From Burkholderiales bacterium (GTDB taxonomy: Bacteria; Pseudomonadota; Gammaproteobacteria; Burkholderiales; Burkholderiaceae_D), in contig PLEY01000086.1 of assembly GCA_003136595.1 (NCBI GenBank), forward strand, positions 292 to 42,409: DNA of 42,118 nucleotides, read 5' to 3'. The notes below the pieces were generated by a model. It was not told the origin of the DNA, ran no database searches, and saw only the letters and a list, made by a program, of their open reading frames with translations. A program made the position numbers and the translations under genes. Of this stretch, positions 1 to 42,118 are shown in pieces (the stretch's first letter is position 1; every line of letters starts with the position of its first letter).

Positions 1-654
1 AAGCAGTGCGGCATCGACCATGCCGCGGGTCTCGTCGTTCAGGGGCACGTGCACGGAGACGACGTGACTTCGCGAAAACAGTTCAGACAGCGTCGCGCGC
101 GCCACGGTGCTCGGAAAGTCGGCATCTTGGATGTAGGGATCGCAGGCGATGACATGGCCAAAGGCGTTGTGGGCGAGATGGGCGAGTCGCTTGCCGATAC
201 GGCCGAGGCCAAGAATGCCCAGCGTCTTGGTGCTGGTGCGCTCAATGGGGCCAGGCGACAGGTAGTGCCAGGTTCCGGCGCGCACGTCGCGGTCATACCG
301 ATGCAGGTGGCGCAGGAGTGCCAGGATCAGCGCGAGCGCGTGGGTTGCAACCTCGCCCACCCCGTAGTCGGGTGAGTTGGCGACCCAGATCCCCATGCGC
401 CTGGCATCGGCTGTGTTGATCGTGTCAAAGCCCGCGCCGTAGCGGCTCACCACACGAATCTCGGGCCGCGCTGCGAACACCCGGGCGTTGATGGGAGCGT
501 ACTGGACCAGCAGGCCGGCGCACCCCGAAGCCGCGTCGATGACGTCCTGTTCGGTGCGGCACTGGGCGGTCACGCACTCAATACCGGCCTCGGCATAGAT
601 CGCCCGCTCGAGATCGACATCGGGAAAGTCGAAATCCGTGATCAGGACGCGCAT
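1..654 (-). CDS. D-isomer specific 2-hydroxyacid dehydrogenase, 3' end off the window
   Basis: The reading frame starts with ATG at 654 and stays open to base 1, giving 218 residues without a stop, so the gene is cut by the window edge. The protein begins MRVLITDFDF. It has the layout of the NAD-dependent D-2-hydroxyacid dehydrogenase family (phosphoglycerate, glyoxylate/hydroxypyruvate and related reductases): an N-terminal substrate half containing RVVSRYGAGFDTIN, then the Rossmann motif LGLGRIG (GxGxxG) near residue 145. The catalytic Arg, Glu and His of the family lie beyond the cut, so activity cannot be judged. It starts about 30 bp after the IlvD/Edd dehydratase stop and is probably the third gene of that leftward operon. 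A role in reducing or oxidising a 2-hydroxyacid made by the sugar-acid pathway is inferred; the exact substrate is unknown. Confidence 0.85.
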   Translation of the reverse strand, partial: MRVLITDFDFPDVDLERAIYAEAGIECVTAQCRTEQDVIDAASGCAGLLVQYAPINARVFAARPEIRVVSRYGAGFDTINTADARRMGIWVANSPDYGVGEVATHALALILALLRHLHRYDRDVRAGTWHYLSPGPIERTSTKTLGILGLGRIGKRLAHLAHNAFGHVIACDPYIQDADFPSTVARATLSELFSRSHVVSVHVPLNDETRGMVDAALL

Positions 655-686
655 CGCCCCCCCACGCCCGTTTGCATCCGCCGTTC

Positions 687-2405
687 TCAATGATTGTCCT
701 TGGGCACCGCCGCGCCGCTTGCACCCACGAGGAAGTCCAGGTCCGCCCCGGTGTCGGCCTGCAGGACGTGGTCGAAATACAGGCGCGTGTAGCCGCGCTC
801 CTGAGGCGGGCCCGGCGCCTGCCAGGTGCGCCCGCGCCGTGCGAGTTCCGCCTCCCCCACGTCCAGGTGCAGCCGTCGGCTCTCGACGTCGAGCTCGATC
901 ATGTCGCCATTGGCGACCAGTGCAAGGGGTCCCCCGGCGGCCGCTTCGGGCGCCACGTGCAGCACGACCGTCCCGTAGGCGGTACCGCTCATCCGCCCAT
1001 CGGAGATGCGCACCATGTCAGTGATACCGCGTCGCAGGAGCTTGGCGGGCAGCGGCATGTTGCCGACCTCGGCCATGCCCGGATATCCCTTCGGGCCACA
1101 GTTCTTCAGCACCAGGACGCAGGTCTCGTCGACATCGAGTCCTTCGTCGTTGACCTTGGCATGCATCTCGTCGCTGTTTTCGAAGACCACCGCGCGGCCC
1201 CGGTGCTTGAGGAGGGCCGGAGTCGCCGCCGAAGGCTTGATCACAGCGCCTCTCGGACAGAGGTTGCCCGACAGCACCGCGATTCCGGCACGCGGCTTGA
1301 ACGGGCTGGAAAACGGATGGATGACGGCGGGATTGTAGTTGGGCGCCTCACGGTTGTTCTCCCAGAGCGTCTGGCCATTGACCGTGAGCGTCTCGCGATC
1401 CAGGACGCTGCCCAATTCGCGGATCACTGCCGGCAACCCGCCTGCATAACAAAAGTCCTCCATCAGAAAGCGACCCGAGGGCTGCAGGTCGACCAGGCAG
1501 GGCAGATCGTGTCCGAGGGCATCCCAATCGGCGAGCGCAAGCGGCACGCCCACGCGCCCGGCCAGCGCCAGCAGGTGGATCACGGCATTGGTCGAACCGC
1601 CAATCGCGGCATTCACCCGGATCGCGTTCTCGAACGCCCCCCGCGTCAGGATGCGGGACAGCTTCAGGTCTTCCTCGACCATCTGCACAATGCGCCGGCC
1701 GGCCAGGCGGGCCAAGAGATTGCGGCGCGCGTCGACGGCAGGGTAGGCGGCGTTGCCCGGCAGGCCCACACCCAACGCTTCGACCATCGAGGCCATCGTC
1801 GAGGCCGTGCCCATGGTCATGCAATGGCCCGCCGAGCGGTGCATGCAGCTCTCGGCCTCGCGGAACTCCGCGATCGGCAGCGTCCCGGCACGGACCGCCT
1901 CGGACATCTGCCACACGCCGGTACCCGAACCGATGTCAGCGCCCCGGAACTTGCCCGAGAGCATCGGGCCACCCGACACGCCAATGGTCGGCAGATCGCA
2001 GCTCGCAGCACCCATGAGCAAGGCCGGTGTCGTCTTGTCGCAGCCCATGAGGAGTACCACAGCGTCGATCGGATTGCCGCGGATGGACTCCTCGACGTCC
2101 ATACTGACGAGATTGCGAAACAGCATCGCCGTCGGTCGCAGCAGGGTCTCGCCCAGCGACATCACCGGAAACTCGAGAGGAAATCCCCCCGACTCCCAAA
2201 CTCCGATCTTGACCTGCTCGGCGAGCGTGCGGAAATGGGCGTTGCAGGGTGTGAGTTCGGAGAAGGTATTGCAGATGCCGATCACGGGTCGGCCATCGAA
2301 CTGGTCGTCCGGGATGCCCCGATTCTTAAGCCAGGAACGATAGATGAAGCCGTCACGATCCTGACGGCCAAACCAGGCCTGACTGCGGCGCAGGGCTGAA
2401 CCCAC
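687..2405 (-). CDS. IlvD/Edd family sugar-acid dehydratase
   Basis: This 572-residue protein belongs to the IlvD/Edd Fe-S dehydratases, which remove water from 2,3-dihydroxy acids to give 2-keto-3-deoxy acids. It has ICNTFSELTPCNAHF at the N-terminus, MGCDKTTPA and ESCMHRSAGHCMTMG. The Cys residues at about 54, 122 and 195 have the spacing of the three cluster ligands in pentonate dehydratases of this family. NAAIGGSTNAVIHL and ISDGRMSGT are the other family signatures. Length and the SELTPCN motif place it with L-arabinonate/D-xylonate/L-fuconate-type enzymes rather than with branched-chain IlvD. I chose the GTG at 2405 because AAGGAG lies 7 bases before it; the frame continues upstream without family similarity. 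It follows the UxaA-type gene by 43 bp and precedes the 2-hydroxyacid dehydrogenase. Substrate unresolved. Confidence 0.9.
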   Translation of the reverse strand: MGSALRRSQAWFGRQDRDGFIYRSWLKNRGIPDDQFDGRPVIGICNTFSELTPCNAHFRTLAEQVKIGVWESGGFPLEFPVMSLGETLLRPTAMLFRNLVSMDVEESIRGNPIDAVVLLMGCDKTTPALLMGAASCDLPTIGVSGGPMLSGKFRGADIGSGTGVWQMSEAVRAGTLPIAEFREAESCMHRSAGHCMTMGTASTMASMVEALGVGLPGNAAYPAVDARRNLLARLAGRRIVQMVEEDLKLSRILTRGAFENAIRVNAAIGGSTNAVIHLLALAGRVGVPLALADWDALGHDLPCLVDLQPSGRFLMEDFCYAGGLPAVIRELGSVLDRETLTVNGQTLWENNREAPNYNPAVIHPFSSPFKPRAGIAVLSGNLCPRGAVIKPSAATPALLKHRGRAVVFENSDEMHAKVNDEGLDVDETCVLVLKNCGPKGYPGMAEVGNMPLPAKLLRRGITDMVRISDGRMSGTAYGTVVLHVAPEAAAGGPLALVANGDMIELDVESRRLHLDVGEAELARRGRTWQAPGPPQERGYTRLYFDHVLQADTGADLDFLVGASGAAVPKDNH

Positions 2406-2448
2406 GGCTTGTCTCCTTCCTTCGCTTATGTTGCGTCGCAACCTGCCG

Positions 2449-4011
2449 TCACATGGTCGGGCCGAGGATCCACGGCGCAAATTCGTCTTCGCCAAAGCCC
2501 AAGAGCTCGCTCTTTGACGGTGCGCCCGAGGCCGTCGCGAGGAGGCTCTCGAAGATCGTGTGTCCAAGACTATCGATGTCGGCCACGCCGTCGAGGATCG
2601 CGCCGCAATTGATGTCCATATCCTCACTCATGTGCTGATACATGGCGGTATTGGTCGCGAGCTTGAGCGACGGTGCGGGCTTGCATCCATACACCGAGCC
2701 GCGACCCGTCGTGAAACAGATCATGTTCGCCCCGCCGGCCACCTGACCGGTGGCCGAGACCGGATCGTAGCCAGGTGTGTCCATGAAGACCAGCCCGTGG
2801 GCTCGCACCGGCGCGGCATAAGCGACGACGTCGACCAGATTGGTCGTGCCGCCCTTGGCGACCGCGCCCAGCGACTTCTCGAGGATCGTGGTCAGTCCAC
2901 CGGCCTTGTTCCCCGGCGAAGGATTGTTGTTCATCTCTCCGCCCAGGCGCGCGGTGTACTCCTCCCACCAACGGATGCGCGCCATCAGCTTCTCCGCGAC
3001 TTCGGGATTGACCGCGCGCCGCGTGAGCAGGTGCTCGGCACCGTAGATCTCGGGTGTCTCCGAGAGAATGGCGGTACCCCCATGCGCGACCAGGAGATCC
3101 ATCGCGCGTCCGAGCGCCGGATTGGCTGAGATGCCGGAGTAGCCGTCCGAACCACCGCACTGCAGACCCACCGTCAGATGCTGCAGCGACACGGGCTGCC
3201 TCGCCACGGCATTGGCGACAGGCAGCAGTTCCCGGACGATCTCCACGCCCCGCGCGATCGTGGCTCGTGTGCCACCCGTCTCCTGGATCGTGAGCGTGCG
3301 CAGGCGCTCGGACTCGACCAGGGATTGCTCGCCGAGAAGCGCGCTCACCTGGTTCGACTCGCAACCGAGCCCGATGAAAACGACCGCCGCGAAATTGGCA
3401 TGGCGCAGATAGCCTGCCAGAACACGCCGCAGCACCTCGATCGGCTCACCGCTGGACGCCATGCCGCAGCCCGACTTGTGGGTGATCGCCACCACCCCGT
3501 CGACATGCGGATAGGCGGCGAGCGCCTCACCGCGGAAATTCTCGACAATCTGCCGGCACACCGTGGCCGAGCAGTTGACGCTGCTCACCACGCCAATGTA
3601 GTTGCGGGTCGCGACCCGGCCATCGGCACGGACGATTCCGGCAAACGTGCGTGGCGCCGGGGCGCAGGGTGTCGCCCGCGTCGCACTGCAGAAAGCGAGG
3701 TCCCGCTCGAACTCGCCCATGGCCAGATTGTGCAGGTGCACATGCTGGCCGGCTTCGATGGGACGCGTCGCAAAGCCGATGATCTGGTCATAGCGGCGCG
3801 CTGCGGCACCGGCTGCGATCGCACGCAGCGCCACCTTGTGCCCGGCAGGGATCGACTCCACGGTCACAAGCCGGCCATCAAGCAGCACGGTGCCGGGCGC
3901 AAGCTTGCGGGTCGCGATGAGCACGTCATCGTTGACATTGAGCAGGACGGCCGGCGGCGCGCGATCGGCGCGCAGGATGGATTCGACCGGTATGGCAATT
4001 TCGGGGGGCAC
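2449..4011 (-). CDS. UxaA family dehydratase (altronate/galactarate dehydratase-like)
   Basis: The 520-residue protein has the two-part layout of altronate dehydratase (UxaA) and galactarate dehydratase (GarD). An N-terminal SAF-like domain (residues about 15-100, with GHKVAL and YDQIIGFAT) is followed by a large catalytic domain. Family motifs are HKSGCGM, FIGLGCESNQV, GLQCGGSDGYSGISANPALG, NPSPGNKAGGLTT and CFTTGRGSVYGCKPAPS. These enzymes are metal-dependent and convert an aldonate or aldarate to its 2-keto-3-deoxy derivative. The end (EDEFAPWILGPTM) resembles the broad UxaA family group rather than E. coli GarD. GTG at 4011 is the start; GGAAGG stands just upstream. It is the first gene of the leftward operon, facing a 320-bp divergent promoter region. 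Having both a UxaA and an IlvD/Edd dehydratase in one operon is unusual. Confidence 0.88.
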   Translation of the reverse strand: MPPEIAIPVESILRADRAPPAVLLNVNDDVLIATRKLAPGTVLLDGRLVTVESIPAGHKVALRAIAAGAAARRYDQIIGFATRPIEAGQHVHLHNLAMGEFERDLAFCSATRATPCAPAPRTFAGIVRADGRVATRNYIGVVSSVNCSATVCRQIVENFRGEALAAYPHVDGVVAITHKSGCGMASSGEPIEVLRRVLAGYLRHANFAAVVFIGLGCESNQVSALLGEQSLVESERLRTLTIQETGGTRATIARGVEIVRELLPVANAVARQPVSLQHLTVGLQCGGSDGYSGISANPALGRAMDLLVAHGGTAILSETPEIYGAEHLLTRRAVNPEVAEKLMARIRWWEEYTARLGGEMNNNPSPGNKAGGLTTILEKSLGAVAKGGTTNLVDVVAYAAPVRAHGLVFMDTPGYDPVSATGQVAGGANMICFTTGRGSVYGCKPAPSLKLATNTAMYQHMSEDMDINCGAILDGVADIDSLGHTIFESLLATASGAPSKSELLGFGEDEFAPWILGPTM

Positions 4012-4163
4012 AAACTTCCTTCCGAAGACCGGGTTGCTGCAGTGCGGCGCAAAAGGGTGCGCCCTGAGGACGCCGAGACGAACTCCGCAGGGGAGACCCG
4101 GGTGGGCACCCGCCAGGGACCGCTCGAAGCCCTCGAAGTCTATTGCCGCCTCGGAAATGGGTC

Positions 4164-4180
4164 AAGTGGTATGACCAATT
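4164..4180 (+). promoter_or_regulatory. Candidate GntR/FadR-family operator (copy 1)
   Basis: The sequence AAGTGGTATGACCAATT contains the perfect inverted repeat TGGT-ATG-ACCA (4167-4177). This is the form recognised by FadR-subfamily GntR regulators such as PdhR and LldR (core TGGTNNNACCA). The same 11-base core, with AAG in the centre, stands before the GntR gene at 6996-7006. It lies about 150 bp upstream of both divergent genes. Binding by the local GntR protein is inferred. Confidence 0.65.
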
Positions 4181-4277
4181 AGTGCGGACTTGCCAGACAC
4201 AGGCGCCGGCGCTGCGCGGGTGACGTGTCGCGCGTGGACAGGACGCCAGCGGCATCATTAGAATACCCAAGCCCCAT

Positions 4278-4288
4278 CAGTCATACCA
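4278..4288 (-). promoter_or_regulatory. Candidate GntR/FadR-family operator (copy 2, imperfect)
   Basis: Read on the minus strand this is TGGTATGACTG, which matches the first nine bases of copy 1 (TGGTATGACCA) but has a degenerate second half-site. It stands about 45 bp before the SDR start at 4332, a position typical for a repressor site over a promoter. It is weaker evidence than the two perfect copies. Confidence 0.4.
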
Positions 4289-4331
4289 GACCGCCAGACT
4301 GCGTCCCATCGCGGGATGTCGTGGAGAACGC

Positions 4332-5093
4332 ATGGAAGAAACCAACGAGTACCGGTTCCCGGGGCGACATGCCGTCGTGACCGGTGGCGCGAACGGCATC
4401 GGCTTTGCGATCGCGCACACGCTCGCACAAGGCGGCGCGGCGGTATCGCTGTGGGACCGTGACCCCGACGCGCTCGCCAGAGCGCGCCTCGACTGGCCCC
4501 CGGGCGCGCCCATCGATACGGCACAGGTCGACATCACCGCACCCGCCGCGATCGATGACGCGCTCGCCAGAGCGCTCGCCGCGCGAGGTCGCGTCGACAT
4601 TCTCGTCAACAGCGCCGGCATCACCGGTCCGAACGCGAGCGTGTGGGACTACCCGGTCGCAGCCTGGGACGAGGTGCTCGCGATCAACCTGCGCGGAACC
4701 TTCCTGTGCTGCCGCGCTGTCGTGCCAGCGATGCAGACCGCGGGGTACGGTCGCATCGTCAACATCGCATCGATCGCCGGCAAGGAGGGCAACCCGAATG
4801 CCAGTGCATACAGCGCCTCGAAGGCCGGGGTCATCAGCCTGACCAAGTCTCTCGGCAAGGAACTCGCCCAGACCGGCATCCGCGTCAATTGCGTCACGCC
4901 GGCGGCGGTGCGCACCGGCATGTTTGCGCAGATGACGGCGCAGCACATCGACTACATGCTCTCCAAGATCCCGATGAATCGCTTCGGCCTTCCTGCGGAA
5001 ATCGCACGACTCGTGGCGTGGTTGTGCTCGTCGGACTGCTCCTTTTCCACCGGGGCCGTGTTCGACGCATCCGGCGGCCGCGCGACCTATTGA
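4332..5093 (+). CDS. SDR family NAD(P)-dependent oxidoreductase
   Basis: This is a classical short-chain dehydrogenase of 253 residues. The cofactor motif TGGANGIG is near residue 18. NSAG is near 95, the catalytic Ser is in IVNIASIAG and the Tyr-x-x-x-Lys is in YSASKAG. The C-terminus closes with FSTGAVFDASGGRATY. It is closest in appearance to FabG-like sugar or sugar-acid dehydrogenases; the substrate cannot be read from sequence. The ATG at 4332 has GGAG seven bases upstream. The next gene starts one base after the stop, so the two are almost certainly co-transcribed and perhaps translationally coupled. It probably oxidises a hydroxyl of the sugar or the keto-deoxy acid handled by the neighbouring dehydratases. 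Confidence 0.88.
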   Translation: MEETNEYRFPGRHAVVTGGANGIGFAIAHTLAQGGAAVSLWDRDPDALARARLDWPPGAPIDTAQVDITAPAAIDDALARALAARGRVDILVNSAGITGPNASVWDYPVAAWDEVLAINLRGTFLCCRAVVPAMQTAGYGRIVNIASIAGKEGNPNASAYSASKAGVISLTKSLGKELAQTGIRVNCVTPAAVRTGMFAQMTAQHIDYMLSKIPMNRFGLPAEIARLVAWLCSSDCSFSTGAVFDASGGRATY

Positions 5094-5094
5094 C

Positions 5095-6156
5095 ATGGCT
5101 GGTGCCGAACGCTTCGAAGTCGCCGATCTGGGCGCATTTGCACGCGCTGTGCTCGAGGCGGCCGGACTTGAAGCACCCCTCGCCGCGGCGACCGCGCAGA
5201 CGCTCATTGAGGGCGACCTGCTCGGGCACGATACCCATGGCCTCGCGCTGCTCGAGCGCTACGTTGCCGCACTCGCCAGCGGCGGTATGCGGTGCGCCGG
5301 AAGCCCGCGGGTTCTCAGCGCCGCAGGCGTCGCCCGCCTCTGGGATGGGGAGCGACTGCCTGGCCCCTGGCTCGTCAGGAGCGGACTGGAAGAACTCATG
5401 CCTGTGGCACGCCGCTTCGGCTTGGCGACGCTGGTGATCCGCCGCAGCCATCACATCGCCTGCCTTGCCACCTATCTCGTACAGGCTGCCTCAGAGGGCC
5501 TCGTGATGCTGCTCGCCAGTTCGGATCCCGCCGTGCACAGTGTTGCGCCGCATGGCGGCACGCGCGGCGTGTTCACGCCCAATCCGCTCGCAGCCGGCCT
5601 GCCGACCTCGGGAGACCCCATCCTGATCGACATCTCGTCATCGTGGACCACCAACGGCATGAGCGCGCGCCTGCACCAGAACCGCGAGCAGTTCGATATG
5701 GCCTGCCTGCTCGATGCCACCGGCCTGCCGAGTGCCGATCCCGCCGTTCTCTTCACCGAGCCGCCGGGGACCATCCTGCCGCTCGGCGGTCTCCTTGCGG
5801 GTCACAAGGGCTTTGCGCTCGCGCTGCTCGTCGAAGCGCTGACCGGCGGGCTCGCCGGACATGGCCGCGCCGACCCCGCCGAAGGCTGGGGCGCCACGGT
5901 CTTCATGGCGCTCATCGATCCGGCCGCCTTTGGGGGCTTGGCTGAGTTCAAGCGTCAGATGGATACCCTGGTCGAGCGCTGCCACGAGAATCCCCCGCGA
6001 CCCGGCTTTGAGCGCGTGCGCATGCCCGGCGAGCGCGGACTCGGCCTGTGGCGCGAACAGGAGCGCCTGGGCATCGCGCTCTCGGACCCACTTGCGGCCG
6101 CACTGCGGGCGCTCGGCGAGCGCTACGCGCGCCCCTTTCCCGCCGCCCGGAAGTAG
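5095..6156 (+). CDS. Ldh_2 family (malate/L-lactate dehydrogenase type) NAD(P)H-dependent oxidoreductase
   Basis: The 353-residue protein belongs to the Ldh_2 family, whose members include ureidoglycolate dehydrogenase, delta1-piperideine-2-carboxylate reductase and 2,3-diketo-L-gulonate reductase. It shows the family's GDLLGHDTHGLALLERY near residues 40-60, the IRRSHHIACLATY stretch with the conserved catalytic-region His pair, GGTRGVFTPNPLAAGLPT and GGLLAGHKGFALALLVEAL. Enzymes of this fold interconvert 2-keto and 2-hydroxy (or imino) acids. It follows the SDR gene with a one-base gap and has no strong ribosome site of its own, which suggests coupled translation. It converges on the next gene, 18 bp away. 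In this setting it may reduce a 2-keto acid from the pathway; this is inference. Confidence 0.88.
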   Translation: MAGAERFEVADLGAFARAVLEAAGLEAPLAAATAQTLIEGDLLGHDTHGLALLERYVAALASGGMRCAGSPRVLSAAGVARLWDGERLPGPWLVRSGLEELMPVARRFGLATLVIRRSHHIACLATYLVQAASEGLVMLLASSDPAVHSVAPHGGTRGVFTPNPLAAGLPTSGDPILIDISSSWTTNGMSARLHQNREQFDMACLLDATGLPSADPAVLFTEPPGTILPLGGLLAGHKGFALALLVEALTGGLAGHGRADPAEGWGATVFMALIDPAAFGGLAEFKRQMDTLVERCHENPPRPGFERVRMPGERGLGLWREQERLGIALSDPLAAALRALGERYARPFPAARK

Positions 6157-6174
6157 CAGGTGGGCGCAGCCGCC

Positions 6175-6912
6175 TCAGATCGTCATGCCACCGTCGATCG
6201 AATAGGCACACCCCGTGACGAAGGCTGATTCATCGGAGGCGAGAAAGACCACCAGCGGCGCGATCTCCTCGGCGCCCGCAAGACGCCCCATCGGCTGGCG
6301 GGCGATGAAATTGCGGCGTGCGAGAACCGGATCGGCGAAGCTGTCGATGCGCTCCTTCAGGGACGGTGTGTCGACGGTGCCAGGACACAGTGCGTTGCAG
6401 CGCACGCCCCTGCCGACGAAGTCCGCCGCAACCGACTTGGTGAGTCCGATCACCGCGGCCTTGCTCGCCCCGTAGGCGAAACGCAGCGGCAGTCCCTTGA
6501 TGCTCGATGCGACCGACGCCATGTTGACGATGCTGCCCTGCTCCTGGGCGAGCATACCGGGCAGGACCGCCTGGATCGTGTACATCATGGCGCGCACATT
6601 GATCGTGAAGCTACGATCCCAGTCCTCCTCAGTACACTCGAGGATGCTGCCCTGGTGGACGTAGCCGGCGCAGTTGAAAAGCACATCGAGCGTGCCGAGT
6701 TCGGCGGCAAGGCGCCTGACCGCCGCCGGATCGGTCACATCCAACCGGGCCACGCTAACGCCGGGCGTCCCGTCATAGCGCGCGAGGAGATCTTCGCGCA
6801 GGTCGGTGGCCACGACCAGGGCACCCTCGCGGGCCATCGCCAGCGCGCTCGCATGGCCGATGCCCTGACCGGCGGCAGTCACGAGAACGCGCTTTCCCTT
6901 CAGTCGGTCCAT
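6175..6912 (-). CDS. SDR oxidoreductase, 2-keto-3-deoxy-L-fuconate dehydrogenase-like
   Basis: This 245-residue SDR reads like the 2-keto-3-deoxy-L-fuconate 4-dehydrogenase / BDH2 (DHRS6) subgroup. It has the starting LKGKRVLVTAAGQGIG, LDVLFNCAGYVHQGSILECTEEDWD, NMASVASSIKG, the YGASKAAVIGLTKSVAADF active site, VRCNALCPGTVDTPSLKERI and FLASDESAFVTG. In Xanthomonas-type L-fucose catabolism this enzyme oxidises the 4-hydroxyl of 2-keto-3-deoxy-L-fuconate before hydrolytic cleavage to pyruvate and lactate. No FAH-type hydrolase is in the window; it could lie beyond base 1. ATG at 6912 follows a strong GGAGGAG site. It is divergent from the GntR gene and convergent with the Ldh_2 gene. Confidence 0.88.
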   Translation of the reverse strand: MDRLKGKRVLVTAAGQGIGHASALAMAREGALVVATDLREDLLARYDGTPGVSVARLDVTDPAAVRRLAAELGTLDVLFNCAGYVHQGSILECTEEDWDRSFTINVRAMMYTIQAVLPGMLAQEQGSIVNMASVASSIKGLPLRFAYGASKAAVIGLTKSVAADFVGRGVRCNALCPGTVDTPSLKERIDSFADPVLARRNFIARQPMGRLAGAEEIAPLVVFLASDESAFVTGCAYSIDGGMTI

Positions 6913-6992
6913 GCTATCTCCTCCGGCCGGACCACAGGGCGCCTCGCGGGCGGCGTATACTTCCGGCGCGCAGCCGGGTCCGGAATTTGGTA

Positions 6993-7009
6993 AATTGGTA
7001 AGACCAGTT
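6993..7009 (+). promoter_or_regulatory. Candidate GntR/FadR-family operator (copy 3)
   Basis: AATTGGTAAGACCAGTT contains the perfect inverted repeat TGGT-AAG-ACCA (6996-7006). It is close to the known PdhR/LldR box AATTGGTAAGACCAATT. It lies in the 150-bp divergent space between the SDR gene (start 6912) and the GntR gene (start 7063), a classical place for autoregulation. The core matches copy 1 at 10 of 11 positions. Confidence 0.75.
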
Positions 7010-7062
7010 TACGTGCCACGAACGGCCCGTGCAAGGGGCCCCTAGCGGGAAGGTGAGTCGGC

Positions 7063-7857
7063 ATGCCCATTCAAGTGATCGAGACGCAACGGCTTTACCG
7101 GCAGATTGGTGAGCAGTTGCGCAAGCTCATCGAGGCCGGCGAGTTCAAGGTCGGCGCCCGGCTGCCTGCCGAACGCGACCTTGCCACCCAGCTCGGCGTG
7201 AGCCGTCCCTCCCTGCGCGAGGCCCTGATCGCGCTTGAGGTCCAGGGCTACATTGAAGTGCGCATGGGCTCAGGGATCTATGTCTGCGAGCCGGCCACCG
7301 GCCAGGGCCTTGCCCTTGACCTGGAGCGCGAGGAGGCACCGCTCGAACTGATTCATGCCCGACGGCTGGTCGAGGGCGAGGTCGCCGCCGCCGCGGCGCG
7401 CGTGGGGCGCAAGGTACAGTTCGACGCCATTGAAGCGGCGATCGTACGGATGGAGAAGGATGCGCGCGCCGGCGTCAACCCGCTCGCAGCGGACCGCTTG
7501 TTCCACCTGCGCGTTGCCGAGACGACCGGCAACAGCGTCCTGATCGGGCTCGTGCGCCGGCTCTTCGACGCACGGCTTGGACCGTTGTTTGCGAAGCTCG
7601 ACAGGCACTTCGAGACTCCCGAGGTGTGGACCCAGGCGATCGCCGAACATCGCGAGGTTCTGAAGGCGCTGCGCTCGCGCAGCCCGGCCAAGGCGCGCGC
7701 GGCGATGCGGCGACACATGGACGTCGCCTTCAAGCGCCTGACCAGAAGCCTCACGCGTACGCGTCGTGACAGGGCGCCAAACCGATCGGCCGGGGTCAAG
7801 CGCACGAGCACAGGCAGCCCGCCGGTCCGACCCAGCACCCGCAGCCGGCAGCGCTAG
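7063..7857 (+). CDS. FadR-subfamily GntR transcriptional regulator
   Basis: The 264-residue protein has an N-terminal winged helix (residues about 10-75: GARLPAERDLATQLGVSRPSLREALIALE, then a wing with GSGIYV). A C-terminal all-helical FCD domain carries the usual acidic/His metal-site residues: D and H around DRLFHLRV, EHREVLKAL, and RRHMD near the end of the domain. FCD-GntR regulators usually sense small organic or sugar acids and are relieved from DNA by them. The last 35 residues are basic and low-complexity and look poorly conserved. ATG at 7063 has GGAAGG upstream. The perfect TGGTAAGACCA before this gene and TGGTATGACCA in the other divergent region suggest that it regulates itself and the whole sugar-acid set. 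Confidence 0.9.
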   Translation: MPIQVIETQRLYRQIGEQLRKLIEAGEFKVGARLPAERDLATQLGVSRPSLREALIALEVQGYIEVRMGSGIYVCEPATGQGLALDLEREEAPLELIHARRLVEGEVAAAAARVGRKVQFDAIEAAIVRMEKDARAGVNPLAADRLFHLRVAETTGNSVLIGLVRRLFDARLGPLFAKLDRHFETPEVWTQAIAEHREVLKALRSRSPAKARAAMRRHMDVAFKRLTRSLTRTRRDRAPNRSAGVKRTSTGSPPVRPSTRSRQR

Positions 7858-8160
7858 CGCTTGGGCTGCACGATGCTGTGAGCGGATGTGAGGAGCAGTC
7901 GCCCGGGGACAATGTAAGGGCACCCAGATTCGTTCGCCTGCAAGCCTTCTCCCGCGGGGAGGGCCTGCGTTGTCGAAGCGCGCGTCGATGCGGCCCAGGC
8001 GAGCCCTCGTCGTTGCCACCATCGCCTCGGCTATGAAAAGGGAGTGGGGTCGGGAAATCGGTTCCGGTTGTGCAGCGACGCCCGGCTTGGGATCGCAAGG
8101 AAGGGGCGTGCAGGATCTGATCGGCTGCGCGGACCGGCGTGGACGTCCCGGGCAGGCCGG

Positions 8161-8204
8161 CTTCTTGAACGCTTCTTGGACGCTTCTTGAACGCTTCTCG
8201 GATT
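8161..8204. repeat. 11-bp tandem repeat, four units (CTTCTTGAACG)
   Basis: Four consecutive 11-base units are visible: CTTCTTGAACG, CTTCTTGGACG, CTTCTTGAACG and a degenerate CTTCTCGGATT. The unit has the same length and the same frame CTTCTTNNNCG as the array at 36195-36238. It lies in the non-coding stretch before pqqU. Confidence 0.85.
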
Positions 8205-8840
8205 ATTGCTAGGCACCCGGATCCGTACCGATGCAGCGGGCCTGGACAGGTGCGCCTGCCCCCGGACGTCCGCGCGCCACGAGCTTGACATCACTCGGTC
8301 TCGTGTGTCCCAATACTGCTACGCCGACACCTCCTGAGAACGAACGGCGACGAGACATCTCACCTGAGCCGAGCACCCGACATCATGTCCGGGAGCGCCG
8401 CTTCAACATCCAAGTGAATGCATGGACACGCGCAATGCTTGACCGATCGATCCGGCCGCACTGGATCTGGCGACACCCCGGCGGTGGCCAGAGGCTTGCG
8501 CGCCCGATGCAACTGCAGGGGACGATCCATCACTCGTGCACCTTCGCCAAGCTTGGGCCGCGCACGTTGCCAGCCCGTGCCGGGGACGCACTGCGTAGCG
8601 CCCTGGTCCTGGACCATGGCATCAAGCCGGCCGTCGAGAACGCAGCCCGCAGGATCACCGGGATGTATGGCGCAGGCACCGGCTGCGTTCCGCGCTCGGC
8701 GCCTGTCGGTCGCGGGATCAGCGTTGCTTCGTGGGTCGGCCCAGACGCGAACCGCAAGCTCGTCCATCAGCGGATCAAGACGGCAACCCGTATCGCGCAG
8801 CAGGAAGACGCTGCCGATGGCGTGGCACTGACCCGCTAAG

Positions 8841-8884
8841 GGCCGGTGTGGCGTCACCCGTATATCCCTCAACGCCACCCGGCC
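8841..8884 (+). promoter_or_regulatory. Strong hairpin in the leader of the PqqU-like receptor gene
   Basis: GGCCGGTGTGGCGT (8841-8854) can pair with ACGCCACCCGGCC (8872-8884), giving a 13-bp GC-rich stem with a single bulged T and a 17-base loop. The stem ends 25 bases before the receptor's first ATG. There is no T-run after it, so it is not a standard intrinsic terminator. A 5'-leader control element, or a barrier to upstream transcription, is possible. Confidence 0.5.
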
Positions 8885-8909
8885 GGATCGGTCGGCACAG
8901 CCCTTACCG

Positions 8910-11084
8910 ATGAGAGTCATGCCCGTCCAATCCCCCGTCGTACCGGGCGCGCGCTCTGCCCGCCCAGCATGCCGAACCCACCGTCTACGCTGGCTCGCAC
9001 TGCTGTGTGTCGGGATCCTGCCTGGCGCGCTCGTCGCGCAGCAGGCCCCGCTCGAGCCCCTCGTCATCACAGCCACGCGCGTTGAGACGCCCGCATTTGA
9101 GGTCCCCGCCTCCGTATCAAGCGTCGATGCCAGCGAGATCGGCGATGCCCATCTCCAGGTGAACCTGGCAGAGAGCCTGGGCGGAATCCCGGGCCTCGTC
9201 GTGCGCGATCGCGAAAACTATGCGCAGGACCAGCAGATCTCGATTCGCGGCTTTGGAGCACGCACGAGTTTTGGAGTGACGGGGCTACGCATCTACGTCG
9301 ACGGGATCCCCGCGACGCTGCCCGACGGGCAGGGACAGATCACAAGCATCGACCTGGGTTCGGCGCAGCGCATCGAGATCCTGCGGGGTCCTGCGTCGGT
9401 GCTCTATGGCAATTCGTCCGGTGGGGTGATCCAGGTCTTCACGGCGAGCGGCGAAGGACAACCGCGCATCACAACCAGTCTGGAGGGCGGCAGTTTCGGC
9501 GAGATCCGCGAGGGCCTGAAGGCCGAGGGTGCAGCCGGACCCCTTGGCTTCGACATCGATGGCAGCCACTTCCAGACCTCCGGGTATCGCGACCACAGCG
9601 CCGCGGAGCGCGACCTGGTTAATGCCAAGATCACCTATGCCCTCGATCCCGACAGCCGCCTGACGGTCATCCTGAACAACGTCGAACAGCCGCGCGCTCT
9701 CGATCCCCTGGGCGCGACCCTTGCGGAATACCGTGCCAATCCGCGCGCGGTCGATCCGGCCGCGCTGGAATTCAACTCACGCAAGAGCATCAGCCAGACC
9801 CAGGGAGGGCTCATCTACGAACGGCGTCTCGATTCAGCCGACAGCATCACGTTGACGGCCTACGAAGGCCAGCGCGACGTCGAGCAGTTCCAGGCCATCC
9901 CGGTAGCCACACAGAAGAGCCCGACGAGCCCGGGCGGGGTGATCGTGCTGGCTCGCAGCTACGAGGGAGCCGATGCGCGCTGGAGCCGGCACGACGAACT
10001 GTTTGGCCTGCCCTACACGCTCGTGGCCGGCCTGGCCTACGACACGCTCGACGAGCACCGCTTTGGCTATAACAATTACCTGGGCAGTGACCTGGGCGTC
10101 CTCGGCAAGCTGCGGCGCGCGGCGGACAACGACGTGGGCAACTTCGACCAATATGTGGAGGGAACCGTCGCGCTCGCCGACGAGTGGAACGCAAGCCTTG
10201 GGGTGCGCAACAGTCGCGTGGCTTTCGAATCGGTCGATAACCATGTCCTCGCGGGTCACCCGAGCGGCAGCGGCGACGCGGTCTACAACGCGACTCTGCC
10301 GACCGCCGCACTCCTGTTCGCGCCGGCCGCCGATGTGCGCGTCTACGCTACGGCCAGCAGGGGCTTTGAGACCCCCACCCTCGATGAGCTCGCCTACCGA
10401 CCCAACGGCAGCGCCGGACTGAACTTCAGCCTCCAGCCAGCCCGCAGTGACAACTACGAGGTCGGCGTCAAGAGCCGCGGCACGCCTTTGGGCGACGTGA
10501 CGCTCGCAGCCTTTGCCATCAATACCGTCGATGAGATCATCACCCAGACCAATACTGCTGGCCGCTCGACCTACCAGAACGCCGGGAGTACGCGGCGCGA
10601 GGGTGTCGAACTCGGCGCCACGCAGACCTATGCCGGCTGGTGGCGGACTCGGCTGAGCTACACCTACCTGGACGCCTACTACCAGGACGCGTTTCTAACC
10701 TGCCAGAGTGTGCCGTGTGCCGCCCCGCGTACGCGCGTGGCAGCTGGAGACCGTCTGCCGGGCGTCGCGCGCAATACGCTCTACGGAGAACTCGCCTGGG
10801 TTCCGCCTCTCGGCTGGCGCGCCGGCCTCGAAGCGCGCGGATTGGGGCAGGTGTACGCCAATGACAGCAATACGGCGCGCGCCGTCGGTTATGCCATCGC
10901 CAGCGCGCACGTCGGCTACGTGACCCGGCTGGGCAAGGTCCCGGTCACCACGTTCCTGCGCGTGGACAATCTCTTCGATCGGCGCTACGTCGGCTCGGTG
11001 ATCGTCGATGAGACGAGCGCGCGCTATTATGAACCGGGCTTCGGACGCAGCTTCACCGCAGGCATATCCGCAACCTTCTCCTAG
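8910..11084 (+). CDS. pqqU: TonB-dependent receptor, PqqU/YncD-like (PQQ uptake)
   Basis: This 724-residue outer-membrane receptor has a signal sequence (LRWLALLCVGILPGALVAQ, ending near residue 44), a TonB box (LVITATRV), a plug domain and a 22-strand-type barrel ending in Phe-Ser. It resembles E. coli YncD, renamed PqqU for importing pyrroloquinoline quinone. Shared stretches, from memory of that protein, include ENYAQD, SIRGFGARTSFGVTGLR, YVDGIPATLPDGQGQ, a region with GYNNY, SRGFETPTLDELAYR, YQNAGSTRREGVEL, and VDNLFDRRYVGSVIV followed by RYYEP. This is far closer than a generic siderophore receptor would be. It has no partner genes beside it. ATG at 8910 lacks a clear ribosome site; ATG at 8919 is an alternative. 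Import of PQQ for periplasmic PQQ-dependent dehydrogenases is inferred from family. Confidence 0.85.
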   Translation: MRVMPVQSPVVPGARSARPACRTHRLRWLALLCVGILPGALVAQQAPLEPLVITATRVETPAFEVPASVSSVDASEIGDAHLQVNLAESLGGIPGLVVRDRENYAQDQQISIRGFGARTSFGVTGLRIYVDGIPATLPDGQGQITSIDLGSAQRIEILRGPASVLYGNSSGGVIQVFTASGEGQPRITTSLEGGSFGEIREGLKAEGAAGPLGFDIDGSHFQTSGYRDHSAAERDLVNAKITYALDPDSRLTVILNNVEQPRALDPLGATLAEYRANPRAVDPAALEFNSRKSISQTQGGLIYERRLDSADSITLTAYEGQRDVEQFQAIPVATQKSPTSPGGVIVLARSYEGADARWSRHDELFGLPYTLVAGLAYDTLDEHRFGYNNYLGSDLGVLGKLRRAADNDVGNFDQYVEGTVALADEWNASLGVRNSRVAFESVDNHVLAGHPSGSGDAVYNATLPTAALLFAPAADVRVYATASRGFETPTLDELAYRPNGSAGLNFSLQPARSDNYEVGVKSRGTPLGDVTLAAFAINTVDEIITQTNTAGRSTYQNAGSTRREGVELGATQTYAGWWRTRLSYTYLDAYYQDAFLTCQSVPCAAPRTRVAAGDRLPGVARNTLYGELAWVPPLGWRAGLEARGLGQVYANDSNTARAVGYAIASAHVGYVTRLGKVPVTTFLRVDNLFDRRYVGSVIVDETSARYYEPGFGRSFTAGISATFS

Positions 11085-11097
11085 GGTGCGCGGGCGC

Positions 11098-11973
11098 TCA
11101 GGGTCGGTAGGTCTTGATGACGGCCGCGTCATCGAGCCCGGCATAGCCCTCCGCGACAGTCTGCTCGAGTCGGGCCAGTGCCGCCCTGCCCAGCGGCGTG
11201 GCGGCGCCCACGCCGTCGGCCATGCGGGTTGCCAGACCGACATCCTTGGTCAGGATCGGGACGCGGGCACGCGGGCCGAAGTCATCCTCGAGCACACGGC
11301 CCATCCGATCCTGAAACACCCACGAATCCCCACTCGACTCGCAGATGACCTCGTAGATGCGCCGTGGATCGAGTCCCATCCTCTCACCCAGTGCAAACGC
11401 CTCGGCAGCGGCGACGAGGTTGATCCCGGCGAGCAGGTTGTTGACGAGCTTGATTCGTGCACCATCACCCACCCGCTCGCTGATGATAAAGCGCCGGTTG
11501 GCCATGCACGTGAGAATGGCATCGAATTCGGCGATACGCCGGGCATCCCCCGCTAGCATCATGCTCATCGTCCCGGCACAGGCCCGGGCCGGCCCCCCCG
11601 AGATCGGCGCATCGATGAGATCGATCCCCAGTGCGCGCAGCCGCTCGGCGCAACCGATCACGGCCTCCGGTGCGATGGTCGAGCACACCATGACCGTTGC
11701 TCGTCGGGTGCGCCCGGCGGCAACGCCGTCCGCACCGAACAGCACCGCCTCGACCTCAGCGGCATTGACGACCACCACGAGCACGAGATCGACCCGATCC
11801 GCGAGCGCGGCAGGCGAGCTCGCAATCTCCATGCCCAGCTCCCGGGCTTCATCCTCCGCCTCGCGCCGCACGTCGCGCACGAGCGGCAGATGGCCCCGCG
11901 AGAGAAGATTCTTCGCGATCGCCAATCCCATGGCGCCGATCCCGATGACGCCGACAACGGGGGGGGTTGTCAT
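11098..11973 (-). CDS. Beta-hydroxyacid dehydrogenase (3-hydroxyisobutyrate / tartronate semialdehyde reductase family)
   Basis: This is a 291-residue NAD(P)-dependent member of the beta-HAD family. The N-terminal Rossmann motif is VGVIGIGAMGLAIAKNLL. The substrate loop reads DAPISGGPARACAGTMSMMLAG. The catalytic Lys is Lys175 in GARIKLVNNLLAGINL, and a C-terminal ILTKDVGLA stretch contains the conserved Lys-Asp. Possible reactions are 3-hydroxyisobutyrate, tartronate semialdehyde/glycerate or L-threonate oxidoreduction; sequence alone does not decide. ATG at 11973 has GGAAGG before it. It converges with pqqU (stop 11084), 13 bp away, and lies downstream of the cytochrome b561 gene on the same strand. 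It could serve the sugar-acid pathway to the left, but it is separated from it by pqqU. Confidence 0.87.
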   Translation of the reverse strand: MTTPPVVGVIGIGAMGLAIAKNLLSRGHLPLVRDVRREAEDEARELGMEIASSPAALADRVDLVLVVVVNAAEVEAVLFGADGVAAGRTRRATVMVCSTIAPEAVIGCAERLRALGIDLIDAPISGGPARACAGTMSMMLAGDARRIAEFDAILTCMANRRFIISERVGDGARIKLVNNLLAGINLVAAAEAFALGERMGLDPRRIYEVICESSGDSWVFQDRMGRVLEDDFGPRARVPILTKDVGLATRMADGVGAATPLGRAALARLEQTVAEGYAGLDDAAVIKTYRP

Positions 11974-12030
11974 AGACCTTCCGCTCTTCAGTGGTCCGCC
12001 CGACGCCTTCCCTTGCCCGGGCAGTGAGGC

Positions 12031-12591
12031 TCAGGGCAACATGCGCTCAATTTCGGGCTCGCGGTCGAGAAACTGGTGCTTGAGGGCGGCGCCAATGTGG
12101 AGGATGAGCAGTGCATAGAGGACGTAGGCAAGATAGTGATGGATGAGACCAAACACGTCGTGTAGCGTCTCCTTGAAAGCGGGATCGAGATTCATGATCC
12201 ATCCCATGCGGGGCCAGGGCAGCAGACCGTAGAGCTGCATGGGATGCGTGGCCGCGTCCTTCCAAGCCGAATCGTGCATCCAGCCCGACAGCGGCAGACA
12301 CAGCATCAGCGCATAGAAGCTGCCGTGCGCGGCGGCGGCGCTGATGCGTTCCCAGCGCGCATAACTGTCGGGCAAGGCCGGGGGGCGATGGGCCACGCGC
12401 CACAGCAGCCGCAATACAGCAAGGCCAAGCACCGTGATGCCGATCGACTTATGCGTGTCAATAACGGGTCGCGTCAGGTCGTCGGGAAGCGAGTCGACCA
12501 CCCATACGAGACACAGATTGGTCGTGATCAAAACGGCGACCAGCCAGTGCAGGACGATGGCCACGGTCGTATATTTTGCAGGAGAGGACAT
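12031..12591 (-). CDS. Cytochrome b561 family membrane protein
   Basis: The 186-residue protein has four hydrophobic helices and the His pattern of bacterial (CybB-like) cytochrome b561. The patterns are VLHWLVAVLI in helix 1, DTHKSIGITVLGLAVLRLLWR in helix 2, AHGSFYALMLCLPLSGW in helix 3 and HHYLAYVLYALLILHIGAALKHQF in helix 4. The paired His residues would hold two b-type hemes that pass electrons between the quinone pool and oxygen or periplasmic partners. I start at the ATG at 12591 (MSSPAKYTTVAIVLHW), which matches family length; an upstream in-frame ATG would add an unlikely 32-residue extension running into the direct repeats. It lies 57 bp upstream of the beta-HAD gene, on the same strand, and divergent from the glycosyltransferase. 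Confidence 0.88.
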   Translation of the reverse strand: MSSPAKYTTVAIVLHWLVAVLITTNLCLVWVVDSLPDDLTRPVIDTHKSIGITVLGLAVLRLLWRVAHRPPALPDSYARWERISAAAAHGSFYALMLCLPLSGWMHDSAWKDAATHPMQLYGLLPWPRMGWIMNLDPAFKETLHDVFGLIHHYLAYVLYALLILHIGAALKHQFLDREPEIERMLP

Positions 12592-12653
12592 GCCTGGGTG
12601 CCGACCTGAAAGAAGTTGAGGAAACGGGAGCGGGTGCCGCCCGATGCAACCGG

Positions 12654-12683
12654 ACATGGCCGTACATGGCCGTACTTGGCCTG
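12654..12683. repeat. 10-bp tandem repeat, three units (ACATGGCCGT)
   Basis: Two exact copies of ACATGGCCGT (12654-12663 and 12664-12673) are followed by a diverged copy ACTTGGCCTG. The array lies in the divergent space between the cytochrome b561 and glycosyltransferase genes and may overlap their promoters. Confidence 0.75.
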
Positions 12684-12736
12684 ACATAGAAGCTCGTCAC
12701 CGGACGTAACAGCGCGGAACGCGCGCAACGCCGGCG

Positions 12737-12750
12737 GGTCCCATGGGACC
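12737..12750. promoter_or_regulatory. 14-bp perfect palindrome, candidate operator
   Basis: GGTCCCATGGGACC is a perfect palindrome centred in the divergent region, 31 bp before the first possible start of the glycosyltransferase. No regulator is encoded beside it. Perfect 14-mers can arise by chance in GC-rich DNA, so this is tentative. Confidence 0.3.
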
Positions 12751-12780
12751 GCACACCCCAGCACGGGCTCGAAACCACAA

Positions 12781-14382
12781 GTGATGGTAGCCTTGTTTGA
12801 GAAACCGCGCAGGCGCGGGACTTGCTCTTCTGGCGGATGGCCAGGTCGCGCGCAACGTCAGGACCGGCGTAAAAGGACATCCGCTCGAGCCTCGAACGCG
12901 TATCTGCAGGATCGACCCGGTGATTGGAATTGGCTTGTGAATCGCTCTCTTGAACGTGCACGGATTGCGTCGTCCCCACGCTGGTCGCCGCCGCCTACGC
13001 CATGGATCAGCATCGCAATCCACGGCACCGTGCTGGCCGGATGGATCTCGACCTTCATCGCCGCGTTCATATTGGGTGGCGTGTTCGCATGGTCTGCCGG
13101 TCTCGCCTATGTGACCTACGACACGCTCCTTCTGTGTTTTGTCTTCCAAAAGACGTTCCGGCTCGTGCGGCGCGATGCGTCGCAGAAGGCCGCAGGCGGG
13201 CGGGTGACTTTGGGCGTGATCGTCGCCGCGCACAACGAGGCCGTGGTGTTGCCGACGACCCTGTCTGCTCTGCTTGGCCAAACCGACCCGGCCGATGCCA
13301 TCATCGTCGCCGACGATGGCTCTGACGACGCGTCTGATGTGCTGCTCGAGCACGACTATGGACTGGAGAAGCCCGCGCTCGGTCAACTCAGCGCAGCAAG
13401 CCGCCTCTATCCGAGCCTCTACTGGCTGCGGCTTGCGCGGGGGGGCAAGGGGGCTGCGTTGAACGCCGCCATGCTCGAGATCGAGACGGATGCAGTCGTG
13501 ACGGTGGATGGCGATACGTTGCTTGATCCCGGTGCGCTCGCCGCGATGCGCACCGCGTTCTCGGCCGAGCCCGAACTAGTCGCCGCGACGGGGGTGCTAA
13601 CGCCAGTGTGCAGCAACTCCTTCGGCGGCCGCTGTTTCGAGTGGTTCCAGACCTACGAATACATCCGCAATTTTCTGTCGCGCTATGCCTGGATGCGACT
13701 CGATAGTCTGCTGCTGATCTCAGGGGCCTTCGCCGGCTTTCGGCGCGGCGCGGTCATCGAGGTGGGTGGCTTCGAGCCGGACTGCCTCGTCGAGGATTAC
13801 GAACTGATCCATCGTCTGCGACGCCACGGTGTGCGGCACGGGCTCAAGTGGACGACGCAGGTGCTGGGTGGCGCGCGTGCCCGCACCGAAGCGCCCGGAT
13901 CGGTGCAGGCATTCCTCCGACAGCGCCGGCGCTGGTTCGGCGGCTTCCTTCAGACGCAGTACTGGTACCGCGACATGGTCGGCGACCGGCAATACGGCGC
14001 GCTTGGCACACTGATGTTGCCGGTCAAGGCGATCGACACCTTGCAGCCCCTGTTTGGCTTGACGGCTCTCGTCATTCTTCTCGGAGCACTTGTGACCGGC
14101 AAGAGCGCACTCATCATCCCCGTTAGCGGCGTGATCCTTCTCAAGATTGCAATTGACCTTGTGTTTCACCTGTGGTCGGTGCATCTCTACCGGGCCTGGG
14201 TCGGGGAAGGGACCCGGGCGCGCTTCGGTCTTGCGCTGCTGGCTGCGCTCGCCGAGCCTTTCAGCTTCCAGATCCTGCGCCATCTCGGTGCGGCATGGGG
14301 CTGGCTTTACTTCATGACAGGACGCAAGCGCTGGGGTCGGCAACGTCGGGTCGGCGTCATCGACTCGATCGAGGCCAAGTGA
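12781..14382 (+). CDS. Processive family 2 glycosyltransferase (cellulose/poly-GlcNAc synthase-like)
   Basis: This is a membrane glycosyltransferase of up to 533 residues. It has the full set of GT2 motifs: VIVAAHNE, VADDGSDD, the metal-binding VDGDT, SGAFAGFRRG, LVEDYEL and QRRRW (QxxRW, typical of processive enzymes). Hydrophobic segments flank the catalytic domain: two near the N-terminus (WISTFIAAFILGGVFAW and following) and three or four in the C-terminal third. Such proteins polymerise a sugar and push it across the inner membrane. The first 50 residues are Arg-rich and unlike the family, so the GTG at 12937 may be the true start (481 residues); neither start has a clear ribosome site. 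No companion secretion genes lie nearby, so the polymer is unknown. A link to the c-di-GMP proteins further right is only suggestive. Confidence 0.85.
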   Translation: MMVALFEKPRRRGTCSSGGWPGRAQRQDRRKRTSARASNAYLQDRPGDWNWLVNRSLERARIASSPRWSPPPTPWISIAIHGTVLAGWISTFIAAFILGGVFAWSAGLAYVTYDTLLLCFVFQKTFRLVRRDASQKAAGGRVTLGVIVAAHNEAVVLPTTLSALLGQTDPADAIIVADDGSDDASDVLLEHDYGLEKPALGQLSAASRLYPSLYWLRLARGGKGAALNAAMLEIETDAVVTVDGDTLLDPGALAAMRTAFSAEPELVAATGVLTPVCSNSFGGRCFEWFQTYEYIRNFLSRYAWMRLDSLLLISGAFAGFRRGAVIEVGGFEPDCLVEDYELIHRLRRHGVRHGLKWTTQVLGGARARTEAPGSVQAFLRQRRRWFGGFLQTQYWYRDMVGDRQYGALGTLMLPVKAIDTLQPLFGLTALVILLGALVTGKSALIIPVSGVILLKIAIDLVFHLWSVHLYRAWVGEGTRARFGLALLAALAEPFSFQILRHLGAAWGWLYFMTGRKRWGRQRRVGVIDSIEAK

Positions 14383-14575
14383 GCGCGTCAAGCGGACCGA
14401 ATCGGGCTTGGAAGGCTGCGCCCCAATGCAGTGCGGATCAGCTCACTTACATTTCGTTACAACTTGGTCCCGGCATTCGGAAATGTATCCGCACCGTCCC
14501 CAGGGCGCGAAACAGCAAGTCTGGTTCCATCGATGGGATTAGAATATGGGCCCTTTACCCTCGAAAGCAGTCACG

Positions 14576-14845
14576 ATGACTACGACAACCAAGAAACCCA
14601 ACAGCGCCTTCATGGCGCCACTGAAGCCCAGTGATGCGCTGGCTGCGGCGATTGGCCCCGAGGCTGTTCCCCGTACCGAGATCACCAAGAAAATCTGGGC
14701 CTACATCAAGAGCCACAATCTCCAGGATGAGAAGAACAAGCGCCTCATCAATGCTGATGCGAACCTGCAGAAGGTCTTCGGTAAACCCCAGGTCACGATG
14801 TTCGAGATGACCAAGCTGTTGCAGCCGCATCTGGCCAAGATCTAG
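14576..14845 (+). CDS. SWIB/MDM2-domain mini-protein
   Basis: This is an 89-residue basic protein that is essentially one SWIB domain (residues about 18-86: APLKPSDALAAAIGPEAVPRTEITKKIWAYIKSHNLQD, then RLINADANLQKVFGK and FEMTKLLQPHL). In eukaryotes SWIB is part of chromatin-remodelling complexes. Free-standing bacterial versions occur in many proteobacteria and chlamydiae, and their function is not established. The N-terminal tail (MTTTTKKPNS) is lysine- and threonine-rich, which would suit nucleic-acid binding. I start at ATG 14576; an in-frame ATG at 14546 would add ten residues. The gene stands alone, with about 190 bp before it. Confidence 0.88.
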   Translation: MTTTTKKPNSAFMAPLKPSDALAAAIGPEAVPRTEITKKIWAYIKSHNLQDEKNKRLINADANLQKVFGKPQVTMFEMTKLLQPHLAKI

Positions 14846-14880
14846 GCGCGGCCGAGAAGCGCTCGCATGGGCACCACGTC

Positions 14881-15009
14881 TTAGCGCCAGCCTCTGGAGT
14901 ACGGGTGCCGCCGCTGGAGATCCCGAACCTGCGGCTCGTACAGCACCCAGACGCCGTCGGTGTCAGAGAGATCGCATGCGCACTGAGTGACACTCCCCTG
15001 GTAGGCCAT
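14881..15009 (-). CDS. Possible small protein of 42 residues
   Basis: Between the SWIB and EIIA genes, a minus-strand frame from ATG 15009 to TAA 14881 encodes 42 residues beginning MAYQGSVTQCACD and ending HPYSRGWR. Its composition (VWVLYEPQVRDLQ) is more protein-like than most chance frames here. There is no strong ribosome-binding site and I do not recognise it. Treat it as a candidate only. Confidence 0.25.
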   Translation of the reverse strand: MAYQGSVTQCACDLSDTDGVWVLYEPQVRDLQRRHPYSRGWR

Positions 15010-15065
15010 GACTGAAGATGGCAGGGGAGCTTGCGCCCACCAAATCGGCGCCCCCGAGTGCAGAG

Positions 15066-15539
15066 CTACCTGCGCTTGGCAAGCGGGCTGCCCGAATTGA
15101 TGAACAGTTCCCAGACGGCCTCGCGGCTCGCGAGCCTGACGAGGCGGGTTCTGAAGGCCTCGCTCGAAAAGCGCTCGGCCACCTCGGCAAGGATGCTCAA
15201 ATGCTCCGCCGCCCCCTGCCTTGGCACCACAAGCAAAAAGAACAGATTTGCGGGAAGCGCGTCTGGCGCATCAAAGTCGATCGGCTCCCTGGTGCGGACC
15301 AGGGCAGCCACGGGCCTGTCCAGACCGGTGATCCGTGTGTGAGGAATCGCGACGCCTAGGCCGAGGGCGGTCGATCCCTGCGCCTCGCGCGCGGCAAGCC
15401 CGGTCACCACGGCGTCGCCGTCAAGACCTGGCCGCCCTTCCCAAAGGCGGGCGACCTGCTCGAACAGTTCAGTGCGAGTGTGCACTTCGACGTCGAGCAG
15501 GATGTCCTGGATCGCAAGACACTCGCCAAGCCCCGTCAT
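15066..15539 (-). CDS. PTS EIIA (PtsN-like) domain protein
   Basis: The 157-residue protein is a single EIIA domain of the fructose/nitrogen-regulatory (PtsN, EIIA-Ntr) type. The phospho-accepting His is His67 in LGLGVAIPHTRITGL, and RQGAAEHLSILAEVAERFSS is the usual C-terminal helix region. Such proteins receive phosphate through the nitrogen PTS and regulate potassium transport, nitrogen genes and other targets by binding partners. The ATG at 15539 fits the family start. It follows the outer-membrane efflux gene by 46 bp on the same strand, so it may be transcribed with the RND pump. The usual neighbours of ptsN (rpoN, hpf, rapZ) are absent, so this could be a second, specialised copy rather than the housekeeping one. 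Confidence 0.87.
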   Translation of the reverse strand: MTGLGECLAIQDILLDVEVHTRTELFEQVARLWEGRPGLDGDAVVTGLAAREAQGSTALGLGVAIPHTRITGLDRPVAALVRTREPIDFDAPDALPANLFFLLVVPRQGAAEHLSILAEVAERFSSEAFRTRLVRLASREAVWELFINSGSPLAKRR

Positions 15540-15585
15540 GCGCTGGCACCTAGCGTGACCCGGCGCTGGGCCAACCCCTTGGTTG

Positions 15586-17145
15586 TCATGGTCTTTCCCC
15601 CGGCGGGGGCTGCGGCGCCTGCAGCGGTTGCAGGGGTTGCAGGGATTCGCCCGCAACGTCGACTCGGTTCCACCACCCCCCGCCCAGCGACTGGAACAGG
15701 GCGACCGTATCGGCAAACCGGTTTGCGCGTGCCTGCAGGGTGTTGATGACGGCCTGCTGATAGAGCTGTTCAGCATTGAGCAGAAATCCGGTGCCGACCG
15801 ATCCGAGCTGCACCCGGCGGCGGGCGATCTCGAGGCTCTCCCGCGATGCCGTCTCCGCGCGCACGCTCGCGTTCAGCGCCAGGGCGTCGGCGTCGAGTGC
15901 CCGCAGCGAATCCGCGACATTCTGGAATGCCGTGATGACGGTACTGCGGTACTGCGCGGCCGCCTGGTCCATCACGGCAACTGCTCCCCGTTCCCGATGC
16001 AGGAGTGTGCCCCCTTGGAAGAGGGTCTGCGAAAACGTGCCGCTCGCCGCCCAGAACACGTTACCCGGAGAGAAGATCTGAGCAAGGGCCGTTGACGTGC
16101 CACCATAGAGGCCGCTCAACGTGACCTGCGGCAGCATGTTCGCAATGGCGACCCCGACCTCTGCGCTGGCGGCATGGAACTGGGCTTGCGCGGCACGGAT
16201 GTCCGGCCGCTGGTCGACGAGGCGCGAGGGCAGGCTCACCGGGAGCTCGGTGGGAAGCTCGAGGTCGGCGAGCTCGAAGGTCTGACTGACTTCCTCGCTG
16301 GGCAATCGCCCCGCCAGTGCGGTCAGCAGGTTGCGCTGCAACGCAAGCTGCTTCTCCAGAGCGGGCAGGCCAGCTTCGGCTTGCCCGAGTATCGCTTCCT
16401 GGGCACGCACATCACCGAGCGCGACGTCGCCGAGCTCGAACTGTCTTTGCAGCAGGTCCCGCTGTTCCCTCTCGATCCGGATGATCTCGCGGGTGGCGGC
16501 GATCTGACCCCGCAGCGATGCCTCCTGGATCGCGGCGGCAACGACGTTCGAAGTCAGGGTGAGATAGGTGGCCTCAAGCAGGAAGCGCTGCGCTTCGGCC
16601 TCGGCGCGGGCGGACTCGACAGCACGCCGGTTGCCCCCGAAAACGTCCAGCGCATACGAGACATTGACCTGCGCGTTGTAGAGGTTGAACACCGGTGCGC
16701 CAGAAGTCAGGGTGGGTGCAATCGTCCCCACGGCATTGCGTTGCCGGCTCGGCGTGAAATTCGCCGTGAGTGCGGGGAAGTAGACGCCTTGCTGCGCGGC
16801 GGCGTTTTCATCGGCAGCACGCAGGGCCGCCTGGGCCCCCTGTAGATCGGCATTGGCGGCGAGAGACTGGGCAACCAGGCTGTCGAGGGCGGCCGAGTGG
16901 AAGAGTGTCCACCACTGCCCCGGGATGTCCATGCTCGCGACGAGATGCTGGGCCGCGCCCCCGGGTCCCGGCACGTCGGCTGCCGTCGCCGCGAGGGGTT
17001 CACGGGCGTACCCCGCCCCCTCGGGTGCCTGGGGCCGGACGAAATCGGGGCCGACTGCGCAGCCCTGCAGGGCCGCGGCCAGGACGGCGCCCAGCCAGAC
17101 GCCCCCCCTGCCCCACCCTCGAGGCGGTGAGCTAGGTCGACGCAT
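15586..17145 (-). CDS. Outer-membrane efflux lipoprotein, NodT family
   Basis: This is a 519-residue RND outer-membrane channel. The lipobox LQGC near residue 29, followed by AVGPDFVRP, is the hallmark of NodT-type lipoproteins. Two repeated OEP units follow, with the WWTLFHSAALDSLVAQSLAAN and LVDQRPDIRAAQAQFHAASAEVGVAIANMLPQ signatures. It would form the trimeric exit duct of the pump. I start at the ATG at 17145, which has GGAG five bases upstream; the frame also opens at a GTG at 17163. It overlaps the end of the pump gene by 14 bases, so expression is tightly coupled. The C-terminal tail is a Pro/Gln-rich run (QPLQPLQAPQPP). Confidence 0.9.
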   Translation of the reverse strand: MRRPSSPPRGWGRGGVWLGAVLAAALQGCAVGPDFVRPQAPEGAGYAREPLAATAADVPGPGGAAQHLVASMDIPGQWWTLFHSAALDSLVAQSLAANADLQGAQAALRAADENAAAQQGVYFPALTANFTPSRQRNAVGTIAPTLTSGAPVFNLYNAQVNVSYALDVFGGNRRAVESARAEAEAQRFLLEATYLTLTSNVVAAAIQEASLRGQIAATREIIRIEREQRDLLQRQFELGDVALGDVRAQEAILGQAEAGLPALEKQLALQRNLLTALAGRLPSEEVSQTFELADLELPTELPVSLPSRLVDQRPDIRAAQAQFHAASAEVGVAIANMLPQVTLSGLYGGTSTALAQIFSPGNVFWAASGTFSQTLFQGGTLLHRERGAVAVMDQAAAQYRSTVITAFQNVADSLRALDADALALNASVRAETASRESLEIARRRVQLGSVGTGFLLNAEQLYQQAVINTLQARANRFADTVALFQSLGGGWWNRVDVAGESLQPLQPLQAPQPPPGERP

Positions 17146-20100
17146 CGCCACTCCAATCTCCACGTGTCTCGTCGAGCACCCGCTGTGCCTGCTGCTCGAC
17201 CCGTGGCATGCGCCTCGAGAAGATCGTGATGAGGACCGGCAGCACGATGAGGATCAGGATCGGGGCCAGCAGGATGCCGCCGACAACCACCAGGGCGAGC
17301 GGTCGCTGGACCTGGGAGCCGATCCCGGTCGACAGTGCCGCGGGCAGCAGGCCGACGCAAGCGACAATACAGGTCATGAGGACCGGGCGCATCTGTACCG
17401 TGCCGGTACGCACGATGGCACCCGCGCGATCCATGCCGTCCCCGACCAGCTGGTTGTAGTAGGACAGGACGATGATGCCGTCCATGGCGGCGATGCCGAA
17501 CAGGGCGACGAAGCCGATGGCGGCTGACACGCTAAAGGCCGTGCCGGTGAGGTAGAGGGCGAAGATGCCGCCGATGAGCGCCATCGGGATCACGCTCGCG
17601 GCGAGCAACATATCCCGCACCGATCCGAAATTCATGTAAAGCAGGAAACAGATCAGCAGGATGCTAAGCGGCACGGCGATCGCCAGCCGCTGGATCGCCT
17701 CCTCGAGGTTGCCGAATTCACCGACCCACTCCAGATGGTAGCCACCGGGCATGGGCACCTGCTCGGCCACCCGGTGCTGGGCCTCGAGGACTGCAGACCC
17801 GAGATCGCGGCCGCGCACGCTGAACTTGATCGGAATATAGCGCTGTTGCTGCTCGCGGTAGATGAACGATGCGCCCGAGACCAAGCTGACGTCGGCGACG
17901 TCTCCCAGCGGGACGGGCACCACGCCGGCCCCGCCTGGATTCGGCGCGCCGATCGTGATCAGCCGGATCGCGTCAAGGCTCTGCCGGTATTGGGGCGCAA
18001 GCCGTACCATGATGGGAAAATTCCGGTCGCTGCCATCCTCGTACAGGTTGCCCGCCGCCTGGCCGCCGATGGCCGCCTGGATGGTGGCATTGACGTCACC
18101 GCTCGCAAGGCCATAGCGCGAGGCGCGCGATCGATCGACGTCGATGCGCACGGTCGGCTGGCCGAGCGAATTGAAAACCGACAGATCGGTCACGCCGGGC
18201 ACTGTCGCCATCACGGCCTTGATCTGCTCTGCCGTCTTCTCGAGAACCGCCAGATCATTGCCGAACAGCTTGATCGAATTCTCGCCCTTGACTCCGGATG
18301 CCGCCTCCTCGACGTTGTCCTCGATGTACTGGGAGAAATTGAATTCGACCCCGGGGAAATGGTCCTCCAGGTCCTGGGTCATGGTCGCTGTCAGCTTCTC
18401 CTTGTCGACACCCTCGGGCCAGGTGTCAAACGCGGTCAGGGGGACGAAGAATTCGCTGTTGAAGTAACCCGTCGCGTCGGTGCCGTCGTCCGGCCGTCCA
18501 TGCTGTGAAATCGCGGTCGTCACCTCGGGATAGCTCTTGATGAGCTTTCGCATCTGGTTGACGTAGCGGTCGCTCTCCTCAAGCGAGATCGAGGGAGGCA
18601 GGGTGGCACGGATCCACAGGTTACCCTCCTCGAGCTTGGGCAGGAACTCGAGGCCGAGCGAGCGCACGGCGAGACCGGCCAGGATCAGCAGAATTGCGAG
18701 GCCCCCCAGGGTCAGGATCCGGTTGGCCAGCGCGAACTCCGCGGCCGGCTCGTAGAGGCGCCGCAGAAAGCGTACAACGATCGTCTCGGTCTCCTCGATG
18801 TTCTCGGGCAGGAGGATTGCGGCAAGCGCAGGCGACACCGTGAACGTGGCGATGAGACCACCGGCAATCGCGTAGGCGTAGGTCTTGGCCATCGGTCCGA
18901 AGATGTGGCCCTCGATGCCGCTCATGGTGAACAACGGTACGAACCCGGCGATGATGATCGCTGCCGAAAAGAAGATCGACTGATTCACCTCGGTTGCCGA
19001 GTTGGCGATCACCGCAAAGCGGCCCCGCAGGCCAATCGATGTGCGCACCTGGTGCAAGACGGCGCTTCCCCTGCGGCGCGCTTCGCTCGTCTCGGAGAGA
19101 TGGCGGAAGATGTTCTCGACCATGATCACCGATGCATCCACGACCAGGCCGAAGTCGATTGCGCCCACCGACAGCAGGTTGGCCGACTCGCCGCGCAGCA
19201 CCAGGAGCCCGATGGCGAACGAGAGGGCGAACGGAATCGTGAGAGCGACGATCACGGCACTGCGCAGGTTACCCAGAAACACCCACTGCAATACGAAGAT
19301 GAGCAGCATCCCCTCGAGCATGTTGTGCAGGACAGTGTGGGTGGTGAGGTTGATCAGGTCGCTTCGGTCATACACCTTCAGGATCTGCACCCCGGGAGGC
19401 AGGATCCCCGACGTGTTGATCTTTTCGACCTCGGCCTTGACGCGCTCGATGGTCGGGGCGCTCTGCTCGCCACGACGCATCAGAACGATCCCCTCGACGA
19501 TGTCATCGTCGGCGTCGTGCCCGGCGATGCCCAGGCGCGGCAGATTGCTCACGGTCACCGTAGCCACGTCCCCGAGCAGCACCGGCACTCCGGAACTGGT
19601 CGAGAGCACCATCCTGCGAATGTCGTCCATCGAGCGCACCAGGCCGACCCCGCGGACCACCGCAGACTGCGGCCCGATGTTGACCGTCTGGCCGCCGACG
19701 TTGGTGTTGCTGTTGTTGATGGTCTGAAGCACCTGCGCAAGCGTCAGCCCGTAGCTGATGAGGCGATTCTGGTCGACCGTGACGTCGTAGGTCTTGGTCT
19801 TGCCGCCCCAGCCGGTCACGTCGACGACGCCCGGGACCGCCCGGAAGCGTCGCTCCAGGATCCAATCCTCGATGGTCTTCAGATCAGTCACCGAAAAGCC
19901 CGGCGGCCCGACCACCTGGTACCGATAGATCTCTCCGGTGGGACTCGCAGGCGAGAGCTGCGGCTGAGCACCGTTGGGCAGCGGTGGCAGCTGGGAGAGC
20001 CGGTTGATGACCCACTGCTGCGCCTCGTCATACGTGAAGTCGTAGGTGAACTGGATCTTGACGTCGGACAGCCCGAACAATGAGATCGTGCGGATCGCCG

Positions 20101-20335
20101 AGACGTGGGGTATCCCGGCCATCTGCACTTCGATGGGAATGGTGATGTAGCGCTCGATCTCCTCGGCGGACTGACCGGTGCTCTGGGTCACAATATCAAC
20201 CAGGGGAGGGACCGGGTCGGGATAGGCCTCGATGTTCAGCTTCAGAAAGCCGATGATGCCCACCCCAAACATGGCGAGGAGCAGGATGACGATGAGCAGC
20301 CGCTGCCGCAGCGCAAATTCGACGACACGACTCAT
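17132..20335 (-). CDS. CzcA/CusA-type (heavy-metal) RND efflux pump
   Basis: The 1067-residue protein has the RND topology: one N-terminal helix (LIVILLLAMFGVGIIGFLKL), a large periplasmic loop, a block of helices, a second loop and a final block. The heavy-metal subfamily is shown by LNIEAYPDPVPPLVDIVTQSTGQSAEEIERYITIPIE. The helix-4 segment DFGLVVDASVIMVEN keeps the acidic proton-relay residues (Asp, Asp, Glu) of CzcA-like pumps, although CzcA usually has DGA where this protein has DAS. The metal or other substrate is not evident. Its ATG overlaps the adaptor gene's TGA (ATGA), and its own stop lies inside the outer-membrane gene. A C-terminal hydrophilic tail (RRMPRVEQQAQRVLDETRGDW) follows the last helix. 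Confidence 0.92.
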   Translation of the reverse strand: MSRVVEFALRQRLLIVILLLAMFGVGIIGFLKLNIEAYPDPVPPLVDIVTQSTGQSAEEIERYITIPIEVQMAGIPHVSAIRTISLFGLSDVKIQFTYDFTYDEAQQWVINRLSQLPPLPNGAQPQLSPASPTGEIYRYQVVGPPGFSVTDLKTIEDWILERRFRAVPGVVDVTGWGGKTKTYDVTVDQNRLISYGLTLAQVLQTINNSNTNVGGQTVNIGPQSAVVRGVGLVRSMDDIRRMVLSTSSGVPVLLGDVATVTVSNLPRLGIAGHDADDDIVEGIVLMRRGEQSAPTIERVKAEVEKINTSGILPPGVQILKVYDRSDLINLTTHTVLHNMLEGMLLIFVLQWVFLGNLRSAVIVALTIPFALSFAIGLLVLRGESANLLSVGAIDFGLVVDASVIMVENIFRHLSETSEARRRGSAVLHQVRTSIGLRGRFAVIANSATEVNQSIFFSAAIIIAGFVPLFTMSGIEGHIFGPMAKTYAYAIAGGLIATFTVSPALAAILLPENIEETETIVVRFLRRLYEPAAEFALANRILTLGGLAILLILAGLAVRSLGLEFLPKLEEGNLWIRATLPPSISLEESDRYVNQMRKLIKSYPEVTTAISQHGRPDDGTDATGYFNSEFFVPLTAFDTWPEGVDKEKLTATMTQDLEDHFPGVEFNFSQYIEDNVEEAASGVKGENSIKLFGNDLAVLEKTAEQIKAVMATVPGVTDLSVFNSLGQPTVRIDVDRSRASRYGLASGDVNATIQAAIGGQAAGNLYEDGSDRNFPIMVRLAPQYRQSLDAIRLITIGAPNPGGAGVVPVPLGDVADVSLVSGASFIYREQQQRYIPIKFSVRGRDLGSAVLEAQHRVAEQVPMPGGYHLEWVGEFGNLEEAIQRLAIAVPLSILLICFLLYMNFGSVRDMLLAASVIPMALIGGIFALYLTGTAFSVSAAIGFVALFGIAAMDGIIVLSYYNQLVGDGMDRAGAIVRTGTVQMRPVLMTCIVACVGLLPAALSTGIGSQVQRPLALVVVGGILLAPILILIVLPVLITIFSRRMPRVEQQAQRVLDETRGDWSGDAST

Positions 20336-21624
20336 GAGTGATCGCCCTGGGCGGCGCGATCGATGAACAGGGAGCCGCCGGTCACTATCTTCTCGCCTAC
20401 CGAGACACCCTCCAGGACCTCCTCCATGTCACCCCGGGTCCGCCCCACGCGTACCCTGCGCCCCTCGATGGTCCCGTCATCGTGGGCGACCCACACACGT
20501 GCCTCCTCGCCCTCGTAAACAATGGCGCTCTGCGGCACGCCCGGGGCGGTCACGCTGTCACCGACGATGATGCTAAACGAGGCAAACATCATGGGTTTGA
20601 GGGCCCCGTCCTGATTCTCCACTTCGGCGCGCACCGGCAGCCGATGGGTATTCGGATCCACGCCCGAGGCGACCCAGGCGAGCTTCGCCTTGAACACCCT
20701 GCCGGGGTAAGCAAGTACGCGGACCTCCACGCTGTCTCCCACTCGCATCAGCGGAGCATCGGTCTCCCTGACGTTGGCAATGAGCCAAACGGATTTCAGA
20801 TTGCTGATCGCGAAGATCGGATTGGCGGCCCCGTTCGAGGCACTGTTGATGTACTGGCCAAGCCCCACCTGGCGCTGGGTGACGGTCCCTGCAATCGGTG
20901 CGACCACCACGGCTTCGGGATTCATCCTCTGCGACGCCGGCGCGCTCTCCAGCGCGCTGATCTCGGCATCGGTACGGCCGAGGATGCGCAGCCGGTTCTG
21001 CACCGCGGCCAGCCCGATCTCAGCGGCGCGCAGGCTGCTCTGCGCGCCGGCCAGGTCCGCCTGGCTTTGCAGCCAGTCCTTCTGCGCGCCGGCGTTGGCC
21101 AGAAACAGCTGGTGCTGCCGGTTCTCGCTGGTCTGTGCGAGCTGGAGCTGCGCAGAAGCGGTCTTGACACCAGCCGCTGCGGCGACGAGATCGTTTTGGG
21201 CCTGCACGAACTCGGATGCGTCGACCGCAGCGAGGCCCGCACCGGGCTTGACGACGTCGCCAAGCTTGGCGAAGAGTTTCGTGACCCGGCCCGAATAGGG
21301 AGAGAACACCGGCGTGGTGGTGTCGTCGTTGACCGCGATATTGCCCTCGGTGATGCGCTCGGTTCGAAACGGCAAGGATGTGACGGGCGCGATCGTCAGG
21401 GTCGAAAGTTGTGCCTTGGTCGGTCGGAAGGTACCCGGAGGACTCGCGGGCTGCCCCCCGGCACCCGGCTCGGGCGCGGGAGCGGCGAAGACGAGCTTTA
21501 GCAACAGTCCGACCAGCCACAGGGCGGCAACCCCGGCGAACAGTCCACCGACGAGCAGCCATTGCGTGCGCTGCGGCAACGCCCGGACCGGTTGTTTGGC
21601 CGGCCCCTTTGATTCTTCAACCAC
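20332..21624 (-). CDS. RND efflux periplasmic adaptor (CzcB/CusB-like membrane fusion protein)
   Basis: This 430-residue adaptor has one N-terminal membrane anchor (WLLVGGLFAGVAALWLVGLLLKLVF). A barrel-sandwich half (FSPYSGRVTKLFAKLGDVVKPGAGLAAVD), a long alpha-helical hairpin (LVAAAAGVKTASAQLQLAQ onward), the second half (VVVAPIAGTVTQRQVGLGQYI) and beta-barrel/MP domains follow. Adaptors of this sort bridge pump and channel; no His- or Met-rich metal-binding extension is present. GTG at 21624 is preferred because AGGGAG lies upstream at good distance; the open frame runs on to 21765 but the extra residues are not adaptor-like. It is the first gene of the four-gene operon, with ATGA overlap to the pump gene. 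Confidence 0.9.
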   Translation of the reverse strand: MVEESKGPAKQPVRALPQRTQWLLVGGLFAGVAALWLVGLLLKLVFAAPAPEPGAGGQPASPPGTFRPTKAQLSTLTIAPVTSLPFRTERITEGNIAVNDDTTTPVFSPYSGRVTKLFAKLGDVVKPGAGLAAVDASEFVQAQNDLVAAAAGVKTASAQLQLAQTSENRQHQLFLANAGAQKDWLQSQADLAGAQSSLRAAEIGLAAVQNRLRILGRTDAEISALESAPASQRMNPEAVVVAPIAGTVTQRQVGLGQYINSASNGAANPIFAISNLKSVWLIANVRETDAPLMRVGDSVEVRVLAYPGRVFKAKLAWVASGVDPNTHRLPVRAEVENQDGALKPMMFASFSIIVGDSVTAPGVPQSAIVYEGEEARVWVAHDDGTIEGRRVRVGRTRGDMEEVLEGVSVGEKIVTGGSLFIDRAAQGDHS

Positions 21625-22295
21625 ATTCAACTCCCTCTGGGCGGCGCGCCGTCTCGCGATTGGACGCGGCTCCTTGTCTTTGCAACCTGTGCCTGGCAAT
21701 CTGCGCGCGGCGCCCTGGGGCGGGACTGCCGGGCAGGCGCGTAGCCCGGCACGCTGAGAAGCCACCCATTTCAGTCTTATCTATCCGAGATGACTACCAA
21801 AGAACGCAATCTGACAACAAATGAGCGGCGATGAGCATCATTTGCTGTTAGGGATTCAACACGACCTCCTTCTGGTGGACACCTTTTTTGGACACTTTTT
21901 GTGGACGCTTTCTGCAGACGCGATCGGGTCAAAAGAGCCCAACCGGGCGCGGCGGGCCCCACCGGGAAAGTCACCTGGTGGTGCGCCGGCGGGGCCAATC
22001 CCCTGGATTTGATCACGAGCATTCTAAAGATGTCGTTAAGAATTGATGAATCCGGGCGCCACGTGAAGGGATACACCAGGACACCCAGGGCTCCCATCGT
22101 GCCCAGAGCCAAGCCCTGGAGGGGCCGAAACCCGGCCAACGAGGACGTCACTGCCGGCCCATCCTCGATCGGGATGTGCCTGGCGGAGGCTGTAACGTTC
22201 CGGATCCGGATTCGAGCGCAAGGAGCAGAGTGTGCGGCCGATCTGAAGCGTCCACGATGTCGCGACCGATGATCCGACGCAGAAGGAGCGCTACC
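21625..22295. promoter_or_regulatory. Divergent region between the efflux operon and ada
   Basis: This 670-bp stretch has no convincing gene. It should hold the promoters of the leftward RND operon and rightward ada. An imperfect direct repeat at 21876-21914 is listed separately. The short palindrome TCCGGATCCGGA occurs near 22198-22210. The segment around 21770-22060 is distinctly richer in A and T than its surroundings, as expected of promoter DNA. Confidence 0.5.
21876..21914. repeat. Imperfect 13-bp direct repeat, three units (GGACACYTTTTT-like)
   Basis: Three successive units of about 13 bases can be aligned: GGACACCTTTTTT, GGACACTTTTTGT and GGACGCTTTCTGC, with AGACG beginning a possible fourth. 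Coordinates are accurate to a few bases. The array lies upstream of the RND operon. The last unit resembles the GGACGCTTCTTG found inside the array near 8172-8193. Confidence 0.6.
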
Positions 22296-23411
22296 ATGGG
22301 AGTAATCATGACAACGGACATGCCGGGCACGAACCCTGTTGCGGACGCGGACCGCTGGGAGGCGGTCGTGCGGCGCGACGCATCGGCCGATGGGCAGTTT
22401 GTCTATTCGGTCAGGACGACGGGCATCTATTGCCGCCCCTCCTGCCCGTCGCGCCGCGCACGCCGCGAGAACGTCCAGTTCCATGCAGGCTGCAGCGAGG
22501 CTGAAGCCGCCGGGTTTCGCGCCTGCAAGCGCTGCCGGCCCGACGGACTTGGTCTGCCAGAGCGCCAGGCTGAACGCATTGCGCGCGCGTGCCGGCTGGC
22601 GCATGACAGCGACCCGCTGCCGAGCCCTGCCGCTCTCGCAAGCGCCGCCGGGCTTAGCCGCTACCATTTCCATCGTCTTTTCAAGGACATCACGGGTGTC
22701 ACGCCCAAGGGCTATCTGGATGCCGAGCGGGCACGCCGAGTCCGGTGCCGCCTTGGGCAGGCGGGCTCGGTCACCGAAGCGATCTACGACGCCGGGTTCC
22801 AGTCCAATGGCCCCTTCTATGCCAGCTCCACGGCGCTGCTGGGCATGCAGCCGACGGCCTTTCGCGCCGGAGGCCTGAATATGTCCATCCACTTTGCGGT
22901 AGGCCAGTGCAGCCTGGGCGCGATCCTCGTTGCCGCAACCGACAAGGGTGTATGCGCGATCATGCTCGACGACGATCCTGAAACGCTGGTGCGGCAGCTC
23001 GAGGACCAGTTCCCGCGCGCGCACCTGATCGGCGCGGACGCCTCGTTCGAGAAGCGCGTCGCCGAGGTCGTCGGCATGGTCGAGAGCCCGCGACTAGGTA
23101 TCGATCTGCCTCTTGACCTGCAGGGCACCGCGTTTCAGCAACGGGTCTGGAATGCGTTGCGCGCAGTCCCTGCGGGTCAGACCGTCAGCTATGGTGACCT
23201 GGCGGTGCGCCTCGGTGTGCCGCACGCCGCGCGTGCAGTCGCCAACGCCTGTGCCGCCAATCCCGTCGCCGTCGCCATTCCCTGCCATCGGGTGGTGCGA
23301 CGCGGCGGCGCGCTCTCAGGATACCGTTGGGGTGTTGAGCGCAAGCGTGCTCTGCTCGAACGCGAGCAGAGTACCGACGAAGCGCACACGCCAAACCGCG
23401 TGCGGCGCTAG
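22296..23411 (+). CDS. ada: Bifunctional alkylation repair protein and transcription activator Ada
   Basis: This 371-residue protein has the complete Ada layout. The N-terminal zinc domain has Cys46, Cys50, Cys77 and Cys80 (YCRPSC and RACKRC); Cys46 is the expected acceptor of methyl from phosphotriesters. An AraC-type helix-turn-helix region (about residues 95-185) includes LASAAGLSRYHFHRLFKDITGVTPK. The C-terminal O6-methylguanine transferase has GTAFQQRVWNALRAVPAGQTVSYGDLA and the active Cys in IPCHRVV (about Cys330). Methylation of the N-terminal Cys turns such proteins into activators of their own gene. ATG at 22296 follows AAGGAG by eight bases; the frame is open further upstream without similarity. 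No alkB or alkA is adjacent. Confidence 0.95.
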   Translation: MGVIMTTDMPGTNPVADADRWEAVVRRDASADGQFVYSVRTTGIYCRPSCPSRRARRENVQFHAGCSEAEAAGFRACKRCRPDGLGLPERQAERIARACRLAHDSDPLPSPAALASAAGLSRYHFHRLFKDITGVTPKGYLDAERARRVRCRLGQAGSVTEAIYDAGFQSNGPFYASSTALLGMQPTAFRAGGLNMSIHFAVGQCSLGAILVAATDKGVCAIMLDDDPETLVRQLEDQFPRAHLIGADASFEKRVAEVVGMVESPRLGIDLPLDLQGTAFQQRVWNALRAVPAGQTVSYGDLAVRLGVPHAARAVANACAANPVAVAIPCHRVVRRGGALSGYRWGVERKRALLEREQSTDEAHTPNRVRR

Positions 23412-23884
23412 TCGGCCGCCTCCTCGAGGGGTACCGCGCCGCGCTCGATGACCTTGCGCAGGACAAAGCTGGTGTGCACGCCAGTGACGCCTTCGATGCG
23501 CGTGATGCGATTGAGCAGCAGGTCCTGATAGGCGTCCATGTCAGTCACGATCACCTTGAGCTGGTAATCCGCAGCCTGTCCGGTGATGAGCAGGCATTCC
23601 AGGACCGCGGGCAGGCCCGCGATATGCCGCTCGAAATTTGCAAAGCGCTCGGGCGTGTGATGGTCCATCGAGATGTACACGAGCGCGGTCAGGGACAGAC
23701 CTAGCTTTTTTGCATCCAGCAAAGCCACGTAGCCGGAGATGAGACCGCTTTCTTCGAGGGCGCGATGCCGGCGCAGGCACGAGGAGGGTGACAGGTGGAT
23801 GCGCTCGGCGAGTTCCTGGTTGGGGATGCGGGCCTGGCTTTGCAGGATCGCAAGCAATTTTCTGTCGTAAGTATCCAGATTCAA
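23408..23884 (-). CDS. Lrp/AsnC family transcriptional regulator
   Basis: The 158-residue protein has an N-terminal AsnC-type helix-turn-helix (DRKLLAILQSQARIPNQELAERIHLSPSSCLRRHRALEESGLI). Its C-terminal RAM ligand domain has ALVYISMDHH, AADYQLKVIVTDMDAYQDLL and the closing GVTGVHTSFVLRKVIE. Members are feast/famine regulators that bind amino acids, often Leu, Asn, Lys or branched-chain ones. It is divergent from leuA with 174 bp between the starts, so leuA is a likely target. ATG at 23884 has GAGGGG upstream. Its TAG and that of ada share the four bases CTAG (23408-23411), so the two convergent genes overlap by four bases. Confidence 0.92.
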   Translation of the reverse strand: MNLDTYDRKLLAILQSQARIPNQELAERIHLSPSSCLRRHRALEESGLISGYVALLDAKKLGLSLTALVYISMDHHTPERFANFERHIAGLPAVLECLLITGQAADYQLKVIVTDMDAYQDLLLNRITRIEGVTGVHTSFVLRKVIERGAVPLEEAAD

Positions 23885-24058
23885 GTTATCCCCTCTTTCC
23901 AGAATATTATGCCGATTTTCTTTAAATAGTGACGTCAGACTGCCGGATATTGCTCGCTTTGCGGCTCAATTTGCAAGCACTCACCAATGCATTTCGCGTA
24001 GTATTGCAAAGCTGCACAGAGCGCTTCAGACGCCAATCGACTCGAGACCCCATCTCCC
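23885..24058 (+). promoter_or_regulatory. Divergent lrp-leuA region with a Leu-rich open frame
   Basis: This AT-richer 174-bp region should hold promoters for both genes and possible Lrp-type sites. A plus-strand frame starting at GTG 23929 reads RILLALRLNLQALTN early on: six Leu in a stretch of eleven residues, half of them TTG codons. That recalls a leader peptide for attenuation. However, the frame does not stop before leuA; it runs into leuA out of frame to 24198, and no obvious terminator hairpin is seen. Classical attenuation is therefore not established. Confidence 0.35.
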
Positions 24059-25738
24059 ATGAATACCTTCGACCATCGCAAATACGCCCCGTCGGCCCTC
24101 GTTCCGATCACCAACCGGCAGTGGCCTTCCAAGACGATCACGCATGCTCCCCGCTGGGCCAGTGTGGACCTGCGCGATGGCAACCAGGCACTCCTTGAGC
24201 CGATGAACGTGGAAAAGAAACGCAAGCTCTGGGCCGCCCTCGTGAAGGTCGGATTCAAGGAGATCGAAGTCGGCTTCCCCTCGGCAAGCCAGCCTGACTA
24301 CGATTTCGTGCGCTGGCTGATCGAGGCGCGCCAGATCCCTGATGACGTGACCATCCAGGTTCTCGTGCAGGCCCGGGAAGAACTCATCACGCGCACCTTC
24401 CAGTCGCTGGTCGGCGCCAAGCGCGCGATCGTCCACCTGTATAACTCCACCTCAACCGTCCAGCGGGAGCGCGTCTTCGGGCTCGAGCGCGCAGCGATCG
24501 TCCGGATTGCCGAAGAGGGCGCCCGCCTCATTCTCGAGCAGGCGCGACAGTATCCGCTGATCGACTGGACCTTTGAGTATTCGCCGGAGAGCTTCTCGAA
24601 CACCGAACCGGACTTCGTGGTCCAGGTGTGCGATGCCGTCATGCGCGTCTGGCAGCCGAGCGTTGAGCGGCCGTGCATCATCAACCTGCCCGCCACCGTC
24701 GAATCCTCAACACCCAATGTCTTTGCCGACCAGGTCGAGTACTTCTGCCGGCATGTCGCGGCCCGCAACGCGTGCGTCGTGTCGGTGCATACGCACAATG
24801 ATCGGGGATGCGCGGTCGCTGCGGCCGAATTGGCGGTTCTGGCGGGCGCCGACCGGGTCGAAGGGACACTCTTTGGCAACGGCGAGCGCACCGGCAACAT
24901 GGACATCACCACCATGGCCATGAACCTCTACAGCCAGGGAATCGATCCCCGTCTGGACCTGTCCAACCCGGATGAGATCATCGGTGTCGCAGTCGAATGC
25001 ACCGGCCTGCCACTGCACCCGCGGCATCCTTGGTTTGGCGAGCTCGTCTACACGGCCTTCTCCGGCAGCCATCAGGATGCCATCCGCAAGTGCCTCAATC
25101 TCCAGAAGGCCGAGGAGCCCTGGCAGGTCGCGTACCTGCCGATCGATCCAAAGGACCTCGGGCGCGACTATCAGGCGGTGATTCGCGTCAACAGCCAGTC
25201 TGGCAAGGGCGGCATCGCCTTTGTCCTCGAGCGGGATTTCGGGCTGGTCCTGCCGCGCTGGCTGCAGGTCGACTTTGCCCAGATCGTCCAGAAGGTGAGT
25301 GAGCGTTCCGGGGGCGAAGTCGAGAGCCAGACGATCCATGACTTGTTCGTCGAGCACTATCTTGCCAGCGAAGACCCGCTTAGCGTGACCAACTATCGCA
25401 TCGAACGCCAGGGGGGGCGCGACCGGGTCGAGAGTGAACTGCGGGAACGCGGTGTGAGCCACGCGATCTCGGGCTCCGGGGAAGGCGCGCTGTCCGCATT
25501 TGTCGATGCCCTCACGCGCCACACCGGCACCGCCATCAGCGTGCTGGACTACAGCGAGCACGCGGTGGCGACTGGCACCGACGCCGAGGCCATCGCCTAC
25601 GTCCAGCTGAGTATCAACGGCCGGCGCGTAGGGGGTGCGGGCCTGAGCCACGATACGATCAGCGCCTCGCTGCGCGCGGTCCTGTCGGCCTTCAACCGCA
25701 GTGAAGTCGCGCAGAACCACACGCCGATCGCCGCCTGA
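24059..25738 (+). CDS. leuA: 2-isopropylmalate synthase
   Basis: This 559-residue enzyme catalyses the first committed step of leucine synthesis: acetyl-CoA plus 2-ketoisovalerate to 2-isopropylmalate. The N-terminal TIM barrel has SVDLRDGNQALLEPM (catalytic Arg and metal-binding Asp), the metal-binding VSVHTHNDRGCAVAAAEL and GTLFGNGERTGNMDI. The C-terminal third contains the regulatory LeuA dimer domain (VTNYRIER through VQLSINGRRVGGAG), which normally binds leucine for feedback inhibition. Length and start (MNTFDHRKYAPS, ITNRQWPSKTIT) mark it as the long LeuA form. No leuBCD follows; the gene is single and divergent from an Lrp-type regulator. Confidence 0.95.
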   Translation: MNTFDHRKYAPSALVPITNRQWPSKTITHAPRWASVDLRDGNQALLEPMNVEKKRKLWAALVKVGFKEIEVGFPSASQPDYDFVRWLIEARQIPDDVTIQVLVQAREELITRTFQSLVGAKRAIVHLYNSTSTVQRERVFGLERAAIVRIAEEGARLILEQARQYPLIDWTFEYSPESFSNTEPDFVVQVCDAVMRVWQPSVERPCIINLPATVESSTPNVFADQVEYFCRHVAARNACVVSVHTHNDRGCAVAAAELAVLAGADRVEGTLFGNGERTGNMDITTMAMNLYSQGIDPRLDLSNPDEIIGVAVECTGLPLHPRHPWFGELVYTAFSGSHQDAIRKCLNLQKAEEPWQVAYLPIDPKDLGRDYQAVIRVNSQSGKGGIAFVLERDFGLVLPRWLQVDFAQIVQKVSERSGGEVESQTIHDLFVEHYLASEDPLSVTNYRIERQGGRDRVESELRERGVSHAISGSGEGALSAFVDALTRHTGTAISVLDYSEHAVATGTDAEAIAYVQLSINGRRVGGAGLSHDTISASLRAVLSAFNRSEVAQNHTPIAA

Positions 25739-25939
25739 AGTCACCGCGACCGCGGCGCGGCCCCGGACCCTAAGCCTGCGGGTCGAGGCAGCAGGGTGCC
25801 ATCCCGAATGCCTTCAGGTGGCGCGACACTGGGAGGATCTGCAGGTACGCACCGCCGTCCGGGCTCGTGCGAAATGGCTGGCGCGTCGGGAGGCGGCCAC
25901 GACGCCGCTTCGGGACGTGCGGGACCGAGACGCTTGCGG

Positions 25940-27214
25940 CTAACAGGCGGCCGAGTCCGCCCAGGCCGTGGCATTCATCTGCATGCGGATGAATTCGCTC
26001 CCCGACACGCCCGGCAACTCGACGAGGGCGCGCATCACCTCCTCACTTGCTCCCGCATCGGCGTTCTCGCACAGCAAAAGCAGCCGCCCGAGGACGCCCT
26101 CCCGCAGGATCAGCGCATGTTCCAGTTCACGGCTTAATCCAAGGTCCTTGCACACATCCTCGAGACGCTGCGCGATGACCGGCTCGATCAGCGACAGCAT
26201 GCCCACCAGATAGGCGCAATCCTGCTCCTCGATCGTCGTCCCCGGATGGCGATTGGCGAGGTCCTCAAGAAGCCGGCCCCGGGTTGCCGCCATCAGCATG
26301 AGGGGATTGACCTTCTGCTGCATGCCCGGCTTGGAAAACACCATCATCTGGACGATTCGCCTCAAGCGCGCCTGGCCGATCACCATCAGGGCTTCCTTGA
26401 GCGAACTCACCTGCCGCCGCAACCCGTTCATCCCGGCATTGGTCGCGCGCAAGACGCCCAGGGTGACCGCCGGCAGACGTTTCATGACATCGGCGATCTC
26501 CTGGAAATCGGCCTCCTGCATGGTCATGCGGATCAGGCGCAGCAGGTCAGCGTGCTGGGGCAACGCGGCCTGCTTGCTGCGCAGCGTCTGGGGCTTGGCG
26601 AAGAAATAGCCCTGGAACAGGTCGAAGCCCAGTTTGCAGCACGCATCGAATTCCTCGCGCGATTCGACTTTTTCGGCGAGAAGGATCAGGCCCGGACGGC
26701 GCACTGCGTGAAGCACGGTGCCCAAGGTTGCGAGCGGCATGCCGAGGATGTCGATCTTCAGTATCCCCACTTCGAGGAGCAGTTCCGCATAGCGTTCCTG
26801 ATCGCCGACGTAGTCGTCGAGCGCGAACGTGTAACCTTGGCTCTTCAGTTCCCTCACGCGCGCTAAGACACGCGGCGATTCGACGACGGTCTCGAGGATC
26901 TCCAGGACCACCTGCTGAGGAGGCAGGGATTCGATCGCGTCGGACATGAGAAACTGTTCATCGACGTTGATGAATCCCTTCACCGACCCCAGTACCGATT
27001 CGACACCGAGCCCGTAGAAGGCGTTGCGCACGACGCTCGCGGTGGCCTCGGTCGCCTCGCAGGTCGGGTCATAGGCCCCGGCTCCCGAGCGAAACAGGAG
27101 CTCATACGCCTGCAGGTGCTCCTGGCGGTCGACAATGGGCTGGCGCGCCAGGTAAACGGTCTCAAAGCCGTATCCGTCCAACCCATGCACATTGATCTGC
27201 GTGCTGCTAAACAT
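25940..27214 (-). CDS. EAL-HDOD (YuxH-type) signalling protein
   Basis: This 424-residue protein has a degenerate EAL domain at the N-terminus and an HDOD domain (from about residue 205: QEADFQEIADVMKRLPAVTLGVLRATNAG) at the C-terminus. In the EAL half the key motif is changed to YELLFR, though FINVD, VLEILETV, ALDDY, LKIDI and AEKVES keep several metal-binding-type acidic residues. GTG of the usual DDFGTG is lost. YuxH/CdgJ-like proteins of this kind are generally inactive as phosphodiesterases and affect motility or adhesion, perhaps by binding partners. I start at ATG 27214 (MFSSTQINVHG), which has GGAG upstream; a TTG at 27232 is possible. It converges with leuA over 200 bp. Confidence 0.88.
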   Translation of the reverse strand: MFSSTQINVHGLDGYGFETVYLARQPIVDRQEHLQAYELLFRSGAGAYDPTCEATEATASVVRNAFYGLGVESVLGSVKGFINVDEQFLMSDAIESLPPQQVVLEILETVVESPRVLARVRELKSQGYTFALDDYVGDQERYAELLLEVGILKIDILGMPLATLGTVLHAVRRPGLILLAEKVESREEFDACCKLGFDLFQGYFFAKPQTLRSKQAALPQHADLLRLIRMTMQEADFQEIADVMKRLPAVTLGVLRATNAGMNGLRRQVSSLKEALMVIGQARLRRIVQMMVFSKPGMQQKVNPLMLMAATRGRLLEDLANRHPGTTIEEQDCAYLVGMLSLIEPVIAQRLEDVCKDLGLSRELEHALILREGVLGRLLLLCENADAGASEEVMRALVELPGVSGSEFIRMQMNATAWADSAAC

Positions 27215-27581
27215 GACCGCTCCGAGCCCCAAAAGAATTCAGCACCAAGGGAAACCCCGGTCGGCGACCAGGCATTTCGAGGCGGCAGGCAGGATCAGAC
27301 GGAGGTTACGCCGGCACGCCGCGCAGGGAGAAGCCGGACCCGACGGCCATCATGACTCACCCATCACCTGATTCGGCCGGCCAGGCGGATTCTTTAGCGC
27401 ACCCCTTGGAAAGCTCCGGCGCGCATCGGGAGGCGTGAAACCGTGTCAACCCGTGAACCCGACCCGGGCGACGGGGCCAGGGCGCGAGGCGGCGGCTGCG
27501 CGCAGCGGACCTGCGTGCGGATGGCTAAGCTTGGGCAGCCAGCGGGCGCCGAGGCGCCCGGGACGGAGGGCAAGAACCGAG
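27215..27581. other. Intergenic stretch, no gene seen
   Basis: This 367-bp region lies between the EAL-HDOD gene and the unrecognised membrane protein gene, both leftward. It should carry the EAL-HDOD promoter near its left end. Near its right end, CGGGCGCC (27543-27550) faces GGCGCCCG (27553-27560), a small GC hairpin about 20 bp after the stop of the upstream gene. It could help end that transcript but lacks a T-run. Confidence 0.4.
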
Positions 27582-28898
27582 CTAGACGGTGCTAGCGGCT
27601 GACTTGCGTAAGCGGCTGGTCTCGGGCGGAGGTACGGCAGAGGCGGGGTGCGCACCAGGCGCGCGAGCGACGCAGGTCCGCACCTGACCAAAATGCAGGC
27701 CGAATGCGCCGGCGTGCTCCTCGAGACACACCTCGCCGCCCAGCACGGCGCCTCCAAACAGATGGCGACCGACTCTGACTGTCTCCACTTCGGTCTTGGC
27801 GCCCTGGCGGCGCAGCAACAGCCGATACTCAGGTATCACCCCGCCCGCGCGGTCACGGGACACGACTGTCGCCGGATAAATCGCAGTCGGCGACGGATCC
27901 AGAATCGCATTGGCAACGATGATGAGACTGGTGCCATAGGCACTGGCGGCCGCAAGGATCAGGGCGCACTGACCCAAACGCTCGCAGAATGCCGGGGCCA
28001 ACACCGTGGCCGCGGCGGTCAGCAACACGCCCACCGCGATCCCCGGTGCGATGGCAAGCGGCCAATCAGGCACGCTCCAGTCCCGCAATACCCAAAGCGT
28101 CAAGACCGGCATGGGCAGCAGAAAATAGGACGAGAGGTCGGCAAAGCCTGCCGGGCTCGCCCCGCTGTTCAGCCCATAGCGCCCCCGTGAAAGCCAGACC
28201 AGCGCAAGCACCAGCCAGGGGAGCGCAAGCAGGGCGGCGACGAGGAGCGGATAGGGCTCACGGCCGCAGAGGATCCACAGATTGGCCGCCAGAAAAGGGG
28301 GCAACGCGAGCCGTGCCGAACGGCGCGCGCGCGCGCCGGCGAGCAGGCGTTTGGCCCAGACGAGGGCGACGTCATCAGATCTGCGGTGCTGGGCGGGCCC
28401 GGATGAGTTTGTCCCATCGGTACAACCCAGCCCGGAGAACCAGGAAAAGAATGCGGAATCGGGCGCGAACAGCAGACCGAGTCTGAATGTGGCGGTGGCG
28501 GAGGACTGCGGCGTGAGCTCGATGAAACGCCGGCCCTCCTCGATGGCTACGCGCCAGGCCGCGATCTGGTCCCGGCGCAGGATCCGGCGCCGGAAGACTT
28601 CACGAAACTCGATTGTCGAGGCGGTCAGACGGATGCGGTAGCCCCAGATCCCGGCTGCGAGCAGGTAGGCGCTCCCAGCAACCATGAGGCAGAGCATCGC
28701 GCATAGAGCCCAGTGCCCGAGCCCGCCGGGCAGCCAGTGTCCGGCCGCCACGTAGCTGCAGCCGAAGATTGCGGGCACGAGCCCGACTGCACCGACTCCG
28801 GCCAGAACGAGCGTCCAGGTCCGGGAGGGCGCATAGCGCCTCGGATAGAGAGCGGGCTGGAATCCTTCCACAGCGCTTCCGGATGGGGCAAGGTTCAT
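27582..28898 (-). CDS. Multi-spanning membrane protein of unknown function with a possible PH-like segment
   Basis: I do not recognise this 438-residue protein. It opens with two hydrophobic segments (WTLVLAGVGAVGLVPAIFG, then ALCAMLCLMVAGSAYLLAAG). A short region reading IRLTASTIEFREVFRRRILRRDQIAAWRVA then resembles the strand pattern of bacterial PH-like (bPH) domains, where a conversion or lookup of curvature is common; this is only an impression. At least five further hydrophobic segments follow between about residues 215 and 345. A soluble tail has RLLLRRQGAKTEVETVRVG. ATG at 28898 has AGGAA ten bases before; the frame extends upstream to 28955. It lies between repeat-rich intergenic regions, with no operon partner. 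Confidence 0.7.
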   Translation of the reverse strand: MNLAPSGSAVEGFQPALYPRRYAPSRTWTLVLAGVGAVGLVPAIFGCSYVAAGHWLPGGLGHWALCAMLCLMVAGSAYLLAAGIWGYRIRLTASTIEFREVFRRRILRRDQIAAWRVAIEEGRRFIELTPQSSATATFRLGLLFAPDSAFFSWFSGLGCTDGTNSSGPAQHRRSDDVALVWAKRLLAGARARRSARLALPPFLAANLWILCGREPYPLLVAALLALPWLVLALVWLSRGRYGLNSGASPAGFADLSSYFLLPMPVLTLWVLRDWSVPDWPLAIAPGIAVGVLLTAAATVLAPAFCERLGQCALILAAASAYGTSLIIVANAILDPSPTAIYPATVVSRDRAGGVIPEYRLLLRRQGAKTEVETVRVGRHLFGGAVLGGEVCLEEHAGAFGLHFGQVRTCVARAPGAHPASAVPPPETSRLRKSAASTV

Positions 28899-29232
28899 GC
28901 GTACTGTTCCTGTCTGGCGAGTCCGGTCGCGGCACCCACCAAGCCTCTGCAGCAAAACGGCCAGCGTTTGGAATCACCTTCGCATCGGCGCTCGCCAGCA
29001 CTCGCCGCACGCCGCAAGCCCCGCAGACCGTGGGCGGTAACGGCGGCGCGCGCAGCGCATAGCTTATCCATGCGGAGGGGTGTTCGTCCAGTTCTGATCT
29101 CATGACCCGAGGCAAAGCGGGCATGTCGCGAGCTTTCCGCCGGCGCACAGGGACCAGCGGCCTAAGTTACCTGATTACCTGAGGTCACTAAGGTCACTAA
29201 GGTCAATGAAGCCACTAAAGTCAGCAAAGTCA
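28899..29232. other. Intergenic stretch before serC's end, no gene seen
   Basis: This 334-bp region holds the upstream sequence of the unrecognised membrane protein and the 3' flank of serC. No frame in it looks like a protein. Its right end is taken up by the nine-base tandem repeat listed separately. Confidence 0.5.
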
Positions 29233-29235
29233 CTA
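29182..29235. repeat. 9-bp tandem repeat, six units (AGGTCACTA-like), reaching the serC stop codon
   Basis: Six adjoining 9-base units can be read: AGGTCACTA, AGGTCACTA, AGGTCAATG, AAGCCACTA, AAGTCAGCA and AAGTCACTA. The last unit ends exactly on the three bases of the serC stop codon (29233-29235). All changes between units are substitutions, so the period is held without insertion or deletion. Confidence 0.85.
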
Positions 29236-30354
29236 AGCGTGGCTCGTACAAAAACCCGTCAGGAATTCGCTCAGGTGCCCGACCGCGGCCAGGCTCACGG
29301 CGTTGTAGAGCGAAGCCCGCACGCCACCGAGCGAGCGGTGTCCGCCAAGCCCCACGAAACCGGCGCTGCTCGCGGACTCGAGGAAGCGCGCGTTCAGGCG
29401 CTCATCGCGAAAACGAAAGCTTGCGTTCATTGTGGACCGATAGGGGCGCGCGGCGTGCGTCGCGATCACGCCGTCAAGATTGTCCAGCGTGCGGTACAGA
29501 TGGTCCGCCTTGGCGCGGTTGAGCTCCGCCATGGCCGGCACGCCACCGATCGTATCGCGCATCCAGCGGGTCACGCGGTTTAGCACATAGATCCCGAACA
29601 CGGGTGGGGTGTTGTAGTTCGAGCCGTGGCGGATGTGAGTGCGATAGTCGAGCATCGGTGGCAGTCCCTCCGGAATCCTTGACAGCAAGGCCTCATCGAG
29701 CACGCAGATGGTCACCCCGGCAGGGCCGACATTTTTTTGCGCATGGGCGTAAAGCATGGCGTGCCGCTCAAAATCGATCGGGCGCGACAGGAAGTCCGAG
29801 GACATGTCTGCGATCACCGGGACATCGTGCACGAACGGGCTGGCAGCGAACTGCAGACCCTCGATGGTCTCGTTGGAGACGTAGTGCACGTAGGGCGCGG
29901 CGCGGTCGATCTCGAGCGCACACGAGGCAGGCAGGTTGCGGTAGCCGTCGGCCGAGCCGTCCCAGGCCACGTGCAGGGGCGCGACGCAGCCCGCCTCCTC
30001 GATCGCCTTGGCGCTCCAGTAGCCGCTTCGGACATAGGCCGCGGGTGCCGCAGTGCCGGCGAAATTCATGGGGATCATCGAAAACTGCAGACTGCTGCCG
30101 CCCTGGAGGAACAGCACGCGGTAGCGTTCCGGAATGGCGAGAAGCTCGCGCAGGTTGCGCTCGCTCTCCTCCAGCAGCGCCTTGAACCAATCCGAGCGAT
30201 GGCTCATCCCGAGTACCGACACCCCGGTCTCAGGGAGTGCCCAGATGGCCTCCTGGGCCTCCTTTAGGACCGGTTCGGGCAAGGCCCCGGGACCCGCAGA
30301 GAAGTTGAGTTGGTTGGCAGAAAAGCCTGTTGCACAAGGCGGCATGGAGGGCAT
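29233..30354 (-). CDS. serC: Phosphoserine aminotransferase
   Basis: This is a 373-residue PLP enzyme of serine synthesis, converting 3-phosphohydroxypyruvate and glutamate to phosphoserine; the same enzyme also serves pyridoxine synthesis. Family features are LNFSAGPGALPEPVLKEAQ at the start, GMSHRSDWF, FLQGGSSLQFSMIPMNF, the PLP Lys in YAHAQKNVGPAG, YNTPPVFGIYVLNRV and the C-terminal GGHRSLGGVRASLYNAV. I use ATG 30354 (MPSMPPCATGFSANQLNFSAGPG); the frame also opens at GTG 30420, whose extra residues (MPGRAPGSAMLWTSPIF) are not family-like. The gene is alone, without the pheA/aroA neighbours often found after serC in proteobacteria. Confidence 0.94.
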   Translation of the reverse strand: MPSMPPCATGFSANQLNFSAGPGALPEPVLKEAQEAIWALPETGVSVLGMSHRSDWFKALLEESERNLRELLAIPERYRVLFLQGGSSLQFSMIPMNFAGTAAPAAYVRSGYWSAKAIEEAGCVAPLHVAWDGSADGYRNLPASCALEIDRAAPYVHYVSNETIEGLQFAASPFVHDVPVIADMSSDFLSRPIDFERHAMLYAHAQKNVGPAGVTICVLDEALLSRIPEGLPPMLDYRTHIRHGSNYNTPPVFGIYVLNRVTRWMRDTIGGVPAMAELNRAKADHLYRTLDNLDGVIATHAARPYRSTMNASFRFRDERLNARFLESASSAGFVGLGGHRSLGGVRASLYNAVSLAAVGHLSEFLTGFCTSHA

Positions 30355-30520
30355 GGGTGGGTTGTGCCAGAAAATGGGCGAGGTCCATAGCATCGCCGAT
30401 CCGGGCGCCCGACCAGGCACCGAACTCCAGGGAGAAACAACCTCAATTCAGGGGACGGGTCCGGCATGCGGCCGGGTTGTCGGTACAGCCTTCGGCCCTG
30501 AGCGGAGCGTCTGACGTTCG

Positions 30521-30541
30521 GCTTTTGGCTTTTGGCTTTTG
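30521..30541. repeat. 7-bp tandem repeat, three exact units (GCTTTTG)
   Basis: GCTTTTG is repeated three times without change between serC and the YIP1-family gene, in an otherwise GC-rich 250-bp intergenic region. No gene is seen around it. Confidence 0.75.
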
Positions 30542-30604
30542 TTGGCAAGGGCCGGTGGGTTCGGCAGGAGGGGCAGGGCCGGTCACCGGGAGCAGGCAAG
30601 CCGC

Positions 30605-31855
30605 CTAGTTGGTTTTCTTGACGCCAGCATCCTTCATCGCATCGAGCTTGGCCAGATCGATGGCAGCAACCGCCTGCTTGAGGGTACTCATGTCCACCTT
30701 GGAGCCGTTGGCCTGGACCATGAAGCGGCCTGCCACGAGGGTCTCGTAGTCTCCCTGCGGGCCGTTCTTGTTATAGACCTCGTGCACCGGCCTTCCGTCG
30801 ACCTTGCTCATCTTCTCGTAACCCGAGTCCGACTCCTTGTCCTCTTCAAGCGATGCCCAGGCCGCGAAGGCGCCGAGCATCTTGGTGCTTCCCAGATCGG
30901 TAATCGTGAGGTCCACGCTGCTACCCTGATTGTCCGAGTAGCGGGCTTCGGCCTTGGCGACCTGCAGACCCCCGATTCCGCCCTTCGAGGCTTCTGAACT
31001 GGTCCGGGGCAGGCCAGCGACCGTGTCGGGAAGCATGCCCTTCAGAAGATTCTGATCGACCGGATCAACCTGCTGGCCGCCGCTGGTCACCGCCGCCAGC
31101 ACGTTGGCCGCCGCAGCCACCTGGGCTTGCGAATCGCCCGACTTTTGCGCCGCCTGCATCTGCTGATTGGCGGCCTCGATCTGTGCCGACATCTGGTTGA
31201 TGCGCTCCGAGACGACCGGGCTGCCCGAATTGCTCGCCAATCCGCCCCCGCCAAAGCCCGAGGCAAGGCGGCCCGCGCCCATGCCCATCGTCCCCACGAC
31301 GCCCACCACCGTCCCGAAGACCACCATCACCACGATCGCGCAGATGACCACCACCGCCGTATAACCTAGCGCCTTGTCCTGGGGCGCCTGCATCAGCACC
31401 GGTATCCCGAGGTAGAGCACGTAGAGGCTGTAGAGGCCGGCCAGAATCGCAAGCACGCCAAGCAGCGGCAGGATGTGCAGGATGCCGGCGAGCCAGGAGG
31501 GCGTGAATGCGAAGGCCGCGATCTTGAAGGCCTGTAGCGGGTTCTTCGTGCCGCCGAACGACGGTGCCAGCCCATCGATGATGAGCCCGATGATGTAGAC
31601 CGCTGCAAGCGACAGGACATAACCGAGCACCATCTGCGAGAAACCCCAGATGATCGGGGTGCGGATATTGCCGATGAAAGGCACAGAAACGCCGATCAGG
31701 GTGCCCCCGATGAACTGGGCCACCGGGCCGATCGCCGCCAAGGGGATGATGTAGCTCCGGTAGAGCCCTCCCACGCTGGCGGCCTCGGGGGCGATCACCT
31801 GCCATTCCGATTTGGGCGTCAGCACGATTTTCTTGGCGCGATCTATCAAGTTCAT
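30605..31855 (-). CDS. YIP1 family membrane protein with a C-terminal soluble domain
   Basis: This 416-residue protein begins MNLIDRAKKIVLTPKSEWQVIAPE, the typical start of bacterial YIP1-family proteins, and has about five hydrophobic helices between residues 30 and 205. A Gln/Ala-rich helical linker (INQMSAQIEAANQQMQAAQ) follows. A C-terminal soluble domain of about 160 residues has LPRTSSEASKGGIGGLQVAKAEARY, DLTITDLGS and GRPVHEVYNKN. The C-terminal part is not typical of short YIP1 proteins. Bacterial members have no established function. ATG at 31855 has AAGGA upstream; the frame extends far upstream but only with non-protein-like residues. It is monocistronic, divergent from the large receptor gene. 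Confidence 0.85.
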   Translation of the reverse strand: MNLIDRAKKIVLTPKSEWQVIAPEAASVGGLYRSYIIPLAAIGPVAQFIGGTLIGVSVPFIGNIRTPIIWGFSQMVLGYVLSLAAVYIIGLIIDGLAPSFGGTKNPLQAFKIAAFAFTPSWLAGILHILPLLGVLAILAGLYSLYVLYLGIPVLMQAPQDKALGYTAVVVICAIVVMVVFGTVVGVVGTMGMGAGRLASGFGGGGLASNSGSPVVSERINQMSAQIEAANQQMQAAQKSGDSQAQVAAAANVLAAVTSGGQQVDPVDQNLLKGMLPDTVAGLPRTSSEASKGGIGGLQVAKAEARYSDNQGSSVDLTITDLGSTKMLGAFAAWASLEEDKESDSGYEKMSKVDGRPVHEVYNKNGPQGDYETLVAGRFMVQANGSKVDMSTLKQAVAAIDLAKLDAMKDAGVKKTN

Positions 31856-32389
31856 AAGGTCCTTCTCCCTAGGGGGTTTGCCGAGGCTGAAACGGGGGCT
31901 GAAATTTTGGACAACTATTCTCGAGCTTACCAATCTTGCCGGTCTTTTGGCAAAGGAATCCTCGCAGGCGAAGCGGTGCGGACGGCGCAGCCAATCCGTC
32001 CCACAGGCGCCGCCTGCCCCGGCCGCGCGCGGGGGAGTAACACGGCAACGACCGTGCGGACACGGCTCTGACCCGGACGCTGAAACAGTCACGAAGGCGG
32101 CAGGCGAAGCTCGGACTGGGGTCGGATGGGTCATGTATGGGCAATGCATTGGGGAGGCTACGGCGCTGCCACTGTGGTCGAGCGAGTGGCCCCGGGGCGG
32201 GCGGTGGCTGCGCACCCAAGCCTCGTTCGACGGACCCGCGCGAGGCACATCGCAGAGTGCGGCAACTGTTAAAGAGCCGCGCTGGGTGTGGCTTTCCGAC
32301 TAATAATGCGCACTCATCCGCCCCTCCTTCCCTGAAGCAGGTATTCTGAAAACCCGAAAAATCATCCCGTCATTTCTGACGGCGGAACC
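31856..32389. promoter_or_regulatory. Divergent region between the YIP1-family gene and the GGDEF-EAL receptor gene
   Basis: This 534-bp stretch has no convincing gene. It should carry the promoters for both genes. AT-richer patches occur near 31895-31960 and 32260-32380. No operator or repeat stands out. Confidence 0.45.
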
Positions 32390-35300
32390 GTGTCGAATCT
32401 CCTAGCCGCCATCGTGCAACGCGCAGCGCGCGCCGCATCCCTGCTGGGGGTCGCGGTGGCCGCTCTCGGGTTCCTGCTCGCCGCATGCGGGCCGGCCTCG
32501 GGACAGATCCTAAGCGGCAGTCCGCCGGTGACGCCTCTGACCCCCAATGTCGGCGCCCCGCCCGCCTCGATTGATATCGCCCAGGACGACAGCTCCCTGG
32601 TCTACGTGGCCAATGCCGCAGGCGTGCTCGTCTTCGATGGCGAACTCTGGCAGCTGATCCGGCTGCCCAACGGCGATGCCGTCAGTTCACTCATGTTTGA
32701 CGGCCACGACCGGGTCTATGTCGGTGGCCATAACCTGTTTGGCTACTTCGAGCGCGCCGCAACCGGCCAGCCGCTGTTCCACGATCTGACGCCCCTGTTT
32801 GCCACCGACCTCGGAGGCGAATCCTTCGGCGACATCTCGGCAATCCGCGTGACGGCCGACGGGGTGTTCCTGCAGTCGGTCAAGCATGTCTTCCTCTACG
32901 TGCCCGCGACCGGTGGGCACCGCGTCTGGCGACATGCCGGCCGCTTTGGCGCACTCGACCAGGTCGACGGCGAGCTGTGGCTGCAATTCCGCGGCGAAGG
33001 GATCCGCCGCTACCGGGATGGTGATTGGGTGTCGATCCCGGGCACCAGCGGCATGTCGCTGCTGACCAACGCATTCCTGAAACTACCCGACGGCGGCGTC
33101 CTTAGCATGACCTCGGACGGACTGTGGCGCGAATTCGTGGGCGGCAAGGTACGCGAGTACGCCATGCCCGCCGGATTTCCCACGGCATCGGCGATGAACA
33201 GCGCCCTGCTGCTGCGCGATGGATCGCTCGCCATGGCCGGGATCGACGGCGACCTGTGGCTCTACGATCCGAAGACCCGGCAGTCACAGAGCATGCATAT
33301 CGCCGATGGTCCGTTAAACGGGCTCAGCCTCGCCCGCTCGGGCGGGCTGCTCGCCGTCAGCGATCTGTCGGTCTACCAGATCGACTGGCCCGGCGACTGG
33401 ACCAGCCTTAGCCGCCACAACGGCATCAGTGGCACCATTCACCGCCTGCGTAACTGGGCTGGCCACTGGCTTGCACTGTCAAGCAACGGCGTCTACCGAT
33501 CCTCGGGGGCCGGCGAGGATGGCGCGGGGTTCGAGCGTCTGCGCTACACCGACTATGACGCCTTCGACATGATGGTGGTCGATGCGCACCACGCCCTCCT
33601 GGCGGAGAACTTCAAGCTCCTGTGGGTCGACGAGACCCATATCCTGCACGCCATCGGGCGCCCCGATCTTTATCCGCGCGTCCTGGTCCGCTCAACGCTC
33701 CATCCGGATCAGATCTATGTGGGGACCGAGTATGGCCTCGCGATTTTCGAGGCCGGTCCCCACGGCTATCGAATGCGCCTGGACCGCAGCCGCGACGAGG
33801 AGCGCATCACGAGCATCGTCGAACTGAACCCGACCCAGGTGCTGGCCGGGACGTCGCGACAGGGCCTGCGTCTTTTGACCTTCGACAGCGAGCACCAGCA
33901 CCTGCTCGAGGACCGGCAACTTGGCGCCGTCGATGGCCTGCGCTACGGACCCGTCCCGCAGGCGGCGGTCTCCATGCTCGCAGACGGGACGATCATCGGT
34001 TCGACGGCCGGGGGCCTGTACCGCTGGACGGGTGGCCATTTCGAGCCCACCGTCCTGCCTGGCCTGGATCTGCCCACGGCCGCCACTCCGGTGCTCACCT
34101 TCGCGGTCGGGCCGAGCGACGAATGGGCCTTCGGTGGCGAGCATATCTACCATCGCCCGGCGCGCGGGCCCTGGCATGCCGAGGAGATCGGCAACGTGGT
34201 GCGAGGCTACGTCGAATCGATCGCCTTCGAGCACGATGCCGCCGCCCTGTTCGGCTGCTCCAACACGATTCTCGTCTACCAGAAAACCGCCCGCGCCCAA
34301 ACGGTGCGGGCTCCCGTGGTGCAGTTGCGCAGCATCCAGGCGACCCGGCCCGGGGCCGCCGAGGAGCGCCTTGCGCTAAAGCCCGAGGAGACGCTGCGCT
34401 TTCCGGAGGATTTCAACATCGAATTCCATTTTGCCCTGCCGGAATTCAGCGGGCAGCGCTCGGCGTCCTACCAGGCGCGCCTGAAGGGTCGTGACGAATC
34501 GTTCTCGAACTGGCAACCCTCAAGCACCTACCGCTACCGCCACCTGCTGCCTGGCGAGTACACGTTCCAGGTCGCCGCGCGCGATCATCTTGGCCGCATC
34601 AGCGAGACCGAGCCGTTTCCGTTCACCGTCCTCGAACCCTGGTATGCGACCGTGTGGGCCCGAATACTCTGGGGGTTCATCGGCGTGGCCGCATTGGCCG
34701 GACTGGTCTATGTCGCGATCAGCTGGCGGACCTTCTGGTTGTCACGCAAGCGCACCGAGCTTGAGCGGATCGTCTCGGACCGCACGCGCGAACTGGTGGT
34801 GGCCAACGAGCGTCTGAATGAACTCGCGCACCGGGACACGCTGACGGGTCTCGCCAACCGGGCCCTGTTCGAGCGGCGGCTCGAACAGGCGCGTGCCAGC
34901 GCGCAACGCCATGGCACGCGCTTTGCCGTGCTCTTCATCGACCTGGATCAATTCAAGACCATCAACGACAGTCTGGGCCATGAGGCGGGCGACCGCCTGC
35001 TCAAGGAGATCTCGAGCCGCCTGTCCGAGCGGCTGCGGCGCGAGGACACGCTCGCCCGCTGGGGGGGCGACGAGTTCATGGTCCTGGCCGAGGATCTCCA
35101 TTCCACCGCCGATGTCGCCGTCATCGCGCAGACCCTCCTCGAGACCGCCTCGGCCCCAATCCGCCTGTCGGCCGACGCGGTCGCCGCGCTCAGCACGAGC
35201 GTTGGCGTCTCCATGTATCCGGACGATGCGACCAATGTCTACGAGCTGATCCGCAACGCCGACACCGCCATGTACTCGGCCAAGAAGCGCGGCGGCAATC

Positions 35301-36130
35301 AATGGTGCTTCTACGCGTCCGAGATGACTGCCCTCGCCCGTGAGCGGCTTGAGATCCTAAGCGGCCTGCGCGCCGCCGCCGAGGAAGGCGACTTCGTGCT
35401 GCATTACCAGCCGATCGTCGATGTCGACAGCGGCCGGTTGGTGGGAGCCGAGGCGCTCATCCGCTGGGAGAAGATCCCCGGCCAGCTGATCTCCCCGGGG
35501 ACCTTCATTTCGATCGCGGAATCGACCGATCTCATCTCGACCATCGGGGCGTGGGTGCTGCGCACCGCGTGCCAGGAGGCGCGGCGGTGGCTGAACGACG
35601 ATCCCGAGTTTTCCCTGGCGATCAACATTTCGCCGCGCCAGTTGCGCAGCCACGAGGTTGTGCGAGTGGTCGAATCGGTGGTCCGCGAATTCGACATCAA
35701 TCCGCGCCAGCTCACGCTCGAGGTCACCGAGAGCTGCATTGCGGAGGCCGGCGAGGATGCGCAGGCCGTCATCAATGCCCTGAAGTCGGTGGGCGTGCGG
35801 ATCGCCGTGGACGACTTCGGCACGGGCCAGTCGGCGCTTGCGAGCCTGAAGCGCTTCGACTTCGATGCGCTGAAGATCGATCGCAGCTTCATCCGCGACA
35901 TCCCGCTCGACACCAACGACATGGAGATCGCAGCGACCATCGTCGCGATGGGCCACACCTTGGGGCTCCTCGTCATCGCCGAGGGCGTTGAGACCGACGA
36001 GCAGCTCGCCTTCCTGAAACACTGCGGCTGCGACCGCTATCAGGGATTCCTCTACGGTCCCGGCGTGACGGCGAAGGTACTCACCGAACAGCTCGACAGT
36101 CAACGATTCGCCGCCACGATCGCGGGTTGA
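32390..36130 (+). CDS. Periplasmic beta-propeller sensor with GGDEF and EAL domains
   Basis: This is a 1246-residue membrane receptor for c-di-GMP control. Order: signal sequence (to about 40), a two-component-type beta-propeller (about 55-640, with repeated units such as LVYVANAAGVLVFDGELWQLI and IYVGTEYGLAIFE) and a Y_Y_Y domain (about 665-745, YQARLKGRDESFSNWQPSSTYRYRHLLPGEYTFQVAA). A membrane helix (about 757-778), a coiled coil, GGDEF and EAL follow. The GGDEF motif is intact at 892-896, with an inhibitory RxxD (RRED) five residues before it. EAL is intact (1021-1023), as are DDFGTG, LKIDRSF and EGVET. Both synthesis and breakdown of c-di-GMP are possible. The signal end reads LAACGP, which also fits a lipobox. 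Start GTG 32390 has only a weak ribosome site. Confidence 0.92.
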   Translation: MSNLLAAIVQRAARAASLLGVAVAALGFLLAACGPASGQILSGSPPVTPLTPNVGAPPASIDIAQDDSSLVYVANAAGVLVFDGELWQLIRLPNGDAVSSLMFDGHDRVYVGGHNLFGYFERAATGQPLFHDLTPLFATDLGGESFGDISAIRVTADGVFLQSVKHVFLYVPATGGHRVWRHAGRFGALDQVDGELWLQFRGEGIRRYRDGDWVSIPGTSGMSLLTNAFLKLPDGGVLSMTSDGLWREFVGGKVREYAMPAGFPTASAMNSALLLRDGSLAMAGIDGDLWLYDPKTRQSQSMHIADGPLNGLSLARSGGLLAVSDLSVYQIDWPGDWTSLSRHNGISGTIHRLRNWAGHWLALSSNGVYRSSGAGEDGAGFERLRYTDYDAFDMMVVDAHHALLAENFKLLWVDETHILHAIGRPDLYPRVLVRSTLHPDQIYVGTEYGLAIFEAGPHGYRMRLDRSRDEERITSIVELNPTQVLAGTSRQGLRLLTFDSEHQHLLEDRQLGAVDGLRYGPVPQAAVSMLADGTIIGSTAGGLYRWTGGHFEPTVLPGLDLPTAATPVLTFAVGPSDEWAFGGEHIYHRPARGPWHAEEIGNVVRGYVESIAFEHDAAALFGCSNTILVYQKTARAQTVRAPVVQLRSIQATRPGAAEERLALKPEETLRFPEDFNIEFHFALPEFSGQRSASYQARLKGRDESFSNWQPSSTYRYRHLLPGEYTFQVAARDHLGRISETEPFPFTVLEPWYATVWARILWGFIGVAALAGLVYVAISWRTFWLSRKRTELERIVSDRTRELVVANERLNELAHRDTLTGLANRALFERRLEQARASAQRHGTRFAVLFIDLDQFKTINDSLGHEAGDRLLKEISSRLSERLRREDTLARWGGDEFMVLAEDLHSTADVAVIAQTLLETASAPIRLSADAVAALSTSVGVSMYPDDATNVYELIRNADTAMYSAKKRGGNQWCFYASEMTALARERLEILSGLRAAAEEGDFVLHYQPIVDVDSGRLVGAEALIRWEKIPGQLISPGTFISIAESTDLISTIGAWVLRTACQEARRWLNDDPEFSLAINISPRQLRSHEVVRVVESVVREFDINPRQLTLEVTESCIAEAGEDAQAVINALKSVGVRIAVDDFGTGQSALASLKRFDFDALKIDRSFIRDIPLDTNDMEIAATIVAMGHTLGLLVIAEGVETDEQLAFLKHCGCDRYQGFLYGPGVTAKVLTEQLDSQRFAATIAG

Positions 36131-36148
36131 TCCCGCGATCGTGGCGGC
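36110..36148 (+). terminator. Perfect 17-bp hairpin spanning the stop codon of the GGDEF-EAL receptor
   Basis: Bases 36110-36126 (GCCGCCACGATCGCGGG) and 36132-36148 are exact reverse complements separated by five bases, TTGAT, which include the TGA stop codon. The stem therefore includes the last codons of the gene. It would be extremely stable in RNA. No T-run follows, so a Rho-independent terminator of the usual form is not shown; transcript 3'-end protection is also possible. Confidence 0.55.
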
Positions 36149-36194
36149 CGGGCTGCAGCCGGCTGCATTGGCGCATCCGGATGCGTCGCCCCCG

Positions 36195-36238
36195 CGCTTC
36201 TTCTGCGCTTCTTCTGCGCTTCTTCTGCGCTTCTTCTG
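36195..36238. repeat. 11-bp tandem repeat, four exact units (CGCTTCTTCTG)
   Basis: Four identical 11-base units CGCTTCTTCTG follow one another, with a diverged fifth (CACTTCTGCCG) to 36249. The array lies between the receptor gene and ppc, 65 bp after the receptor's stop. Written as CTTCTTCTGCG the unit matches the array at 8161-8204 at the positions CTTCTTNNNCG. Confidence 0.9.
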
Positions 36239-36384
36239 CACTTCTGCCGCACGCCCCCCCCGCGGATGCCCTGCGCTTTACCGACGGATCGTCCCCTGGA
36301 CACAGCGGGCATGGAGCATGCTTGCGTGATCTTGTTATGATGCACGGGCAGCGGCGCCGCGCGCGGCACCGGGCCTGAGTATCG

Positions 36385-39225
36385 ATGCACCGACAACCAA
36401 GGGAGCGATGCGTGCGGGGCGAACCTGAACTGCAGCCAGGCGTCATCCGTCCGGTGGACCCCGCCGAGGAGCTGCGTGGAGACATCCGCTTTCTCGGACG
36501 GCTTCTGGGGGAGGTGGTTCGGGATCAGGCAGGCGAGAAGATCTTTGAGCGGGTCGAACATATCCGTCAGCTTGCTGTGCGTTTTCGCCGCCGTCAGGAT
36601 CCGGCGGCGGCGAGTGAGCTCGCCCGCACGCTAAACCGTCTGGTCGGCGAAGAGACCAACGTGGTGGTGCGCGCCTTTAGCTATTTCTCGCAACTCATCA
36701 ATATCGCTGAAGACCACGACCTGCAGAGGCGCCGCCGGCGCAACGAACTGGCGGGCGTGGCCTCGCCCCCCGGAAGCATCGACCATACCTTCGCCCTGTT
36801 ACGCGCCGCGCGGATTCGGCCGGAGGTGATCGAGGCGCTGTTGCGCGAGGCCCTGGTGGTGCCGGTGCTGACCGCGCATCCCACCGAGGTACAGCGCAAG
36901 AGCACGCTCGATGCACAGCGCGAGATTGCGCGCCTGCTGGCCGACCGTGACCGGCCGCACACCTCGCGCGAGCTGGAATCGATCGGAGAGCATCTGACCG
37001 CCGCCCTGGTCGGATTGTGGCAGACCCGCATGCTGCGCTATAGCCGGCTGACGGTCGCCGACGAGATCGAGAACGCGCTGTCCTTCTATCGTGTGACGTT
37101 CCTGCCGGAGATCCCCAAACTCTACGAGGAGATCGAGACAGCTCTAAAGGCTCAGTTCAAAAGAGGGGCGCCGAGCCTGCCGCTGCCCCCCTTGTTACAG
37201 ATGGGCTCCTGGATCGGCGGCGACCGGGACGGCAATCCCAACGTCGATGCGACAACGCTGCAATGGGCGCTCTCGCAGCACGCTGGCGTCATTCTCGGGT
37301 TCTATCTGGAAGAGGTGCACGCGCTGGGCGCCGACCTGTCCATGTCGACCTTGCTGATACCGGCGAGCCCGGCCCTGCTCGAACTCGCGGCGGCGTCGCC
37401 CGATCAGTCGCCCCACCGATCCGATGAGCCCTACCGGCGGGCGCTGGTCGGGGTCTACGCCCGATTGGCCGCGACCGCGCGACGGCTCGGGCGAACCGAG
37501 ATCGTGCGCCAGGAAGTCGCGGCCGCCGCCGCCTACGAACGGCCCGAAGCACTGGCTGCGGATCTGCGCTTGATCCATGACTCGCTCGCCCAGAACCATG
37601 GTACCGCCCTGACCCGCCCCCGGCTAAGCCACCTGCTGCGCGCCGTCGATGTGTTCGGATTCCACCTGGCTTCGGTGGACCTGCGCCAGACCTCGGACGT
37701 GCACGAGCGGACCGTGGCGGAACTGTTGCGCTGTGTCGGTGTCTTTGAGGACTACGCGGGCGCCCCCGAGGCCAAGCGGGTCGAAATTCTCCTGGCTGAG
37801 CTCGCCAATCCGCGCCCCCTGATCCTGCCTTACCACGTCTACACGGAGGAGACGCACAAGGAGTTAGCGGCCTTCGAGGCCGCACGCCTTGCGCGCTCCC
37901 AATACGGACACCGGGCGGTGCGTACCGTCATCATCTCGCATACCGAGACCCTCTCGGATCTGCTCGAGGTGGCCCTGCTGCTCAAGGAGCATGGACTGGC
38001 TTCGATCGGGAGCGGCGCGGGGCCGACACGGACCGAAGTGTGCGTCGCGCCCCTGTTCGAGACGATCGAGGATCTGGATGCGGCCCCGGGAATCATCGCG
38101 CGGCTGCTCGGGCTCTCCAAGCAGATCAGGCTCTATCCCGACGAGGAGAATGCCGCGCAGGAGATCATGCTCGGCTACTCCGACAGCAACAAGGATGGTG
38201 GATTCCTCACCTCGAACTGGTCACTCTACAAGGCTGAAGTCGCGCTCTCGGAACTGTTCGCCAAAGCCAACGTCCGGCTGAGGCTGTTTCACGGCCGGGG
38301 CGGCTCGGTGGGCCGCGGTGGCGGACCGAGCTATGAGGCGATCCTCGCGCAACCCCCCGGCACCATTTCCGGGCAGATACGGCTCACCGAACAGGGCGAG
38401 ATCATCGCCAACAAGTTCTCGCACCCCGACATCGGCCGTCGCAACCTGGAGACCCTGGTGGCCGCCACCATCGAGAGCAGTCTTGGCGTAGGCACCCAGC
38501 CTGCCCCCGCTGCACGCCGCAAGTTCGAGGCGGCCATGGAGGACCTGAGCGCGCTCGCGTTTCGCAGCTACCGGGCGCTGGTCTATGAGACCCCGGGGTT
38601 CGCCGAGTACTTCTTTGCCACCACCCCGATCTCCGAGATTGCCGAACTCAACATCGGCAGCCGTCCCGCCTCGCGCAAGGGGGGCAGACGCATCGAGGAT
38701 CTGCGCGCCATTCCCTGGGGGTTCTCTTGGGGCCAATGCCGCCTGCTCCTGCCCGGCTGGTACGGCTTTGGCAGCGCCGTCGAGGAGTGGCTGCGCAGCG
38801 AACCCAAGGAACGCGCCGCCCGGATGGCGCTGTTGCGCCGCATGGCCGACGAGTGGCCGCTGTTTCGCACGCTCCTTGCCAACATCTCGATGGTGCTCGC
38901 CAAGACCGACCTGCGCGTGGCGTCGCGCTATGCAACGCTGGTGGCCGATACGCGCTTAAGGCGCCGCATCTTCAGCGCCATCGAGGCCGAGTGGCATCGC
39001 ACGCGCAGTACGCTGCTCGCGATCACCGGCCAGGGTGACCTGCTGTCAGACAATCCGGAACTGGCGCGCTCCATCCGGCAGCGCCTGCCGTATCTCGACC
39101 CCTTGAACCATCTGCAGGTGGAACTGATCAAGCGCTATCGCGCGGGCGAGGACAACGAAAGGCTCAAGCGAGCCATCCACATGACCATCAATGGGGTGGC
39201 CTCGGGACTGCGCAACACGGGATAG
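36385..39225 (+). CDS. ppc: Phosphoenolpyruvate carboxylase
   Basis: This 946-residue enzyme adds bicarbonate to PEP to give oxaloacetate, refilling the TCA cycle. Bacterial PEPC motifs are all present: VLTAHPTEVQRKS (catalytic His about 165), MGSWIGGDRDGNPNV, VDVFGFHLASVDLRQ, GYSDSNKDGG, the glycine-rich FHGRGGSVGRGGGPSYEAI, QGEIIANKF and a C-terminus ending RNTG. Length is slightly above the usual 880-930 because of an N-terminal extension (about 25 residues, MHRQPRERCVRGEPEL); a GTG at 36412 would shorten it. No strong ribosome site is visible before the ATG at 36385. It is monocistronic, following the repeat array and the receptor hairpin, and converges with a small hypothetical gene. Confidence 0.95.
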   Translation: MHRQPRERCVRGEPELQPGVIRPVDPAEELRGDIRFLGRLLGEVVRDQAGEKIFERVEHIRQLAVRFRRRQDPAAASELARTLNRLVGEETNVVVRAFSYFSQLINIAEDHDLQRRRRRNELAGVASPPGSIDHTFALLRAARIRPEVIEALLREALVVPVLTAHPTEVQRKSTLDAQREIARLLADRDRPHTSRELESIGEHLTAALVGLWQTRMLRYSRLTVADEIENALSFYRVTFLPEIPKLYEEIETALKAQFKRGAPSLPLPPLLQMGSWIGGDRDGNPNVDATTLQWALSQHAGVILGFYLEEVHALGADLSMSTLLIPASPALLELAAASPDQSPHRSDEPYRRALVGVYARLAATARRLGRTEIVRQEVAAAAAYERPEALAADLRLIHDSLAQNHGTALTRPRLSHLLRAVDVFGFHLASVDLRQTSDVHERTVAELLRCVGVFEDYAGAPEAKRVEILLAELANPRPLILPYHVYTEETHKELAAFEAARLARSQYGHRAVRTVIISHTETLSDLLEVALLLKEHGLASIGSGAGPTRTEVCVAPLFETIEDLDAAPGIIARLLGLSKQIRLYPDEENAAQEIMLGYSDSNKDGGFLTSNWSLYKAEVALSELFAKANVRLRLFHGRGGSVGRGGGPSYEAILAQPPGTISGQIRLTEQGEIIANKFSHPDIGRRNLETLVAATIESSLGVGTQPAPAARRKFEAAMEDLSALAFRSYRALVYETPGFAEYFFATTPISEIAELNIGSRPASRKGGRRIEDLRAIPWGFSWGQCRLLLPGWYGFGSAVEEWLRSEPKERAARMALLRRMADEWPLFRTLLANISMVLAKTDLRVASRYATLVADTRLRRRIFSAIEAEWHRTRSTLLAITGQGDLLSDNPELARSIRQRLPYLDPLNHLQVELIKRYRAGEDNERLKRAIHMTINGVASGLRNTG

Positions 39226-39267
39226 GCACGCGCACCAGAAGAATGCCCGGATCGTTCCGCGAGCGTG

Positions 39268-39642
39268 CTAGCCCTCGATGGACCAGCCGCTCGATTCGCC
39301 GAAATCGCTCTCCACGCCGATGCGCCACTGGAGATGCTGCTCCCAGATCTCCTCGTCGCGACAGCCCGCCGTCCAGACCAGGTCATGCGCTGCCGAATAC
39401 AGTCCGCCCATGCAGTGCTCACCGAAATACCGGTAGCGCCCGTTGCCAGTCAGATCGACTGCATGACTGACCCGAAACAGCGCCGTCGGACTCGCCGCAT
39501 AGCGCAACAGGGTGCCCGGGCGATAGCCGCCCTGCGCGGCTGTCCCGGGCGTGCATCGATCAGAGGCGGGGCGCTTTTCGTTCAAGGTTGGGTCCAAGGA
39601 CCGGCAAGTCGCGAGGGCAGGGCACGGCCATCGGTGAATCAC
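39268..39642 (-). CDS. Small hypothetical protein (up to 124 residues)
   Basis: A minus-strand frame from GTG 39642 to 39268 encodes up to 124 residues. The C-terminal 85 residues look like a folded soluble protein: GGYRPGTLLRYAASPTALF, then DLTGNGRYRYFGEHCMGG and CRDEEIWEQHLQW. Their balanced, aromatic-rich composition is unlike shadow frames in this DNA. The first 35 residues are less convincing, so the true start may be an internal TTG or GTG. I do not recognise the family. It converges with ppc, 42 bp away, and has no partner on its strand. Confidence 0.55.
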   Translation of the reverse strand: MIHRWPCPALATCRSLDPTLNEKRPASDRCTPGTAAQGGYRPGTLLRYAASPTALFRVSHAVDLTGNGRYRYFGEHCMGGLYSAAHDLVWTAGCRDEEIWEQHLQWRIGVESDFGESSGWSIEG

Positions 39643-39983
39643 CTACTTCCAGCGTAGTCGACGACGCGCGGAATTCAAAGAACACCGGCTAGGTATTGGT
39701 GCTCCCACAAGAATTGACGCGCCGGCGCCACGGCTTTTAGCCGATATTTCGCCAGCGCGAAGTATCGGCTTTAGGACCAGGCAGGTGCAGTGGGCGTGCC
39801 CCCCAAAAGAAACTCCAGTCCGGCCCTCAAGTTTGGTCGGGCTGCGCCGATACCGACCAAGCAGGCCGTAGGGCGTGTGCGGGTGGGCGCGCGCGCATGG
39901 CGGTGAGACTTCGGTGCCACGCAGTCCATGGCGATTCGAGGCGAATGACATTCCGAAACCCAAAATAAACAAGGCGGAGTCTC
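39643..39983. other. Divergent region before the CHASE4 gene
   Basis: This 341-bp stretch has no convincing gene. It contains the hairpin at 39739-39770 and should carry the promoters of the small hypothetical gene and the CHASE4 protein gene. The segment 39640-39770 is richer in A and T than the rest. Confidence 0.45.
39739..39770. other. 14-bp inverted repeat with a four-base loop
   Basis: AGCCGATATTTCGC (39739-39752) pairs with GCGAAGTATCGGCT (39757-39770) over 14 positions with one G-T pair; the loop is CAGC. TTTT precedes and TTTA follows the stem, so it could act as a weak terminator in either direction. It stands upstream of both flanking genes rather than after one, which fits a regulatory or REP-like element better. 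Confidence 0.5.
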
Positions 39984-42118
39984 GTGTCCAGACCGGTTAA
40001 AAAAGCGGATTTCTTCTGGCCCCTGGCGGTCCTCGCAGTCTTTACTGTCGGCCTGTTGGCTGTGGCCGGGGCTGCCCTCGTTGGCGAGATCGATCACGCC
40101 GCAACCCTTCGTGAGCAGTCGGTCGTCGAGAACGGGCTCATGGGTCGCATGCGGGAGGTGTCCGAGCGTGCCGCGACAGAAGTGGTCTGGGACGAGGCCG
40201 TGGCCCACCTGGACAACCACTTCGATCCGGAGTGGGCGCGCCAGAATGTCGGCGTGATGTTCGCGAAGGCACTCGGGTCGCAGAACACCTTCGTCCTCTC
40301 GGCCAACGACCTGCCGCTGTTCGCCGCCGAGCGCGGCCGCCCGGTGAGCCTCGAGAGCTACACACGATACGCCCAAGCCGCGGCCCCTCTCATCGTCCAG
40401 GTGCGTCAGGCCGAGGCCGCCCGGGGCGCACTGCCGGCACCCAGACCCGACGGCACGCTGCTCGCCGAGCCGATCCAGTCGAGTTCCATCTGCAACGTGG
40501 GGGGCCAGCTGTATGTGCTGAGCGCGACCCTGGTTCAGCCCGACTTCGGCAAGGTCCTGCCGCGCGGGCCGCGCTCGGCGCTGGTCGTCAATGTGCTGCC
40601 CATGGACGGGGCCTTCCTGGATGAGCTCGGAGACCGCTTTCTTCTGAAGCACCTGCACATCGAGATCGGCGCCCTGCCGAGGCAGCCCGACGAAGCCGAA
40701 GTGGTTCTGCATGACGCGGCCGGCGCCCTGGTGGGCGCACTGGTGTGGCCGAACCGGGGCCCGGGCACCGTGATTCTCGGCAAACTCGGCTGGCCGGTGG
40801 TCTCGATCCTCATTCTGCTTGCAGCCGGCGTGCTGTTTCTCTACTGGCGCGGTCGACGCATGGCCGCGGGGCTCATCTCCAGCGAGGCGCGCGCAGCCCA
40901 CCTTGCCTATCATGACGCGCTCACGGGACTGCCAAACCGCGTGCTGTTTTTCGACCGCCTCGCGCACGCCCTGAACCAGCTTGGCCGCAGCGGCGAGATC
41001 CTCGCGGTGCATTGCATCGACCTCGACCGGTTAAAGGGAGTCAACGACACCTTCGGACACCACGTCGGGGACGAGCTGATCCAGGAGGCGGCAAAGCGCA
41101 TGGCACGGCTGTGCCGGTCAAGCGACACCTTTGCGAGGCTGTCGGGGGACGAGTTTGCCGTCGTGCAGACACGCGCCTCGGTCAACGCCGCGGCCGCGCT
41201 CGCGTCACGCCTGACCGAGGCGATGTCGCAACCCTTCGATCTCGGGCCAGGCCGGGTGTTCATCGGCTGCTCGATCGGTATCGCGCTCATCTCGGAGAAG
41301 GACCTGCCGCCTCCGGAGGCACTCAGGCAAGCCGATCTCGCCCTGTACCGCACCAAGCAGACCGCCAAGGGGCAGTTCTGTTTCTTCGAGCACGAGATGG
41401 ACGCGGCGATCAAGACGCGCCGCGGGCTTGAGTCGGACCTGCGCGAGGCGCTCGACCAGAACGGACTGCATCTGGTCTACCAGCCCCAGTTCAACGACCG
41501 GGACGGCATGACCGGCGTCGAGGCTCTGGCGCGCTGGCGGCATCCGGTAAGGGGCAACATTTCTCCGGCGTTCTTCGTGCCGATCGCCGAGGAGTGCGGC
41601 CTGATCATGGATCTGGGCATGTTCATCCTGCGCCGTGCCTTCGAGGACAGCAAGCGCTGGACACACCTGAAGGTCGCCATCAATGTCTCGGCCAAGCAGC
41701 TGCGCATGAAGGATTTCGTGACACGCGTCATCGAGCTGACCACAGAGATCGGCGTGAGCCCCAGCCAGTTCGAGCTCGAGATCACCGAAGGCATCCTGCT
41801 TGGCGACGATCCTGAGACCCACGACATGCTGGAGCAGTTGCGGCGCCTCGGGTTCTCGCTGGCACTCGATGACTTCGGCACCGGCTACTCGAGCCTGTCG
41901 TACCTGCAGCGCTATCCGATCGACAAGATCAAGATCGACCGGTCCTTCATCGCCAATCTGGGCGTGGAGGCGGAAAGCGAGGCGGTCATCGGCGCCATCG
42001 TCAAGCTCGCCCAGGCCCTGAACCTGTCGGTCATCGCCGAAGGCGTGGAGACTGACGACCAGCATCAGCGCCTGAGCGCCGCTGGCTGTGCCGACATGCA
42101 GGGCTACCTGTTTGGCCG
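39984..42118 (+). CDS. CHASE4-GGDEF-EAL c-di-GMP signalling protein, 3' end off the window
   Basis: The frame opens at GTG 39984, with GGAG five bases upstream, and is open to the window edge (711 residues seen). Order: N-terminal helix (about 10-35, LAVLAVFTVGLLAVAGAALVG) and a periplasmic CHASE4 domain (about 50-200, with VVWDEAVAHLDNHFDPEWARQNVG). A second helix (about 275-293, VVSILILLAAGVLFLYW), GGDEF (about 305-465) and EAL (about 485 onward) follow. The GGDEF motif reads SGDEF at about 387-391, so synthase activity is uncertain, but the RxxD inhibitory site (RSSD) is kept. EAL at 513-515, NVSAKQL, EITEG, DDFGTGYSSL, KIDRSF and EGVET are intact, so phosphodiesterase activity is likely. 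The C-terminus is missing. Confidence 0.92.
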   Translation, partial: MSRPVKKADFFWPLAVLAVFTVGLLAVAGAALVGEIDHAATLREQSVVENGLMGRMREVSERAATEVVWDEAVAHLDNHFDPEWARQNVGVMFAKALGSQNTFVLSANDLPLFAAERGRPVSLESYTRYAQAAAPLIVQVRQAEAARGALPAPRPDGTLLAEPIQSSSICNVGGQLYVLSATLVQPDFGKVLPRGPRSALVVNVLPMDGAFLDELGDRFLLKHLHIEIGALPRQPDEAEVVLHDAAGALVGALVWPNRGPGTVILGKLGWPVVSILILLAAGVLFLYWRGRRMAAGLISSEARAAHLAYHDALTGLPNRVLFFDRLAHALNQLGRSGEILAVHCIDLDRLKGVNDTFGHHVGDELIQEAAKRMARLCRSSDTFARLSGDEFAVVQTRASVNAAAALASRLTEAMSQPFDLGPGRVFIGCSIGIALISEKDLPPPEALRQADLALYRTKQTAKGQFCFFEHEMDAAIKTRRGLESDLREALDQNGLHLVYQPQFNDRDGMTGVEALARWRHPVRGNISPAFFVPIAEECGLIMDLGMFILRRAFEDSKRWTHLKVAINVSAKQLRMKDFVTRVIELTTEIGVSPSQFELEITEGILLGDDPETHDMLEQLRRLGFSLALDDFGTGYSSLSYLQRYPIDKIKIDRSFIANLGVEAESEAVIGAIVKLAQALNLSVIAEGVETDDQHQRLSAAGCADMQGYLFG

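Follow-up and report, generated by a model that had tools for sequence, protein, structure and literature searches.

The window analysed here is a stretch of 42,118 nucleotides (65% G+C) on contig C86 of a Burkholderiales genome of 4.86 Mb in 196 contigs. It contains a gene for a GGDEF-EAL protein followed on the same strand, after a gap of 281 bp, by the phosphoenolpyruvate carboxylase gene ppc, with a perfect hairpin lying across the stop codon of the first. The features of the locus are as follows.

32390 to 36130, + strand: gene for a GGDEF-EAL protein of 1246 aa, from an open frame and domain matches; TGA at 36128-36130
36110 to 36126, + strand: coding arm of the hairpin, the last codons of the gene (protein tail ...AATIAG), sequence GCCGCCACGATCGCGGG
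36127 to 36131, + strand: loop TTGAT with the stop codon inside, from inspection of the inverted repeat
36132 to 36148, + strand: non-coding arm, exact reverse complement of 36110-36126
36150 to 36193, + strand: structured stretch adjoining the hairpin, from RNA folds
36186 to 36262, + strand: tract rich in C and poor in G (C37 G14 T24 A2), a candidate site for Rho loading
36194 to 36245, + strand: 11-bp tandem repeat GCGCTTCTTCT in 4.7 copies within the C-rich tract, giving UC steps every 11 nt
36333 to 36341, + strand: extended -10-like element TGtTATGAT upstream of ppc (TGtTATCAT in the congener)
36412 to 39225, + strand: ppc, whose longest frame opens at 36385

The GGDEF-EAL protein carries GGDEF and EAL domains, and a Y_Y_Y match falls below the cut-off. 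Since the EAL match stops at residue 1224 of 1246, with the hairpin codons C-terminal of it, these codons are probably tolerated by the protein. At its other end (32390-32500) the protein opens with a hydrophobic segment that closes on LLAAC and to us resembles a lipoprotein signal.

Comparison with a congener and an upstream AAGGGAG indicate that ppc probably starts at GTG 36412. The block CTTGTTATGATGCA before ppc is common to the congener, as CTTGTTATCATGCA, and we take the TGtTATGAT within the intergenic gap to be an extended -10 element; a simple motif scan for sigma-70 promoters does not list it. Given that this block, so read, precedes ppc, the GGDEF-EAL gene and ppc look like separate transcription units. 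Among plasmid records, the ppc protein finds its best match in Cupriavidus plasmid copies (61%).

Between hairpin and promoter-like block, a longer fold (36110-36262) pairs the stretch at 36150-36193 with the C-rich tract and not with itself, and most of the tract is taken up in this pairing with the sequence preceding it. The best 70-mer of the tract has a C-G excess of 21, ranking fourth among 166 gene ends, though 3 of 166 coding controls also attain it; by structure the tract ranks 46th of the 166 and is thus not notably unstructured. Its assignment as a Rho site is suggestive only.

Geometry of the stem and expectation by chance

The two arms are exact reverse complements, forming a perfect inverted repeat (17+5+17) in which all 17 pairs are Watson-Crick with zero G-U. 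The flanking bases (C/C) are unpaired, and beyond both ends of the stem pairing drops abruptly to background. The initial annotation, which described an exact 17-base repeat with the stop codon in a five-base loop and a non-coding arm mirroring the terminal codons without a mismatch, is accurate on each of these points. A 40-base window on the TGA folds at -39.4 kcal/mol, and the RNA fold of 36090-36200 has z = -4.9, with none of 200 dinucleotide shuffles doing as well.

From base composition, perfect stems of at least 17 bp with loops of 3-8 are expected 6.6e-5 times per window and 0.0076 times per 4.86 Mb genome, so that chance pairing alone is insufficient to account for this one; the earlier judgement that chance was very unlikely is borne out, by these figures and by the shuffles. 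The first 823 kb sampled gave 17 perfect hairpins of at least 11 bp, of which this one is the longest and the runners-up reach 13 bp; 260 kb sampled later held no perfect hairpin above 11 bp. The 17-bp stop-codon hairpin is real and unusually perfect.

Two other readings can be set aside. An assembly artefact is unlikely, as the sequence behind the hairpin runs into ppc, as it does in the congener. Stop readthrough or recoding might be entertained because the frame after the TGA stays open for 69 codons, yet in the congener another in-frame stop comes four codons after the TAG, so readthrough is not conserved.

Stop-centred folds across gene ends

Whether such hairpins form a class can be asked of gene ends at large. 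Ends were called with our own codon-usage script, not a published gene caller, and were excluded when less than 300 nt upstream or less than 200 nt downstream was available in the stretch, when the gene was shorter than 300 nt and, in later sets, when N lay nearby. The first sample comprised 362 ends, later 339 after retraining and the N filter, and its count at <=-20 kcal/mol was 16 in the 362-end version and 13 in the 339-end version. As a control (flank swap), each upstream flank was given the downstream sequence of a different gene with about the same G+C.

Across 801 gene ends (22% of the genome), the 17-bp hairpin is the strongest stop-centred fold, at -39.4 kcal/mol; the next is 13.7 kcal/mol weaker, at -25.7, and no other end reaches -26 (1/801). 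An end at -28.9, at a convergent overlapping gene pair (L054), was present in the 362-end set and is missing from the later sets, for which genes were called anew and N stretches removed. A genome-wide class of strong stop-centred hairpins is rejected, and this hairpin stands by itself as an outlier with no strong class beneath it. The initial annotation had suggested scanning all stop codons for similar repeats: at this strength the locus is a single case, while at <=-18 kcal/mol a small excess of moderate stems in this genome does stand.

In 40-base folds over 615 ends, the excess of strong folds is broad at +20 to +50 and narrow exactly at the stop. At the stop, 48 folds reach <=-18 kcal/mol, against a coding background of 28.1 and a flank-swap expectation of 34.5 (1 of 150 permutations as high); at <=-20 the count is 23 versus 15.4 (6/150), and at <=-25 it is 4 versus 1.5 (12/150). 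About one-third of the stop-centred peak is composition, an AT-containing stop codon being suited to a loop; the remainder, about 13 ends or 2%, looks like genuine pairing. The flank-swap control shows in this way that composition is part of the reason why stop codons come to lie in hairpin loops.

The excess recurs among 462 ends beyond those first sampled, where 33 folds reach <=-18 against 20.9 expected (0/100); it is weaker at <=-20, with 13 against 8.2 (6/100), and has vanished at <=-22 (2 versus 3.2). The 187 newest ends alone give 10 versus 6.1 at <=-18 (5/100). In the first sample the flank-swap contrast is weak at <=-18 (24 versus 20.2, 17/100) and clearer at <=-25 (4 versus 1.4, 5/100).

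Three relatives give no excess at <=-18: 7 versus 8.0 over 247 ends in the congener (G001), 1 versus 3.7 over 166 ends in G026, and 4 versus 4.1 over 170 ends in G030, the last of which has 4 versus 1.7 at <=-20 (8/150). The small excess of moderate stop-centred stems at <=-18 is thus seen in this genome only among the four, a mild lead in this species as against the three relatives sampled.

Within the window, the second-strongest stop-centred case is at 8815-8870, where an imperfect hairpin of 15 pairs (about -24.7 kcal/mol) has in its loop the TAA that closes the frame 8231(8507)-8839; this frame has no Pfam match.

Comparison with the congener

A search with the GGDEF-EAL protein in 80 genomes, its own included, gave matches in 78. 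Among the matches listed, besides the gene itself, only that of the congener G001 is near full length; the others listed cover the GGDEF-EAL part only (residue 701 onward) at 40-47% identity. A scan of contigs for relatives likewise returned one, L012, aligned to residues 5-1246, which is probably one and the same as contig G001:C258. The genus-level comparison is therefore one of two genomes, with G001 as the single congener.

The congener protein is 74-75% identical, ppc is likewise the next gene, and the two GGDEF-EAL proteins have the tail Ile-Ala-Gly in common. At the congener stop, a TAG, only smaller local stems occur nearby and the 17-bp hairpin is absent; the alignment behind the stop is poor. 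Since the congener gene end is without it, the hairpin is either young or lost in the congener. A C-rich tract is also found behind the congener stop (best 70-mer C-G = 19, versus 21 here), and upstream of ppc there is a short 12-bp tandem repeat of 2.2 copies, with units that differ from those of the 11-bp array.

Hairpins behind stop codons in general

The locus can be placed among ordinary gene ends as well. Hairpins of at least 8 bp centred +10 to +60 after stops occur at 18 of 615 ends, whereas three equally wide coding controls have 1, 6 and 7. Six of the 18 have a U-tail (none of the control hairpins does) and 12 are without one, so part of the hairpin excess behind stops is U-less. U-less 3'-end stems thus seem at least as frequent as U-tailed ones in this genome; a looser test for a stem plus T-run gave 10/362 ends versus 8/362 on the opposite strand. 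All four genomes examined show an excess of strong folds or hairpins behind stops. On a large scale, perfect inverted repeats are enriched behind bacterial stop codons with a peak at +50 to +80 (PMC13155455).

The 17-bp hairpin itself has the GC-rich stem and short, 5-nt loop of a canonical intrinsic terminator; it differs in lying too near the stop codon and in having no U-tract behind it (1 T in 9 nt), and it is absent from the matches of a terminator scan for stem plus U-tract, to which this gene end is invisible. A canonical terminator is rejected on this ground. The hairpin does conform to a U-lacking, or I-shaped, 3' end, with a stable stem and fewer than 3 U in the following 8 nt.

The factors that would act on such an end are encoded. 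A rho gene is present (profile match of 519.9 bits, over the cut-off, covering profile positions 133-414 only, since the contig ends within the gene), and a pnp (PNPase) sequence is also found. The PNPase match (G000:C145:3-1691), at the edge of a contig, is split in three, and its final piece contains an internal TGA, perhaps through sequencing errors there. The mean C>G skew behind stops is near zero in this genome, which gives no general Rho signature.

A candidate 3'-end hairpin and its origin

The explanation that we put first, with in our judgement an even chance of being correct, is that the hairpin arose recently when a template switch in replication duplicated the terminal codons in inverted form, and that it closes the GGDEF-EAL transcript as a 3'-end hairpin of the U-less kind, blocking exonucleases with Rho acting downstream. 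RNA polymerase would pass the stop codon, and the 17-bp stem would close once the last ribosome had departed. Some 55-130 nt past the stop, Rho could then load on the C-rich, G-poor tract and end transcription before the ppc promoter, after which 3'-5' exonucleases such as PNPase would trim the tail up to the stem, leaving a stable 3' end just beyond. The arrangement itself would stem from a recent event in which the terminal codons were copied, inverted, directly behind the stop. Observed among these elements are the stem and its perfection, its absence from the congener, the tract downstream and the rho and pnp sequences in the genome; from them we infer transcription end, trimming, protection and template switch.

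Precedents exist for both halves of this account. Transcripts ended by Rho in Escherichia coli and Bacillus subtilis have their tails removed by 3'-5' exonucleases as far as a stable structure (PMC7815308, PMC12350095); the present locus resembles these ends in its strong U-less stem at a gene end, in the C-rich, G-poor tract downstream and in the rho and pnp sequences of the genome. In the GC-rich Streptomyces clavuligerus many structured ends are without a U-tract (PMC8269248), and the likeness there lies in high stability and in a count of U below 3 over the 8 nt that follow the stem. The present stem is unlike both in spanning the stop codon itself. Against the proposal, U-tailed terminators occur in this genome too (6/18).

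The origin by template switch is favoured because the arms are perfect, the edges abrupt and the hairpin absent from the relative, and an origin in one step would account for the perfection of the stem. Template switches yielding perfect RNA stems, which can arise in a single step, are described in PMC8794818; the perfect reverse-complement arms with sharp edges and the absence in a relative are common ground, and the case differs in that the novel stems treated in that work lie in microRNA and rRNA genes. With a single congener too diverged to yield the ancestral state, a template switch and ordinary evolution with selection are indistinguishable.

The main rival is that the same event left a functionless mutational product, a scar that persists because many codons are tolerated in the protein tail and the bases after the stop are free to vary. 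This is possible, though we regard it as clearly the less probable account. It is consistent with the lone case at this strength in 801 ends, with the absence of the hairpin in the congener and with the position of the hairpin codons beyond the EAL match, where there is little constraint. Against it, the hairpin sits exactly at a gene end, with more structure and a C-rich tract alongside and a separate promoter-like element to follow, just where one would look for a 3'-end element, and strong folds or hairpins behind stops are in excess in four of four genomes.

A ribosome sitting on a stop codon keeps a stop-spanning stem open, and termination by U-less stems is disputed. Both bear on a second rival, in which the stem, perhaps with the structure that follows, would halt RNA polymerase without Rho as an I-shaped intrinsic terminator. 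The very stable GC-rich stem and the extra structure directly 3' of it would suit this role; hairpins or clusters without a U-tract near stop codons have been proposed as terminators (PMC8355165), and such ends are common in the GC-rich genome cited above (PMC8269248). We nevertheless judge it unlikely, as the stem begins inside coding sequence, where a ribosome finishing translation would keep it from closing. Ribosomes strongly repressed terminators placed within a few bp of the stop codon in E. coli reporters (PMC4824070, which also mentions terminators overlapping the upstream gene). Because the last ribosome holds the stem open and near-stop terminators work poorly in E. coli, a 3'-end barrier is preferred over an intrinsic terminator.

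The preferred 3'-end hairpin can be extended into a composite end-of-gene module, in which a stem forming after the last ribosome is followed by an 11-nt-periodic UC array spaced for Rho, ordering the finish of translation, Rho loading and 3'-end protection, and of which the moderate stop-centred stems genome-wide would be milder forms. We regard this extension as very doubtful. Comparably improbable, and if anything the more so, is a ribosome-sensing switch, in which melting and reforming of the stem at the stop would report ribosome release and regulate message stability. The stop codon inside the loop invites the idea, as does the small excess of moderate stop-centred stems here (48 versus 34.5 over 615 ends and 33 versus 20.9 over 462 ends, at <=-18). 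The lone case at this strength, three relatives without excess at <=-18 and the same gene in the congener without this stem speak against it, and regulation is an unneeded assumption. Of the earlier proposal that a ribosome reaching the stop must melt the stem and so couple translation end to transcript stability, the first part agrees with general knowledge and the E. coli reporters; a dedicated coupling system is not supported, with a single case at this strength and no excess at <=-18 in three relatives.

A dispersed repeat (a REP-like palindrome or DNA-uptake sequence) or a described RNA family, which a perfect inverted repeat adjoining a gene end might suggest, can be dismissed: a whole-genome arm search with up to 2 mismatches gave 24 matches, 22 of them lone arms elsewhere, with both arms together at one site only, and no Rfam family reaches the gathering score anywhere in the window.

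The hairpin looks like a one-off of a familiar type, with no new mechanism, and it overturns nothing; a hairpin with a stop codon in its loop may already be described in the literature. It is nonetheless a clean natural case in which coding sequence also supplies one of the two arms of a hairpin at the end of a message, and it plausibly captures how a perfect RNA stem can come about through a single mutational step.

The GntR palindrome and tandem arrays

A second stop codon, that of a GntR gene, was also reported to lie in a smaller palindrome. The perfect 12-bp palindrome is indeed present at 7850-7861 (AGCGCTAGCGCT), with TAG inside; a meaning beyond chance is not supported, some 17 such palindromes being expected in 42 kb (pairing probability 0.273). 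In the best local fold it is not used as a symmetric stem. At chance level and unused by that fold, it adds nothing to the argument.

Tandem arrays occur in the window at 36194-36245, 8160-8202, 12650-12681 and 21875-21911. Arrays number 59 in 133.6 kb of intergenic DNA in this genome (G000), where 10 Markov-resampled controls average 3.1; intergenic DNA of the congener (G001) has 14 in 45.5 kb, where the controls average 0.4. Units of 10-13 bp make up 36 of the 59 and 8 of the 14. G026 has 2 in 30.0 kb and G030 2 in 17.8 kb, and within genes each of the four genomes has 2.9-5.5 arrays per 100 kb. Short intergenic tandem arrays are thus unusually dense in the genus (G000 and G001), and the G000 units listed vary from one array to another.

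The array at 8160-8202 has an 11-bp repeat, GCTTCTTGAAC, and could represent operator-like direct repeats; an OmpR/PhoB-type operator is a conceivable reading that we considered for an 11-bp array. Three CTTCT motifs at 11-bp spacing occur at two sites only in the genome, 8160-8202 and 36194-36245, both within the window.
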